From a bacterium (lineage in GTDB: Bacteria > Joyebacterota > Joyebacteria > Joyebacterales > Joyebacteraceae): a DNA stretch of 54,462 bases. The first letter of the stretch is position 1; each line of letters begins with the position of its first letter. The DNA lies in the NCBI GenBank assembly GCA_025774245.1, contig JALGWI010000010.1, positions 1 to 54,462 of the forward strand, given 5' to 3'. Of the stretch, positions 1 to 54,462 are shown one piece after another. The position numbers and the translations under genes are program-made. Under the pieces are notes generated by a model. The model searched no databases. It was not told the origin of the DNA and was given only the letters and a program-made list of their open reading frames with translations.

Positions 1-1
1 C

Positions 2-193
2 ACGGCGTTCGCGGGCCTCGCCCGCGCCGTCGGGGAGGGTGCCGTGTCGCCCGACGAGACGGTCGTCGTCCTCATGACCGGAAGCGGGCTCAAGGACACG
101 GAGAACGCCATGCGAGCGGCGGGCGAGCCGATCGCCGTCGGGCGCTCTCTCGACGACGTCGAACGCGCCGTCAGGTCCCGCTCGGATATCTAG
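2..193 (+). CDS. C-terminal end of a threonine-synthase-like PLP enzyme (partial)
   Basis: Only the last 63 codons are present; the gene begins before the window and stops with TAG at 191-193. The visible tail contains an alanine/glycine helix (TAFAGLARAVGEG) and then VVVLMTGSGLKD. The TGSGLKD strand is typical of the C-terminal end of fold-type II PLP enzymes of the threonine synthase group. The PLP lysine and phosphate loop lie outside the window, so the substrate cannot be read. It ends 50 bp before the 2Fe-2S subunit gene on the same strand and is probably in the same operon. In a purine-type catabolic cluster it could be a true threonine synthase or a related lyase acting on an amino acid such as 2,3-diaminopropionate; the latter is speculation from context only. 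Confidence 0.6.
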   Translation, partial: TAFAGLARAVGEGAVSPDETVVVLMTGSGLKDTENAMRAAGEPIAVGRSLDDVERAVRSRSDI

Positions 194-243
194 CGGGGCG
201 GCGGGGAGGCGGAGGGGCGGGAACAACGACGGAGGCAGCGACG

Positions 244-696
244 GTGGAGGTCACCCTCACGGTGAACGACGAGGAGCGGGTCGCGGACGTCGGACCGACG
301 ACGACCCTGACCGAGCTTCTCCGCGAGCACCTCGACCTCACCGGGACGAAGGTCGGTTGCGGCCGCGGCGAGTGCGGGGCCTGCACCGTCATCCTGGACG
401 GCAGTCCCGTGAACTCCTGCCTCGTCTTCGCCGTCCAGTGCGACGGGCGCCGCGTGCTCACGATCGAGGGGCTCGATGCGAACGGGGAGCACGACCGGAT
501 CCAGAGCGCCTTCATCGAGTCGGGCGCGGTGCAGTGCGGGTTCTGCACGCCCGGGATGATCATGTCGGCCTACGCGCTCCTCTCCTCGAACCCGCGCCCC
601 ACGCGGCGCGAGATCGAGGAGGCGATCTCGGGGAACCTGTGCAGGTGCACGGGGTACGTGAAGATCGTCGACGCGGTCCAGGCCGCTTCGGAGTGA
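244..696 (+). CDS. 2Fe-2S subunit of a xanthine-dehydrogenase-family molybdenum hydroxylase
   Basis: A 150-residue electron-transfer subunit that passes electrons from the molybdopterin subunit to the FAD subunit. All eight iron-sulfur cysteines are visible: a plant-ferredoxin-type N-terminal cluster at C39, C44, C47 and C59, and a four-helix-domain cluster in QCGFCTPG (C98, C101) and CRCTGY (C133, C135). Length is typical of CoxS/XdhC-type small subunits. The start is GTG at 244, eight bases after GGAGG at 231-235. Its FAD partner lies 6 kb downstream (6747-7664), and no molybdopterin subunit is found between or after them, which is unusual because the three are normally adjacent. Nearby mocA, xdhC and yqeB support a molybdenum, possibly selenium-dependent, hydroxylase acting on purines. 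Confidence 0.93.
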   Translation: MEVTLTVNDEERVADVGPTTTLTELLREHLDLTGTKVGCGRGECGACTVILDGSPVNSCLVFAVQCDGRRVLTIEGLDANGEHDRIQSAFIESGAVQCGFCTPGMIMSAYALLSSNPRPTRREIEEAISGNLCRCTGYVKIVDAVQAASE

Positions 697-760
697 GAAG
701 CCGCCGCGGGCGTGTCGCGCCGCGGCCTCGCAAGTCGAACCGTCAGGGGGAACACGCGAA

Positions 761-1183
761 ATGGAATACCGTCAGACCGACGACCTCATCTTCATCCGGC
801 TCAACCAGAACGAGGACCTCTACGAGTCACTGAAGGAGATCTGCACCGCCTGCAAGCTCAAGGTCGGCGTGCTGATCTCGGCCATCGGCATGCTCAAGCA
901 GGCGGAGCTCAATTTCTTCGCCGGCACCGGTCGCTACTCGCCGGTGCTCTTTCCCGAGCCGATGGAGCTCGTCTCAATGACGGGCAACATCATCCTCCAG
1001 GACGGGGAGTACAACTTCCACTTCCACGCGGTACTGGCCCGGCGAAACAAGGACACGGTCGCCGGACACCTGTCGAAGGGCAAGGTCAACGTCACGAACG
1101 AGCTCGTGATCCTGAAGACCGACGTGCCCGCCGTCCGGAAGCTCGACGAGGCGACCGGTCTCATGGCCCTGACCTTCAAATAG
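761..1183 (+). CDS. PPC/DUF296-domain protein
   Basis: A 140-residue protein that is almost entirely one PPC (plant and prokaryote conserved, DUF296) domain. The family signs are the central GML...ELNFF segment, a histidine motif FHFHAVLAR near residue 90, and the following VAGHL near residue 105; those histidines bind metal in structurally known members. Prokaryotic PPC proteins form small trimers whose function is largely unknown, although they are often annotated as DNA-binding by analogy with plant AHL proteins. The start ATG at 761 begins MEYRQTDDL. It stands 64 bp after the 2Fe-2S gene and 9 bp before the transketolase gene, so it is probably cotranscribed. A role in the catabolic operon is likely but cannot be named from sequence. 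Confidence 0.85.
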   Translation: MEYRQTDDLIFIRLNQNEDLYESLKEICTACKLKVGVLISAIGMLKQAELNFFAGTGRYSPVLFPEPMELVSMTGNIILQDGEYNFHFHAVLARRNKDTVAGHLSKGKVNVTNELVILKTDVPAVRKLDEATGLMALTFK

Positions 1184-1192
1184 GAGAGCACC

Positions 1193-2008
1193 ATGAGCCC
1201 AACACCGATCGAGCTCAGGGAGATCGCCAAGATCGTCAGGCGGGACGTCCTGACGATGGTCCTCGAGGCGGGCTCCGGCCACGTCGGAGGATCGCTGTCG
1301 GCGGTCGACATCCTGGTTGCGCTCTACTGGGAGACCCTGCGGGTGAAGCCGGATCGACCGGACTGGGAGGAGCGGGACCGGCTGATCCTCTCGAAGGCGC
1401 ACGCCGCGCCGGCGCTCTACGCCGCGCTCGCACGGCGCGGGTACTTCGACGTGAAGGAGCTCCTGACGTTTCGGAAGCTCCACTCGAAGCTCCAGGGGTT
1501 TCCCGACATGCAGGAGACGTCGGGCATCGACGCCTCGGTGGGCTCGCCGGGACAGGGCCTCTCGATCGCGAACGGGATCGCGATCGCGGCGAAGCGCGAC
1601 GAAAAGCAGTTCAGAATCTACTGCCTGATGGGCGACGGCGAGGCGCACGAGGGACAGGTGTGGGAAGCGGGGATGACGGCGGCGCACCACAAGCTCGACA
1701 ACGTCTGCGCGATCGTGGACCGGAACAGGATGATGGGCGACGGGTGCACCGAGGACATCGTCGCGCTGTCGCCTCTCGAGGAGAAGTGGCGGACCTTCAA
1801 CTGGCATGTCGTCGAGGTCGACGGCCACAACATGGAGCAGCTGACCGCGGCGTTCTCGGAGGCGGAGTCGGTCAAGGGACAGCCGACCCTCGTACTTGCG
1901 AAGACCGTGAAGGGCAAGGGCGTTCCGTTCATGGAGAACCGCGCGGAGTGGCACGATCGGCGGGTCACCGAGGATCTCTACGAGGAAGCGATGAAGGCGC
2001 TGTCCTGA
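1193..2008 (+). CDS. Transketolase, N-terminal (TPP-binding) subunit
   Basis: A 271-residue subunit of a split transketolase, which moves two-carbon ketol units between sugar phosphates with thiamine diphosphate. It has the early SGHVGGSLSAVDILVALY segment and the thiamine-diphosphate motif GDGEAHEGQVWEAGM (about residues 146-160) followed by a conserved VDRNRMMGDG stretch. Split N/C transketolases are common in bacteria and archaea; the length matches that class, not the ~660-residue fused form. AGGAG lies just upstream of ATG 1193. The partner subunit begins 34 bp downstream. In a purine/nucleoside gene cluster, a transketolase could process the pentose phosphate released from nucleosides; this is inference from position. 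Confidence 0.93.
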   Translation: MSPTPIELREIAKIVRRDVLTMVLEAGSGHVGGSLSAVDILVALYWETLRVKPDRPDWEERDRLILSKAHAAPALYAALARRGYFDVKELLTFRKLHSKLQGFPDMQETSGIDASVGSPGQGLSIANGIAIAAKRDEKQFRIYCLMGDGEAHEGQVWEAGMTAAHHKLDNVCAIVDRNRMMGDGCTEDIVALSPLEEKWRTFNWHVVEVDGHNMEQLTAAFSEAESVKGQPTLVLAKTVKGKGVPFMENRAEWHDRRVTEDLYEEAMKALS

Positions 2009-2042
2009 GCCGGAGCCGGCGCGGGTGCCGAGGAGCTTCACT

Positions 2043-3065
2043 ATGGCCGAAATGGGTTTGGTTGACATCCAGCACAGTGTCGTCGAGACCGAGGCGACGA
2101 ACCGGGGATACGAGCGGGGCCTGATCGAGCTCGCCGAGCGAGGTACCGACATCATCGTCATGGACGCCGACCTCGCGGGGGCGAGCGGCACGAGCGAGTT
2201 CCGGAAGAGGTTCCCCGACCGCTTCATGGACATCGGTCTCTGCGAGCAGGACATGATCGGAACGGCGGCGGGGCTCTCCCTCGCCGGGAAGTGCGTCTTC
2301 GTGACGACGCACGGCATGCTCTCGGCGGGGAAGGCCTGGGACATCATCCGGTCGACCATCTGCTACGGATCTCTGAACGTCAACATCTGCGGCGCCGACG
2401 CGGGGCTCTCGGCAGGGGCGGCGGGCGGCTCGCGGCAGTCGCTCGAGGACGTGGCGGTGATGAGGACCCTGCCAGGGATGACGGTCGTCGTGCCGACGGA
2501 TGCCGTGGAGGCGCAGAAGGCGACGATCGCGGCGGCGCGGATCCCGGGTCCGGTCTACATCCGGTTCACGGCGTCGCGGGTCCCGATCGTGACGACCAAC
2601 ATGACGCCCTTCACGGTCGGCCAGGCCGGCGTCTACCGGCAGGGCGACGACGTGACGATCCTCGCGTGCGGCGTCCTCGTGTACGAATCCCTGAGGGCCG
2701 CGAGGATGCTCGAGGACGACGGCCTCGGGGTTCGGGTGGTGAACTGCCACACGATCAAGCCGCTCGATCGCGCGATCGTGAGCCGCGCGGCCGTCGAGAC
2801 CGGGGCGCTCGTGACGGCGGAGGAGGGATCGACGATCGGCGGGCTCGGAGGCGCGGTGGCGGAGGCGCTCGCGCAGTCGTCGAGGCCCACGCCGATCAAG
2901 ATCGTCGGCATCGAAGACCGTTTCGGCGAGTCGGGCACCCACGAGGAGCTCCTCTCGCACTTCGGCCTCACGGCCAGGGACATAGCGACCGCCGTGAGGG
3001 AGGTGCTCTCCAGAAAGAAAGCGCTCGAGGGACAGGGCGCCGGCAGAACGATAGACAGGGTCTAG
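2043..3065 (+). CDS. Transketolase, C-terminal (pyrimidine-binding) subunit
   Basis: A 340-residue partner of the preceding gene. It contains the pyrimidine-binding domain with FMDIGLCEQDMIGTAAGLS (the CEQ glutamate that activates the thiamine ring) and a C-terminal transketolase domain with YIRFTASR, VTAEEGS and GGLGGAVAEAL. The reading frame is open from GTG 2025, but GAGGAG at 2031-2036 sits correctly before ATG 2043, so I start there with MAEMGLVD. Both halves are intact and contiguous, so the pair should form a working enzyme. The sequence HGMLSAGKAWDIIR replaces the more usual FAMF.TGRAWEQIR form, so its substrate range could differ from housekeeping transketolase. Confidence 0.92.
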   Translation: MAEMGLVDIQHSVVETEATNRGYERGLIELAERGTDIIVMDADLAGASGTSEFRKRFPDRFMDIGLCEQDMIGTAAGLSLAGKCVFVTTHGMLSAGKAWDIIRSTICYGSLNVNICGADAGLSAGAAGGSRQSLEDVAVMRTLPGMTVVVPTDAVEAQKATIAAARIPGPVYIRFTASRVPIVTTNMTPFTVGQAGVYRQGDDVTILACGVLVYESLRAARMLEDDGLGVRVVNCHTIKPLDRAIVSRAAVETGALVTAEEGSTIGGLGGAVAEALAQSSRPTPIKIVGIEDRFGESGTHEELLSHFGLTARDIATAVREVLSRKKALEGQGAGRTIDRV

Positions 3066-3130
3066 AACGAAAGGGAGGCGGGCGGGCCCGCTGGGCCCGG
3101 TCGCCGGAGATCGGAGAAGGAGGGACGGCC

Positions 3131-4291
3131 ATGTTCGCAGAGAGGATGAACAGGCTCGGAACGGAGACGGCCTTCGAGGTGCTCGCGAAGGCGAGGGCGC
3201 TCGAGGCGCAGGGACGGGACATCGTCCATCTCGAGATCGGAGAGCCGGACTTCGACACCCCCGACAACATCAGGAAGGCGGCCGAGAAGGCCATCTGGGC
3301 GGGCTACACGCACTACGGACCGTCGGCGGGCCTCATGGAAGCGAGGAAGGCCGTCTGCGAGCACTACGCCAGGGACCGCGGCGTGGAGTACTCGCCCGAC
3401 GAGATCGTCCTCACGCCCGGCGGGAAGCCGATCATCTTCCTGCCGATCATCGCGCTGATCGACCACGGCGACGAGGTCATCTACCCGAATCCGGGGTATC
3501 CGATCTACGAGTCGGCGATCAACTTCTCCGGCGGGAAGGCCATCCCGCTCCAGCTCAAGGAGGAGCGCGACTTCCGGTTTGAGATCGCCGAGCTCGAAGA
3601 GAAGATCAACCCGAATACGAAGATGCTGATCGTCAACTCGCCGCAGAATCCGACCGGCGGCGTCCTCGAGGAGAGCGACCTCGAGCGGATCGCCGAGCTC
3701 GCGGTCGAGAACGACGTCATCGTGCTCTCGGACGAGGTCTACAGCAAGATCATCTACGAGGGCGAGCATCACACGATCGCCACCTACCCCGGCATGAAGG
3801 AGCGGACGATCCTCATGGACGCCCACTCGAAGACCTACGCCATGACCGGGTGGCGCCTCGGCTACGCGGCGATGCCGAAGCCGATCGCCGAGAGGGTGAC
3901 GAAGCTCAACACGAACATCTACTCGCACGCAACCTCGTTCGTGCAGCTCGCCGGTATCGAGGCCCTCCAGGGACCTCAGGACAAGGTCACCGAGATGGTC
4001 GAGATCTTCAAGACGAGGCGCGACGCGATCGTCGACGGCATGAACAGCATCAAGGGCTTCACGTGCCTGAGGCCGAAGGGCGCCTTCTACATCTTCCCGA
4101 ACATCACGGCCACCGGCATGAAGTCGCAGGAGCTCGCGGACAAGATCCTGAACGAGGCCGGGGTGGCGGGTCTCTCCGGGACGTGCTTCGGCGACTTCGG
4201 GGAGGGCTATCTCAGGTTCAGCTACGCGAACTCGCTCGAGAATATCCAGAAGGCGGTGGAGAGAATCAAGGGCATGATGGCTCACGTGTAG
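3131..4291 (+). CDS. Class I/II PLP-dependent aminotransferase
   Basis: A 386-residue fold-type I aminotransferase of the aspartate-aminotransferase superfamily. Visible marks are EIGEPDFDTP near residue 34, the YPNPGYPIYES loop, NSPQNPTGG (about residues 173-181, whose Asn contacts the PLP ring), SDEVYSKI, and the Schiff-base lysine in SKTYAMTGWRLGY. The frame is open far upstream (from 2291), but that extension is Arg/Gly-rich and overlaps the transketolase gene. The GGAGAAGGAGG stretch before ATG 3131 fixes the start. The amino-acid substrate cannot be deduced. In this cluster it may channel amino groups from the amino acids produced by ring degradation; that is inference. Confidence 0.93.
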   Translation: MFAERMNRLGTETAFEVLAKARALEAQGRDIVHLEIGEPDFDTPDNIRKAAEKAIWAGYTHYGPSAGLMEARKAVCEHYARDRGVEYSPDEIVLTPGGKPIIFLPIIALIDHGDEVIYPNPGYPIYESAINFSGGKAIPLQLKEERDFRFEIAELEEKINPNTKMLIVNSPQNPTGGVLEESDLERIAELAVENDVIVLSDEVYSKIIYEGEHHTIATYPGMKERTILMDAHSKTYAMTGWRLGYAAMPKPIAERVTKLNTNIYSHATSFVQLAGIEALQGPQDKVTEMVEIFKTRRDAIVDGMNSIKGFTCLRPKGAFYIFPNITATGMKSQELADKILNEAGVAGLSGTCFGDFGEGYLRFSYANSLENIQKAVERIKGMMAHV

Positions 4292-4358
4292 ACGCGCTTA
4301 GGCCGACCGGGACGCGTCGCGCGGGACGTGTCCCGCCCGGACGTTCTCGAAAGGGCTT

Positions 4359-4955
4359 ATGGTTTCTGCAGTCGTTCTTGCTGCGGGCGAGTCGAAGCGG
4401 ATGCGGGAGAAGAAGGAGATACTCCCGATCGCCGGCGAGCCCATGATACGTATCGTTGTAGAGAAGCTGCTGAATTCGAGGAAGGTCGACGAGATCATCG
4501 TCGTGCTGGGGCACCGCGCCAACGACGTCGGTCAGGCGCTCTGCGGGATCGGCGACCCGCGCGTCGAGCTCATCGCGAATGTGCGGTACGCCGAAGGGAT
4601 GGGAAGGTCACTCGCCCAGGGCTCGACCGCGTGCTCCTGGGGGACGGGCGCGTTCGTCGTCGTTCTCGGTGACGCCCCGTTCTTCCGAACGGAGGACGTC
4701 GACGCGCTGATCGACGCCCACGCCGGAGGCGCGAAGATCGCCGTGCCCGTATTCGCCGGAAGGCGGGGGCACCCGGTCCTGCTCGACGGCTCGTTCCGTG
4801 ATGAGCTCGAGCAGCTCGGGGGCGACGCCGGCGCCAGACACATCCTGGAGCGGGAGGCCGGCGCGACAGCGAGCGTCGAGAGGGACGACGACGGCTTCCT
4901 CGTCGACATCGACGAGTGGGACGATTACGAAGCCGTCAAGGCCGGGATCGCGTAG
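4359..4955 (+). CDS. mocA: MocA/MobA-like molybdenum cofactor nucleotidyltransferase
   Basis: A 198-residue nucleotidyltransferase. The N terminus VVLAAGESKRM followed by KKEILPIAGEP is the NTP-binding signature of the MobA-like fold, and VLGDAPFF (about residue 101) carries the metal-binding aspartate. MocA proteins convert molybdopterin to the cytosine dinucleotide cofactor used by xanthine-dehydrogenase-family enzymes; MobA makes the guanine form for DMSO-reductase-type enzymes. The flanking hydroxylase subunits and xdhC/yqeB favour the MocA role. The gene starts at ATG 4359, preceded by GAAAGGG, and lies 67 bp after the aminotransferase. The cytidine preference is inferred from context. 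Confidence 0.85.
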   Translation: MVSAVVLAAGESKRMREKKEILPIAGEPMIRIVVEKLLNSRKVDEIIVVLGHRANDVGQALCGIGDPRVELIANVRYAEGMGRSLAQGSTACSWGTGAFVVVLGDAPFFRTEDVDALIDAHAGGAKIAVPVFAGRRGHPVLLDGSFRDELEQLGGDAGARHILEREAGATASVERDDDGFLVDIDEWDDYEAVKAGIA

Positions 4956-5068
4956 GGACGATCGCGATCCGACGACCGGTTCCCAAGGGCCGGAGACCTC
5001 GCGCCGCCCGGGCCACCGGCCCGGTACGGTGCGGGGTCGGCTCATTCGGGGTCGGGTGGAGCGCACGG

Positions 5069-5896
5069 ATGTCGCTCAAACTCGCTCACATGTACGAGGA
5101 GATCGCCCGGTTCTGTCGGGACGGTACCGGTGGAGTCGTGGCGACCGTCGTCGCGGTGGGCGGATCGACGCCCCGCGACGCGGGCGCGAAGATGATCGTC
5201 TACGCGGACGGCCGCACGCTCGGATCGGTCGGCGGCGGCGCCATCGAGTCCGAGACGATCGAGAGGGCGCGCGCCCTCCTCGGCGGCAGCGAGCCGGTCC
5301 TCCTCTCGTTCGATCTCGGCAACGACGTCGGCATGACCTGCGGCGGCCGGATGGACATCTTCCTCGAGCCAATCGCTCGGGGTCCCTCGGCCCTCGTTGT
5401 CGGCGGAGGACACGTCGGCCAGGCCGTCGCGGGCGTGGCGAAGCGCGCCGGGTTCCGCGTCACGGTCGTGGACGATCGCGCCGAGATCGTCAGCGAGGAG
5501 CGCTTCCCGTTCGCCGACCGAAGGCTCGTCGGGGGAACGGAGCTCCTGAGAAGCGAGATCGAGGTCGACGGTTCCACCTTCGTCGTCGTCGTGACGAGGG
5601 GCCACAGGTTCGATCAGGAGTGGGTGAAGGAGCTCCTCGTGTCGCGGCCGAAGTACATCGGGATGATCGGGAGCCTCGAGAAGGTACGGGCGAGCTTCGA
5701 CGCCCTCGAGGCTCAGGGAGTTTCTCGGAGCGAGCTCGACTGGATCCACGCCCCGATCGGTCTCGACATCGGGGCGCAGACGCCCGAGGAGATCGGCGTC
5801 GCCGTCGTTGCGGAGATGATCGCGGTCCGCCGCGGGATCGCCGACACGGCGATGCTCAGGGACAAGGCCGAGTACAAGGGTCGGGACCGGCCATGA
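5069..5896 (+). CDS. xdhC: XdhC-family molybdenum hydroxylase maturation factor
   Basis: A 275-residue XdhC/CoxI-family protein that binds molybdenum cofactor, aids its sulfuration and inserts it into the hydroxylase. Features include ATVVAVGGSTPRDAGAKM and GSVGGGAIE (N-terminal XdhC domain, about residues 25-70), DVGMTCGGRMDIF with the conserved cysteine, and a C-terminal Rossmann domain with VVGGGHVGQAVAGVAKRAGF (about residues 111-130) and the late HAPIGLDIGAQTPEEI motif. The frame opens at 4916, but homology begins only after ATG 5069. Its stop overlaps the start of the next gene by four bases (ATGA), indicating translational coupling. In E. coli YqeB this XdhC-like half and the next gene's domain are one polypeptide; here they are separate. 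Confidence 0.9.
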   Translation: MSLKLAHMYEEIARFCRDGTGGVVATVVAVGGSTPRDAGAKMIVYADGRTLGSVGGGAIESETIERARALLGGSEPVLLSFDLGNDVGMTCGGRMDIFLEPIARGPSALVVGGGHVGQAVAGVAKRAGFRVTVVDDRAEIVSEERFPFADRRLVGGTELLRSEIEVDGSTFVVVVTRGHRFDQEWVKELLVSRPKYIGMIGSLEKVRASFDALEAQGVSRSELDWIHAPIGLDIGAQTPEEIGVAVVAEMIAVRRGIADTAMLRDKAEYKGRDRP

Positions 5897-6738
5897 CGCG
5901 GGACGCTCTCGTCGTCGTCAGAGGTGGAGGCGATCTCGGGTCGGGGGTCGCTCACCGGCTCGCCGAGTCCGGCTGCCGCGTCGTCGTCCTCGAGACCGAG
6001 GCTCCGACCGTCGTCCGCCGGAGGGTGGCCTTCGCGGAGGCCGTCCGGTCCGGCGAGGTCACGGTCGAGGGCGTCGTCGCGAGGCGCGTCGAGATCGGGG
6101 ACCTTCCGTCGCTCGGCCGACCAGGCTGGGTGCCGGTCGTCGTCGATCCCGACGGTCGCGCGATCGGGTCTCTCGATCCCGCGTGCGTCGTCGACGCGCG
6201 CATGGCGAAGAGGAACCTCGGGACTCGCATAGACGACGCGCCGGTGACGATCGGACTCGGGCCCGGCTTCGAGGCTGGTCGCGACGTCGATCTCGTCGTG
6301 GAGACGACTCGCGGCGACTCGCTCGCTCGGCTCATCGAGATCGGGTTCGCCTCCCCGAACACCGGTGTGCCCGGGGAGGTCGGCGGAGCCAGCGCTGAGC
6401 GCGTGATGCGCGCGCCGGCCGCGGGCGTCTTCCGCGCGGAGCGATCGATCGGCGATCTCGTCGAGGCCGGGGACGTCGTCGGGACGATCGACGGGGAGCC
6501 GGTCCGCGCGAGGATCGCGGGGCTCGTGAGAGGACTCGTCGCCGACGGGGTGACGCTCCCGGAGAACGGGAAGGCGGGCGACGTGGATCCGCGCGGCCGG
6601 GAGGTCGATCCCGCCGTCATCTCGGACAAGGCGCGGGCGATAGGGGCGACGGTTCACGAAGCGCTTCTCCAGCGGGGGCTGGTCGCACGGGAGAACACCC
6701 GCGCTGCCGCCCCTCGGCGCGAGGTCGCGCCCGACTAG
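5893..6738 (+). CDS. yqeB: YqeB-family selenium-dependent molybdenum hydroxylase accessory protein
   Basis: A 281-residue protein matching the C-terminal half of E. coli YqeB. It begins with VVVRGGGDLGSGVAHRL and continues with LETEAPTVVRR, then VVDARMAKRNLGT, TIGLGPGFEAG, NTGVPGE, RAPAAGVF, GDVDPRG and SDKARAIG, an ordered series characteristic of the family. YqeB and its EF2563-type relatives are genomic markers of selenium-dependent molybdenum hydroxylases with a labile selenium cofactor. ATG 5893 overlaps the xdhC stop. No selD is visible in the window, so selenium use is inferred from family association only. The frame is open from 4798, but the upstream part is a shadow of mocA and xdhC. 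Confidence 0.88.
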   Translation: MTRDALVVVRGGGDLGSGVAHRLAESGCRVVVLETEAPTVVRRRVAFAEAVRSGEVTVEGVVARRVEIGDLPSLGRPGWVPVVVDPDGRAIGSLDPACVVDARMAKRNLGTRIDDAPVTIGLGPGFEAGRDVDLVVETTRGDSLARLIEIGFASPNTGVPGEVGGASAERVMRAPAAGVFRAERSIGDLVEAGDVVGTIDGEPVRARIAGLVRGLVADGVTLPENGKAGDVDPRGREVDPAVISDKARAIGATVHEALLQRGLVARENTRAAAPRREVAPD

Positions 6739-6746
6739 GACGTCCG

Positions 6747-7664
6747 ATGTACGAACCCGCCTGGAGATTCCCGACGAACGCCGCCGAGGCCGCGGAGATA
6801 CTCCGCGATGCCGGCGGCGACGCCCGGGCCATCGCGGGCGGCACCGATCTGACCGTGCTCCTCCGGACGGGTGCTGCGCGGCCAGGGGTGATCGTCGACC
6901 TCGGGGCCCTGGATGATCTCCGGGGCATCGAGTTGGATGGTACGCCTGCCGCCCCCGGGCGGATGGGAATCGGGGCGCTCGTCACGCACGGCGGGCTGGC
7001 AGCGCACCCGCTCGTGGTCGAGCACGCGCCGATCCTGGCGGAGGCGTGCCGCACCGTCGGCTCGCCGCAGATCCGGGCACGCGGCACGATCGGGGGCAAC
7101 GTCGCACACGCTTCGCCCGCGGCCGACGGCTCGGTCGCGCTCCTGGCTCTCGACGCGGCCGCGCTGACGACGACGGCCGGCAGCGCGAGCGACCGTGACG
7201 TGCTCCCTCTCGAGGGGTTCTTCACCGGTCCGGGGGAGACCGTCCTCCGGCCGCACGAGCTGATCCGCGGGATCGCGTTCGACTGCCCGCCGCCCGGCGC
7301 GAGGAGCGTCTATCTCAAGGCGGGGCAGAGGAACGCCCTCGCCATCGCGATCGTCTCCGTCGCCGTCATCCACGAGCCCGATGGAGGGCTCGTCCGGATC
7401 GCCCTCGGGTCGGTCGCGCCGACGCCGATCCGGGCGCGGGAGGCGGAGGATCTCTTCCTCTCGGAGTGGGACGCGGCTACCGACCGGCCGGCCTTGATCG
7501 ACGGGGTGGCGAAACGGACGGCCGCGTGCGCGAGCCCGATCGATGATGTGCGGGCGTCCGCGAGGTACAGAACGATGCTGGTCGAGGCCATGGCGCGGGA
7601 CGCGCTCCGGCGCGTGTGCCTCGAACGATCCGACTCGAGCAAACGATCCGACTCGAACCGATGA
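6747..7664 (+). CDS. FAD subunit of a xanthine-dehydrogenase-family hydroxylase
   Basis: A 305-residue medium subunit (CoxM/XdhB type) that accepts electrons from the 2Fe-2S subunit and reduces NAD or another acceptor. The FAD contacts are visible as AIAGGTDLTVLLRTG (about residues 30-44) and GTIGGNVAHASPAADG (about residues 115-130), followed by the C-terminal CO-dehydrogenase flavoprotein domain with YLKAGQRNALAIAIVSVAV. It starts at ATG 6747, eight bases after yqeB, and ends 19 bp before the first carbamoyltransferase. Its separation by 6 kb from the 2Fe-2S gene, with maturation genes between, is an odd order. The molybdopterin subunit must be encoded outside the window. Confidence 0.92.
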   Translation: MYEPAWRFPTNAAEAAEILRDAGGDARAIAGGTDLTVLLRTGAARPGVIVDLGALDDLRGIELDGTPAAPGRMGIGALVTHGGLAAHPLVVEHAPILAEACRTVGSPQIRARGTIGGNVAHASPAADGSVALLALDAAALTTTAGSASDRDVLPLEGFFTGPGETVLRPHELIRGIAFDCPPPGARSVYLKAGQRNALAIAIVSVAVIHEPDGGLVRIALGSVAPTPIRAREAEDLFLSEWDAATDRPALIDGVAKRTAACASPIDDVRASARYRTMLVEAMARDALRRVCLERSDSSKRSDSNR

Positions 7665-7683
7665 TTCTCGAACGGAGGTTTCG

Positions 7684-8754
7684 ATGATCGACACGCGCTT
7701 CACGGGGAGGGACTTCATCACGATCCTCGACTACTCGATGGAGGAGGTCGTGGCGATCCTCGACTTCGCCGATCTGCTCAAGGAGAAGTTCAAGAGGGGC
7801 GCTCCCCACAAGTACCTCGAGGACAGAACACTCTTCATGATCTTCTACAACCAGTCGCTTCGAACGAGGAACAGCTTCGAGGCCGGGATGACGCAGCTCG
7901 GGGGACACGCCCACTTCCTCGAACCGGGCACGATCTACACACCGGCCCTCGAGGGCGACGAGGTCGCGTACTCGACCGAGCGCGTGTCGGACGTGGCGCG
8001 GGTCCTCGATCGCATGGGGCACGGCATCTCGATCAGGATGTACGGCGATCCCGTCGACTGGATCTACGGGAAGGCGAATCGGATCATCCGCGAGTTCGCG
8101 CGCTGCGCCGACATCCCCGTCATCAACATGGAGTGCGACATCTACCACCCGTGCCAGGCGATGGCCGACGTCATGACCGTGCGCGAGCACTTCGGCGGCT
8201 TCAAGGGGGTGAAGTTCGTCATGAGCTGGGCGTACAGCCCGTCGGTCCACAAGCCGCTCTCGGTTCCGCAGAGCGCGATCATCGCGGCCGCGACCGTCGG
8301 TTGTGACGTCGTCCTCGCGCACCCCGAGGGGCTCGAGCTCGACGACGAGATCGTGGCGGCGACCCGGAAGCGCTCGGAAGAGTCGGGCGGGTCGTTCGAG
8401 ATCGTGAACGACATGGAGGAAGCGTTCAAGGGCGCGCACATCGTCTACCCGAAGGCCTGGACGGCGAAGCAGTTCATCCCGCCGATCGCGGAGAAGCCGA
8501 TGCTCGAGGAGACGCAGGCGCTCTTCGACGCGAACAAGAACTGGATCTGCGACGACGCCAAGATCAAGCTCGCCGACAAGGACGTCAAGTACATGCACTG
8601 CCTCCCGTGCGACCGCGGCTACGAGGTGACGAACGAGGTCATTGACGGACCGCACTCGGTCGTCTTCGACGAGGCGGAGAACCGGCTCCACGCGCAGAAG
8701 GCGATCATGGCGCTGACGATGGACCGTGTGGGGGAGGGGAAAGATGTCGGTTGA
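7684..8754 (+). CDS. ygeW: YgeW-like knotted carbamoyltransferase
   Basis: A 356-residue carbamoyltransferase of the aspartate/ornithine family. The carbamoyl-phosphate loop is SLRTR at residues 58-62, HPCQ follows, and the second-substrate loop contains HCLP (305-308). MSWAYSPS plus KPLSVPQ closely parallels E. coli YgeW and acetylornithine carbamoyltransferase, which share a trefoil knot. The C-terminal EAENRLHAQKAIMAL segment is also of the acetylornithine type. GGAGG at 7674-7678 sets the ATG at 7684; the longer frame from 7543 is an artefact. YgeW-type enzymes occur in anaerobic purine-breakdown clusters, where they probably run in the phosphorolytic direction and give carbamoyl phosphate to carbamate kinase, encoded 1 kb downstream. 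The exact substrate cannot be read from sequence. Confidence 0.88.
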   Translation: MIDTRFTGRDFITILDYSMEEVVAILDFADLLKEKFKRGAPHKYLEDRTLFMIFYNQSLRTRNSFEAGMTQLGGHAHFLEPGTIYTPALEGDEVAYSTERVSDVARVLDRMGHGISIRMYGDPVDWIYGKANRIIREFARCADIPVINMECDIYHPCQAMADVMTVREHFGGFKGVKFVMSWAYSPSVHKPLSVPQSAIIAAATVGCDVVLAHPEGLELDDEIVAATRKRSEESGGSFEIVNDMEEAFKGAHIVYPKAWTAKQFIPPIAEKPMLEETQALFDANKNWICDDAKIKLADKDVKYMHCLPCDRGYEVTNEVIDGPHSVVFDEAENRLHAQKAIMALTMDRVGEGKDVG

Positions 8755-9748
8755 TCTCAAGGGGCGCGATCTCATCTGCACGCAGGACTGGAGCGTTCCG
8801 GAGCTCGAGGCGACGCTCGAGCTCGCCGCTCGGATGAAGCGCGAGCGCTACAGCTCCGACCACGAGCGCATCCTCAAGAGCAGGACCTTCATGATGATGT
8901 TCTACAACTCGTCGCTCAGAACGCGGCAGTCGTTCGAGGCGGCGGCGACGGAGCTCGGGGGGCACGCGCAGTTCCTGGAGCCCTCCAAACTCCGGCTTCG
9001 GACGAAGACCCAGAGCGGGGAGGTCCTCAAGGACACGGCGAACGTGATGAGCCGGTACGCGTGCGGCATCGGCATCAGGATTCTCGAAGACTCCGTCGAG
9101 GAGTACGGCGACGGCGACAGGTTCCTCCGCGACTTCGCGGAGATCGCCGACGTGCCGATCGTGAGCATGGCGCACGACAAGTTCCACCCGTGCCAGGGCC
9201 TCGCCGACGTCCAGGGCCTCCGCGAGCACATGGGCGAGACGAAGGGGAAGACGCTCCTTCAGATCTGGGGGTACTCCCCGATGGTTCGCTCGTGGAGCTC
9301 GGTGCAGGAGAGCGTCCTCATAAACTCCAGGCTCGGCGTGAACGTCCGGCTCGCGTACCCCGCGGGCTTCGAGCTCGATCCCGAGGTCATCGACGCCGTC
9401 AGGGCGAACTGCGGGGAGAGCGGCGCGACGTTCGAGATCACGCACGACCAGGAGGAGGCGTACGACGGTGTCGACGTGGTCTACTCGCGACACTGGATGC
9501 ACCCGAGCAGGTACACCGAAGGGAGGGAGGCCGACCAGCGCCTCTCCGCCGAGCACGAGGACTGGCGCGCGACATCCGAGCGAATGAGCCGGACGAACGA
9601 CGCCTACTTCATCCACCCGATGCCGATCGACCGGGAGAGCGAGGCGGACGACGACGTCTGCGACGCCGAGCGATCGATCATCTACGACGTCGCTGAGAAC
9701 CGACTCCACGCGCAGAAGGCCATCATGGCCCTCACGATGGGGACCTAG
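8744..9748 (+). CDS. Second carbamoyltransferase, divergent paralogue
   Basis: A 334-residue carbamoyltransferase overlapping the previous gene by 11 bp; a GGGAGGGG stretch precedes ATG 8744. It keeps the carbamoyl-phosphate loop SLRTR (residues 57-61), the HPCQ motif and the C-terminal ENRLHAQKAIMALTM shared with its neighbour. The second-substrate loop, however, is HPMP (291-294) instead of HCLP, which resembles the HPLP of aspartate carbamoyltransferase. An inserted charged segment around residues 255-285 (HWMHPSRYTEG onward) also differs. Tandem, coupled, diverged copies suggest two consecutive or alternative carbamoyl donors handled by one pathway. It is clearly a family member; its substrate is unknown. 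Confidence 0.87.
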   Translation: MSVDLKGRDLICTQDWSVPELEATLELAARMKRERYSSDHERILKSRTFMMMFYNSSLRTRQSFEAAATELGGHAQFLEPSKLRLRTKTQSGEVLKDTANVMSRYACGIGIRILEDSVEEYGDGDRFLRDFAEIADVPIVSMAHDKFHPCQGLADVQGLREHMGETKGKTLLQIWGYSPMVRSWSSVQESVLINSRLGVNVRLAYPAGFELDPEVIDAVRANCGESGATFEITHDQEEAYDGVDVVYSRHWMHPSRYTEGREADQRLSAEHEDWRATSERMSRTNDAYFIHPMPIDRESEADDDVCDAERSIIYDVAENRLHAQKAIMALTMGT

Positions 9749-9798
9749 CAGCGAGGCGGCTTCGCGGCGAGCGCCCGGGGCCCGACACGAGGAAACAC

Positions 9799-10737
9799 AT
9801 GAGCAGACTGGCCGTGGTCGCCATCGGAGGAAACTCCATCACGAAGGCCGGGCAGCGCGGGACGATCCCCGAGCAGTTCGCGAACGCACGGGAGACGAGC
9901 CGGCACATCGCGGGCATGATCGCGAGGGGCCACGACGTCGTCGTTACCCACGGGAACGGGCCTCAGGTCGGGAACATCCTCCTCCGGGCCGAGTTGGCGA
10001 CGACCGTGCTCCCGCCGCTCCCGCTCGACACGTGCGGCGCCGATTCGCAGGGCGGCATGGGCTACATGATCCAGCAGGTCCTGGGGGACGAGCTCAGGCT
10101 CGCGAGTGTCGACAAGGTCGCCGTCACGGTGGTCACGCAGGTCGTGGTCGACAGCGACGATCCGGCGTTCGCGAAGCCGACGAAGCCGATCGGACCGTTC
10201 TACACGCAGGAGGAGGCAGAACGGAAGGAGATGGAGGAGGGCTGGAACGTCGTCGAGGACGCGAACCGCGGCTGGCGACGCGTCGTGCCATCGCCGATGC
10301 CGAAGCGTGTCGTCGAGGCGCCCGCCATCAAGGCGTTGCTCGAGGCGGGGTGCGTGGTCATCAGCGTGGGCGGCGGCGGCATCCCGGTCGTCGAGGAGAA
10401 CGGAAGCCTCCGCGGCGTCGAGGCGGTGATCGACAAGGACCACGCGTCGAGGCTTCTCGCGAACGACATCGGCGCCGAGCTCCTTCTCATCACGACGGAC
10501 ATCGAGCAGGTCGCGCTCAACTTTGGCAGCGAGAACCCGACGTGGCTCCGCGAGCTCACCGTCGAGAGCGCGAGGCGCTACTACGACGAGGGCCACTTCG
10601 CCGCCGGCAGCATGGGACCGAAGATTCTCGCCGGCATCGCCTTCCTCGAGGGCGGCGGCGAGGAGGTCATCATCACCAACCCGGCGTCGATCGGGAGAGC
10701 GCTCGACGGCGAGACGGGGACACGCATCACGAGGTAG
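9799..10737 (+). CDS. arcC: Carbamate kinase
   Basis: A 312-residue amino-acid-kinase-fold enzyme that makes ATP from carbamoyl phosphate and ADP. Family marks are AIGGNSITKAGQRG at the N terminus, VVTHGNGPQVGNI near residue 50, GGMGYMIQQ, ISVGGGGIPVV (about residues 188-198) and VIDKDHASRLLA. Length matches ArcC/YqeA. It lies 50 bp after the two carbamoyltransferases, with AGGAAA before ATG 9799. The trio is therefore an energy-yielding unit: carbamoyl transfer to phosphate, then substrate-level phosphorylation, with ammonia and CO2 as products. No arginine deiminase gene is present, so an arginine-deiminase pathway is not indicated. Confidence 0.96.
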   Translation: MSRLAVVAIGGNSITKAGQRGTIPEQFANARETSRHIAGMIARGHDVVVTHGNGPQVGNILLRAELATTVLPPLPLDTCGADSQGGMGYMIQQVLGDELRLASVDKVAVTVVTQVVVDSDDPAFAKPTKPIGPFYTQEEAERKEMEEGWNVVEDANRGWRRVVPSPMPKRVVEAPAIKALLEAGCVVISVGGGGIPVVEENGSLRGVEAVIDKDHASRLLANDIGAELLLITTDIEQVALNFGSENPTWLRELTVESARRYYDEGHFAAGSMGPKILAGIAFLEGGGEEVIITNPASIGRALDGETGTRITR

Positions 10738-10766
10738 CCTGAAGGCAACACGACCGGAGCGAATCC

Positions 10767-12476
10767 ATGAAAGAGCTCGCGAAGATCATCAGGGCGGCGC
10801 GGGGCAAGATCCAGCCCGACCTCGTACTGAAGAACGCGCGCGTGGTGAACGTCTTCTCCGCGGAGACCTATCCCGCGGACATCGCCGTGCTGGGAGAGAG
10901 GATCGTCGGAATCGGGGAGTACACGGGCAAGAAGGAGATCGACCTCGAGCGCGCGTTCGTGCTTCCCGGGCTGATCGACGGCCACATGCACATCGAGAGT
11001 GCGATGGTGAAGGTGCAGGAATTCGCGCGTTCGGTCGTGCCGCGAGGGACCACGTCGGTCGTCTGCGACCCCCACGAGATCGCGAACGTCCACGGCCTCG
11101 AGGGGATCCACTACATCCTGAACTCGAGCAAGTACAGCCCCGTGAACATCTACGTCATGCTCAGCTCGTGCGTGCCCGCGACGGAGTTCGAGACGAGCGG
11201 CGCGAACCTGAGGGGCTTCGATCTCTACCCGCTCCTCAGGGAGAAGTGGGTTCTCGGTCTGGGTGAGATGATGAACTACCCGGGCGTCCTCAATGAGGAC
11301 GAGGGGCTCCTGGACAAGATCTCCATGACGCACGACAAGCGCATCGACGGGCACGCGCCGGGGCTCTCCGGGAAGGACCTCAACGCCTACGTCGCGGCGG
11401 GCGTGACCTCGGACCACGAGAGCACGTCGATAGACGAGGTGATCGAGAAACTCCGGCTCGGCATGTACATCATGATCCGTGAGGGATCGGTCACGAAGAA
11501 CCTCCGCGACCTCCTTCCGGCGGTGACTACCGAGAACCTCTCCCGCTGCTTCTTCGTCACCGACGACCGGCACCCGAAGGATCTCCTCGAGAAGGGGCAC
11601 ATCGATCACATGGTCAAGATGGCGATCAAGGAGGGACTCGATCCCGTCTCCGCGATTCGCCTCGCCACGATCAACACGGCGCAGTACTTCGGGCTCAAGG
11701 ATCTCGGCGCGATCGCCCCGGGGTACCGGGCCGACCTCGTCATGGTCGACAGTCTCAAGCGGTTCAACGTCAAGATGGTCATGAAGAGCGGGCGCGTCGT
11801 CGCCCGCGACGGCGAGATGGTCGTCCCGCGACCGAAGACGCCGGAGATCACGCTCAGAAGCTCGATCAACATCAAGTGGCTCGCCCCGGAGGACTTCGAC
11901 ATCAGGGCCGACGGCGAGCGTGTGAAGGTGATCGATCTCGTGCCGGGACAGATCGTCACGCGCGCGAAGGTCGAACGGGCGAAGATCGAGAACGGGGTCG
12001 TCGTCGCCGACACCGAACGCGACCTGCTTCCGATTGCCGTCGTCGAGCGCCACCTCGCGAGCGACAACATCGGCCACGCGATCGTGAGAGGGTTCGGGCT
12101 CAGGAAGGGCGCGATCGCGAGCTCGATCGCCCACGACTCGCACAACATCGTGGTCGTGGGAACCTCGAGCGAGGACATGATGGCCGCCGTCGTCGAGATC
12201 TCGAAGATGCGGGGCGGGCTGTCCGTCGTGAGGGACGGACAGCTCCTGGCCGGCCTCCCGCTTCCGATCGCCGGGCTCATGTCGGAGCTGACCCTCGCCG
12301 AGGTAGTGGCGGGTCTCGACAAGGTTCGGAAGGCGGCCCGCCGGCTCGGGTCGGGGCTCGACGATCCGTTCATGGCGATGTCGTTCCTGTCGCTCCCGGT
12401 CATCCCGGAGCTCAAGGTCACCGACAGGGGGCTCTTCGACGTGGAACGCTTCGAGCTGACGAGCCTGTTCGCCTAG
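10767..12476 (+). CDS. ade: Adenine deaminase
   Basis: A 569-residue amidohydrolase that converts adenine to hypoxanthine and ammonia, feeding a purine hydroxylase. It has the amidohydrolase metal motif in GLIDGHMHIESAM (about residues 70-82), VCDPHEIANVHG, DGHAPGLSGKDLNAY, the ATINTAQYFGL and GAIAPGYRADLV segments, and the Ade-specific C-terminal domain with HDSHNIVVVG and LPLPIAGLMS. Length is normal for bacterial Ade (560-600). It follows carbamate kinase by 29 bp. Its position between carbamoyl metabolism and a nucleoside importer is the strongest single argument that the region degrades purines. Confidence 0.96.
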   Translation: MKELAKIIRAARGKIQPDLVLKNARVVNVFSAETYPADIAVLGERIVGIGEYTGKKEIDLERAFVLPGLIDGHMHIESAMVKVQEFARSVVPRGTTSVVCDPHEIANVHGLEGIHYILNSSKYSPVNIYVMLSSCVPATEFETSGANLRGFDLYPLLREKWVLGLGEMMNYPGVLNEDEGLLDKISMTHDKRIDGHAPGLSGKDLNAYVAAGVTSDHESTSIDEVIEKLRLGMYIMIREGSVTKNLRDLLPAVTTENLSRCFFVTDDRHPKDLLEKGHIDHMVKMAIKEGLDPVSAIRLATINTAQYFGLKDLGAIAPGYRADLVMVDSLKRFNVKMVMKSGRVVARDGEMVVPRPKTPEITLRSSINIKWLAPEDFDIRADGERVKVIDLVPGQIVTRAKVERAKIENGVVVADTERDLLPIAVVERHLASDNIGHAIVRGFGLRKGAIASSIAHDSHNIVVVGTSSEDMMAAVVEISKMRGGLSVVRDGQLLAGLPLPIAGLMSELTLAEVVAGLDKVRKAARRLGSGLDDPFMAMSFLSLPVIPELKVTDRGLFDVERFELTSLFA

Positions 12477-12500
12477 CTCCTTCTCTCCCAGGGACACCAC

Positions 12501-13751
12501 GTGCACCGACGAGCCTACATCGTTCTCTTCATCGCCGTGTTGGCTTCTACCATGGGGATCGGGTTCATCGGCCCCCTCTTGCCGCTCTACGGCCGCGATC
12601 TCGGGGCCGCCGGGCTCCAGATCGGCATGATCTTCTCGGGCTTCTCGATGGCGCGCCTCGTGCTGACGCCCTTCATCGGGAGGCTCTCCGACAAACGGGG
12701 GCGGAAGATCTTCCTCGCCCTCGGCCTCGCGATCGTGTCGCTCTTCTCGCTCGCGTACCTGAGGGTCGAGACCGCCGGCCAGCTCATTCTCGTCCGCGTG
12801 CTGCACGGCGCGGCGGCGGGGCTCGTCATCCCGATCGCGCAGGCGTACATCGGCGAAATCTCGCCGAAGGGAAGAGAGGGGTCGTACATGGGGACCTTCA
12901 CGGTCTCCCTCTTCCTCGCCTTCGGCATCGGCCCCCTCCTGGGCGGCCCGCTCGCCGACCGGTTCGGAATGAGCGCTCCCTTCATCGTCATGGGGTCGCT
13001 CTCCGCGACGGCGTTCCTGCTGGTCCTCCTCTTTCTTCCGGAGCTCGGGATCCACAAGGAGAGGTGGAAGAAGCGGGTGCCCGTGGGCGTCCTCCTCGCC
13101 GAGCCGGTCGTCATCGCGCTCCTGATCTTCCGCTCCCTCGTCTCGTTCGGCAGAGGCATCGTCATCCCGTTCCTCCCTTTCGTCGCGGAATCGCGAGGGG
13201 CTTCGCTCTCCATGATCGGTGTGCTCATCGCGACGAACATCCTCCTCGCGGGGCTTCTGCAGATCCCGTTCGGGCGGCTGGCCGACCGCGTGTCGAAACC
13301 GCTTCTCATGGGACTCGGGATCGTCGCGAGCGCGGCCGTGATCTTCGCGATCCCGTACTGCACGACGATCGGTTCGCTCTTCATCCTCCAGGCGGCCACC
13401 GGCGTCGCGGGAGCGCTCGGCTTCCCGGCGGGGCTCGCGATGGCGACGCAGTGCGGCCGGCGGTTCAACGGCATGGGCACCATGATGGCGATCTACAACA
13501 CCGGCATGAGCATCGGTCTGATCCTCGGACCGCTCGGCGGCGGTCTCGTGGAAGGGATGTTCGGGCTTGACAACGTCTTCAGGGGTGGTTCTCTTGTGGT
13601 CGCGGCGGGTTTCGTCGCGTTCGTGGTCGTGATGAGACGTGCGAGGGTCACCGGATCGCTGGCCCTCCTCGAGGAGCCGGCCGACGACGACCCCGAGCCG
13701 GAACCGATCGATCGGACTCCCGCGGAGCTCGCGGGGAGACCCGCTTCGTAG
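12501..13751 (+). CDS. Major facilitator superfamily transporter
   Basis: A 416-residue polytopic inner-membrane protein with about 12 hydrophobic segments. The MFS signature between helices 2 and 3 is GRLSDKRGRKIFL (about residues 57-69), with a matching motif GRLADRVSKPLLM in the second half, and a typical PLLGGPLADRFG motif after helix 5. It begins with GTG 12501, 24 bp after adenine deaminase. Sequence resembles the TetA/multidrug-type proton-coupled antiporters, but the location suggests movement of a purine or its product. The cargo cannot be determined. The C terminus is a short acidic/proline cytoplasmic tail. Confidence 0.88.
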   Translation: MHRRAYIVLFIAVLASTMGIGFIGPLLPLYGRDLGAAGLQIGMIFSGFSMARLVLTPFIGRLSDKRGRKIFLALGLAIVSLFSLAYLRVETAGQLILVRVLHGAAAGLVIPIAQAYIGEISPKGREGSYMGTFTVSLFLAFGIGPLLGGPLADRFGMSAPFIVMGSLSATAFLLVLLFLPELGIHKERWKKRVPVGVLLAEPVVIALLIFRSLVSFGRGIVIPFLPFVAESRGASLSMIGVLIATNILLAGLLQIPFGRLADRVSKPLLMGLGIVASAAVIFAIPYCTTIGSLFILQAATGVAGALGFPAGLAMATQCGRRFNGMGTMMAIYNTGMSIGLILGPLGGGLVEGMFGLDNVFRGGSLVVAAGFVAFVVVMRRARVTGSLALLEEPADDDPEPEPIDRTPAELAGRPAS

Positions 13752-13783
13752 CTCGTCCGCCTCGCTGCGAAAGGAGATTCGAC

Positions 13784-14794
13784 ATGAGAACGGCATTCGC
13801 GATACTGATGATCGCCCTCGCCTTCTGGCTCGTGGGCGGGTGCAACACCGGCGACGACGCCACCGAGGTGGACGCCTTCCGGGTCGGGATGGTGTTCGAC
13901 GTGGGCGGGAAGGGCGACAAGTCGTTCAACGACTCCGCGTACCGGGGCCTCCTCCGAGCGGCCGACGACTTCGAGGTCGAGCACACCGAGTTCGAGCCGG
14001 GACAGGACGCCGATCGCGAGACCGGCCTCCGCAAGCTGGCCCAGGCCGGCTACGACGTCATCATCGGCGTGGGCTTCCTGTTCAGCGAGGCGATGAGAAA
14101 CGTTGCCGTCGACTACCCGGATGTGAACTTCGCGTGCGTCGACTTCGACGTGAGGCCGGGCGAGACGCTCCCGCCCAACTTGGCGGGCCTCAGGTTCCGC
14201 GAGGAGGAAGGGTCGTTTCTCGTCGGCGTGCTCGCGGCGATGTACAGCAAGACCGGTCGGCTCGGTTTCGTCGGCGGCATGGACATCCCTCTCATCCACA
14301 AGTTCGAGGCGGGCTACGTCGCGGGCGCCCGCTACGTCGATCCCGGCATCTCGACGACGGTGGCCTACGCGGGCACGACGCCCCAGGCGTTCGCCGACCC
14401 CGCACGGGGGAAGGAACTCGCGCTCCTGCAGTTCGGCCGCGGCGTGGACGTGATCTACCACGCCTCGGGCAGCACGGGGAACGGCGTCATCGAGGCGGCC
14501 AAGGAGGTCGGGAAGACTGCGATCGGCGTCGACTCGAACCAGAACTACATGGCGCCCGGCAACGTTCTCACGAGCATGGTCAAGAAGGTCGACAACGCCG
14601 TCTACATGACGGTCCAGGCCGCGCTCGAGGGGACGTTCGAGGGGGGGCTGAGGGAGTTCGGCCTCGAGGACGAAGGCATCGGGTACGCCGTCGACCAGTA
14701 CAACGAGGACCTCATCACGGACGAGATGCTCGCGAAGGTCGAGGAAGCGAAGGCCGCGATCGTGGCCGGCGAGATCGTCGTCCCGAAGCGATAG
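13784..14794 (+). CDS. bmpA: BMP/PnrA-family nucleoside-binding lipoprotein
   Basis: A 336-residue periplasmic binding lipoprotein of the basic-membrane-protein/PnrA family, which binds purine nucleosides in characterised members. A lipoprotein signal is clear: a short hydrophobic stretch ending in LVGGC, with Cys20 as the lipidated residue. The mature protein starts with the family pattern VGMVFDVGGKGDKSFNDSAYRGL and continues with GVGFLFSEAM, FREEEGSFLVG, GFVGGMDIPLIHKFEAGY and VIYHASGSTGNGV. GAAAGGAG lies before ATG 13784. It is followed directly by the ATPase and two permeases of the same importer type, as in bmpA-nupABC of Gram-positive bacteria. Confidence 0.94.
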   Translation: MRTAFAILMIALAFWLVGGCNTGDDATEVDAFRVGMVFDVGGKGDKSFNDSAYRGLLRAADDFEVEHTEFEPGQDADRETGLRKLAQAGYDVIIGVGFLFSEAMRNVAVDYPDVNFACVDFDVRPGETLPPNLAGLRFREEEGSFLVGVLAAMYSKTGRLGFVGGMDIPLIHKFEAGYVAGARYVDPGISTTVAYAGTTPQAFADPARGKELALLQFGRGVDVIYHASGSTGNGVIEAAKEVGKTAIGVDSNQNYMAPGNVLTSMVKKVDNAVYMTVQAALEGTFEGGLREFGLEDEGIGYAVDQYNEDLITDEMLAKVEEAKAAIVAGEIVVPKR

Positions 14795-14819
14795 GGCGGA
14801 TACCCGGAGGGGGCGAGCG

Positions 14820-16424
14820 ATGGCGGGTGGGCCCGCGATCGAGATGCGCGGCATCACGAAGCGCTACCCGCGCGTCGTGGCGAACGATCGCGTCGATCTC
14901 GAGGTCGCGGACGGCGAGATCCACGCCATCGTCGGGGAGAACGGCGCCGGCAAGTCGACGCTCATGAAGGTCCTCTACGGGCTCACGCCTGCGGACGCAG
15001 GCGTGATCAGACTCAAAGGGAAGAAGCTCGAGAAGCACCGGCCGGCGGACGCCATCCGGGCCGGACTCGGCATGGTGCACCAGCACTTCATGCTCGTCGA
15101 CACGCTGACGGTCGCCGAGAACGTGATCCTGGGCGAGGAGCCGAGGAGGAACGGCGTCCTCATCGACGCAGCGGCGGCGCGCGAGCGCGTCGAGTCCCTC
15201 TCCGCCGAGTACGGGTTCGAGCTCGACCCCGCCGAGTACATCGAGAACCTGTCGGTCGGCCTCGAACAGCGGGTCGAGATCGTCAAGGTGCTCTATCGCG
15301 GCGCCGACGTTCTCATCCTCGACGAGCCGACCGGTGTCCTCACGCCGCAGGAGGTGAAGGAGCTCTTCGTCATCCTGCGGGCGCTCCGCAACAGCGGGCG
15401 GACGATCGTCTTCATCACACACAAGCTCGACGAGGTCATCGAGCTCGCCGACCGCGTCACCGTCATGCGGGACGGGCGCGTGGCCGGCGTCGTCGAGGCA
15501 TCGGCGACCACTAAGGAGGAGCTCGCGAGGATGATGGTCGGGCGGGACGTTCTCCTTCGCGTGTCGAAGGACGTCGCTGCGCCCGGCCCGACCGTTCTCG
15601 AGGTCGCAGGTCTTACGGCGGTCGGGAGGAAAGGGAGGGAGGTCCTCTCGGGGATCGACTTCGAGATCCGGGCGGGCGAGGTCCTGGGGATCGCGGGCGT
15701 CCAGGGGAACGGCCAGACTGAGCTCGTCGAGGTGATCACCGGCCTTCGGAAGGCCGCGGGCGGCCGCGTCTTCCTGAACGCGACCGACATCACCAACAGG
15801 TCTCCCCGGCAGATCAGGGACCTGGGCGTCGCGCACGTTCCGGAGGACCGCCAGGCCCGGGGGCTCGTCCTCGGGTTCACGATCGCCGAGAACATCGCGC
15901 TCGGTCGCCATCACCGGGAACCGTACTCCCGACACGGCCACCTCCGGCTCGACGCCATGCGGGAGCACGCCGCCGAGCTCATCGACGAGAACGACCTCAA
16001 GCCCCGCGACCCCGACGCGGAGGCGAGGCACCTCTCCGGCGGGAACCAGCAGAAGCTCATCGTGGCGCGCGAGTTCGACTGCGAGCCTTCGCTCCTCGTC
16101 GCGTCGCAGCCGACGCGGGGTGTCGACATCGGCGCCATCGAGTTCGTCCACCAGAGCCTCCTCGGCATGAGGGACGCTGGCGCGGCGGTGCTCCTGGTGT
16201 CGGCGGAGCTATCGGAGATAATGACGCTCGCGGATCGCATCATCGTGATGTACGGCGGACGCATCGTCGCGGCGTTCGACGGGGGCTCCGTCTCCGAGGA
16301 GGAGCTCGGCGTCTTCATGACCGGCGCAGGTGGTGGGGGAGGCGCGGGGGCCGGGGAAGGCGCGGGTGAGGCCGGGCGCGCGGGAACGCCGGACGGCACG
16401 GGGGCGCCGGAGGCCATGCACTGA
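14820..16424 (+). CDS. nupA: Nucleoside ABC importer ATPase (two nucleotide-binding domains)
   Basis: A 534-residue tandem ABC ATPase energising the nucleoside importer. The first domain has an intact Walker A, GENGAGKST (about residues 39-47), the HQHFMLVDTLTVAENVILG stretch, a signature region ENLSVGLEQRVEI and Walker B VLILDEPTGVLTP. The second domain has the degenerate Walker A GVQGNGQTE, usual in RbsA/NupA-type proteins, LSGGNQQKLIVAREF and an altered Walker B (LLVASQPTRGVD). The last ~35 residues after VFMTG are an unusual Gly/Ala/Glu-rich tail without family similarity. The stop overlaps the next start (TGATG). Gene order matches bmpA-nupA-nupB-nupC except for the murJ insertion. Confidence 0.94.
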   Translation: MAGGPAIEMRGITKRYPRVVANDRVDLEVADGEIHAIVGENGAGKSTLMKVLYGLTPADAGVIRLKGKKLEKHRPADAIRAGLGMVHQHFMLVDTLTVAENVILGEEPRRNGVLIDAAAARERVESLSAEYGFELDPAEYIENLSVGLEQRVEIVKVLYRGADVLILDEPTGVLTPQEVKELFVILRALRNSGRTIVFITHKLDEVIELADRVTVMRDGRVAGVVEASATTKEELARMMVGRDVLLRVSKDVAAPGPTVLEVAGLTAVGRKGREVLSGIDFEIRAGEVLGIAGVQGNGQTELVEVITGLRKAAGGRVFLNATDITNRSPRQIRDLGVAHVPEDRQARGLVLGFTIAENIALGRHHREPYSRHGHLRLDAMREHAAELIDENDLKPRDPDAEARHLSGGNQQKLIVAREFDCEPSLLVASQPTRGVDIGAIEFVHQSLLGMRDAGAAVLLVSAELSEIMTLADRIIVMYGGRIVAAFDGGSVSEEELGVFMTGAGGGGGAGAGEGAGEAGRAGTPDGTGAPEAMH

Positions 16425-17524
16425 TGGTTCGCTGGAACAGACTCGCGGGCGTGCTCTCGCCCCTCGTGGCCGTCGCCGCCGCCTTCCTCGTCGGCGGACT
16501 CGTCGTCCTCGCGATCGGCGAAAGCCCCATCCGGATCTACGCGATCCTCTTCCGCGGCGCCTTCGGGAGCGTCGACGGCGTCGGCCACGTGCTCTTCAAC
16601 GCCTGTCCCCTCATCTTCGCCGGCCTCGCGGTGGCGTTCGCGTTCCGCGCGGGGCTCTTCAACATCGGCGGAGAGGGACAGCTCTACATCGGATCGTTCG
16701 TCTGCGCCTGGGCAGGCCTCGCGCTCGTCGGCGTCCCGGCGTGGATCGCGATCCCGCTTCTCATCCTCGCGGCCGCGGCGGGCGGCGGGCTCTGGGCGTC
16801 GATCCCGGGCGTTCTCAAGGCTCGCTTCGGCGTCCACGAGGTGATCAACACGATCATGATGAACTTCATCGCGATCGGGCTCACGAGCTACCTCGTGATC
16901 AACGTCTTCAAGGAGGCGGGGCAGATGACCCCGCAGACGGTGGAGATCACCGCGGGCCAGCTGCCGAGGCTCGCTGGCCCGCTGCGCGCGATCGGCATCC
17001 CGCTTCCTCTCGCGAATCCCCTGAACGCGTCGATCCTGATCGCCCTCGCGGCGATCTGGCTGGCGTGGTTCATCCTCTACCGCACGACGTTCGGCTACGA
17101 GGTGCGCGCCGTCGGTCTGAACCCGCAGGCGGCGGAGAACGCCGGGATCAACGTCCGGCGGACGATCGTGCTCGCGATGGTCGTGAGCGGCGCCTTCGCC
17201 GGACTCGTGGCGACGAACGAGATCATGGGGTTCCGGCACCGCTTCCTCGATAACTTCTCGAGCGGGCTCGGGTTCATGGGGATCGCCGTGGCGCTTCTCG
17301 GGAAGAACACGCCCGTGGGGGTGCTCTTCGCGGCGCTCCTCTTCGGCGTGCTCAACACGGGCGCGCTCGAGGTCGACGTGTTCACCGACGTTCCGCGGGA
17401 GCTCATCCTCGTGCTCCAGGCGGTGACGATCATCCTGGTCGTCGTCGGAAACGAGGTGCTCGCGCGGAAGCTCCGCGCGCGCGAGGCGCGTGTCGCGCTC
17501 GAGGCGGCGGGGGAGGCATCGTGA
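16424..17524 (+). CDS. nupB: Nucleoside ABC importer permease 1
   Basis: A 366-residue inner-membrane permease of the BPD_transp_2 (RbsC/NupB-like) family. It has a first membrane span near residues 11-33, the conserved AFRAGLFNIGGEGQLYIGSF motif (about residues 72-91), FGVHEVINTIMMNFIA, and EVRAVGLNPQAAENAGI (the coupling loop that touches the ATPase). It starts at ATG 16424, sharing one base with the nupA stop, and its own TGA overlaps the GTG start of murJ by four bases. Translation of the flippase is therefore apparently coupled to this permease. Confidence 0.94.
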   Translation: MVRWNRLAGVLSPLVAVAAAFLVGGLVVLAIGESPIRIYAILFRGAFGSVDGVGHVLFNACPLIFAGLAVAFAFRAGLFNIGGEGQLYIGSFVCAWAGLALVGVPAWIAIPLLILAAAAGGGLWASIPGVLKARFGVHEVINTIMMNFIAIGLTSYLVINVFKEAGQMTPQTVEITAGQLPRLAGPLRAIGIPLPLANPLNASILIALAAIWLAWFILYRTTFGYEVRAVGLNPQAAENAGINVRRTIVLAMVVSGAFAGLVATNEIMGFRHRFLDNFSSGLGFMGIAVALLGKNTPVGVLFAALLFGVLNTGALEVDVFTDVPRELILVLQAVTIILVVVGNEVLARKLRAREARVALEAAGEAS

Positions 17525-19131
17525 GCGAGACTCCCGAGAGGAGCAGGGTCACGAGGGTTGCGGTGTCCGCCGTCTGGGTCGTCGCGCTCGCGGTGTTGGC
17601 GAAGATCCTCGGCGTCGGGAAGGACATCGTGGTCGCGGCCCGGTTCGGGACGACCTCCACCATGGACGCCTGGCTCGTTGCCGCCACGGTGCCGATGCTC
17701 ATCGGGAACTGGTTCCGCTCGCCGATCCGCTCGGGCTTCGTGCCGCTTTTCACCGAGCGACTCGAGAACGAGGGAGAGGAGGCGGCGTGGCGTGCGGGAG
17801 GCACGTTCCTCGGCAACTTCCTCGTCATGACCAGCCTGATCGCGATCGTGGTCTGGGTCTGGGCGTCGGCCATCATCTCCGGCATCGCTCCCGGGTTCGG
17901 TGAGGAGAGTCACGCTCTCGCGGTGAGCCTGGTCCGGATCCTCTCCGTCTCGATCGCGCTCGCCGCCGTGACCGGGACCTTCCGGAACCTGAACCACGTC
18001 TACGGGAACTTCGTACTCCCGGGACTCCCGCGCCTCGCCACCAATTTCATCACCATGGTGGCGGTGATCGTCCTCAGCGCGCGCTTCGGGATCCACGTGC
18101 TGGCATACGCCTGGGTGTTCGGATCGATCACGTCGGTTCTCATCCAGTCACCGACCGTACTGCGGCACCGAAAGCACATGCGGATCCGCGTCGATCTCAG
18201 GGACCCGATGTTCTGGGGCGTGATGAAGCTCGGTCTTCCTCTCTTCATCGGCATGGCCGGCGCGAAGCTGGACGAGGTGATCGACCGCGTGTTCGCGTCG
18301 ATGCTGTCCGCGGGGAGCATCTCGGGACTCTCGTACGCGCTCCGCCTGATCGATCTCCCGAAAGAGATCCTCGTCGCCGGGTTCTGGACGGTGCTCTTCC
18401 CGTTCTACTCGCGACTGGCCGCGAGGGGGGAGACGGAGGTGCTCGCCGATCGGCTGAACGCCTCCATGAGGATCGTGTTCTTCATGCTCTTCCCGATCTC
18501 GATCGCGATGGCTCTGCTGGCGGAGCCGTTCGTCAGCGTCGTCTTCCAGCGCGGGGCGTTCGACGAGCAATCGGTCGAATACACCGTGGCGGCGCTCCTT
18601 CTCTACACGCCGACCATCTGGGCGCTCGGGCTCACGACGACGATGATCTCGGCGTTCGTCGCCATGAAGGACACGAAGACGCCGGTCATCGCCGGGTTCA
18701 TCAGGCTCGGCGTCAAGGTGGCGCTCGTCTTCGCCTTCATCGGTCCGTTCCAGCACGCCGGCGTCGCGCTCTCGACGTCGCTCTCGCACGTGTTCAAGCT
18801 GGCTCTCTTCCTCATCTGGCTCCCGCCGGTTCTGAAGAAGGGGAGGCTCAGAACGCTCTTCCGGGCGTTCGGAGGGACGGTGGCCGCGACGGCCGTCATG
18901 GCGGCGACGCTCTTCTTCCTCGGCCGGCTGGTTCTCTGGATGCCGATCCCGCCGTCGCTCGCGGCAAGGGTCGCCGTGCTGGGAGGCACGGCGCTCGTTG
19001 GTGTCGGCGTCTACGTCGGGGCCGCCCGGGTCTTCGCGCGGCGGGAGCTCACTGAGATGTGGGAGACGATCCGCTCGGGGGTCGGGGACATCCTGAAGAA
19101 GATGAGACGTCGTCCCCCGAAGGAACCGTAG
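17521..19131 (+). CDS. murJ: MurJ/MviN-type lipid II flippase
   Basis: A 536-residue polytopic protein of the MOP superfamily that flips the peptidoglycan precursor lipid II to the periplasm. Family marks include AVLAKILGVGKDIVVAARFG near residue 25, RSPIRSGFVPLFTERLENEG, the conserved ALRLIDLPKEILVAGFWTVLFP stretch, and VVFQRGAFDEQSVE followed by LLYTPTIWALGL. It has about 14 membrane spans and a short basic C-terminal tail. It starts with GTG inside the end of nupB (ATGA-type overlap) and ends 45 bp before nupC, so it splits the nucleoside importer genes. There is no sign of frameshift or compositional difference. It could be the cell's housekeeping flippase carried in an unusual place, or a MurJ-like exporter of another lipid. 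Confidence 0.93.
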   Translation: MSETPERSRVTRVAVSAVWVVALAVLAKILGVGKDIVVAARFGTTSTMDAWLVAATVPMLIGNWFRSPIRSGFVPLFTERLENEGEEAAWRAGGTFLGNFLVMTSLIAIVVWVWASAIISGIAPGFGEESHALAVSLVRILSVSIALAAVTGTFRNLNHVYGNFVLPGLPRLATNFITMVAVIVLSARFGIHVLAYAWVFGSITSVLIQSPTVLRHRKHMRIRVDLRDPMFWGVMKLGLPLFIGMAGAKLDEVIDRVFASMLSAGSISGLSYALRLIDLPKEILVAGFWTVLFPFYSRLAARGETEVLADRLNASMRIVFFMLFPISIAMALLAEPFVSVVFQRGAFDEQSVEYTVAALLLYTPTIWALGLTTTMISAFVAMKDTKTPVIAGFIRLGVKVALVFAFIGPFQHAGVALSTSLSHVFKLALFLIWLPPVLKKGRLRTLFRAFGGTVAATAVMAATLFFLGRLVLWMPIPPSLAARVAVLGGTALVGVGVYVGAARVFARRELTEMWETIRSGVGDILKKMRRRPPKEP

Positions 19132-19176
19132 CGCAACCGGGCGCCCGATTCCCCCTGACACGGGAGTAGCACGAAC

Positions 19177-20079
19177 GTGTTCGAACTCGTGGTTCTCGAT
19201 TCGGCCCTCAGGATGGCGACGCCGCTGATCTTCGCGGCGCTCGGCGGCATCTTCTCGGAGAGGTCGGGCGTGATCAACATCGCGCTCGAGGGAATCCTCC
19301 TGACCGGCGCCTTCGCGAGCGTCGTCGTCACCTACTACACAGGCGACCCGTGGGCCGGCGCGTTCGCCGGCGTCTTCGCCGGGATGCTCATCTCCCTCAT
19401 CCATGCGATCGTGTCGATCGTGTTCAGGGCCGATCAGATCGTGAGTGGCGTCGCCATCAACCTCCTGGCCATGGGGGCGACGCAGTTCCTGACGTGGATC
19501 ATCTGGGGGAGCTCCGCGAACTCGCCGCCCGTCCAGGGGATGGCGCACTGGGGGCTGCCCGAGTCGTGGGGGGCGATCGCGCGCGGCGTCAACGCCGTCA
19601 TCGGGCACTACCCGCCGCTCGTCTACATCGCGCTCGCATCGGTCGTCGTCGCGCAGGTCGTGCTCTTCCGGACACCGTTCGGTCTCCGCCTGAGGGCGAC
19701 GGGCGAGCACCCGGAGGCCGTCGACACCCTCGGCGTCAGCGTCGTTCGGATGAGGTTCTCGGGCGTCCTCCTCTCGGGAGCGCTCGCGGGCCTGGGCGGC
19801 GCCTTCCTGGCCCTCAACACGCACCAGTTCGTGAAGAACATGTCGGCGGGGCGCGGCTACATCGCGCTCGCGGCCATGATCTTCGGCAAGTGGAACCCCA
19901 TCGGAGCGCTCGGCGCGTGCCTGCTCTTCGGCTACGCCGAGGCCGTCCAGATGGGGCTCCAGGGACGTGACGTCCCGACGCAGTTCGTCCAGATGATCCC
20001 CTACGTGCTCACGATGGTCGCCCTCGTGGGCGTCATCGGCCGGGCGCGCCCGCCCGCTGCGATCGGGAAGCCCTACTGA
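19177..20079 (+). CDS. nupC: Nucleoside ABC importer permease 2
   Basis: A 300-residue BPD_transp_2 permease that pairs with nupB to form the membrane channel. It shows ALGGIFSERSGVINIALEGILL (about residues 21-42), DQIVSGVAINLLAMGATQFL, the coupling loop LRATGEHPEAVDTLGVSV, GAFLALN, and AGRGYIALAAMIFGKWNP. These are the diagnostic features of the second permease of Bmp/Nup importers. The start is GTG 19177 (read as Met). It lies 45 bp after murJ and is immediately followed by a secreted phosphoesterase gene 12 bp away. With bmpA, nupA and nupB the transporter is complete. Confidence 0.94.
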   Translation: MFELVVLDSALRMATPLIFAALGGIFSERSGVINIALEGILLTGAFASVVVTYYTGDPWAGAFAGVFAGMLISLIHAIVSIVFRADQIVSGVAINLLAMGATQFLTWIIWGSSANSPPVQGMAHWGLPESWGAIARGVNAVIGHYPPLVYIALASVVVAQVVLFRTPFGLRLRATGEHPEAVDTLGVSVVRMRFSGVLLSGALAGLGGAFLALNTHQFVKNMSAGRGYIALAAMIFGKWNPIGALGACLLFGYAEAVQMGLQGRDVPTQFVQMIPYVLTMVALVGVIGRARPPAAIGKPY

Positions 20080-20091
20080 CGGAGGATTCCC

Positions 20092-22110
20092 ATGATGAGA
20101 AGGACCCGCACCGCGGCCGCTGTCGCGAGGACCGCCGTCGTCTCCGCCGTCGCGGCCGCACTCGCCGTCACGGCCCCCTGCGCCTCCGCCCAGCCGGCCA
20201 CGGTCTGGGACATCGCGTTCGACGATCTCTCGCCGATCGACTTCTTCGCATCGCCGCTCGTGGTCGACGGTCCGACGCTCACGGGCTTCGAGGGACCGAA
20301 GGCCATCATCGAGCTCACGACCAGCGTGCCGACGCCGCCGGTCGTCGTGCGCTACGGTCCCTACTTCGAGGCCGGCGGGGTGGAAGAGCCGGCCTTCCGG
20401 AAGGTTGCCGTCGAGCGCGCCGGAGGGGACGAGGAGACGTGGACCCACCACCGGGTCGCCGTCGACTTCTCCAGGCTCGAGTCGCCGCTCTACGACGAGA
20501 CGTTCATCCCTGAGGGCGGGGGCGTCGTCGCCTGCCGCATTGAGGTCCTGGACCCCGAGTACTCCGCGGTGCGGACGCTCGAGCGGCGGTACCGCTACAC
20601 GAGGAGCGGTCCGCCCAAGACCGGCGAGTACCGGCGGGCGGAGACGTTGACGCTCGGACCCTTCGTCGACCTGGTCGAGCCGCACTCGTTCGTCATCTCG
20701 TGGGAGACCGACGGCCCCGCCCCCGGGGCCGTGATCGTGGGGGAGGAGTTGTACGCTGCCCCCGAACCCGCGACGCGGCACGAGATCGAGGTTCCGGACC
20801 GGGAGCCTGAGACGAAGTACGAGTACCGCGTCCGGTACGGAACCGACGAAGCTGAGACGCGCGCCTACCGCGCGACGACGGCGCCGCCACCCGGCGCGTC
20901 GGGCTTCCGCTTCGGGTTCGCCTCCGACAGCCGCGCCGGCGCGGGCGGCGGAGAGCACGCGATCGAGGGGGTGAACCACGCCTGCTTCACGGACGTGCTC
21001 CACGGGGCGGTGGCCAATAGCATCGATCTCCTCCTCTTCGGGGGCGATCTCGTCGACGGGTACACGAGCTCGTCCGATGTCCACGAGAGGCAGCTCGATT
21101 CGTGGAAGCGGGCCGCGTCCCAGGTGGGCTTCTCCCTTCCTATCTACCAGGGCGTCGGCAACCACGAGCAGGTCGGCGACTACTTCGAGGTGCCGGACCC
21201 CGAGAACGAGGGCTCGCGGATCATCATGTTCCGCGACCGCGACGACCCGGCGAGCGCCGAGTCGATCTTCTCCCGCTCGTTCACGAACCCGCGCGGCAGC
21301 TGCTACGGGTTTGGCGTCGGTCCCGAGACGCGCACAGCGAGCGGGAAGATCGTGACCGGTCCGGACTACGGCGAGACGGTCTACTCCTTCAACTACGGGA
21401 ATTGCCACTTCGTGTCGGTCAACTCGAACTACTGGTTCACCGGAATCCAGATGGGCGATCGCGCGAGGCGCTACCCGAGCGACAAGGACGGCACCGCCGT
21501 CGCGCTCGAGGTCCTCGGCGGGAACCGCGAGGGGTACCTCCTTCCGAACCAGCTCGGCTGGCTGGCGGAGGATCTCAAGTTCGCGCAGGCCGACGAAGAC
21601 ATCGACTGGATCTTCCTCTTCACGCACGAGCCGGCGTTCCCGAACGGCGGGCACCTCTGGGACGCGATGTTCTGGGGCGATGCCGGGAAGGGCCACGAGG
21701 GCGGGCTCAACGATCCTTCGGTGCCCCTGGGCGACGTTGTCGACATGCGGAACCGGTTCTGGCAGCTCCTCGCCCGGCACGACAAGGTTGTCGCGTTCCT
21801 CTGCGGGGACGAGCACAATTACAGCCGGACCATCGTGGACGCCGAGGTCGATCCGTCGTTCACGCGGCCCGTGTGGCACATCGTGAGCGGCGGGGCCGGA
21901 GCCCCGTTCTACGTCCAGGACACCTCGGTGCCGTGGTCGGACAAGGTGGAGGCGTTTTTCCCCGTCAACCACTACTGCACCTTCGACGTCGGCGACGATC
22001 GGGTCTCCCTTACGGTCTACTCCACGGCGGGCGTGATCATCGACGAGGTGCCGAACCTCGCCGGATACGCCGGAGCGCGCGCCGGCACCCGCGCCGGCGG
22101 CTCCGAGTGA
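20092..22110 (+). CDS. Secreted metallophosphoesterase, purple-acid-phosphatase-like
   Basis: A 672-residue exported protein. A signal peptide (MMRRTRTAAAV, hydrophobic core, cleavage near ASAQP) is followed by a beta-rich N-terminal region, a fibronectin-III-like domain (about 195-265) and a calcineurin-type phosphoesterase domain. Metal motifs are SDSR (Asp279), GGDLVDG (Asp319), GVGNHE (Asn357, His358), FTHEP and GDEHNYSR. The first motif is D-x-R instead of the usual D-x-H, and the last is GDxH instead of GHxH, so the metal site may be altered, as happens in some purple acid phosphatases. It probably hydrolyses phosphate esters outside the inner membrane. GGAGG precedes ATG 20092, 12 bp after nupC, so it likely belongs to the importer operon and may supply nucleosides. 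Confidence 0.82.
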   Translation: MMRRTRTAAAVARTAVVSAVAAALAVTAPCASAQPATVWDIAFDDLSPIDFFASPLVVDGPTLTGFEGPKAIIELTTSVPTPPVVVRYGPYFEAGGVEEPAFRKVAVERAGGDEETWTHHRVAVDFSRLESPLYDETFIPEGGGVVACRIEVLDPEYSAVRTLERRYRYTRSGPPKTGEYRRAETLTLGPFVDLVEPHSFVISWETDGPAPGAVIVGEELYAAPEPATRHEIEVPDREPETKYEYRVRYGTDEAETRAYRATTAPPPGASGFRFGFASDSRAGAGGGEHAIEGVNHACFTDVLHGAVANSIDLLLFGGDLVDGYTSSSDVHERQLDSWKRAASQVGFSLPIYQGVGNHEQVGDYFEVPDPENEGSRIIMFRDRDDPASAESIFSRSFTNPRGSCYGFGVGPETRTASGKIVTGPDYGETVYSFNYGNCHFVSVNSNYWFTGIQMGDRARRYPSDKDGTAVALEVLGGNREGYLLPNQLGWLAEDLKFAQADEDIDWIFLFTHEPAFPNGGHLWDAMFWGDAGKGHEGGLNDPSVPLGDVVDMRNRFWQLLARHDKVVAFLCGDEHNYSRTIVDAEVDPSFTRPVWHIVSGGAGAPFYVQDTSVPWSDKVEAFFPVNHYCTFDVGDDRVSLTVYSTAGVIIDEVPNLAGYAGARAGTRAGGSE

Positions 22111-22257
22111 ACGCCGCCGTCGCCGCTCCACGGTGAGAGCCGACCGCCTTCGCGTTCGTCAAACCTGAAGGCCTCCGGTCCGCCGCCCGCCCCTGCGTCC
22201 ACGCGAGTCGGGTCGGGTCGAGCGCCCGTTCCTCACGACCGAACCTCCGGTCTCTCC

Positions 22258-22287
22258 TTGACTTCCGCGCCCGAGACACCCTAGAAT
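22258..22287 (+). promoter_or_regulatory. Sigma-70-like promoter for the MBL-fold lipoprotein gene
   Basis: TTGACT at 22258-22263 and TAGAAT at 22282-22287 are separated by 18 bases, in an otherwise very GC-rich 255-bp gap between the phosphoesterase and the lipoprotein. It lies about 80 bp before ATG 22366. Both hexamers are close to the bacterial housekeeping consensus. The rest of the gap (22111-22257) shows no gene. Confidence 0.55.
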
Positions 22288-22365
22288 CGGTGGACTTGGC
22301 GCCGCGCCGCCGCTGGCGTCCGAGCGATCCCGCCCTATCAGAGGATACAGAAGGAGAACGCCGCC

Positions 22366-23664
22366 ATGGGACGAGTCAGACTCTGGCCCTTGGGCCTCAC
22401 TGTCCTCGCACTCCTCGTCATCTCCGGCTGCAGCGAGAAGGAGAACAACCCGTTCGATCCCGCTCAGGATCGCGATCCCCCTGTCGTCACGAGCTTCTCC
22501 TACGCCAACGGCGTTGCCACGTGGACGACCAACGAGCCCGCGCTCTGCATCCTGGAGTACGGTCCGGGCGGCGGGGAGGAGTACTACCACTACGTCTACG
22601 AATCGGACAAGGAACACGCGAGCGACCACTCGGCGACGCTGCTCGGGATGGAGGCCGGGGAGGAGTACACCCTCAGGATTCGCAGCATCGACCGCGCCGG
22701 GAACGAGGCGTACGAGGCGACGGCGGCCATGCCGCGCCTGGTCGACGGCACGTCGTTCGGCGGTCTCACGATGACCCTCTCGATGATCGACGTCGGGTGG
22801 GGACTCGCCATGGTGCTCACGACGCCCGACGGATCGCACGTCATGATCGACGCGGGGCAGGTCAGCAAGCTCGACGACGTTCTGACGTTCCTGCAGGATC
22901 ACGGCATCGACATCTTCGACGCCGCGGTCGTCACGCACCACCACTCCGATCACTACGGCGGGTACGTGGGCGACGACGACGAGCTGGACTTCGTGCCCGG
23001 GATCATGGATCTCTACGCGATCGGAGTCGTGATCCTGCCGGACCCGGCGTATCTCCTCGACGGGATCAGACCGGCCCTCCAGGACAAGATCGACCTGTAC
23101 AACTTCCCGGTGGCGTTCGTGAGGCAGGGCGACAGCAACGGCAGCCTGGACGCGCTCCGGTGGGACGCGACGCCAGGGTTCTCGGTCCAGGTCCTCTCCG
23201 CGGGCGTCGGAACGCAGCTGATCCCGCCCGCGGAGGTCGGCTCGCTCGAGCTCTCGGGCAACAACGACTCGGTCGTCGTGAGGTTCAACTTCGGGGATGT
23301 CTCCTTCATCACGATGGCCGACGGGGAGTTCTTCGTCGAGCACTACATCGTGGACTACTATGGGAGGTACGCCACCGAGGCGCACGTCCTGCAGGTGGGC
23401 CACCACGCCAACGACGACGCGACCTCGACCTTCTGGCTCGACAACGTCCGGCCGCGGGTCGGGCTCATCTCGAACGCGATGGCCGAGGCGCCGCTCGAGA
23501 AGGAGATCGTGCTGAACGCGATCCTCCGCTATCAGGCCGACTACTTCGTGACCGATCGCATCTTCCCCAACACGTCGCGGAACGCGGACCCGATCTACGG
23601 GAACCTGCTCGCGGAGACCGACGGCGAGACGATCGAGATCATCCTCGAACCGCACGATTGGTAG
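22366..23664 (+). CDS. Metallo-beta-lactamase-fold lipoprotein
   Basis: A 432-residue exported lipoprotein: the signal core ends in VISGC, with Cys22 the lipidated residue, followed by SEKENNPFDP. Residues ~40-130 look like a fibronectin-III-like domain (LEYGPGGGEEYY, YTLRIRSIDRAGNEAYEA). The rest is a metallo-beta-lactamase fold with VTHHHSDHYGG (the H-x-H-x-D-H metal motif, about residues 188-198), FITMADGE and a C-terminal VGHHAND. The spacing and the VGHH motif resemble the ComEC/Rec2-type nuclease domain rather than beta-lactamases. A secreted hydrolase acting on a phosphodiester or similar substrate is plausible. The substrate is unknown. It has its own promoter upstream. Confidence 0.82.
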   Translation: MGRVRLWPLGLTVLALLVISGCSEKENNPFDPAQDRDPPVVTSFSYANGVATWTTNEPALCILEYGPGGGEEYYHYVYESDKEHASDHSATLLGMEAGEEYTLRIRSIDRAGNEAYEATAAMPRLVDGTSFGGLTMTLSMIDVGWGLAMVLTTPDGSHVMIDAGQVSKLDDVLTFLQDHGIDIFDAAVVTHHHSDHYGGYVGDDDELDFVPGIMDLYAIGVVILPDPAYLLDGIRPALQDKIDLYNFPVAFVRQGDSNGSLDALRWDATPGFSVQVLSAGVGTQLIPPAEVGSLELSGNNDSVVVRFNFGDVSFITMADGEFFVEHYIVDYYGRYATEAHVLQVGHHANDDATSTFWLDNVRPRVGLISNAMAEAPLEKEIVLNAILRYQADYFVTDRIFPNTSRNADPIYGNLLAETDGETIEIILEPHDW

Positions 23665-23759
23665 CGACCGCCGCGGCGACGGACGGCGGCGCGCGGCGGG
23701 TGACCGGTGACGGCGAGCGAGGACGGGCGCGGTGGAAGACCGGAGGCTGACATGAGGGG

Positions 23760-24743
23760 GTGGGGAACGTGAGCTGGCTCTCGACCCTCAGGCGCAGGCG
23801 GTTCGTGGATCCGCTGACGGCCGCGCTCTACCTCGTTCCCGCCGGTGTCGTCATCGTGATCTTCCGCATGCTCCCCATCGCCTCCGCGTTCTTCCTGAGC
23901 TTCTTCGACGTGAAGATGGGCCGCATCCGCGGGTTCGTCGGACTCGCGCACTACGCGAAGCTGGGTGCTGACCCGACGTTCTGGAATTCGCTCGGGACGA
24001 CGGCCTACTACGTGGCCGGTGTCGTCCCCGTGAGCCTCTTCCTGGCGCTCCTGGCCGCCGTGGTCCTGAACAGGAAGATCCGCGCGCTCGGTTTCTACCG
24101 GACGGTCTACTTCCTGCCGGTCGTGACGTCGCTCGTCGCGGTCTCGATGGTCTGGAAGTGGATCTTCCACCCGCGCCTCGGGCTTCTCAACTACCTCCTG
24201 GAACGGTTGGGCGGGGGTTCGCTCCTCTGGCTCGACGAGCCGCACGGTATCTTCGAGATGGCGGCCACCGCCGTCGGATGGCAGTGGTGGCCGGACGGTC
24301 TGGCCGGCCCGAGTCTGGCGCTCATCGCCGTCATGATCGTCGCGATCTGGCGGGGCATCGGCTACAACATCGTCATCTTCCTGGCGGGGCTCCAGAACAT
24401 CCCCGACCAGTACTACGAGGCGGCTAAGATCGACGGAGCGAGCACGATGCAGATCTTCCGGAGGGTCACGTGGCCGCTCCTCTCGCCGACGACGTTCTAC
24501 GTGCTCCTGTCGACGACGATCGTCTCGTTCCAGGTCTTCACGCAGATCTACCTCATGACCGGCCCGCCGGTCGGGGGTCCGATGGGCACGACGAAGGTCA
24601 TCGTCTACTACCTCTTCGAGAGGGGCTTCGACGCGGGCGGGAACATGGGCTTCGCAAGCGCGGTCGCGCTCGTGCTCTTTGCGATCATTCTGTCGCTGAC
24701 GCTGTTCCAGCGACGGATCGTCGAGCGAAGGGTCTACTACTAG
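23760..24743 (+). CDS. Sugar-type ABC importer permease (MalF-like)
   Basis: A 327-residue inner-membrane permease of the binding-protein-dependent MalF/UgpA class. It has an N-terminal span near residues 20-42 and the EAA coupling loop YYEAAKIDGASTMQIFRRVTWPLLSP (about residues 220-245) that docks on the ATPase. A loop with GPPVGGPMGTTKVIVYYLFERGF is typical of glycerol-3-phosphate/oligosaccharide importers. The frame opens at GTG 23760; GTG 23769 is an equally possible start because GAGGGGG lies about nine bases before it. It is followed 90 bp later by the second permease. No ATPase gene lies nearby, so a shared ATPase must serve it. Confidence 0.92.
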   Translation: MGNVSWLSTLRRRRFVDPLTAALYLVPAGVVIVIFRMLPIASAFFLSFFDVKMGRIRGFVGLAHYAKLGADPTFWNSLGTTAYYVAGVVPVSLFLALLAAVVLNRKIRALGFYRTVYFLPVVTSLVAVSMVWKWIFHPRLGLLNYLLERLGGGSLLWLDEPHGIFEMAATAVGWQWWPDGLAGPSLALIAVMIVAIWRGIGYNIVIFLAGLQNIPDQYYEAAKIDGASTMQIFRRVTWPLLSPTTFYVLLSTTIVSFQVFTQIYLMTGPPVGGPMGTTKVIVYYLFERGFDAGGNMGFASAVALVLFAIILSLTLFQRRIVERRVYY

Positions 24744-24833
24744 GCGCGCCGATACGGGCGGCCGCGATGCACAGGGGCGCCGCGCGCAAGCGAAGGGCCG
24801 CGCCGGCACAGCCGGGGGAGAACATCGGAAGGA

Positions 24834-25850
24834 ATGGAAGCGGCAGCGACGATAAGAGGCAACGATCCGCACACGGGGTACCGGGCGAGACGCATCCTGG
24901 GAAGGGGAGGAGTCTACGCGGCGCTCTGGATCGGCGTCATCCTCATGACCGTCCCGTTTCTCTGGATGTTGACGACGTCGCTGAAGTCGCCGATCGAGAT
25001 CCTCGAGTTCCCTCCGACGTGGGTCCCGACGGGGCACTTCGTCGAGGCGGCGCCCGGCGTGTGGGACGAGGTCTACATCGTCTCGCGCGACGCGGCGGCG
25101 GGGACCGTGACCGTCCGACCGATCGTGGGTGGTCTCCAGCGAGCGGTCGACGAATCGCTCGTGAGGGACAGGATCAGGCTCCGCTTCGAGAACTACGCCG
25201 AGGCCTGGCGGCAGGCGCCGTTCGCGCGCTACTACGTGAACACGATCTTCGTCACGATCTGCGTCGTGGCCGGCGTCCTCGTCACGTCGTCACTCGCCGC
25301 CTACGCGTTCGCGCGCATGAAGTTCTGGGGGAGGGACAACATCTTCGTCCTGTTCCTCTCGATGATGATGGTCCCCCAACCCGTGTACATCGTTCCGTCG
25401 TACATCATCCTCGTGAAGCTCGGGTGGATCGACACGTACCAGGCGCTGATCGTGCCGTGGCTCGCGCACGTCTTCAGCATCTTCCTTCTGCGGCAGCACT
25501 TCAAGACGATCCCGAACGATCTCTACGACGCGGCGATCATCGACGGCTGCAGCCGCTTCGCGTTCCTGTGGCGGGTGATGCTGCCGCTCTCGAAAGCGAT
25601 TCTCGTCGCGGTCGTGATCTTCACGATCGTGGGCACGTGGAACTCGTTCCTCTGGCCGCTCGTGATGACGAACACGCCCGAGGTAAGGCCTCTACAGGTG
25701 GGGCTCGCGAGGTTCTCGCAGGAGCAGGGCACGAGCCACGAGCTCATGATGGCGGCGGCGACGTTCTCGATCGCGCCTCTGATCGCGGCGTACTTCTTCG
25801 CGCAGAAACATATCATTCAGAGCCTGGCAACATCGGGCATGAAGACCTAG
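24834..25850 (+). CDS. Sugar-type ABC importer permease (MalG-like)
   Basis: A 338-residue permease of the MalG/UgpE class. The N-terminal span has PFLWMLTTSLKSP near residues 43-55. A long soluble insertion of about 70 residues (roughly 65-130) is rich in charged residues before the core, which begins ENYAEAWRQAPFARYYVNT. The EAA loop is LYDAAIIDGCSRFAFLWRVMLPLSK (about residues 227-251). CGGAAGGA precedes ATG 24834. The large periplasmic insertion is also seen in other uncharacterised sugar permeases. The gene ends 16 bp before the binding protein. Confidence 0.92.
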   Translation: MEAAATIRGNDPHTGYRARRILGRGGVYAALWIGVILMTVPFLWMLTTSLKSPIEILEFPPTWVPTGHFVEAAPGVWDEVYIVSRDAAAGTVTVRPIVGGLQRAVDESLVRDRIRLRFENYAEAWRQAPFARYYVNTIFVTICVVAGVLVTSSLAAYAFARMKFWGRDNIFVLFLSMMMVPQPVYIVPSYIILVKLGWIDTYQALIVPWLAHVFSIFLLRQHFKTIPNDLYDAAIIDGCSRFAFLWRVMLPLSKAILVAVVIFTIVGTWNSFLWPLVMTNTPEVRPLQVGLARFSQEQGTSHELMMAAATFSIAPLIAAYFFAQKHIIQSLATSGMKT

Positions 25851-25866
25851 GGCGGGAGGAATCAGA

Positions 25867-27171
25867 ATGAAGCGGATCTTCACGTTTGGGGTTCTCGCGG
25901 TTGCGCTCGCGTCCACCGTGGTCCTTCTGGCCGGCTGCGGCGGCGGGGGCGAGGAGGAGACCGCCGCAATCGGCGCCGTCAAGGTGCCCTTCTGGCACGC
26001 GATGGGGGGTCCCCTGGGCGACGCGCTCGACGAGCTCGTCCTCGAGTTCAACGCGACGCACCCGGAGATCGAGGTCGAGTCGATCAGCATGGGGCGCTAC
26101 CAGGCGCTCTCCCAGAAGATCATGGCGGCGGTCGCCGCCGGCGAGCCGCCCGTCCTCGCGCAGGCCTACGAGGCGTGGACCGGCGAGCTCATCGAGAACG
26201 GAAGCGCGGAGCCGCTCCAGGGCTTCTTCGACGGGCCCGACGGCCTCTCCGAGGAGGATCTCGCCGACTTCGTTCCGGGCATGCTCGACAACAACACGTG
26301 GGACGGGGTCGTCTACTCGTTCCCCTTCAACAAGAGCGTGAGAGCCCTCTACCTGAACAAGAACCTCTTCGAGGCGGAGGGGCTCACACGGGCGCCCGCG
26401 ACCTGGCGCGAGTACGAGGACATGGCGCGCCGCCTCACGAAGGACACCGACGGCGACGGCGAGATCGACCAGTGGGGGACGGCCGGACAGATCAGCGCGT
26501 GGATGTTCGAGAACCTGCTCATCCAGAACGGCGGCCAGATCCTCACCGACGACGGGAAGCACGCGGCCTTCGCGCGCTCGGAGGGGGTCGAGGCTCTCGA
26601 GTTCATGGTCCGCCTCCTCACGAAGTACGGCAAGGTCACGTCGGGGTACGAGTACCAGAACGACTTCCAGGCCGGGAAGGTCGGCATGATCGAGGGGTCG
26701 ACCGTCTCGCTCTCGTTCATGGAGGGGAAGTATACGTTCGACATGGCGGTCGCCCCGCTTCCCGCGGGGAAGCAGAAGGGCTGTTTCGTGGCGGGCACGA
26801 ACGTCGTGATCTTCGCCGAAGCGAAGCAGCAGGAGAAAGAGGCCGCCTGGAAGTTCATCAAGTGGTTCACGAGTCCCGATGTCACGGCGCGCTGGGCAGC
26901 GAAGACGGGGTACGTGCCGGTCCGGATGAGCGCGATCGAGTCCGAGGCGATGGCGGCGCGGCTCGATGAGGTGGAGGGTCTGAGGGAGGTTCTCGCTCAG
27001 CTCGAGTTCGCTTCGTACGAGCCCAGATCGGCCGCCTGGTACGCCGGACGGAAGCACCTCGAGGAAGGCGCCGTCGAGGGCGCCCTCCGGCAGATCCTGA
27101 CGCCGAAGGAGGCGCTCCAGGGCTCGGCCGAGGCGGTCGAGGCGGAGTTCCTGGGCGTCGTTCCCATGTAG
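25867..27171 (+). CDS. Sugar-type extracellular solute-binding lipoprotein
   Basis: A 434-residue family-1 solute-binding protein anchored as a lipoprotein: signal core ending in LLAGC with Cys24 lipidated, then GGGGEEE. The mature sequence starts VPFWHAMGGPLGDALDELV and has YSFPFNKSVRALYLNKNLF, TWREYEDMARRLT and the EF-hand-like loop DTDGDGEIDQWG, common in this family. The end includes FIKWFTSPDVTARWA. It captures a sugar, polyol or phosphodiester such as glycerol-3-phosphate for the two permeases just upstream. The ligand is not readable. GGAGGAA lies at 25856-25862, just before ATG 25867. Confidence 0.92.
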   Translation: MKRIFTFGVLAVALASTVVLLAGCGGGGEEETAAIGAVKVPFWHAMGGPLGDALDELVLEFNATHPEIEVESISMGRYQALSQKIMAAVAAGEPPVLAQAYEAWTGELIENGSAEPLQGFFDGPDGLSEEDLADFVPGMLDNNTWDGVVYSFPFNKSVRALYLNKNLFEAEGLTRAPATWREYEDMARRLTKDTDGDGEIDQWGTAGQISAWMFENLLIQNGGQILTDDGKHAAFARSEGVEALEFMVRLLTKYGKVTSGYEYQNDFQAGKVGMIEGSTVSLSFMEGKYTFDMAVAPLPAGKQKGCFVAGTNVVIFAEAKQQEKEAAWKFIKWFTSPDVTARWAAKTGYVPVRMSAIESEAMAARLDEVEGLREVLAQLEFASYEPRSAAWYAGRKHLEEGAVEGALRQILTPKEALQGSAEAVEAEFLGVVPM

Positions 27172-27230
27172 GGGACCGCACCGGCGAACGTATGCGTACG
27201 CAGAGAATCGAAGTTCCGAAGGGGGGATTG

Positions 27231-28328
27231 ATGGCACACAAGAGGAAGCGTCGAGCGTTCCTTGCCTTCGCCCTCGTCGCCTGGCTCGCCGCCGCTACCG
27301 CGGGCGCCCAGACGACGATCTGCGAGGTTCAGGAATACGACGACATGGGGTTCTCGCCGCTCGTGGGGGAGGTCGTGACGGTACGGGCCGCGGTGACGTT
27401 CCCGCCGGGCTATCTGGTGCCGCAGTACACGTCGATGTACATCCAGCAGGACGGGTGCGGCGTCAACATCTTCTGTCCCGTACCGCCCGCCGAGCTGCCG
27501 TTCACGCTCGGCCTCGGGGACAGCCTGGTGCTGACCGGCGAGGTCCAGGAGTACGTGAGCACCACGACGGGCGCCGGCGCTGTGACGGAGCTCTTCTGCT
27601 CGGGCGCCGACCAGATCACGCTCATCTCGCAGGGGAACGACGAGCCCGAGGCCGCGATCCTGCCGATCGCCGAGTGCAACTACGAGGGGAACGAGGGGCG
27701 GCTCGTCCGGACAGTTGGGGTGGTGGTCGAGACCAACTTCGACTACAGCATGTACATCGCGGAGCCGTGGAGCGGCGACGAGATCCAGGTCTACCAGAGC
27801 AACAACGAGAGCGTCGACTTCAGCGGGTTCAACGTCGGCGACACGCTCGACGTCACCGGGGTCATCCTGCAGTACGACCGGACGCCCCCGTTCTTCGACG
27901 GCTACGAGCTCGTCCCGCGGTGGCAGAGCGACATGCAGTACGCTTCGCCTCCGGAGCTGCCCGATCCTGTCTACTGGGCGAACGCGACGCTCGACATCCC
28001 GGCCGCCACGTTCAATCCCGACATCGGGGAGATCCTCCCGATCAAGTACGCCGCTCCCAACGGGAGCTTCACGCGCATCGAGATCTACGACCTCCAGGGC
28101 CGCGACGTGCGGCTCCTGACCGAGGCCGTCTATGACGGGCAGTCGACCCTGCCCGAGCACTACAAGCCCGGGTATTTCGAGCAGGGGATCCAGGGCTGGG
28201 ACGGCCGCGACGATCTTCGCAGGATCGTCCGGGCCGGAACCTACATCTGCCGCCTCGAGGTGATCGACGAGGATGGAACCGTCAGCTCTGCGGTGGCGCC
28301 GGCAGTCGTCGGCGTCCGCCTGCGCTGA
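27231..28328 (+). CDS. Secreted OB-fold-like surface protein with a C-terminal FlgD-like sorting domain
   Basis: A 365-residue exported protein. ATG 27231, preceded by GGGGGG, gives a signal peptide (MAHKRKRRAFLAF... cleaved near TAGAQ). The mature part has two OB-fold-like beta domains. The first starts EVQEYDDMGFSPLVGEVV and includes TSMYIQQDGCGVNIF; the second covers GRLVRTVGVVV to VILQYDRTPPF. This pattern resembles OB domains attached to secreted nucleases of the YhcR/ExeM kind. The C terminus (about 270-365) is a FlgD-like beta domain with YDLQGRDVRLL, GWDGRDD and AGTYICRLEV, ending VVGVRLR. It is a close paralogue of the end of the next protein. A nucleic-acid or carbohydrate ligand is possible; no catalytic motif is visible. 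Confidence 0.75.
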   Translation: MAHKRKRRAFLAFALVAWLAAATAGAQTTICEVQEYDDMGFSPLVGEVVTVRAAVTFPPGYLVPQYTSMYIQQDGCGVNIFCPVPPAELPFTLGLGDSLVLTGEVQEYVSTTTGAGAVTELFCSGADQITLISQGNDEPEAAILPIAECNYEGNEGRLVRTVGVVVETNFDYSMYIAEPWSGDEIQVYQSNNESVDFSGFNVGDTLDVTGVILQYDRTPPFFDGYELVPRWQSDMQYASPPELPDPVYWANATLDIPAATFNPDIGEILPIKYAAPNGSFTRIEIYDLQGRDVRLLTEAVYDGQSTLPEHYKPGYFEQGIQGWDGRDDLRRIVRAGTYICRLEVIDEDGTVSSAVAPAVVGVRLR

Positions 28329-28365
28329 CGCCGAGCGCATGAAACGAGATCGAAAGGACGAATCC

Positions 28366-31300
28366 ATGAATGTGATCCGGACGTTGCTTCTCGCGTTCCT
28401 TGCGATCGCTCTCCCCGCGTCGGCGATCGGGGAGGTCATCCCGATATCCGTCGTCAACGAAGACGACGCGGATGGGTTTCCGGTCCTGTGGGGCGAGACG
28501 GTGACGGTGCGCGGGGTGGTCACGGTGGGGACGGGGCTCCTGGCTTCGAACACCGACGTCTACATCCAGGACGACACGGGCGGAATCAACGTGCTCCAGC
28601 AGATCGCCGCCTCCCCGGTGGTGGCGGAGGGCGACAGCGTGAGGGTGACGGGCGTCGTGTCCTCGGCCTCCGGCAAGCGGACCTACATCCGCGTCGACAC
28701 GACCGCCGAGCCCCTGGCGAGGATCGAGGTCCTGAACAGCGGGAACCCGCTGCCCGACCCGGTCGTCGTCACACCGAGGGATCTCGCGAGCGCGAGCGGC
28801 GAGGACTACGAGGGGATCTACGCGGTCGTGAGGGGCGTGACGCTTCCCTACCCGACGCAGTGGCCCGACGAGCCCTGCGACCAGGACCAGGCGACCTACA
28901 TCGCCGACAGCGACACGATGTGCCGCCTCTGGTTCGATTCCGACACCGACCTCTGCGGCTCGGCTCCGCCGATCAACACGTTCGACGTCAAGGGAGTCGT
29001 GATCCCGCGCCCCCGGACGGTCACCTCGTGGCGAGGCCACGGGATGCTGCCGCCGGCGCGATCGTACGTGCTCTCCCGCGGCAGCGGGAGCGGGACGGCC
29101 GAGGTCGATCCCGACTGGGTCTACTCGCATCAGATCGTCGAGCTCGCGTTCGATTTCACGGGCGAGGCCGAAACACTGACGCGGGTCTCGATCGCGATCC
29201 CCGACGGCTGGAGCTTCAGCGGTGACGCCGTGGACGTCGTCCTCGAGGGCGACGCCTTCGCGGGCGCCCACGTCGTCGACGACAGCACGACCGCCGATCT
29301 CGTCACCGTTGCGGGGTGCGCACTCATCGATGGCTCCCCCGGCGAACTGACGCTCGAGAGCGTCGGCACGCCGTCCGGAGTGGGTTCGTGGCTCTTCGAG
29401 GTGGCGACGGCCGTGGCCGGCAGCGACCTCGAAGCCGTTCAGGTGTCGCCCGAGATCGGCGTGGGCTTCCTGGCGGATCCGGGTGTTGTCCTCATCAACG
29501 AGGTGTACGCCTACGGGAACGACAGCCAGGACCGTTCCGAGTTCATCGAGCTCGTGAACATGACCGCCAGCGCGATCAACCTGTCAGGGTGGATCCTGAC
29601 CGACATGGACGGTTCGGGGTTTTGCGGCGGCGTCAACCTCTGGGCGTTCCCGCCGGGCTCGACGATCGGGCCGGGCGAGTACATCAGCATCGCCAAGGAC
29701 GCCAGGCGCTCGTCGTCGCAGGGGTTCTACCCGGTCTTCGGGTTCTACCCGGACTACGAGCTGTACGATCCGGACTATCTCGACATCGACAACGCCAACT
29801 CCGTCAACCTCGAGGTCGTTTCGCCGCCGCCCGACGGGAACATGGCGACGAGCCGGGAGATCCGGCTCCTCGGCGGGCGCGACGGGAACGGAACGAGCGT
29901 CGTCAGGGTTCCTTCCTACGAAGCGGTCTTCCTCTATTCCGACGCGAGCCTCACGAGTCTCGTCGACGCGATGGAGTACCGCGACCCCGTCTTCTGGGAC
30001 GAGGACGCGTGCGACATGGAGGGGCTCGGTGGGCCGGACGACGCCTGGATTCCGGGCCCGCCCCCGAAGCACTACTCCCTGAGCCGCTACACCGATTCGC
30101 ACGACACCGACTCGTCGAGGGACGACTTCGTGCTCTCGTCGGAGCCGACGCCGGGAGCGGTGAACGTGCCTGACGACTCCCTGCCGCCCGAGATCGACCT
30201 CGTCTCAACGGCCGGGAGCTGGTACCTGCTCGTCGAGTTCACCGAGCCCGTCGATCCCGAGGACGCGGTCGACCTCGGCAACTACGAGATCAATGCGAGG
30301 CTCGAGATCCTCGATGCCGTGCTGTCGCGCGACGGACGGACGGTGCTCCTCTCGACCGACACCCAGGAGGCGTCGACGGCCTACACGTTGAGCGTGAGCG
30401 GCGTGGCCGACCTCGCCGGAAACCCGATGGACCCTGCGGAGGAGTCGTTCTCCGGGCACTTCCCCGAGTCGACGCCGATCTCAGAGATCCAGGCGTACGA
30501 CGAGCTTGGGCTCTCGCCACTCGTGGCGCAGCCGGTGGAGATCGTGGGCTTCACGACCGTACCACCCGGCATCTACCAGCCGGGCAGGACGAGCATGTTC
30601 GTCCAGGACCAGGACGGGTGGGGCGTGAACGTCTACCAGTCTGGCCTCATGGCCAGCCCGCCGCTCGAGGGCGACCTCACGATGGCGAGCGGGCTCGTCG
30701 TGGAGTACATCAGCACCTCCGGCGCCGGCGCCACGACGGAGGTCACAGGCAACGATCTGTATCCGATTGCCATCACCGTGGTCGCCCGCGGATTCGATCC
30801 GCTCGAACCGATCGTTGTCGCGACGGGTGACGTCGGAGACGAGGACATCGAGGGCGTGCTCGTCCAGGCGACGGGCGTGGTGATCAACCTCTCGGGGTTC
30901 GCCTTCTACATCGACGACGGAACGAACTCGATCCAGGTCTACCAGAACTTCACCGACCTCGACTTCTCGGTGTTCGCCGTCGGCGACAACGTCACGGTCA
31001 CGGGCGCGGTGCTCCAGTACGACCAGACGGCGCCCTACTTCGCCGGCTACGAGCTGGCGCCTCGCTACCAGAGCGACATGGTGAAGCTCGACGACGATTA
31101 CTCGACGAGCGCCAGGATCCAGACTGAGGCGAAAGTCCTCGACACCGGAGCGGACGAGCCCATCACGATCCAGTACAACGCGACGAAGGCGAGCAACGTG
31201 GTGGTCAGAATCTTCGATCTCAAGGGTCGAGCCATCGCGACGCTCTTCGACGGGATCTGTCTCGGTCCGCAGGAGAGCCTGTGGGACGGGAGGGACGACA

Positions 31301-31416
31301 ACGGCCTCACGGTGGCGTCCGGAGTCTACGTGTGCCACATCCAGGTGAGGGAGAGGGACTCGGGCGGAGGAAGCGATTCCGCGGTCCCGATCGTCGTCGG
31401 AAGGAAGCTCAAATGA
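28366..31416 (+). CDS. Large secreted lamin-tail/OB-fold protein with a FlgD-like C terminus
   Basis: A 1016-residue exported protein (signal MNVIRTLLLAFLAIAL, cleaved near AIGEV). Order of parts: an OB-like domain (about 20-130, YIQDDTGGINVL), a beta region, a lamin-tail domain (about 374-500, starting VLINEVYAYGNDSQDRSEFIEL with LSGWILTD), a segment ending HDTDSSRDDFVLSSEPTPG, an Ig-like Big domain (about 605-700), then an OB pair (about 705-910) closely matching the preceding gene (SPLVAQPVEIVGFTTVPPG). The last ~90 residues form a FlgD-like domain (GRAIATLFDG, LWDGRDDNG, SGVYVCHI), ending IVVGRKLK. Lamin-tail plus OB domains normally accompany secreted nucleases; no nuclease domain is seen. 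Start ATG 28366 is preceded by GAAAGGA. Confidence 0.8.
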   Translation: MNVIRTLLLAFLAIALPASAIGEVIPISVVNEDDADGFPVLWGETVTVRGVVTVGTGLLASNTDVYIQDDTGGINVLQQIAASPVVAEGDSVRVTGVVSSASGKRTYIRVDTTAEPLARIEVLNSGNPLPDPVVVTPRDLASASGEDYEGIYAVVRGVTLPYPTQWPDEPCDQDQATYIADSDTMCRLWFDSDTDLCGSAPPINTFDVKGVVIPRPRTVTSWRGHGMLPPARSYVLSRGSGSGTAEVDPDWVYSHQIVELAFDFTGEAETLTRVSIAIPDGWSFSGDAVDVVLEGDAFAGAHVVDDSTTADLVTVAGCALIDGSPGELTLESVGTPSGVGSWLFEVATAVAGSDLEAVQVSPEIGVGFLADPGVVLINEVYAYGNDSQDRSEFIELVNMTASAINLSGWILTDMDGSGFCGGVNLWAFPPGSTIGPGEYISIAKDARRSSSQGFYPVFGFYPDYELYDPDYLDIDNANSVNLEVVSPPPDGNMATSREIRLLGGRDGNGTSVVRVPSYEAVFLYSDASLTSLVDAMEYRDPVFWDEDACDMEGLGGPDDAWIPGPPPKHYSLSRYTDSHDTDSSRDDFVLSSEPTPGAVNVPDDSLPPEIDLVSTAGSWYLLVEFTEPVDPEDAVDLGNYEINARLEILDAVLSRDGRTVLLSTDTQEASTAYTLSVSGVADLAGNPMDPAEESFSGHFPESTPISEIQAYDELGLSPLVAQPVEIVGFTTVPPGIYQPGRTSMFVQDQDGWGVNVYQSGLMASPPLEGDLTMASGLVVEYISTSGAGATTEVTGNDLYPIAITVVARGFDPLEPIVVATGDVGDEDIEGVLVQATGVVINLSGFAFYIDDGTNSIQVYQNFTDLDFSVFAVGDNVTVTGAVLQYDQTAPYFAGYELAPRYQSDMVKLDDDYSTSARIQTEAKVLDTGADEPITIQYNATKASNVVVRIFDLKGRAIATLFDGICLGPQESLWDGRDDNGLTVASGVYVCHIQVRERDSGGGSDSAVPIVVGRKLK

Positions 31417-31472
31417 GAGGAATCCGTGAGAAACGAGGACTCGCAGTCGGAAGGTCCCAAAAGGAGGCGAGT

Positions 31473-32354
31473 GTGAAGCGGGTGAAAACGACAACTGCCG
31501 CGGTGGCCGTGGCTCTCCTCCTCCTGCCCTCCCTGGCAGGGGCCGCCGGGGTGTTCGACAATCTGGTTCTCTCTCCGAGAGCGCGGGCGATGGGAGGGGC
31601 CTTCGTGGCCCTGTCGGATGACGAGACGGCGCTCTTCACGAACCCCGCCGGCCTGGCCGATCAGGAGCAGATCGGCGTCTACGCCAGTTACGTCGATCTC
31701 TACGGATACGACTTCCTGAACCTCGGGTCCATCGCGGCCAGGTTCCCGACGAGCTGGGGCACCTTCGCCGTGGGAGGGAGACTCCTCGGTGTCGAGTATC
31801 AGGGCGTGAAGCTCGAGAGCGAGTACACCATGAGCCTCGGGCACGGCTTCACCCTGATGAAGGACGTCCACTCGTCGCTCTCGGTCGGCTACGGGCTGAG
31901 CCTCTACGGTCTCCAGTTCGACGCCGACAGCGTCGGCGGCGACGACCTCGGTTCCGCGAACGCCTTCGGGTTCGACATCGGCGTCATGGGCACGCTCCGC
32001 GGACGCACGCGATTCGGTTTCTTCATGAAGAACCTGAACAACCCCAAGATGGGCGACCCCGACGCCGAGGATCTGCCTCAGTGGTTCACGGCGGGCGTCG
32101 CGTACAGCCCGTACGGGGGCGTCAACACGACGCTCGAGGCGCAGAAACAGGACGACGAGGACATCCGCGTCTGCTTCGGGCTCGAGTTCAAGCTCAACGA
32201 TTATCTGGACCTCAGGGGCGGCCTCCAGAGCCAGCCGAACAGGCTCTCCCTCGGCTTCGGGACCCATTGGGAGGCGCTCCGGATCGACTACAGCTACACG
32301 TCGCACGAGGTGCTGCCCGGTTCGCACCACTTCGGCCTGGGCGTGGCGTTCTAG
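31473..32354 (+). CDS. PorV/UPF0164-like outer-membrane barrel
   Basis: A 293-residue outer-membrane protein. The start is GTG 31473, set by AAGGAGG at 31461-31467; the frame is open upstream only through shadow sequence. A signal peptide (VKRVKTTTAAVAVALLLL) is cleaved near AGAAG. The mature N terminus ARAMGGAFVALSDDETALFTNPAGLA is the hallmark of the PorV/UPF0164 family. Alternating beta strands follow, and the last residue is Phe (HHFGLGVAF), as expected for Bam-dependent barrels. PorV shuttles type IX cargo to attachment sites in Bacteroidetes. It lies between two groups of genes for secreted proteins with C-terminal FlgD-like domains, so a related role is plausible. Confidence 0.82.
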   Translation: MKRVKTTTAAVAVALLLLPSLAGAAGVFDNLVLSPRARAMGGAFVALSDDETALFTNPAGLADQEQIGVYASYVDLYGYDFLNLGSIAARFPTSWGTFAVGGRLLGVEYQGVKLESEYTMSLGHGFTLMKDVHSSLSVGYGLSLYGLQFDADSVGGDDLGSANAFGFDIGVMGTLRGRTRFGFFMKNLNNPKMGDPDAEDLPQWFTAGVAYSPYGGVNTTLEAQKQDDEDIRVCFGLEFKLNDYLDLRGGLQSQPNRLSLGFGTHWEALRIDYSYTSHEVLPGSHHFGLGVAF

Positions 32355-32432
32355 GTGTCCGTCGCGCGGCGGGGCCGGCAGGATGCCCGCCGCCGCTCAG
32401 GGGAGGATCCGCGAGTGCATTCGGGAGGTACG

Positions 32433-34913
32433 ATGAAACGACTGAGAGCCATGGGGTTCGCTGCGATCCTCGTCGGCTTCGGGCTCATGGCGGGAACGCC
32501 GTGCGCCCGGGCGGAGGAGCAGCTGGACCTGAACCAGGCGAGCTTCGAGGAGATCATGAAGCTACCGATCTCCATCGAAGACGCGCGCGCGATCTGGGAG
32601 CACAGGGAGTACATCTCGTACTTCAACAGCGTCTACGAGATCCGCGCGCTGCCCGGGTTCACCCAGGAGGAGTTCGATAAGATCAAGCCGCTCGTCAAGA
32701 TCGTGTCCGTTCCGGTCGATGACGAGGAGCTCCGGCGGGCGAACGAGATCTACTACCGGATCAGGAACTGGGAGGCGGAGGAGGGTGCGTCCGAAGCGCT
32801 GGTCGACTACTGGATCGACCTCGCGAAGGATCCGGTCAACATCAACTCGGCGTCCTACTGGGACATCGCGAACCTGCAGCAGCTGTCGCCGCCCGATGCC
32901 GCCGCCATCTACAACTACACCCGGCGGAACCAGATCGAGCGGAGGACGCAGCTCAGGAACGTGCCGGGCCTGACGTACTGGGGCTACTACAACGCGAGGA
33001 ACTTCGTCCGGTACGACGAACCGCCGGCAACCGGCGGTCCCAGGGGGAGCTACCAGTACAGGGTCTACAACACGTTCGTCCTGTTCGACGTCGAGGAGAT
33101 CCTGAGGGAAGACAGGAACCTCGCGGACGGCGCCTACGACTCCTGGTGGGACCGGCTCGGTCTGGACTACATGGGTCCGGCGTACCAGCACAAGGTCCGC
33201 ACTCGGTGGAGGCAGGACATCCGCGCCGGAGCGCTCGTCTACCATGGGCTCGGCGGCGGGGACGACATCGACGCCTTCAAGCTGCACGTCGAGATCAAGA
33301 ATCGACAGCTCGGTCCGCTTCACTTCGACAGCATCATCCTCGGCAGCTACCAGGTCGGGTTCGGCCAGGGCCTCGTCATGCAGAACACCGACTACTTCAA
33401 GTCGAGGAACTCCGGCTTCGGGTGGGACAAGCGCTACATAGGAATCCTGGGCGACATCAGCCCGACCCAGGAGTACCAGCTGGCGGGCATCGCGACGGAG
33501 ATCGACGTCGGGCCGACGCGGACCATCCTCTTCTACTCGGACGACTGGAAGGACGCCGTCCTGAACCCCGACGGCTCGGCGAACCAGTACATCATCATGA
33601 CGCCGAGGATCGACAACAGCACGCTGGAGGCGGGGGGCCTGAGGCCCATGCGCGACGTCCTCCACGAGCAGTTGTACGGCGCGAACTTCAAGTACATCTT
33701 CGGACCGGGGACGTGGGTCGGCCTCTCCGGCTACGAGGCGCGGTACAACAAGTACTTCAAGGCCGCGTACGATCCCGACGGGGCGAGCGACGTCACGTGG
33801 ATCGTCGACGACGACAACGAGGACAACCTCGCGGCGATCGACAGCGAGTACTTCAGCACCTACACGAGCCCCGGGAAATTCAGGCGGGTCTACGGGCTGG
33901 AGTACCAGTGGGTGCACGAGAACTTCTCGTTCGCGGGGGAGTACGCGGGCCTCGACGCCGACGGCGACCTCTTCAAGTTCAAGGACGACCCGAAGGCGCT
34001 CGTCCTGAACGGCTACGCGTCGTACAGCAACCTCACCCTCCTGGCGCTCTACCGCGACTACGACGTGGAGTTCGACAATCCCTACAACCGCGGGTTCGCC
34101 GAGTACAGACGGTTCAAGGGGACCATTCTCGAGGACCCGTACTATCTGACCGATCCCCTCTACTCGCTCATGTCCGTGCACTCGGCGACGCCGCAGGCGG
34201 AGCGGGGGCTCTATCTCAACTCGCGATTCAGGGTCTCCCACAAGATGACACCGTCCATCGAGTTCGACGTCTGGGAACGGAAGGCGGACGGGGCGGACTA
34301 CGGTCGGGTGCTTCTCAGACTCAGGTACCAGCCGATCTACAACATCGTGATGAACCTCCGGCAGAAATGGCAGGGCCGCCTGGGGACCGACTGGCTCACG
34401 CCGATGAGCTACGAGCAGGTCGAGACGAGGTTCCGGCTGGAGTACCGCCTCTCGAAGTTCGACGAGGTCGAGTTCCTCCTGGCGCGGTCCTGGATCAAGT
34501 GGCCGCCGCGGCCGCGGCTCTCCGACAACGTCGAAGCCGACGGCGGGCACCCTGAGATCGGCCTGGCCGCGATGCCTTCGTACGCGATCGGCGGGGCCGT
34601 CACCCACAACTTCAACGAGTTCCTTCGGGTCACGGCGTCGCTCATCTACTACGACGGCTTCCTCTGGATCTTCGAGGACGGGCAGTTCACCGTGAGGGAC
34701 AGCAAGTCCCTCCGGTACTGGATCGCCATCTCGGACCGCATCTCCGATCACCTGGCCATCAGGTTCCGCTGGACGAACGACCACGCGAACCCACTGACGT
34801 ACGTCGACGCGAGGGAGTACAACGAGAACCCGACGGGCAACCCGGAGCCGGACGGCTGGTACGTGAGGGACGACATCAACACCTTCCGGCTGCAGCTCGA
34901 CTACTCGTGGTAG
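32433..34913 (+). CDS. Outer-membrane beta-barrel with N-terminal helix-hairpin-helix domains
   Basis: An 826-residue exported protein. GGGAGGT lies before ATG 32433; the signal (MKRLRAMGFAAILVGF) is cleaved near CARAE. Two ComEA-type helix-hairpin-helix units follow: LDLNQASFEEIMKLP with IRALPGFTQEEF (about 31-85), and VNINSASYWDIANLQQL with RNVPGLTYWGYYNARNF (about 133-190). From about residue 215 to the end the sequence is aromatic and strand-rich (RVYNTFVLFDVEE, YQVGFGQGLVMQN, closing FRLQLDYSW), which fits a large beta-barrel. Helix-hairpin-helix units in ComEA bind DNA in the periplasm. A DNA-handling channel is a reasonable hypothesis, but family members are uncharacterised. The final aromatic residue supports an outer-membrane location. 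Confidence 0.78.
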   Translation: MKRLRAMGFAAILVGFGLMAGTPCARAEEQLDLNQASFEEIMKLPISIEDARAIWEHREYISYFNSVYEIRALPGFTQEEFDKIKPLVKIVSVPVDDEELRRANEIYYRIRNWEAEEGASEALVDYWIDLAKDPVNINSASYWDIANLQQLSPPDAAAIYNYTRRNQIERRTQLRNVPGLTYWGYYNARNFVRYDEPPATGGPRGSYQYRVYNTFVLFDVEEILREDRNLADGAYDSWWDRLGLDYMGPAYQHKVRTRWRQDIRAGALVYHGLGGGDDIDAFKLHVEIKNRQLGPLHFDSIILGSYQVGFGQGLVMQNTDYFKSRNSGFGWDKRYIGILGDISPTQEYQLAGIATEIDVGPTRTILFYSDDWKDAVLNPDGSANQYIIMTPRIDNSTLEAGGLRPMRDVLHEQLYGANFKYIFGPGTWVGLSGYEARYNKYFKAAYDPDGASDVTWIVDDDNEDNLAAIDSEYFSTYTSPGKFRRVYGLEYQWVHENFSFAGEYAGLDADGDLFKFKDDPKALVLNGYASYSNLTLLALYRDYDVEFDNPYNRGFAEYRRFKGTILEDPYYLTDPLYSLMSVHSATPQAERGLYLNSRFRVSHKMTPSIEFDVWERKADGADYGRVLLRLRYQPIYNIVMNLRQKWQGRLGTDWLTPMSYEQVETRFRLEYRLSKFDEVEFLLARSWIKWPPRPRLSDNVEADGGHPEIGLAAMPSYAIGGAVTHNFNEFLRVTASLIYYDGFLWIFEDGQFTVRDSKSLRYWIAISDRISDHLAIRFRWTNDHANPLTYVDAREYNENPTGNPEPDGWYVRDDINTFRLQLDYSW

Positions 34914-35010
34914 TCGCGGCGGCCGGCGCGGCGTCCGCGATGGGCGCCCGTTCGAGACAGACATGAACACGAATATCACACGGTGCGACAACGGAAGAGG
35001 GAGGCAGAGC

Positions 35011-36240
35011 ATGCGATCGATGACGGCCGCAATCGCGCTCCTCATGATCACGATCCTCGCGGGGAGCGCATGCGCCTACACCTACGCCGAATGGCAGTAC
35101 GGCAACGTGATCCCGCCGCTTGACGGCCGGGCGCTCGCGCTCGGGGGAGCGGGGATCGCGTCGGCGGACGGTGTGCGGGGGATGTGGCTCAATCCCGCGC
35201 TCCTGGGGAAGACCGAGAGGGTGGAGGTCATCGGGAGCGCCTACTTCGTCGGGGCCGAAGAGGCCCGCGAGGCTCCGCTCCACGACAGCTTCGACGGGAT
35301 CATCGCGTACAACACCTACGCGCTGAACATGAACCTCTACGACCACTACATCGGGGCCGTGTCGTACAAGACTCCGGTGGAGGCGAGCTGGGCTCCCACG
35401 GTGGCGATCGGGTACGCTCCCAGGCTCGACATGAACTACGGCTACCACGTGCAGTACAGGGACCCCGACTTCCAGACCGAGCCGGACGACAAGATCCTCG
35501 CCGACTACTACGCCGATGGAAAGGGCAGCGTCGGCGCCTTCACCGTGGCGCTCGGGCAGGAGGTGACGGACGACGTCTACCTCGGGATCGGGATCGACTT
35601 CCTCCGAGGCAGCTGGGACGCGGAGACGCGCTGGGTCTTCCCTCAGGGTTCGGACGGGGAGGACGAGCGGGAAGCCGCGAGCTTCGACGGCGTGAGCGGA
35701 ACGCAGTTCACGATCGGGGCGCTCTCGCAGCAGCTCCACCGGTGGGACATCGGGGCGGTCTTCCGCTCGAGCTTCACCCTCAAGGGTGACTACGCGCTCT
35801 CGTCCTCCGGGTCCGACGACGTGTCCCAGGGCCGGTTCGAGTACAAGTACCCGTGGTCGTTCGGCCTGGGTTGTCAGTACCACCCGCGGAACCTCATCCG
35901 GACGACGGTGAGCTTCGACCTCGAGTACACGAGGTGGTCGGGTCTCAAGGACAACCTCGCCGGCGATCCCGATTTCGAGAACACGACCACCTACCGGCTC
36001 GGAGTGGAGCACGGGTTCTTCGACTCGTCCTTCGCCCGGTTTGGATTCTCGTACAAGCCGGCCTATTTTGATCAGAGCACGTCGCGCGCGGCGTTCAGCA
36101 TGGGGCTGGGGATGGACGTTTTTGGCGCGAGGGCCGATATTTCCGGCGAGATAGGAGTGCGCGAGTACAGCCTCGGCGGGACCGAGCGTCTCCGGGAAAC
36201 GACGTCGGTGGCCATGGCGAGCCTCTACTACGCCTTCTAG
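35011..36240 (+). CDS. PorV/FadL-like outer-membrane protein
   Basis: A 409-residue exported beta-barrel candidate. I choose ATG 35011 (MRSMTAAIALLMITIL, cleavage near ACAY) because GAGGGAGG lies 5' of it; an upstream ATG at 34963 adds a polar stretch with no signal. The mature part begins LDGRALALGGAGIASADGVRGMWLNPALLGK, the same alanine-glycine/NPAL pattern as PorV and OMPP1/FadL proteins, and ends in YYAF. Many amphipathic strands are visible (VTDDVYLGIGIDFLRG, TVSFDLEYTRW). It follows the helix-hairpin-helix barrel by 97 bp and precedes a secreted nucleotidase. It could be a small-molecule channel or a cargo-handling protein; sequence alone does not decide. Confidence 0.72.
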   Translation: MRSMTAAIALLMITILAGSACAYTYAEWQYGNVIPPLDGRALALGGAGIASADGVRGMWLNPALLGKTERVEVIGSAYFVGAEEAREAPLHDSFDGIIAYNTYALNMNLYDHYIGAVSYKTPVEASWAPTVAIGYAPRLDMNYGYHVQYRDPDFQTEPDDKILADYYADGKGSVGAFTVALGQEVTDDVYLGIGIDFLRGSWDAETRWVFPQGSDGEDEREAASFDGVSGTQFTIGALSQQLHRWDIGAVFRSSFTLKGDYALSSSGSDDVSQGRFEYKYPWSFGLGCQYHPRNLIRTTVSFDLEYTRWSGLKDNLAGDPDFENTTTYRLGVEHGFFDSSFARFGFSYKPAYFDQSTSRAAFSMGLGMDVFGARADISGEIGVREYSLGGTERLRETTSVAMASLYYAF

Positions 36241-36342
36241 GCTCGCGATCTCCGCGGCCGATCCGGCGATCGCAGTGCGACCGCGCCTGGGTCGCGGGAA
36301 CCCGTCGCGAGACAGGCGGCGTCGAGTGGGGAGGAGAACACG

Positions 36343-38103
36343 ATGCTGAGACAGAACGGACGACAGCCGCTGGTCCTCGTTGCGGCGCTCGCGCTCATCC
36401 TGGGCGTGGCGCCGGGCGCGGGGGCCGACGACGATGGGCTGATGACGCTCACGGTGATCTTCACGAACGACATGCACGGCGGGATCGACCCCACCGGGGC
36501 AACGTTCATGAACCGGGAGTTCCCGCCGCCGCTCGGCGGCGGCGCCTCGGCCGTGACCTACATCGGGCAGGTGAGGGAGCGCGCGCTGGAGGAGGGGAAC
36601 CACGTCCTGGTGATAGACCAGGGCGACATCTTCCAGGGCACGCCGGTCGGGAACTTCGAGCAAGGCAGGAACATGATCGAGTACTTCAACTACATCGCTC
36701 TCGATCTTTGGACGGTGGGTAACCACGACCTCGACGAGGGGTCCGAGAACCTCTTTCGTCTGATCGAGATGTCGGAGATGCCGGTTCTCACCGCGAACAT
36801 CGTGGGCGAGGAATCCGGGATGCCCCTCGAGGGCACCGTGCCCTACGTGATCAAGGACTACGACGGCGTGAAGGTCGCGGTCATCGGGCTGACGACGACC
36901 GACACGCCCAAGATGGCCTTCCCCGACCACGTCGCGGGCTTCGCCTTCCTGCCGGAGATCGAGACTGCCGAGAAGTACGTCAAGGAGGTCCGCGAGAAGG
37001 GCGCCGATCTGATCTTCGTGTCTGGACACGTGGGCCTTCCGTACGACCCCGAGGCGGGATACAAGGAGATGATCGCGGAGGAGGAGGCCCTCGAGCGCGA
37101 GAGCGAGCGCGAGCCTACCGAGCAGCGGAAGTGGGGGCCGAGCGCGATGGAGATCAGCCACGGCGTCCCGGGTATCGACGTCTTCTTCGGCGGCCACATC
37201 CACAAGGGATTCGATGAGCCGTGGGAGGAGCCCTCGACGCACACGCTGATCTTCCAGACGTACGGCCGCGGGTCGGGCGTCGGACACGTCGATCTCGTCA
37301 TCGATCGCGAGACGAAGACCCTCGTGGGGTACGAGCTGCCGAGCTACCGTGGCGACCTCATTACGCTCTTCGAGGACGAGTGGTGGCCGGACGAGCAGAC
37401 GGCGGAGATGATCCAGGGGATGGTTGCCGAGGCGGAGAAGGGCATGGACCAGATCGTCGGTTACACCAACGTCGACCTCACGAGGGGCGGCGAGGGTGAG
37501 ACGAGGATGGGGAACCTGGTCTGCGACGCCATGCGCGAGGAGGTGTCCGCCGACTTCGCGTTCACGAATCTGGGCGGGATCCGCGACGAGATCCCTGCCG
37601 GCGCCATCTCGCCGAGACAGGTCTTCCGGGTCCTGCCGTTCGGCAACAGCCTCATGGTGTTCGAGATCGACGGCAGGCTCCTGAAAGAGGTTCTCGAGTA
37701 CCGCGTCAGCGCAGACCACCACGGCGTGTACATGTCCGGCGGGAAGGTCGTCTACAACAAGACGAGGCCCGACTACGACCGGCTCACGCACTTCACGATC
37801 GGCGGGGAGCAGTGGCAGCCCGACCGGATCTACCGCGTCGTGACGAGCGACTTCCTGGCCACCGGGAACGCCGGGCTCTACATGCTGCCGACGGTGCCCG
37901 AGGATCAAAAGATGCGGACCTCGACGACCTGCATGGACGCGGTGGTGCGCTACGTGGAGCGGCACACGCCCATCGAGGACAACATCGACGGGAGATGGGC
38001 GCGGGACGACGCCGCCGAGGTTGATGCGGCGCTGGTCCAGGCGATGGAAGGGATGGAGCCGCTGGCTCCTCCGGACGAGGAGTCGTCCGGCGCGTATCAG
38101 TAG
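36343..38103 (+). CDS. Secreted 5'-nucleotidase / 2',3'-cyclic phosphodiesterase family protein
   Basis: A 586-residue exported phosphoesterase of the UshA/YfkN family (signal MLRQNGRQPLVLVAALALIL, cleavage near AGADD). The calcineurin-type domain carries the canonical metal motifs: FTNDMHGG (D-x-H), DQGDIFQGTP, TVGNHDLDEG, VSGHVG and GGHIHKG. The C-terminal nucleotide-specificity domain (about 365-540) has TRMGNLVCDAMR, TNLGGIRDEIPAG and RVLPFGNSLM. Such enzymes cut nucleotides to nucleosides plus phosphate outside the inner membrane. This fits with the NupABC nucleoside importer and adenine deaminase upstream. GAGGAGAAC precedes ATG 36343. A hairpin typical of a terminator follows the stop. 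Confidence 0.92.
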   Translation: MLRQNGRQPLVLVAALALILGVAPGAGADDDGLMTLTVIFTNDMHGGIDPTGATFMNREFPPPLGGGASAVTYIGQVRERALEEGNHVLVIDQGDIFQGTPVGNFEQGRNMIEYFNYIALDLWTVGNHDLDEGSENLFRLIEMSEMPVLTANIVGEESGMPLEGTVPYVIKDYDGVKVAVIGLTTTDTPKMAFPDHVAGFAFLPEIETAEKYVKEVREKGADLIFVSGHVGLPYDPEAGYKEMIAEEEALERESEREPTEQRKWGPSAMEISHGVPGIDVFFGGHIHKGFDEPWEEPSTHTLIFQTYGRGSGVGHVDLVIDRETKTLVGYELPSYRGDLITLFEDEWWPDEQTAEMIQGMVAEAEKGMDQIVGYTNVDLTRGGEGETRMGNLVCDAMREEVSADFAFTNLGGIRDEIPAGAISPRQVFRVLPFGNSLMVFEIDGRLLKEVLEYRVSADHHGVYMSGGKVVYNKTRPDYDRLTHFTIGGEQWQPDRIYRVVTSDFLATGNAGLYMLPTVPEDQKMRTSTTCMDAVVRYVERHTPIEDNIDGRWARDDAAEVDAALVQAMEGMEPLAPPDEESSGAYQ

Positions 38104-38145
38104 GTCCGCCGGGAGCGCGCCCCACACGACGTTGCTGCACAACGG

Positions 38146-38168
38146 CCCGCCGGGAGACGCCCGGCGGG
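38146..38168 (+). terminator. Terminator-like hairpin after the nucleotidase
   Basis: A perfect nine-base stem, CCCGCCGGG with CCCGGCGGG, encloses a five-base loop 43 bp after the nucleotidase stop. It is followed by TCGGTCTCTCC, which is pyrimidine-rich but lacks a T run, so efficiency is uncertain. Confidence 0.55.
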
Positions 38169-38203
38169 TCGGTCTCTCCCCGGCTGGGGCGCCCGACGAA
38201 CAC

Positions 38204-38232
38204 TGGACAATCGATGGAGAATGTGTTATAGT
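38204..38232 (+). promoter_or_regulatory. Sigma-70-like promoter for the lamin-tail protein at 38395
   Basis: TGGACA at 38204-38209 and TATAGT at 38227-38232 are 17 bases apart, right after the nucleotidase hairpin. Start of transcription near 38240 would leave a ~155-nt leader before ATG 38395. The AT-rich -10 stands out in the local GC content. Confidence 0.65.
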
Positions 38233-38280
38233 TGTAACGTCGAAAGGAATGCGTTCCGCGGGCGTCCGCAAACCGGGCGC

Positions 38281-38305
38281 GCGGTACCGCACACGTACGC
38301 GTACG
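38281..38305 (+). promoter_or_regulatory. Two adjacent perfect palindromes in the 38395 leader
   Basis: GCGGTACCGC (38281-38290) and CGTACGCGTACG (38294-38305) are perfect self-complementary sequences three bases apart, about 50-75 nt downstream of the -10 element. They could be binding sites for a dimeric regulator, or short hairpins in the leader RNA. No protein ligand can be named. Confidence 0.35.
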
Positions 38306-38394
38306 GACAAAGGAGGCAGGCGAAGGACGACCCGATCGAGCAGTTGACCCCCTGCGACACTGATAAGGGTACGGACACTAAGGAGGTCCTCAGA

Positions 38395-41295
38395 ATGAGG
38401 AACGCATCAGTATTCGCCATCGCCGTTCTCGTCGCGGCCGTCGGGCTGGCGTCGGCGAACCCCGGTGGAACCAACGTCGTCATCAACGAGGTCTACTGCG
38501 ATCCCTCGGGTCCGGGAAGCTACGACGGAGCCGAGTTCATCGAGCTGTACAACCCGACCGCGAGTCCGATCGACATCGGCGGGTGGGTCCTCACCGGGAC
38601 CGAGTACGACCAGGAGTGCGGAGGCGAGGACGACTGGTCGTTCCCGCCCGGCACGATGATCGCGGCCGACGGCTACATCGTCGTCGCAAAGGACGCCGCC
38701 GACGAGGACGGCTTCTTCCAGGAGTTCGGGGAGTTACCGGACTTCGAGCTGGTGGATCGCAAGATCACGGACTCCGGCAACTACGACACCTGGAGCGGCC
38801 TCGTCGACACGCTCATCCTGCGGGCGAGCGACCAGGACACGCTGCACGACGACCAGATCCTCCTCGTGGGCGGGCGCGGCTATGGCGTCACCTGCGGGGG
38901 CTACAGCGAGGCGGACGTCACCTACCTGTATACGGCCCTCGACTACACGGAACTCGTCGATCTCGTCGAGTACGCCAACATGGAGATCTGCACGTCGGAC
39001 CCGTGCCCCGGAGACGACGGTCCTGTCGACAACGCGTTCCCGGAGATTCCGTTCGCCGGAAACACCCTCGGCCGCAATACGGACTCGGACGACACAGACA
39101 GCAGCATCGACGACTTCACGCTCCAGGCGCCGACCCCCGGCGCGCCCAACGTCCTGAACGAGCCGCCGTGGGTCAGGGAGGTTCGGTACGCCCCGATCCC
39201 GCCGAACGCCACAGAGCCCACGCAGGTGAGTGCGATCGCCACCGACGACGGCTCCATCGCGTCGGTCGAGGTTCACTACTCCGTCGACGGGGGCGCGTGG
39301 GACAGCGTGGCGGCGAATCCGATGCCCGAGGACAAATACGTGGGTCTCGTCCCGGTGCAGCCGGAAGGGTCCCAGGTCGGCTACTACGTGAGGGCGATCG
39401 ACGACCAGGGGGCCGGGACGAACTACCCGGGCGGAGGGGAGAGCGATCCCTACAGCTACTCGGTCGGCTACACGTTGATCGAGGACATCCAGAACCCGGG
39501 CCGTGCGGACTCGCCGCTCGTCGGGCAGGCCGTGAACATCCTGGGCAGAGTGACCGCCAGCGAGGGCACCTACGCGAGCGGCGTCTTCATGCTCCACGAG
39601 GGAACGGGCGTGTACAAGGGAGTCAAGTGCTACGCTCCCTCGTACGACGGTCCGATCGAAGAGGGCGACGAGCTGACGATCTGCGGGATCGTCGCCGAGT
39701 ACTACGGCGAGACCGAGATCATCCTCCACTTCGAGGAGGCCCTCGTCGTTCACTCCAGCGGCAACGGGCACTACGGCTACACGCCGATCACGAGCGCCCA
39801 GATCAAGTACGGAGAGGACGTGGAGGGCGAGAAGTACGAGGGGCAGCTCGTCTCGATCGCGGACGCGGTGGTGCACAGCGAGGACATCGGGTACGGGATG
39901 TGGACGGTCTACAACACCGGCTCTGTGGCCGACACCTGCCGCGTCGATGACCTGGCGTACTACACGTACGATCCCGAGGTGAACGACGTGATGGAGCTCC
40001 GCGGCACCGTGCAGTACAGCTACGGCACGTTCAAGGTGCAGCCGCGGTACGACGAGGACATCATCGGACCGCCGAGGATCCAGAACGTGCGCTACTCGCC
40101 GGCCCCGGTCCTCGACGGCAACACGGTGACGATGTCCGCCGACATGATCGACGACACGGCCATCAGCGCCGCTACGCTGTCCTACAAGTCCACCTCCATG
40201 GGATCCTACACCACGGTGGGCATGACGCAGGGGACGGGGGACGAGTGGTCGGTCGACATCGGTCCGTTCACCGACGGCCAGAGGGTGTACTACTACATGA
40301 ACTGCGCCGACGGGGACGGCCAGGACGCGCGGCGACCGGGCGCGGGCACGTTCAGCTTCTACGTGGGGATGCTGACGATCGCCGAGGTCCAGACGCCCGA
40401 TGGCGGCGGCGACGCGTCCCAGCTCGACACCCTCGCGGTCAACGTGCGGGGTGTCGTGACGGCCGAGCCCGGCGTCTTCAGCGACTACAGCTTCTACATC
40501 CAGGACGGCGAGGGGCCGTGGAACGGTGTGCGCGTCTACGACAGGACGGGAAGCCTCACCTTCAACCGCGGCGATGAGATCGTCGTGTGCGGCGAGGTCG
40601 AGGAGTACCCGACCTACGTCTCGACCGGCCTGAAGGAGACGGAGATCGCTCTCCATTTCGAGGAGGCGGTGAAGTTCGTGCACTACGCCACACCAGTACC
40701 CATGTGGACCACAGTACTGACGCCGGAGCTCCAGAACGTGAACACGGCCGAGAAGTACGAGGGCGTGCTCGTCTTCGCCGATGACTCGACGGTCGTCGAT
40801 CCGAACCTGGGTTATGGTGAGTGGTCGATCACGAACACAGGTAACGACCTGGACGCCTGCATCGTCGACGACCTCGCCGACTACGACTACGTGCCGGTGG
40901 AGGACGACGACGTGTACGTGATCGGAATCGTCACCTACAACTTCAACCAGTACATGATGGAGCCTCGGGGGAACGAGGACATCTGGTTGAGCACCGGCGT
41001 CGACGGCGAGTTCGAGCGGAAGTTCGGCCTCGCGCAGAACATGCCGAACCCGTTCAATCCGAGGACCCGGATCGCCTTCAGCATCGAGCAGGCGGGCGAC
41101 GTGAAGCTCGAGGTGTTCAACGTGGCCGGCCAGAAGGTCGTGACCCTCGTGAACGAGAAGCTCGAGGCGGGACCGCACCTTGTGGATTGGAACGGTCGCG
41201 TGACGACCGGTGAGAGGGCGGCGAGCGGCGTGTACTTCTACCGCCTCACCGCCGGCGACAAGGAGACCAGCAAGAAGATGGTGCTCCTCAAATAG
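38395..41295 (+). CDS. Secreted lamin-tail/OB-like surface protein with type IX-type sorting domain
   Basis: A 966-residue exported protein. AAGGAGGT sits before ATG 38395 (signal MRNASVFAIAVLVAAVGL, cleavage near SANPG). A lamin-tail domain starts at residue ~26 (VVINEVYCDPSGPGSYDGAEFIELYNP, with IGGWVLTGTEY) and is followed by DDTDSSIDDFTLQAPTPG. Next are an Ig-like segment (about 265-355, VHYSVDGGAWDSV), OB-like units (SPLVGQAVNILGRVTASEG and later a repeat with VNVRGVVTAEPGVFSDY), and the C-terminal sorting domain (AQNMPNPFNPRTRIAFSI, NVAGQKVVTLV, SGVYFYRLTAG, KKMVLLK). The two OB-like modules share the phrases EGVLV/EGQLV and TNTGNDLDACIVDDLADY/YNTGSVADTCRVDDLAYY, showing internal duplication. 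It is probably surface-exposed; no catalytic motif is visible. Confidence 0.82.
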   Translation: MRNASVFAIAVLVAAVGLASANPGGTNVVINEVYCDPSGPGSYDGAEFIELYNPTASPIDIGGWVLTGTEYDQECGGEDDWSFPPGTMIAADGYIVVAKDAADEDGFFQEFGELPDFELVDRKITDSGNYDTWSGLVDTLILRASDQDTLHDDQILLVGGRGYGVTCGGYSEADVTYLYTALDYTELVDLVEYANMEICTSDPCPGDDGPVDNAFPEIPFAGNTLGRNTDSDDTDSSIDDFTLQAPTPGAPNVLNEPPWVREVRYAPIPPNATEPTQVSAIATDDGSIASVEVHYSVDGGAWDSVAANPMPEDKYVGLVPVQPEGSQVGYYVRAIDDQGAGTNYPGGGESDPYSYSVGYTLIEDIQNPGRADSPLVGQAVNILGRVTASEGTYASGVFMLHEGTGVYKGVKCYAPSYDGPIEEGDELTICGIVAEYYGETEIILHFEEALVVHSSGNGHYGYTPITSAQIKYGEDVEGEKYEGQLVSIADAVVHSEDIGYGMWTVYNTGSVADTCRVDDLAYYTYDPEVNDVMELRGTVQYSYGTFKVQPRYDEDIIGPPRIQNVRYSPAPVLDGNTVTMSADMIDDTAISAATLSYKSTSMGSYTTVGMTQGTGDEWSVDIGPFTDGQRVYYYMNCADGDGQDARRPGAGTFSFYVGMLTIAEVQTPDGGGDASQLDTLAVNVRGVVTAEPGVFSDYSFYIQDGEGPWNGVRVYDRTGSLTFNRGDEIVVCGEVEEYPTYVSTGLKETEIALHFEEAVKFVHYATPVPMWTTVLTPELQNVNTAEKYEGVLVFADDSTVVDPNLGYGEWSITNTGNDLDACIVDDLADYDYVPVEDDDVYVIGIVTYNFNQYMMEPRGNEDIWLSTGVDGEFERKFGLAQNMPNPFNPRTRIAFSIEQAGDVKLEVFNVAGQKVVTLVNEKLEAGPHLVDWNGRVTTGERAASGVYFYRLTAGDKETSKKMVLLK

Positions 41296-41325
41296 GCTGA
41301 GGCAGCCATCATCGAAGTGGTTCCG

Positions 41326-41356
41326 AGGGCTCCCGTGGCGTGGCCACGGGAGCCCT
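41326..41356 (+). terminator. Strong terminator-like hairpin after the 38395 gene
   Basis: A perfect 14-base-pair stem (AGGGCTCCCGTGGC with GCCACGGGAGCCCT) with a three-base loop lies 30 bp after the stop codon and is followed by CTTCAGT. It is the most stable simple hairpin I found in the window. A T run is missing, as at the other hairpins here. Confidence 0.72.
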
Positions 41357-41409
41357 CTTCAGTAGGGGGCGACGCGGCGACGACGGGGCTTTTCGTCAGA
41401 GGGCCGGCT

Positions 41410-41579
41410 GAAGCGCCGGAGCGCGCCGGAACCCCTCGAGAGCGCCCCCGGAGCGCGGCAGGAACGCCCGGAAGTGCCCCGGAGCGCACCGGGACGCCCC
41501 GGAACCGCCCCGGAGCACGCCGGAATCGCCTCGAACCCCCCGGAAGCGCCCCGGAACACCCCAGGAACGCCGCGAAAAG
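41410..41579. repeat. Helically phased GC-rich degenerate tandem repeat
   Basis: A ~10-11-base unit close to CGGARCGCCCC is repeated about 15 times. Copies of CGGA or a near match (CAGG, CGGG, TCGA) begin at 41417, 41427, 41436, 41449, 41459, 41469, 41480, 41490, 41500, 41511, 41521, 41531, 41541, 41552 and 41562. The mean spacing is 10.4 bases, about one DNA helical turn. It lies between the hairpin at 41326 and the promoter at 41614. The one open frame across it is Pro/Arg-rich and lacks any recognisable domain or ribosome site, so I treat it as non-coding. Confidence 0.7.
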
Positions 41580-41613
41580 CTCCGCCAGCGGCCGTCCGCA
41601 ATGCTGAATTCGC

Positions 41614-41642
41614 TTGATTCGTGACGGGTGTTGTGCGATAAT
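41614..41642 (+). promoter_or_regulatory. Sigma-70-like promoter for the first C25 protease
   Basis: TTGATT at 41614-41619 and GATAAT at 41637-41642 are 17 bases apart, about 290 bp before ATG 41933. The matching promoter of the paralogous gene lies the same distance before its start. Confidence 0.65.
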
Positions 41643-41643
41643 A

Positions 41644-41932
41644 CCAGCGCACTAAGGGAAAGCTGACGCTGGCAATCATCGGCACGAGCTGGATCACAGG
41701 AGCGCGACGAAGCCGAGACTGCTACACACCGTTCCACAGGACGGAACGATCGGATCGAGGCAGCACGCGAACCACGCGCGTCCGTCGCGGTCCGGCGGCT
41801 CGGCCGGCGTCGAACCATCTCGTGCGAGCGCGACCACGCCGGGACCGGGACCGTCTTGCGGGCGAGTTCTTGGTCCCGGTTTTCGTGTGTGGTAGTCAAC
41901 TTCGGGGTTCAGTGAGCAGGAAGGAGTAAGTC
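41644..41932 (+). promoter_or_regulatory. Structured leader of the first C25 protease gene
   Basis: A ~290-nt leader with ordered structure. A stem CCAGCG/CGCTGG spans 41644-41672. TCGGC at 41679-41683 pairs with GCCGA at 41712-41716, enclosing CACAGGAGC and GCGACG. Next is ACTGCTAC at 41718-41725, then a hairpin CGTTCC/GGAACG (41730-41748) with loop ACAGGAC, then a GATCG..GGC..GCAC block, and a terminator-like hairpin at 41844. The same order and spacing recur before the second protease gene (46847-47124), with different bases but preserved pairing in the hairpin. GGAAGGAG precedes ATG 41933. It does not match a riboswitch class that I recognise. Confidence 0.5.
41844..41884 (+). terminator. 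Terminator-like hairpin within the first protease leader
   Basis: ACCGGGACC at 41844-41852 pairs perfectly with GGTCCCGGT at 41872-41880 and runs into TTTTCG, 53 bases before the start codon. Its location downstream of a promoter and upstream of the gene suggests attenuation rather than gene-end termination. GGGACC is present twice in a row at 41841-41852, allowing two pairing registers. Confidence 0.5.
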
Positions 41933-44900
41933 ATGGTGCGGAACGGACACGCCGTTCTCCTTGCCCTCCTCGTTCTGGCGCTCAGCGCGCTTCAGGCAGC
42001 AGCGGTGGGGCCCGTCGTCGAGACCTCCTACGATCCTTCACAGGTACAGATCCAGAGCAACGGGGAGTATGCGAGGCTCGCGATCAAGGGCGCGCGACAC
42101 ATCAAGACGCCGGGCGAGCCCGCTCTGCCGGTCGAGTACCTCTCGTTTGTGATTCCGGCGGACATGCGCGTCGAGGACGTCGTGATCACGTGGCTTGAGG
42201 AGACACAGCTTCCGGGGACGCATCGGGTGATCCCGGCACAGCCGGAGGTTCCCACCGGCGAGACGCCCCCGTGGGTCGGTCCCGATCCCTCGATCTACGA
42301 GATCGACGGGACGTGGCCCTCGGCGCGCGTCGAGTACCTGGGCGACGGCTACCTCGGCGGCTACCACATCGCGAGCGTGGCGGTCTATCCTCTGACCTAC
42401 GCCCCGACGACCGGGACGCTGACGCTGGCGACCAATATCGGGGTCGAGCTCTCCCTCGCCGCGGACGTGGATCGCTCGCTTCCACGACACAGGATGACGG
42501 CCCGCTCCGACCGGACGTACCGCGAGATCGTCGAGAACCTCGTGGCGAACCCGCACGAGGTGGCGGGGAAGCTCTCCGGTGTGGACGTGGTGGACGACGT
42601 GGGGCCGGAGGGGTTCATGCCCCGCTACTCGCCGTCCCTCGAGGGGAGTCCGGTCGAGTACATCATCATCACGACCGACGAGTTCCAGTCGCAGTTCCAG
42701 GAGCTTGCCGACTGGAAGACCAAGAAGGGCGTTCCGACCGTCGTCCGGACGATCGACTGGATCGAAGCGAACTACCCCGGCGGCTGTGACAGGGCGGAGC
42801 GGATCCGTCTCTTCATTCGAGACGCGTTCACCAGCTGGGGAACGACGTTCGTGCTCCTGGGCGGTGATACCGGCCACGTTCCCGTTCGCTACGCGTGGTC
42901 GGGCTACTACGGCGGCTGGGACATCTCGACCGACCTCTACTACAGCGACCTGGACGGGAACTGGAACGCGGACGGCGACAGCAAGTTCGGCGAAGCCTAC
43001 ATCAGCATCGCGACGCCGGGCGACAGCCTCGACCTCTACCCGGATGTCTTCGTCGGGCGCGCCCCGGTCGCGACGCCGATCGAGGTCGAGACGTTCATCG
43101 ACAAGGCGTTCGCGTACGAGAAGACGCCCGATCTCATCTTCGCGCGGCGGATCGCCTTCCTGGCCGAGGTCCTCTTCCCCTACGACTGGACGCCCGGTAC
43201 TTACATCACGACCGACGGCGCGGGCGACATCGTGGAGCCGTTGCTTCACCTGATCCCGCACTGGATCCACTACACGCGCCTCTACCAGAACTACGAGGCG
43301 TATCCCGGCTCCTACCCCCTGACGCATCAGTCGGCGATCGATTCGATGAACGCGGGCTACAACATCGTCTCGCACGTCGGCCACGGCAACAAGGACGTCC
43401 TGAGGGTCAGCAGGGGCAACTACATAAGCCCGCAGGACGCCGACGCTCTCGTGAACGGCGTCGACAAGTCCGGCTTCTTCTGGATGCTGAACTGCTCGTC
43501 GACGGCCATCGAGTACGATTGCATCTCCGAGCACTTCCTCAACAACCCCGACGGGGGCGGATCGCTGCTCTTCGGGCCGACCCGCTTCTGCTTCCCGACG
43601 ACCGCCGACGAATACTTCTACGACTGGTTCGAGGAGCTCTACGTGGTCGGCGCGACGCAGGCCGGGATGACGTCCGCGAACTGCAAGCTCGACTTCATCC
43701 CCGCGTCGTTCTACGACAACACCGACCGGTGGACGCAGCTCTCGTTCCTGCTGCTCGGCGATCCGGAGGTCAGGATCTGGACGCACGAGCCGGAGATGCT
43801 GACGGTGATCCACGATCCGTCGATCCCGCTCGGGGCGACCGATCTCACGGTCTCGGTCTCCGACCCGGGCGCCGTTGAGGGCGCGCTCGTCTGCGTCGTC
43901 AAGGAGGACGAGGTCTACGCGACCGGGTACACCAACGGTTCGGGACAGGTCGTGCTCTCGTTCACACCGAAGACGACGGGCACGATGACCATCGCCGTCA
44001 CCGCGGAGAACCACCTCCCGTACGAGGACACGATCGGTGTCTCATCGTCGACCGGTCCGCACCTGACACTCAGGACGATCGTCGTCGATGATGACGACCT
44101 CGGCTGGAGCGACGGCAACGGGAACGGCAAGGCGGAGGCCGGAGAGGCCATCGAGCTCGACGTGACCATCGGGAACGGCGGCCAGAGCGGCGCCACGAAC
44201 GTGACGGCGACGCTCGTGGACGGCGACCCGTACGTCACGCTCATCGACAACACCCATTTCCTGGGGACGATCCCGCCCGGCACCGAGCTCACGTACCAGG
44301 ACGCCTTCCTGCTCTCGATCTCGGACGACTGCCCGAACGAGCACGACGTGGCGCTCGAACTCGTCATGGACGACGGGAGCCGGGCGACGTGGACGAGCGA
44401 CTACGTCCTCAGGGTCTATCGTCCGGAGCTTCTGCAGGTGTGGAACGACGTCGACGACGGCCCGGGAGGGAACGGCGTGCCCGGCGTCGGCGAGACGATC
44501 GTCCTGACGATCGACGTCCTGAACGAGGGGAACGGAGACGCCGACATCGTGACGGGCGTCCTACGGTATCCGGGAGCCGAGGTGACGATCACCGACAGCA
44601 CGGACACATGGGGCGACATCGGCGAAGCCGGGACGGTTGCAGGTCTTGGCGGGTTCGTCTTCGACGTGGAGGCCCCGTTCTGGGGGCACTTCCAGCTTCT
44701 CCTCTACGACGAGGACGGCAAGGAGTGGACGAGCTATTTCGACCTCGATCGACCGCTCTCCCTCTTCGGACTCGAGGGACACGTCAGGGGCACGACGATC
44801 TACCTCGACTGGCAGCTCTCCGAGGAGTTCGACCTCTGGGGCTACAACATGTACCGCACCGACCATCCGGCGGGGACGTACCAGCTGGCGAACGACGGCG

Positions 44901-46642
44901 TCGTCGAGAGGATCTCGTACTTCGAGGACTCGGGACTCGCCGAGAACACGCGATACTACTATCGCGTCGCAGCCATCGATTCTTCCGGCAACGAGGGCCT
45001 GCTGTCGGCGACGCTCGAGATCAGCACGAACCCGCCGAGCCAAGCCGGGTGGCCGCTCTACGCGGGCGAGGCGAGCTACGGCACGCCCGCGCTCGCGGAT
45101 CTCGACCTCGACGGCGATCTGGAGATCCTGATCGGGTCCGGGGACGTCTACTGCTGGCATCACAACGGCGTTGAGTACATGGACGGCGATGGCGACCCGA
45201 GGACGAACGGCATCTTCACGGTCGACGGCGCGGGCGGCTACCGCTCGTCGCTCGCCATCGGCGAGCTGGACGGCGATCCCTATCCCGAGTTCATCGGCGC
45301 CTCGTGGGGCAACTTCGAGCGGGGGGACTATCGCGTGTTCGCCTGGAACGGGGACGACGGGACCCTCCTTGACGGTTGGCCGAGGTCGACGCCGGATTAC
45401 TGCTGGTCGACGCCGGCCCTGGGCGACCTCTCCGGCGACGGGCTCCACGACGTGGTCATCGCCTGTGACGACGGGAACCTCTACGCCTGGGACTCGTACG
45501 GACAGGAGCTGATCGACGGCGACGATAACCCCTTGACGGACGGCGTCTTCGCGTTCCTCGGGTGGGAGTTCGCGCACGGTTCGCCAGCGCTCGCCGACAT
45601 CGACGACGACATGGACCTCGAGATCATCATCGGGTCGCGGTCGGAGAGCCTCTACGTGTTCAACGCGGACGGCACCGACGTGCCCGGCTGGCCCGTCTGG
45701 TGCGGCACGATCGTGGCCGGTTCGCCGTGCGTGGCGGACCTCGACGCGGACGGGAGCTCCGAGATCATCGTCACGGCAAACAACGGCGACATGTTCGTCT
45801 TCAGCGCTTCGGGGGACACGCTTCCCGGGTGGCCGATCCCGATGGACATCGGCGGCGACTTCCCGCCGTCGCCCACGGTCGCGGACCTCTACGGGGAAGG
45901 CGAGCTCGTGATCATCCAGCCCGACGAGGACGGGCTGGTGCACGTTCTCACGATGGACGCGGAACCGGTGCCGGGATGGCCCCAGCCGATGGACACGGCC
46001 GCCAACTCGAGCGCGGCGGTCGGCGACGTAGACGGCGACTCCCACATGGACGTCGTCGTGACGAGCACATCGGGCAAGGTCTTCGCCTTCTCGGCGATCG
46101 GAGAGCTTCTGGACGGCTGGCCGATCCAGACGGACGCGGAGATCTACGCCACGCCGACGCTCGGCGATCTCGACCTCGACGGCGACATGGAGGTGGTCGT
46201 GGCCAGCCAGGACGTCTTCGTCTACATCTGGGACTGTGACGGCAACTACGCAGGCGGCGACGGGGTCGAGTGGGCGTCGTTCGGCCACGACTTCCAGCGA
46301 ACCGGGAACTACGACTACGAGCCTCTGACCGGCGTCGCCGAGGACGACGGGACCGTCGCGCGCGTGCTGTCGCTCGAACAGAACGTCCCGAACCCCTTCA
46401 ACCCGATCACGATGATCGCCTACAACGTCCCGGCCGACGTCAGCGAGATCGAGGTCTCGGTCTACAACGTGGCGGGGCGGCTCGTGAGGACGCTCGTCGA
46501 GGGCGAGGTGGAGTCCGGTCGCGGCCAGGTCGTCTGGGACGGTCGGGACGCGGCGGGGGAGAAGGTCGCCTCTGGCGTCTACTTCGTGAGGCTCTCGGCG
46601 GAGCGCGCGTCGCGGACCAGGAAGATGGTCCTGCTCAAGTAA
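41933..46642 (+). CDS. Gingipain-family (C25) secreted protease with beta-propeller and sorting domain
   Basis: A 1569-residue exported protease. After the signal (MVRNGHAVLLALLVLALSAL) comes a propeptide-like region starting VVETSYDPSQVQI. A C25 caspase-like domain follows (about 235-610), with YIIITTDEF, FVLLGGDTGHVPVRYAW and the likely dyad His484 in SHVGHGN and Cys521 in MLNCSS. C-terminal modules are an Ig-like domain (LTVIHDPSIPLG), a CARDB-like pair with SDGNGNGKAEAGEAIEL, a fibronectin-III domain (DLWGYNMYRTDHPAGTY) and FG-GAP/VCBS-type propeller repeats (LADLDLDGDLEILIGSG). The end is a type IX-type sorting domain (NVPNPFNPITMIAYNV, SGVYFVRL, KMVLLK). It is likely displayed on or released from the cell surface. 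GAAGGAG precedes ATG 41933. Confidence 0.9.
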   Translation: MVRNGHAVLLALLVLALSALQAAAVGPVVETSYDPSQVQIQSNGEYARLAIKGARHIKTPGEPALPVEYLSFVIPADMRVEDVVITWLEETQLPGTHRVIPAQPEVPTGETPPWVGPDPSIYEIDGTWPSARVEYLGDGYLGGYHIASVAVYPLTYAPTTGTLTLATNIGVELSLAADVDRSLPRHRMTARSDRTYREIVENLVANPHEVAGKLSGVDVVDDVGPEGFMPRYSPSLEGSPVEYIIITTDEFQSQFQELADWKTKKGVPTVVRTIDWIEANYPGGCDRAERIRLFIRDAFTSWGTTFVLLGGDTGHVPVRYAWSGYYGGWDISTDLYYSDLDGNWNADGDSKFGEAYISIATPGDSLDLYPDVFVGRAPVATPIEVETFIDKAFAYEKTPDLIFARRIAFLAEVLFPYDWTPGTYITTDGAGDIVEPLLHLIPHWIHYTRLYQNYEAYPGSYPLTHQSAIDSMNAGYNIVSHVGHGNKDVLRVSRGNYISPQDADALVNGVDKSGFFWMLNCSSTAIEYDCISEHFLNNPDGGGSLLFGPTRFCFPTTADEYFYDWFEELYVVGATQAGMTSANCKLDFIPASFYDNTDRWTQLSFLLLGDPEVRIWTHEPEMLTVIHDPSIPLGATDLTVSVSDPGAVEGALVCVVKEDEVYATGYTNGSGQVVLSFTPKTTGTMTIAVTAENHLPYEDTIGVSSSTGPHLTLRTIVVDDDDLGWSDGNGNGKAEAGEAIELDVTIGNGGQSGATNVTATLVDGDPYVTLIDNTHFLGTIPPGTELTYQDAFLLSISDDCPNEHDVALELVMDDGSRATWTSDYVLRVYRPELLQVWNDVDDGPGGNGVPGVGETIVLTIDVLNEGNGDADIVTGVLRYPGAEVTITDSTDTWGDIGEAGTVAGLGGFVFDVEAPFWGHFQLLLYDEDGKEWTSYFDLDRPLSLFGLEGHVRGTTIYLDWQLSEEFDLWGYNMYRTDHPAGTYQLANDGVVERISYFEDSGLAENTRYYYRVAAIDSSGNEGLLSATLEISTNPPSQAGWPLYAGEASYGTPALADLDLDGDLEILIGSGDVYCWHHNGVEYMDGDGDPRTNGIFTVDGAGGYRSSLAIGELDGDPYPEFIGASWGNFERGDYRVFAWNGDDGTLLDGWPRSTPDYCWSTPALGDLSGDGLHDVVIACDDGNLYAWDSYGQELIDGDDNPLTDGVFAFLGWEFAHGSPALADIDDDMDLEIIIGSRSESLYVFNADGTDVPGWPVWCGTIVAGSPCVADLDADGSSEIIVTANNGDMFVFSASGDTLPGWPIPMDIGGDFPPSPTVADLYGEGELVIIQPDEDGLVHVLTMDAEPVPGWPQPMDTAANSSAAVGDVDGDSHMDVVVTSTSGKVFAFSAIGELLDGWPIQTDAEIYATPTLGDLDLDGDMEVVVASQDVFVYIWDCDGNYAGGDGVEWASFGHDFQRTGNYDYEPLTGVAEDDGTVARVLSLEQNVPNPFNPITMIAYNVPADVSEIEVSVYNVAGRLVRTLVEGEVESGRGQVVWDGRDAAGEKVASGVYFVRLSAERASRTRKMVLLK

Positions 46643-46690
46643 GGCCGCCGCCGGCGCCACTCGTGACGACAACTGCGTCACCACATCCGG

Positions 46691-46716
46691 GGGAGCGGTC
46701 GATCGCGGCCGCTCCC
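46691..46716 (+). terminator. GC-rich hairpin after the first C25 protease
   Basis: GGGAGCGG pairs perfectly with CCGCTCCC around a ten-base loop, 48 bp after the stop. There is no T run. It may end transcription before the next promoter at 46810. The rest of 46643-46809 shows no gene. Confidence 0.45.
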
Positions 46717-46809
46717 TCCGGCGTGGAGCCCCGGGCGGCCGGGACGGGTGCCGACGGGCTCCCGCGCGGTCGCGGAACCCGCCACAGGCCGGGGGTCATC
46801 TGCAGGAGC

Positions 46810-46838
46810 TTGCGATCTGCTGCGGATTGTGGTATACT
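46810..46838 (+). promoter_or_regulatory. Sigma-70-like promoter for the second C25 protease
   Basis: TTGCGA at 46810-46815 and TATACT at 46833-46838 are 17 bases apart, about 286 bp before ATG 47125. The -10 differs from TATAAT at one position. Confidence 0.72.
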
Positions 46839-46846
46839 CAGAGAGT

Positions 46847-47124
46847 CGAGGAGATACCTTTGGCTGCCCCTCGTGGGGCACGTCGGCTCACGGGAGCTGC
46901 GACAGGCCGACACTGCTACGAGTCGTGACAGAGCACGAGGCTTTGGGATCGGGGCGCCGCACGGAGGGAGCGCGTGCGCCGTCGATCGACGGCTCGGCGC
47001 GGCGTCGGTCGGTGTGACCGGCACAATCGCGCCAGGATCGGGCACCGCCGCGGCATGGGCCCGGATCCTGGTTTCTGTTTTGTGCGATCCTGCAGCGGAC
47101 CGGTTCGAGTGGGAGGGAAGGTCG
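46847..47124 (+). promoter_or_regulatory. Structured leader of the second C25 protease gene
   Basis: This leader is co-linear with 41644-41932. A stem near the transcription start (CGAGG/CCTCG at 46847-46873, or alternatively TGCCCC/GGGGCA) comes first. TCGGC (46883-46887) pairs with GCCGA (46906-46910), enclosing CACGGGAGC and GCGAC. ACTGCTAC is at 46912-46919, and a hairpin TCGTG/CACGA (46923-46938) has loop ACAGAG. GGGATCGGGGC then precedes the terminator-like hairpin at 47033. The -10-to-ACTGCTAC distances are 74 and 76 bases in the two leaders, and ACTGCTAC to terminal hairpin 121 and 126. GGGAGGGA precedes ATG 47125. Confidence 0.5.
47033..47092 (+). terminator. Terminator-like hairpin with a competing partner in the second protease leader
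   Basis: CAGGATCGGG at 47033-47042 pairs (one bulge) with CCCGGATCCTG at 47060-47070, followed by GTTTCTGTTTT. The same left arm (CAGGATCG) is also perfectly complementary to CGATCCTG at 47085-47092, just past the T-rich stretch. The two pairings are mutually exclusive, an arrangement typical of attenuators. Confidence 0.5.
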
Positions 47125-50100
47125 ATGGCTCCGAGATGGCTCGCCTGTCTTCTCGTGATCCCGATCCTGGCGCTCGGAGCGGCGCTCGCGTCCGCCGCCG
47201 GCCCCTCGGTCGAGACCTCGTACGATCCCTCGGAGGTCGCCCTCCGGGCGCTTCGCGGGTACACGAGCGTGACGATCGCCGGAACGGAAGCGATCACCAC
47301 GCCGGGAGCTCCGGAGCTTCCGGTCGCGCACCTCTCGTTCGTAATCCCTTCCGACTTCCGCGTCGAGGACGTGGTGTCATCGTGGTCCGAGGAGGAGCTC
47401 CCTGGCACGCACCGCGTCGTGCCGGTCCAGCCCGACGTCCCGATCGGCGAACCGACGGAGTGGGTCGATCCCGACCCGTCGATCTACGACAGCGAGAGCC
47501 CGTACCCGGCGAACCGCGTCGTCTACGCGGGCGAGGGCTTCCTCGGTGGCTACAGGATCGCAACGGTGACGGTCTATCCCGTCACGTACGCCCCGCGGAC
47601 GGGCAAGCTGACCCTGGCGCGCGACCTCTCGGTCGAGCTCGTGCTCGCACCCGCCGCGGACAGCCCCCAGCCGCGCCACCGGATGACGGCTCGCTCTGAC
47701 CGGCTCTACCGGAGCCTGGTGGGGAGCCTCGTCGAGAACCCGGGCGACGTCGCCGGGAAGCTCCCCGGCGTCGAGATCGTCGAGGACGTCGGTCCCGGAG
47801 GCTTCGATCCCCGCTACACGCCCTCGCTCGAGGGCAGTCCCGTCGAGTACGTGATCGTGACGAGCGACGAGTTCGCGCCAGCGTTCCAGGAGTACGCCGA
47901 CTGGAAGACGAAGAAGGGCGTCCCGAGCGTCGTGAGGACGGTGGCATGGATCGAGGTGAACTACCCCGGCGGGTGCGACGCGGCTGAGCGGATCAGGATG
48001 TTCCTCAAGGACGCCTTCTCGTCGTGGGGGACGACGTACGTCCTTCTGGGAGGCGACACGGCGATCGTCCCGCTCAGGTACGCCTGGACCGACTACTACG
48101 GCGGGTGGGACATCACCTGTGATCTCTACTTCAGCGATCTCGACCGCAACTGGAACGCCGACGGCGACGAGAAGTTCGGCGAGGCCTACACGAACAGCAC
48201 CGATCCCGGCGACAGCACCGATCTCTACCCGGACGTCTTCGTCGGCCGCGCACCTGTGGCGACCGCTGTCGAGGTTGAGACCTTCCTCGACAAGGCACTC
48301 GCGTACGAGAAGGCGCCGGACATCGCCTTCGCCGGGAGGGATCTCTTTCTGGGTGAGGTGATCTTCCCGTACAACTGGCAGCCGGGCGAGGAGATCGACA
48401 CCGACGCTGCGGAGCACATCATCGAGCCCGTTCTTCCCAACATCCCGCCGGAGGTTCACTACACGCGCCTCTACCAGAACAACACGGCGTTCCCGGGATC
48501 CTACCCGCTGGGGAGGGAAGCGACGATCGACTCCATGAACGTCGGCTACAACATCACCTGCCACGTCGGGCACGCCAACAAGGACATCCTGAGGGTCAGC
48601 TGGGGTGAGTACATCAAGATGGAGGACGTCGACGCACTCGCGAACGGCGTCGACCGCTCGGGGTTCCTCTGGATGCTGAACTGCTCGACGTCGGCAATCG
48701 AGTTCGACTGCATCTCCGAGCGCTTCATGAACAACCCCGACGGCGGCGCGTCGTCGCTCTGGGGTCCGTCCCGCTACTGCACGCCGGCCACGGTCCGGCG
48801 CTATTTCTGGCACTGGTACGACTACCTCTTCCTCGAGCAGACCAAGAGGGCCGGCGTGGTCTGCTCGATGAGCAAGGTGCCGCGCATCCCGCTGGCGATC
48901 TACGACAACAACGACCGCTGGACGCAGCTCTCGTACTTCTATCTCGGCGACCCCGAGGTCCGACTGTGGAGGGCGCGGCCGTCGCAGCTGACGGTGATCC
49001 ACGACCCGGCGATCCCGCTCGGGGAGACCAATCTCCTCGTGTCGGTCTCAGACCCTGCGGCCGTCGACAGCGCGCTCGTCTGCGTGATGAAGGAGGGGGA
49101 GGTCTACGCGACCGGCGTGACCGACGCCTCCGGGCAGGTGACGCTCTCGTTCACGCCCGAGACGACGGGCGCGATGTCGATCACCGTCACGGCCGCTGAG
49201 TATCTTCCGTACGAGGAGGAGATCAGCGTCTCGCCCACGGCGGCCGCCCACCTGTTCGTGAACGAGGTGACGATCGACGACGACGACGTCGGCTGGAGCG
49301 ACGGCAACGGGAACGGCAGGGCCGAGGCCGGCGAGGCGATCGAGCTCGACATCGTCGTGGAGAACGGCGGGCAGGGCGGCGCCACGAACGTCTCCGCCAC
49401 GCTTCTGAACGGCGACGGCTACATCACGCTCGTCGACGACTCCCACTACCTCGGCACCATTCCGCCGGGGACCGAGGTGGCGTTCCAGGACGCCTTCCTG
49501 ATCTCGATCGCCGACAGCTGTCCGAACGAGTACGACGTCCCGCTCACGTTCGTCATGACCGACGAGGCGCGATCGACCTGGCAGACCGACTACCTCCTCC
49601 GCGTCTTCAGGCCGGAGCTGGTGCAGGTCGAAAACGACGTCGACGACGGCATCGCCGGGAACGGGACGCCCGACGTGGGGGAGAGCGTCATCCTCACGAT
49701 CGACGTTCTGAACGAGGGAAACGGAGCGGCGGATCTGGTGGCCGGTGTCCTGAGCTACCCGGACTCGTCGGTGGCGATCACCGACAGCAGCGACACGTGG
49801 GGCGACATCGCCGAAGGGACCACGGTGACAGGCTCAGGCGGGTTCGCGTTCGACGTCGTCGCGCCGATCAACGAGCCCTTCCAGCTTCTCCTCTCCGACG
49901 AGGACGGGAAGGAGTGGACCCACTCGTTCGACCTCACGCGTCCGGCCGTCGTCGAGAGCGTCAGGGCGTCCGTCCGGGCGACGACGATCTACCTCCGGTG
50001 GGAGCCGGCCGGCGACGCCGACCTGTGGGGCTACAACATCTACCGCACCGACCACCCCGCGGGCACCTACCAGCTCGCGAACGACGCGGTCGTCGAGCGG

Positions 50101-51840
50101 GCCTCGTACTTCGAGGACGCAGGGCTCGACGAATACACGCTCTACTACTACCGGGTGTCCTCGGTCGACTCGTCGGGGAACGTCGGCGAGGGATCCGAGA
50201 TGATCGAGGTCAGCACGAATCCTCCCGCGCAGGAGGGGTGGCCACTCCTGGGCGGCGGGACGATGTACGGCACGCCGACGCTCGCGGACATCGATCTGGA
50301 CGGCGACCTCGAGGTTCTCGTGGGATCGGGGGACGTCTACTGCTGGCACCACAACGGCATCGAGTACATGGACGGAGACGGCGACCCGCGGACCAACGGG
50401 ATCTTCGCGGTCGAAGGCATCGGCGGGTACCGGTCGTCTCTCTCCGTCGGCGAGATGGACGGCGACCCCTATCCCGAGATCGTCGGCGCGCCGTGGGGCA
50501 ACTACGGGACGATCGAGGATCCCGAGTACCGCGTCTACGCCTGGAACGCGGACGACGGAACGGTCCTCTCGGGCTGGCCCGTGACGACCGGCAGCTTCTG
50601 CTGGGCGACGCCGGCGCTGGGCGACCTCACCGGCGACGGGCTCCACGACGTCGTCCTGCCGTGCGCGGACGGGTTCCTCTACGGGTGGAAGCGGACCGGC
50701 GAAGAGTTGATCGACGGGGACGACAACCCGGCGACGGAGGGCATCTTCGCGAACCTGTCGTGGGAGTGGGCGTACGGCTCGCCGACGCTCGCCGATCTGG
50801 ACTTCGACACCGAGCTCGAAATCATCGTTCCGTCGCGCTCCGAGAGCATCTACGTCTTCAACCCCGACGGGTCGCTCCTGCCGGGCTGGCCGGTGTGGGC
50901 GGGAGAGTTCGCGATGGCGTCTCCGTGCGTGGCGGACCTCGACGTCGACGGCAACCCGGAGATCATCGTCGCGGTCAACGACAGCAGGATGTTCGTCTTC
51001 AACGCGGCCGGCGACACGCTTCCCGGGTGGCCGGCCGTGATCGACATCGGCGGGGACTTCCCGCCCTCGCCGTCGGTCGCCGACCTCGACGGCGACGGCA
51101 TGTTCGAGATCATCCAGCCGAACGAGTACGGCGACATCTACGTGATGTCGCTCGCGGGCGACACGCTCCAGCTCTGGTACGATGTGCTCGATGGAAACAC
51201 GGGCTCGAGTGTCACGGTCGGCGACGTCGACGGGGACGGCGAGGACGACCTCCTCGTCGCGGGCTGGTCGGGCAAGATCTTTGCGTTCAGCTCCAACGGC
51301 GTCCCCCTGGACGGCTGGCCGATCCAGACGGACGCGGAGGTGTTCGCCACCCCGACCCTGGGCGATCTCGACCTCGACGGCGACGTCGAGGTGGTCGGCG
51401 CGGGAATGGACGGGATGGTCTACGTCTGGGACTGCGAGGGCATCTACGCCGACGGCGAGGGCGTCCAGTGGCCGACCTTCCGGTACGACTTCATGCGGAC
51501 CGGGAACTTCGGGTTCGAGCCGGACGTCGGCGTGGCGGAGGGCGAGGACGATGCGCGCCTCCGACTCGACCTCGAGCAGAACCATCCGAACCCGTTCAAT
51601 CCGGTGACCTCGATCGCGTACACGGTGCCGGCCGGCGTCAGCGAGATCGAACTCTGCGTGTACAACCTGGCGGGACAACTCGTGCGGACGCTCGCGGCGG
51701 GAGAGACCGAGCCCGGGCGTCACATGACGGCCTGGAACGCTCGCGACGCGGGCGGCAAGCGCGTCGCTTCTGGCGTCTACTTCGTGCGGCTGTCGGCGGG
51801 TGACGTCTCGAGGACCAGGAAGCTCGTCCTCCTCAAGTAG
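47125..51840 (+). CDS. Second gingipain-family (C25) secreted protease, paralogue
   Basis: A 1571-residue paralogue of the preceding protease with the same order of parts: signal (MAPRWLACLLVIPILALG), propeptide-like VETSYDPSEVAL, C25 domain, Ig-like domain, SDGNGNGRAEAGEAIEL module, fibronectin-III domain (DLWGYNIYRTDHPAGTY), propeller repeats and a sorting tail (NHPNPFNPVTSIAYTV, SGVYFVRL, RKLVLLK). The likely dyad is His483 in CHVGHAN and Cys520 in MLNCSTS. Glycine after the histidine in the sister protein (HGN) is alanine here (HAN), which may tune or weaken activity. The frame is open from 46270, but that part overlaps the previous gene out of frame; ATG 47125 with GGGAGGGA is the start. 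It has its own promoter and leader. Confidence 0.9.
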   Translation: MAPRWLACLLVIPILALGAALASAAGPSVETSYDPSEVALRALRGYTSVTIAGTEAITTPGAPELPVAHLSFVIPSDFRVEDVVSSWSEEELPGTHRVVPVQPDVPIGEPTEWVDPDPSIYDSESPYPANRVVYAGEGFLGGYRIATVTVYPVTYAPRTGKLTLARDLSVELVLAPAADSPQPRHRMTARSDRLYRSLVGSLVENPGDVAGKLPGVEIVEDVGPGGFDPRYTPSLEGSPVEYVIVTSDEFAPAFQEYADWKTKKGVPSVVRTVAWIEVNYPGGCDAAERIRMFLKDAFSSWGTTYVLLGGDTAIVPLRYAWTDYYGGWDITCDLYFSDLDRNWNADGDEKFGEAYTNSTDPGDSTDLYPDVFVGRAPVATAVEVETFLDKALAYEKAPDIAFAGRDLFLGEVIFPYNWQPGEEIDTDAAEHIIEPVLPNIPPEVHYTRLYQNNTAFPGSYPLGREATIDSMNVGYNITCHVGHANKDILRVSWGEYIKMEDVDALANGVDRSGFLWMLNCSTSAIEFDCISERFMNNPDGGASSLWGPSRYCTPATVRRYFWHWYDYLFLEQTKRAGVVCSMSKVPRIPLAIYDNNDRWTQLSYFYLGDPEVRLWRARPSQLTVIHDPAIPLGETNLLVSVSDPAAVDSALVCVMKEGEVYATGVTDASGQVTLSFTPETTGAMSITVTAAEYLPYEEEISVSPTAAAHLFVNEVTIDDDDVGWSDGNGNGRAEAGEAIELDIVVENGGQGGATNVSATLLNGDGYITLVDDSHYLGTIPPGTEVAFQDAFLISIADSCPNEYDVPLTFVMTDEARSTWQTDYLLRVFRPELVQVENDVDDGIAGNGTPDVGESVILTIDVLNEGNGAADLVAGVLSYPDSSVAITDSSDTWGDIAEGTTVTGSGGFAFDVVAPINEPFQLLLSDEDGKEWTHSFDLTRPAVVESVRASVRATTIYLRWEPAGDADLWGYNIYRTDHPAGTYQLANDAVVERASYFEDAGLDEYTLYYYRVSSVDSSGNVGEGSEMIEVSTNPPAQEGWPLLGGGTMYGTPTLADIDLDGDLEVLVGSGDVYCWHHNGIEYMDGDGDPRTNGIFAVEGIGGYRSSLSVGEMDGDPYPEIVGAPWGNYGTIEDPEYRVYAWNADDGTVLSGWPVTTGSFCWATPALGDLTGDGLHDVVLPCADGFLYGWKRTGEELIDGDDNPATEGIFANLSWEWAYGSPTLADLDFDTELEIIVPSRSESIYVFNPDGSLLPGWPVWAGEFAMASPCVADLDVDGNPEIIVAVNDSRMFVFNAAGDTLPGWPAVIDIGGDFPPSPSVADLDGDGMFEIIQPNEYGDIYVMSLAGDTLQLWYDVLDGNTGSSVTVGDVDGDGEDDLLVAGWSGKIFAFSSNGVPLDGWPIQTDAEVFATPTLGDLDLDGDVEVVGAGMDGMVYVWDCEGIYADGEGVQWPTFRYDFMRTGNFGFEPDVGVAEGEDDARLRLDLEQNHPNPFNPVTSIAYTVPAGVSEIELCVYNLAGQLVRTLAAGETEPGRHMTAWNARDAGGKRVASGVYFVRLSAGDVSRTRKLVLLK

Positions 51841-51880
51841 GCGCGCCCGTTCCATTCTCCTGCATGTGATCTGAGATTCA

Positions 51881-51930
51881 AGACCAGGGCTGGAACGCGA
51901 TCTGCTTGTATCGCGTCAGGGCCCTGGTCT
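51881..51930 (+). terminator. Nested terminator-like hairpin after the second C25 protease
   Basis: AGACCAGGGC (51881-51890) pairs perfectly with GCCCTGGTCT (51921-51930). Inside it, ACGCGAT pairs perfectly with ATCGCGT around an eight-base loop. It begins 40 bp after the stop and is followed by CTGTCC, not a T run. Confidence 0.55.
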
Positions 51931-51934
51931 CTGT

Positions 51935-51974
51935 CCATCCGGGTGACAGCGCGTCGCCGCGCGGATCCGGATGG
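51935..51974 (+). repeat. Second nested inverted repeat following the terminator
   Basis: CCATCCGG (51935-51942) pairs perfectly with CCGGATGG (51967-51974), with GCGCG/CGCGC inside. It starts four bases after the hairpin at 51881. Its role is unknown; it may be part of the 5' region of the lamin-tail gene at 52100. The rest of 51975-52099 shows no gene or clear promoter. Confidence 0.4.
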
Positions 51975-52099
51975 CTCCCCCTGCCTGCATTCCGTCCCCC
52001 GATGAGCATCGCGCGCCCCTCATCTCCCCGGAGAGTCTGTGAACGCGGTTGACGGGGGCTCCCCGCGGAGCCTCCCACGGCGAGGAATGGAGGGGAGCG

Positions 52100-52720
52100 A
52101 TGAGATCCAGGTGGATGATTGCTGTGTTGGTATCGGTCGCCGCGGGCTTCCTGTTCGTCGGGAGCGCGGCGGCGTCGGTCGTGATCAACGAGCTCATGGC
52201 CGATCCTGCGAGCGACTGGTCGCCCTCGGACGGGAACGACGAGTACGGCTCGCTCGAGGACGAGTGGCTCGAGATCTACAACATCGGCTCCGAGCCGGTC
52301 GACGTTACGGGGTGGAGGCTCCGGGACGCCGTCTCCGATTCGAGCTGGCGGTACGGGTTCGAGGGGGTGCTCGAACCGGGCGAGTTCCTGGTCGTGTACG
52401 GGAACGAAGCCTACGACTGGGAGGACGCGAACGGCTACCCGAGGAACGGCCTCTCGATGAACAACGGCGGCGACACGATTACGCTCGTCGAGTCCGATCT
52501 CACGACGATCGTGGATCAGGTTACCTACGAAAGCTTCCAGATGCTCGACGACCGGTCGTACGGGAGGTGGCCCGACGGCGACGCCGAGTGGAGGGTGTTC
52601 GACGGGCTCAATCCGATGGACCCGCCGGCAACGGGGCTCTTCCCAACGCCGGGGGAGCCGAACGCCGGGTCGCCGGTCGAGGCCGTCGCGTGGGGGAGGA
52701 TCAAGGCGCTCTACCGCTGA
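52100..52720 (+). CDS. Small secreted lamin-tail-domain protein
   Basis: A 206-residue exported protein, essentially a single lamin-tail domain. The signal MRSRWMIAVLVSVAAGFLFV is cleaved near SAAAS. The domain starts VVINELMADPASDWSP, with DEWLEIYNIGSEPVDVTGWRLRD, FLVVYGNEAYD and DRSYGRWPDGDAEWRVF, and ends PTPGEPNAG. Instead of the FlgD-like sorting domain found in its larger relatives it has a short tail, AVAWGRIKALYR, right after the domain. GGAGGGGAGC lies before ATG 52100. Lamin-tail domains mediate attachment or nucleic-acid-linked functions in secreted bacterial proteins; no enzyme motif is present. Confidence 0.85.
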   Translation: MRSRWMIAVLVSVAAGFLFVGSAAASVVINELMADPASDWSPSDGNDEYGSLEDEWLEIYNIGSEPVDVTGWRLRDAVSDSSWRYGFEGVLEPGEFLVVYGNEAYDWEDANGYPRNGLSMNNGGDTITLVESDLTTIVDQVTYESFQMLDDRSYGRWPDGDAEWRVFDGLNPMDPPATGLFPTPGEPNAGSPVEAVAWGRIKALYR

Positions 52721-52756
52721 GCGCCGAGGCGGGACGATCCCGCCACGTGCTGTCCG

Positions 52757-52786
52757 AAGGGGCTCCGACGTCTGCCGGAGCCCCTT
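52757..52786 (+). terminator. Terminator hairpin after the small lamin-tail protein
   Basis: AAGGGGCTCCG (52757-52767) pairs perfectly with CGGAGCCCCTT (52776-52786) around an eight-base loop, 37 bp after the stop, followed by CCGTGTTCTGG. It separates the lamin-tail gene from the antiporter gene, which has its own promoter. Confidence 0.72.
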
Positions 52787-52893
52787 CCGTGTTCTGGTGC
52801 TCGCGTTCCATGGCCGCCCCCGGTGCGCCGCACCCTGCGCGCCGCGGCCGCGTCCCGCCGCCGGCCGGATGCCCCACGGTCGGCCCGTTTCCG

Positions 52894-52922
52894 TTGACAC
52901 CCCAATCCCCGCGCTCCATACT
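52894..52922 (+). promoter_or_regulatory. Sigma-70-like promoter for the cation antiporter
   Basis: A perfect TTGACA at 52894-52899 and CATACT at 52917-52922 are separated by 17 bases, about 38 bp before the TTG start at 52960. The very short leader leaves little room for RNA regulation. Confidence 0.72.
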
Positions 52923-52959
52923 GCTCTCCTGAGGTCGTCAGGACTGAAAGGAAGGGCCC

Positions 52960-53994
52960 TTGCCGACAGGTGCGATCGTCCTCTTCGTGGTGAGCGCGGT
53001 CATGATCGTGGTGAGCGGTATCCGGCTCCCCGTGGTCGGGAAAGACCTCGCGGCGCGGATGGGGATCGGAGAGACCGCCACGGGGCTCTTCGTCCTCGCG
53101 ATCGTGACGTCGCTCCCGGAGCTCTCGGTCACCATCACGGCGATGCTCAAGGAGGGCGCGCCGGACATCGCCCTCGGGAACGTCATCGGCAGCAACAACT
53201 TCAACGCGACGGCGATCGCCTTCATCGAGGCGATCTTCATCGGCGGCTGGTTCCTGGGGTCGGTCGACGCGCGGAGGTACACCCGAACCTGTTGGCTCCT
53301 CCTCGCGCTCACGGTCATCGTCGGACTGGGCGTTCTCTTCGGAGCTGCGATCCCTCCCTGGGCGGCGGTACTCCTCTTCAGCATTCCCATCGTCGTCATC
53401 TTCCTCGTGGAATCGCTCTGGGGAGACGGGAACGAGCCCGGAGGCGGCCTCGAGGAGTCGGAGACGGGCGGTCCCTCCACGTCCTCGCTCGCCGGCTGGT
53501 TCGTCGTTCTCTCCGCGCTCGTCATCGTCGGGGGCTTCCTCATGGCGATCTCCGCCCGGCAGCTCGCCGACCACACGTTTCACTGGAACGGCGCGGCGTT
53601 CACGCTCGGGCAGACGTTCGTGGGAACGCTCTTCGTGGCCGTCGCGACGTCGCTGCCGGAGGTCTCCGTAGCGTACGGGGCGATCAAGCGCGCGCGGTCG
53701 CTGGACATCGCGCTCGGTACGCTCCTCGGGAGCAACAGCATCAACATCCTCATCTTCGCGCTCGGTGCTCCTCTTCTCATGCTCGCGTCGGGCGGCGAGT
53801 CGGCGTGGTCGAGCGTGTCGAGCGTGCATCTCGTCAACGTCGCGGGCGCGGTCGTTCTCACCGTCCTCGTCCTGATCGGAATGACCTCGCGCTGGTGCAC
53901 AGGCGCGTCGTGGCGGCCGAGGTTCCTGACCGCCCTCATGATCCCCGTCTACCTCGTGTGTCTCTACCTCGTCCGCAGGGGATTTCCCTGGTAG
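52960..53994 (+). CDS. CaCA-family calcium/sodium-type antiporter
   Basis: A 344-residue inner-membrane protein with about ten spans in two homologous halves. Each half has the ion-binding alpha repeat: VTSLPELSVTITAMLKEG with LGNVIGSNNFN (about residues 48-87), and VATSLPEVSVAYGAIKRAR with LGTLLGSNSINI (about residues 225-267). The conserved glutamates in SLPE and asparagines in GSN coordinate cations in NCX-type exchangers. A soluble linker rich in Gly/Glu/Ser (EPGGGLEESETGG) lies between the halves. The start is TTG 52960, supported by GGAAGGG just upstream and by the adjacent promoter; no ATG fits better. Exact ions are not certain. Confidence 0.9.
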   Translation: MPTGAIVLFVVSAVMIVVSGIRLPVVGKDLAARMGIGETATGLFVLAIVTSLPELSVTITAMLKEGAPDIALGNVIGSNNFNATAIAFIEAIFIGGWFLGSVDARRYTRTCWLLLALTVIVGLGVLFGAAIPPWAAVLLFSIPIVVIFLVESLWGDGNEPGGGLEESETGGPSTSSLAGWFVVLSALVIVGGFLMAISARQLADHTFHWNGAAFTLGQTFVGTLFVAVATSLPEVSVAYGAIKRARSLDIALGTLLGSNSINILIFALGAPLLMLASGGESAWSSVSSVHLVNVAGAVVLTVLVLIGMTSRWCTGASWRPRFLTALMIPVYLVCLYLVRRGFPW

Positions 53995-54036
53995 CTGCCG
54001 GACGGAAGGAACGTCGTCCGGAGATCGGTGGACCTG

Positions 54037-54462
54037 ATGACCGCCCCAACGGGAATCGATTACTGGAAGATCGTCGAGCGCTCGCTCAGGATCACGTGGG
54101 ACCACAGGTTCCTGTGGTTCTTCGGCTTCTTCGCCTCGTCGAACGCCGGGAATGTGTTCAGCTGGAGCGACGAGGGTGGCCCCGTGCTGCGCGACTTCCT
54201 GACGTCGCACCTCGAGCTCCTGGCGCTCGTGATCGTGGGGCTCGTCGTTCTGTGGCTCGTCTTCTTCGCGCTGAACGTCATCTCGAAGGGGGCGCTCGTG
54301 GCGTCCGTGCACGGCATCGAGCGTGGGGAGAGCCCCACGTTCGACACCGCCTGGTCGCGGGGCCTGAAGGCGTTCCTCGGGCTCCTCGGTCTCGCGGTGG
54401 TCGCCGTCATCGTCTTCGTCGCGGTGACGCTCGTCTGTGTCCTCGTCGTCGTGCTCCCCCTG
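54037..54462 (+). CDS. Start of a polytopic membrane protein (partial)
   Basis: An open frame from ATG 54037 (or GTG 54028, in frame, with CGGAG four bases before it) to the window edge, 142 codons so far. It starts with an amphipathic segment (TGIDYWKIVERSLRITWDHRFLWFFGFFAS), then has two long hydrophobic spans (about residues 63-83 and 115-142) separated by VISKGALVASVHGIERGESPTFDTAWSRG. This layout resembles the DUF-type integral membrane proteins related to glycerophosphodiester-phosphodiesterase membrane domains. It follows the antiporter by 42 bp. Function unknown. Confidence 0.65.
   Translation, partial: MTAPTGIDYWKIVERSLRITWDHRFLWFFGFFASSNAGNVFSWSDEGGPVLRDFLTSHLELLALVIVGLVVLWLVFFALNVISKGALVASVHGIERGESPTFDTAWSRGLKAFLGLLGLAVVAVIVFVAVTLVCVLVVVLPL

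Follow-up and report, generated by a model that had tools for sequence, protein, structure and literature searches.

The window, by which we mean the whole stretch of 54,462 nucleotides that was analysed, contains two genes for C25 proteases, paralogues with 65% identity to each other, and each of them is preceded by its own promoter and leader:

41614 to 41642, plus strand: promoter of leader 1, TTGATT-17-GATAAT with TG before the -10; 76 nt from the -10 end to CTGCTA
41933 to 46642, plus strand: C25 protease gene 1, 1569 aa, with Peptidase_C25, FG-GAP repeats and a FlgD-like/secretion tail
46810 to 46838, plus strand: promoter of leader 2, TTGCGA-17-TATACT; 74 nt from the -10 end to CTGCTA
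47125 to 51840, plus strand: C25 protease gene 2, 1571 aa, with Peptidase_C25, FG-GAP repeats and a FlgD-like tail

These sigma-70-type sites lie where the initial annotation had placed the promoters, and the computed distances agree with its spacing of 74 to 76 bases after the -10. The block that it had described as common to both leaders, GGAG...ACTGCTAC, had two matches in the window against 0.01 expected. Each leader taken alone folded only barely better than its shuffles (z of -1.2 and -1.4), and the case was therefore built on homologues. A degenerate G+C-rich tandem repeat (41416-41576), with periods of 10, 21, 31 and 41 and CCGGAACGCCC-like units, also lies ahead of leader 1, after the upstream gene.

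The homologues came from the home genome and 19 more of the same phylum, giving 20 genomes (G000-G019) of one family and eight genera, with about 8 to 30 C25 genes per genome. The home genome has 22, and C25 genes in this phylum often adjoin each other. Both window genes fall in a single C25 subfamily, which has four members in the home genome. Forty further upstream regions were added, so that with the two window genes, and less one region at a contig end, 41 could be read. A core of the form C[A/G]GGAG-N13-18-ACUGC[U/G]A was present upstream of 39 of these 41 subfamily genes from the 20 genomes, L156 and L173 being the two without a clear element. The core is conserved in 44 loci while the flanking leader sequence has diverged. 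Of the 41 leaders scanned, 33 have the end of the -10 at 71 to 77 nt before CTGCTA, and the promoters are mostly near-consensus with an extended -10. One longer distance, 99 nt at L153 (G003:C445), is due to a tandem duplication of the GGAG-core stretch, in which CCCCCAAGTCCAAGGTCACAGGAGCTACGCCAA occurs twice. At 127-140 kb of G002:C2 three subfamily proteases stand in tandem; two of their leaders have no recognisable promoter, and L156, in the same array, has a decayed core. At L158 the element and terminator hairpin sit close behind the upstream gene with no recognisable promoter of their own, a layout that fits a role at the RNA level.

The core was specific to these genes. Loosened patterns gave 23 matches in the home genome, four of them real copies that lie before exactly the four subfamily genes with promoter scores of 9.5 to 11.5; the other 19 had promoter scores of 7 or less and lay inside open frames of at least 339 codons. 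Matches to CAGGAG...ACTGCTA across the phylum divided in much the same way. No copy of the core was found before an unrelated gene in the pattern searches of the home genome, of the 20 genomes of the phylum or of a second phylum. The general riboswitch ahead of unrelated genes that the initial annotation implied was not borne out, every real copy that we found preceding a C25 gene.

The second phylum is that of L035, labelled Krumholzibacteriota, in which 80 genomes were scanned with a stricter core pattern. It matched six times; four of the matches, in four genomes, lie 80 to 88 nt after a near-perfect promoter and before C25-type proteins, and the remaining two matches have no promoter. These copies have only the core, in a shorter form, in leaders too short for the helices described below, and either the core may predate the attenuator or the element may have been simplified in this phylum. 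A looser pattern, applied to six genomes from other loci (Eisenbacteria, Zixibacteria, KSB1 and others), produced chance-like matches only. A possible variant core, GGAG...GGCTA, was seen 86 to 102 nt after a good promoter in three C25 leaders at distant loci (L038, L042 and L050).

When each leader was folded from the core through to the distal strand, the core proved to supply the 5' side of three helices, P1, P2 (the mid region) and P3 (ACUGC/GCAGU), nested around a variable domain, P4, with the partner strand usually 60 to 85 nt further on and 130 nt in one subgroup. The leaders fall into two groups. In the group II leaders the core AACAGGAGUC can pair over 8 to 12 bp with GACUCCUGUU, which is followed by T's just before the gene. 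Group I, to which the window belongs, has the same P2 and P3, and its element closes ahead of a terminator-like hairpin that stands apart from it, at a distance of 4 to 41 nt and usually about 12. The parts of the two window copies are:

41694 to 41702, plus strand: element 1, 5' strand of P1 (TCACAGGAG), including the conserved CAGGAG at 41697-41702, part of the core kept in 44 loci
41705 to 41717, plus strand: element 1, 5' strand of P2, CGACG at 41705-41709 and GCCGAG at 41712-41717 (group I P2 swap test, p=0.0001)
41719 to 41724, plus strand: element 1, conserved CTGCTA, of which CTGC is the 5' strand of P3
41795 to 41812, plus strand: element 1, distal 3' strands, P3' GCGG at 41795-41798 and P2' CTCGGC at 41799-41804 and CGTCG at 41808-41812
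41819 to 41827, plus strand: element 1, 3' strand of P1 (CTCGTGCGA), from duplex prediction; the pairing with 41694-41702 is weak and interrupted in this copy
46885 to 46896, plus strand: element 2, 5' strand of P1, GGCTCAC and the conserved CGGGAG at 46891-46896; pairing with 47014-47019 recognised by eye
46900 to 46910, plus strand: element 2, 5' strand of P2, CGAC at 46900-46903 and GCCGA at 46906-46910, from the sequence and the group I P2 test
46913 to 46918, plus strand: element 2, conserved CTGCTA, from sequence conservation
46994 to 47007, plus strand: element 2, distal P2' strands, TCGGC at 46994-46998 and GTCG at 47004-47007, from the sequence and the swap tests
47014 to 47019, plus strand: element 2, 3' strand of P1, GTGACC, recognised by eye from the sequence

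The pairing was assessed with a partner-swap test, in which each core was scored against a downstream segment, taken without selection both from its own leader and from every other one, so that the partner strand was not chosen by hand. Duplexes with the own partner averaged -33.4 against -28.8 for permuted partners (sd 0.58), a gain of 4.6 kcal/mol or 8 sd (p<5e-5), and the same swap was significant within group I (p=0.007) and group II (p<5e-5). Helix by helix, 25 representatives gave p=1e-4 for P1, p<5e-5 for P2 and p=9e-4 for P3; for group I alone in this set the overall value was p=0.001 and that for P2 p=1e-4, and P1 alone was not significant (p=0.07). Six control region pairs with the same composition and descent gave no signal (p=0.19 to 0.996). 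In an alignment of the arms of 14 sequences, mainly of group II and with the variable domain left out, 84% of cells were paired compared with 32-49% in slid versions, and there were 32 two-sided changes against 11.7 when shuffled, a number reached in none of 500 shuffles. Because the helices were already in mind when this alignment was chosen, the swap test is the cleaner evidence. For the group I arms MAFFT left the 3' strand too unreliably aligned for pair counting, and swap tests were therefore used. The elements folded well beyond their shuffles (mean z -3.7; -1.8 for element 1 and -2.9 for element 2), and the core alone showed no folding excess. A covariance model built mainly on group II (R2) missed the window copies; run over whole genomes, where 150 candidates per genome were scored, it was sensitive to group II only. 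Based on these data, the conserved core and the covarying helices P1 to P3 support a structured cis-regulatory leader.

The helices are not the ones first drawn. The initial annotation had the core enclosed by a TCGGC/GCCGA stem, which most homologues lack; the longest helix possible there had a mean of 3.59 bp against 3.71 bp in shuffled sequences (44 homologues) and the swap test in group I gave p=0.18; it had overlooked that in the window copies GCCGA(G) has its partner in a TCGGC 84 to 88 nt further downstream. The short hairpin that it placed after ACTGCTAC fared better in one respect, its arms covarying modestly in group I (p=0.009), and worse in another, there being no folding excess overall (mean z -0.15). 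Both copies lie inside P4:

41730 to 41748, plus strand: short hairpin of leader 1 (CGTTCC/GGAACG), inside the variable P4 domain
46923 to 46940, plus strand: short hairpin of leader 2 (TCGTG/CACGA), inside P4

The structure of the two-sequence model that it had suggested (R1, whole leader) was uninformative. Two outcomes had been named as counting against the idea: an absence of hits at unrelated genes, which is what we observed, and an absence of covariation among aligned homologues, which we did not, as covariation is present in P1 to P3 rather than in the main stem drawn. Among other pairings tried, a local AGgAG/CUgCU hairpin proposed by RNAalifold on the core was rejected, its pairs being invariant or changed on one side only, and it was undercut further by variation of the CU side in the second phylum (ACNGCUA). 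A conserved 5' hairpin ahead of the core was weak (mean z -0.57) and did not covary with the core (p=0.82), and pairing of the core with the Shine-Dalgarno region was likewise discarded for want of covariation (p=0.69).

Both leaders end, as had been proposed, in a terminator-like hairpin followed by T-rich sequence:

41839 to 41887, plus strand: terminator-like hairpin of leader 1 (hairpin 41839-41879) with tail TTTTCGTG; arms covary, p=0.0001
47032 to 47084, plus strand: terminator-like hairpin of leader 2 (hairpin 47032-47071) with tail TTTCTGTTTTGTG, from the hairpin and tail composition

Across leaders the arms of this hairpin covary (swap p=1e-4), and the eight bases 3' of it are 61% T in both groups as against 17-19% in the leaders. 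It always lies between promoter and start codon, after P1 in group I and fused to P1 in group II, where the 3' strand of P1 followed by the T-run is itself the putative terminator. The arrangement that defines an intrinsic-terminator attenuator, a hairpin and T-run between promoter and start codon, was found except at L155, L164 and L169, which have almost no T-run. Elsewhere T-runs are short or interrupted in places, and termination may therefore be weak or absent in some copies. No promoter-like site was found between hairpin and ATG in the window, those found lying upstream of the hairpins, and transcripts from the window promoters must therefore cross the hairpin. We infer that the hairpin terminates transcription and that read-through is regulated. 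An antiterminator was sought in group I and not found, the core showing no covariation with the terminator (p=0.75) and the 3' strand of the element showing no alternative pairing with the 5' arm of the terminator (p=0.46).

We think it rather likely, judging from sequence comparison, that each leader is a conserved cis-acting transcription attenuator of one secreted C25 protease subfamily, and the cell probably sets production of the protease by letting transcription pass or stop there. RNA polymerase would start at the strong promoter and first make the conserved single strand C[A/G]GGAG...ACUGCUA, and the complementary strand, emerging about 60 to 85 nt later (130 nt in one subgroup), would fold back on it as P1, P2 and P3 around the variable hairpin domain. 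In group I an intrinsic terminator would form right after P1, and in group II the 3' strand of P1 with its T-run would be the terminator. The conserved letters are mainly in the strand that is made first, suggesting that something recognises this strand while its partner has yet to emerge; a signal, be it a ligand, a small RNA or a protein that binds RNA, may act on it before or during folding and so set the frequency of read-through into the protease. In this model the direction of the switch is likewise something that we infer.

If the element instead bound a small molecule or ion directly, with the stability of P1 setting the terminator, it would be a true riboswitch. Its compact conserved structure followed by a terminator, the fusion of P1 and terminator in one group, the concentration of conserved nucleotides in one region and the covarying helices of what could be an aptamer are all consistent with this. 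However, riboswitches typically, if not strictly, precede several functionally linked genes, and this element occurs only before one protease subfamily and never before a transporter or biosynthetic gene; most of its conserved letters belong to helix strands and do not gather in a single loop pocket, P4 is highly variable, and no Rfam class matches. We regard a riboswitch as unlikely. We would also not expect, though with some reserve, that the leader controls translation or mRNA stability through a bound protein or small RNA, the hairpin being a stability or insulation element. The Krumholzibacteriota copies, with the core and a short leader that lacks a conserved terminator-like hairpin, and the tails that lack T-runs would suit such control, but in most copies of both groups a T-rich tail directly follows the hairpin, and no covariation was seen between the core and the Shine-Dalgarno region, as noted above.

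The remaining explanations are far less probable. The leaders could be alike simply because a whole gene unit was copied, without any function, and the 65% identity of the proteases and a leader similarity that partly tracks descent agree with this. However, core and compensated helices persist over eight genera despite a diverged surrounding leader, the swap tests show co-change, and another phylum again has the core ahead of C25 genes, so that plain duplication is very unlikely. A downstream activator or repressor site acting at the DNA level would account for the fixed distance from the promoter in most leaders, but the spacing inside the motif itself shifts by several bases, compensation between paired strands 60 to 130 bases apart is a feature of RNA, and L158 keeps the element and terminator without a recognisable promoter of its own, all of which makes such a site highly improbable. 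Attenuation through a leader peptide, whose ribosome site would be the Shine-Dalgarno-like GGAG upstream of the terminator, is hard to credit when none of the 44 leaders has ATG, GTG or TTG 4 to 12 nt after GGAG and there is no recurring short frame. Control of the CsrA/Rsm type, with CsrA on GGA sites of the leader (6.9 per leader against 5.6 shuffled) and ACAGGAG resembling one of its sites, has next to no likelihood, as CsrA (PF02599) was absent from 20 of 20 genomes of the phylum and CsrA-bearing control genomes did match.

No Rfam 15 family reached its gathering threshold on any leader, in agreement with the lack of a recognised riboswitch class in the initial annotation, and none matched even at E = 5-10, the best hits on the leaders being at chance level. 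A search of the open-licence literature found no published description of these leaders. The suggestion of an undescribed cis-regulatory RNA for surface proteases is upheld by covariation in aligned homologues, by specificity to C25 genes and by this lack of an Rfam match; the kind, a structured attenuator leader, is known, and the family is not described. Like the leaders of transcription-attenuating riboswitches, these have a promoter, a conserved structured RNA with covarying helices and a terminator before the start codon, but they serve one gene family only, match nothing in Rfam and, in one group, use the closing helix of the element of about 130 nt as the terminator stem. Protein-responsive attenuators such as the L10(L12)4-dependent rplJL leader (PMC4538822) also place one gene unit under a leader RNA whose recognition by a factor determines termination; here such a factor is a candidate, and the target is a secreted protease subfamily rather than ribosomal proteins. 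T-box leaders share the long structured leader and terminator, and group II has an upstream tRNA gene, but there was no Rfam T-box match and the tRNA is a separate neighbouring gene. In most genomes the group II protease has this tRNA gene a short way upstream (L174, L176-L178, L180, L183, L185, L188 and L189), which suggests positional orthology of these loci. Flavo-1 has been described in Flavobacterium psychrophilum together with peptidase genes that have structured 5' UTRs (PMC9723704), and these too are structured leaders of peptidases in bacteria with many secreted proteases; that species belongs to another phylum, however, that paper does not link Flavo-1 to any single gene family, and the absence of Rfam matches here extends to Flavo-1.

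As a bolder reading of the attenuator, which we offer tentatively and as possible rather than probable, the leaders may represent a new sensory RNA class, either a riboswitch or dependent on a factor, that is devoted to secreted C25 proteases and present in two uncultured phyla. The helix that closes this sensor would double as the terminator, so that a single structure would both sense and terminate. One protease subfamily appears to be under dedicated RNA control, and this gives a first testable entry point to gene regulation in a phylum that is known from assembled genomes alone. If the attenuator model is true, an orphan regulatory RNA specific to one gene family has persisted across eight genera, a related core being present in another phylum, and the signal to which it responds may tell us under what circumstances these bacteria produce secreted proteases.
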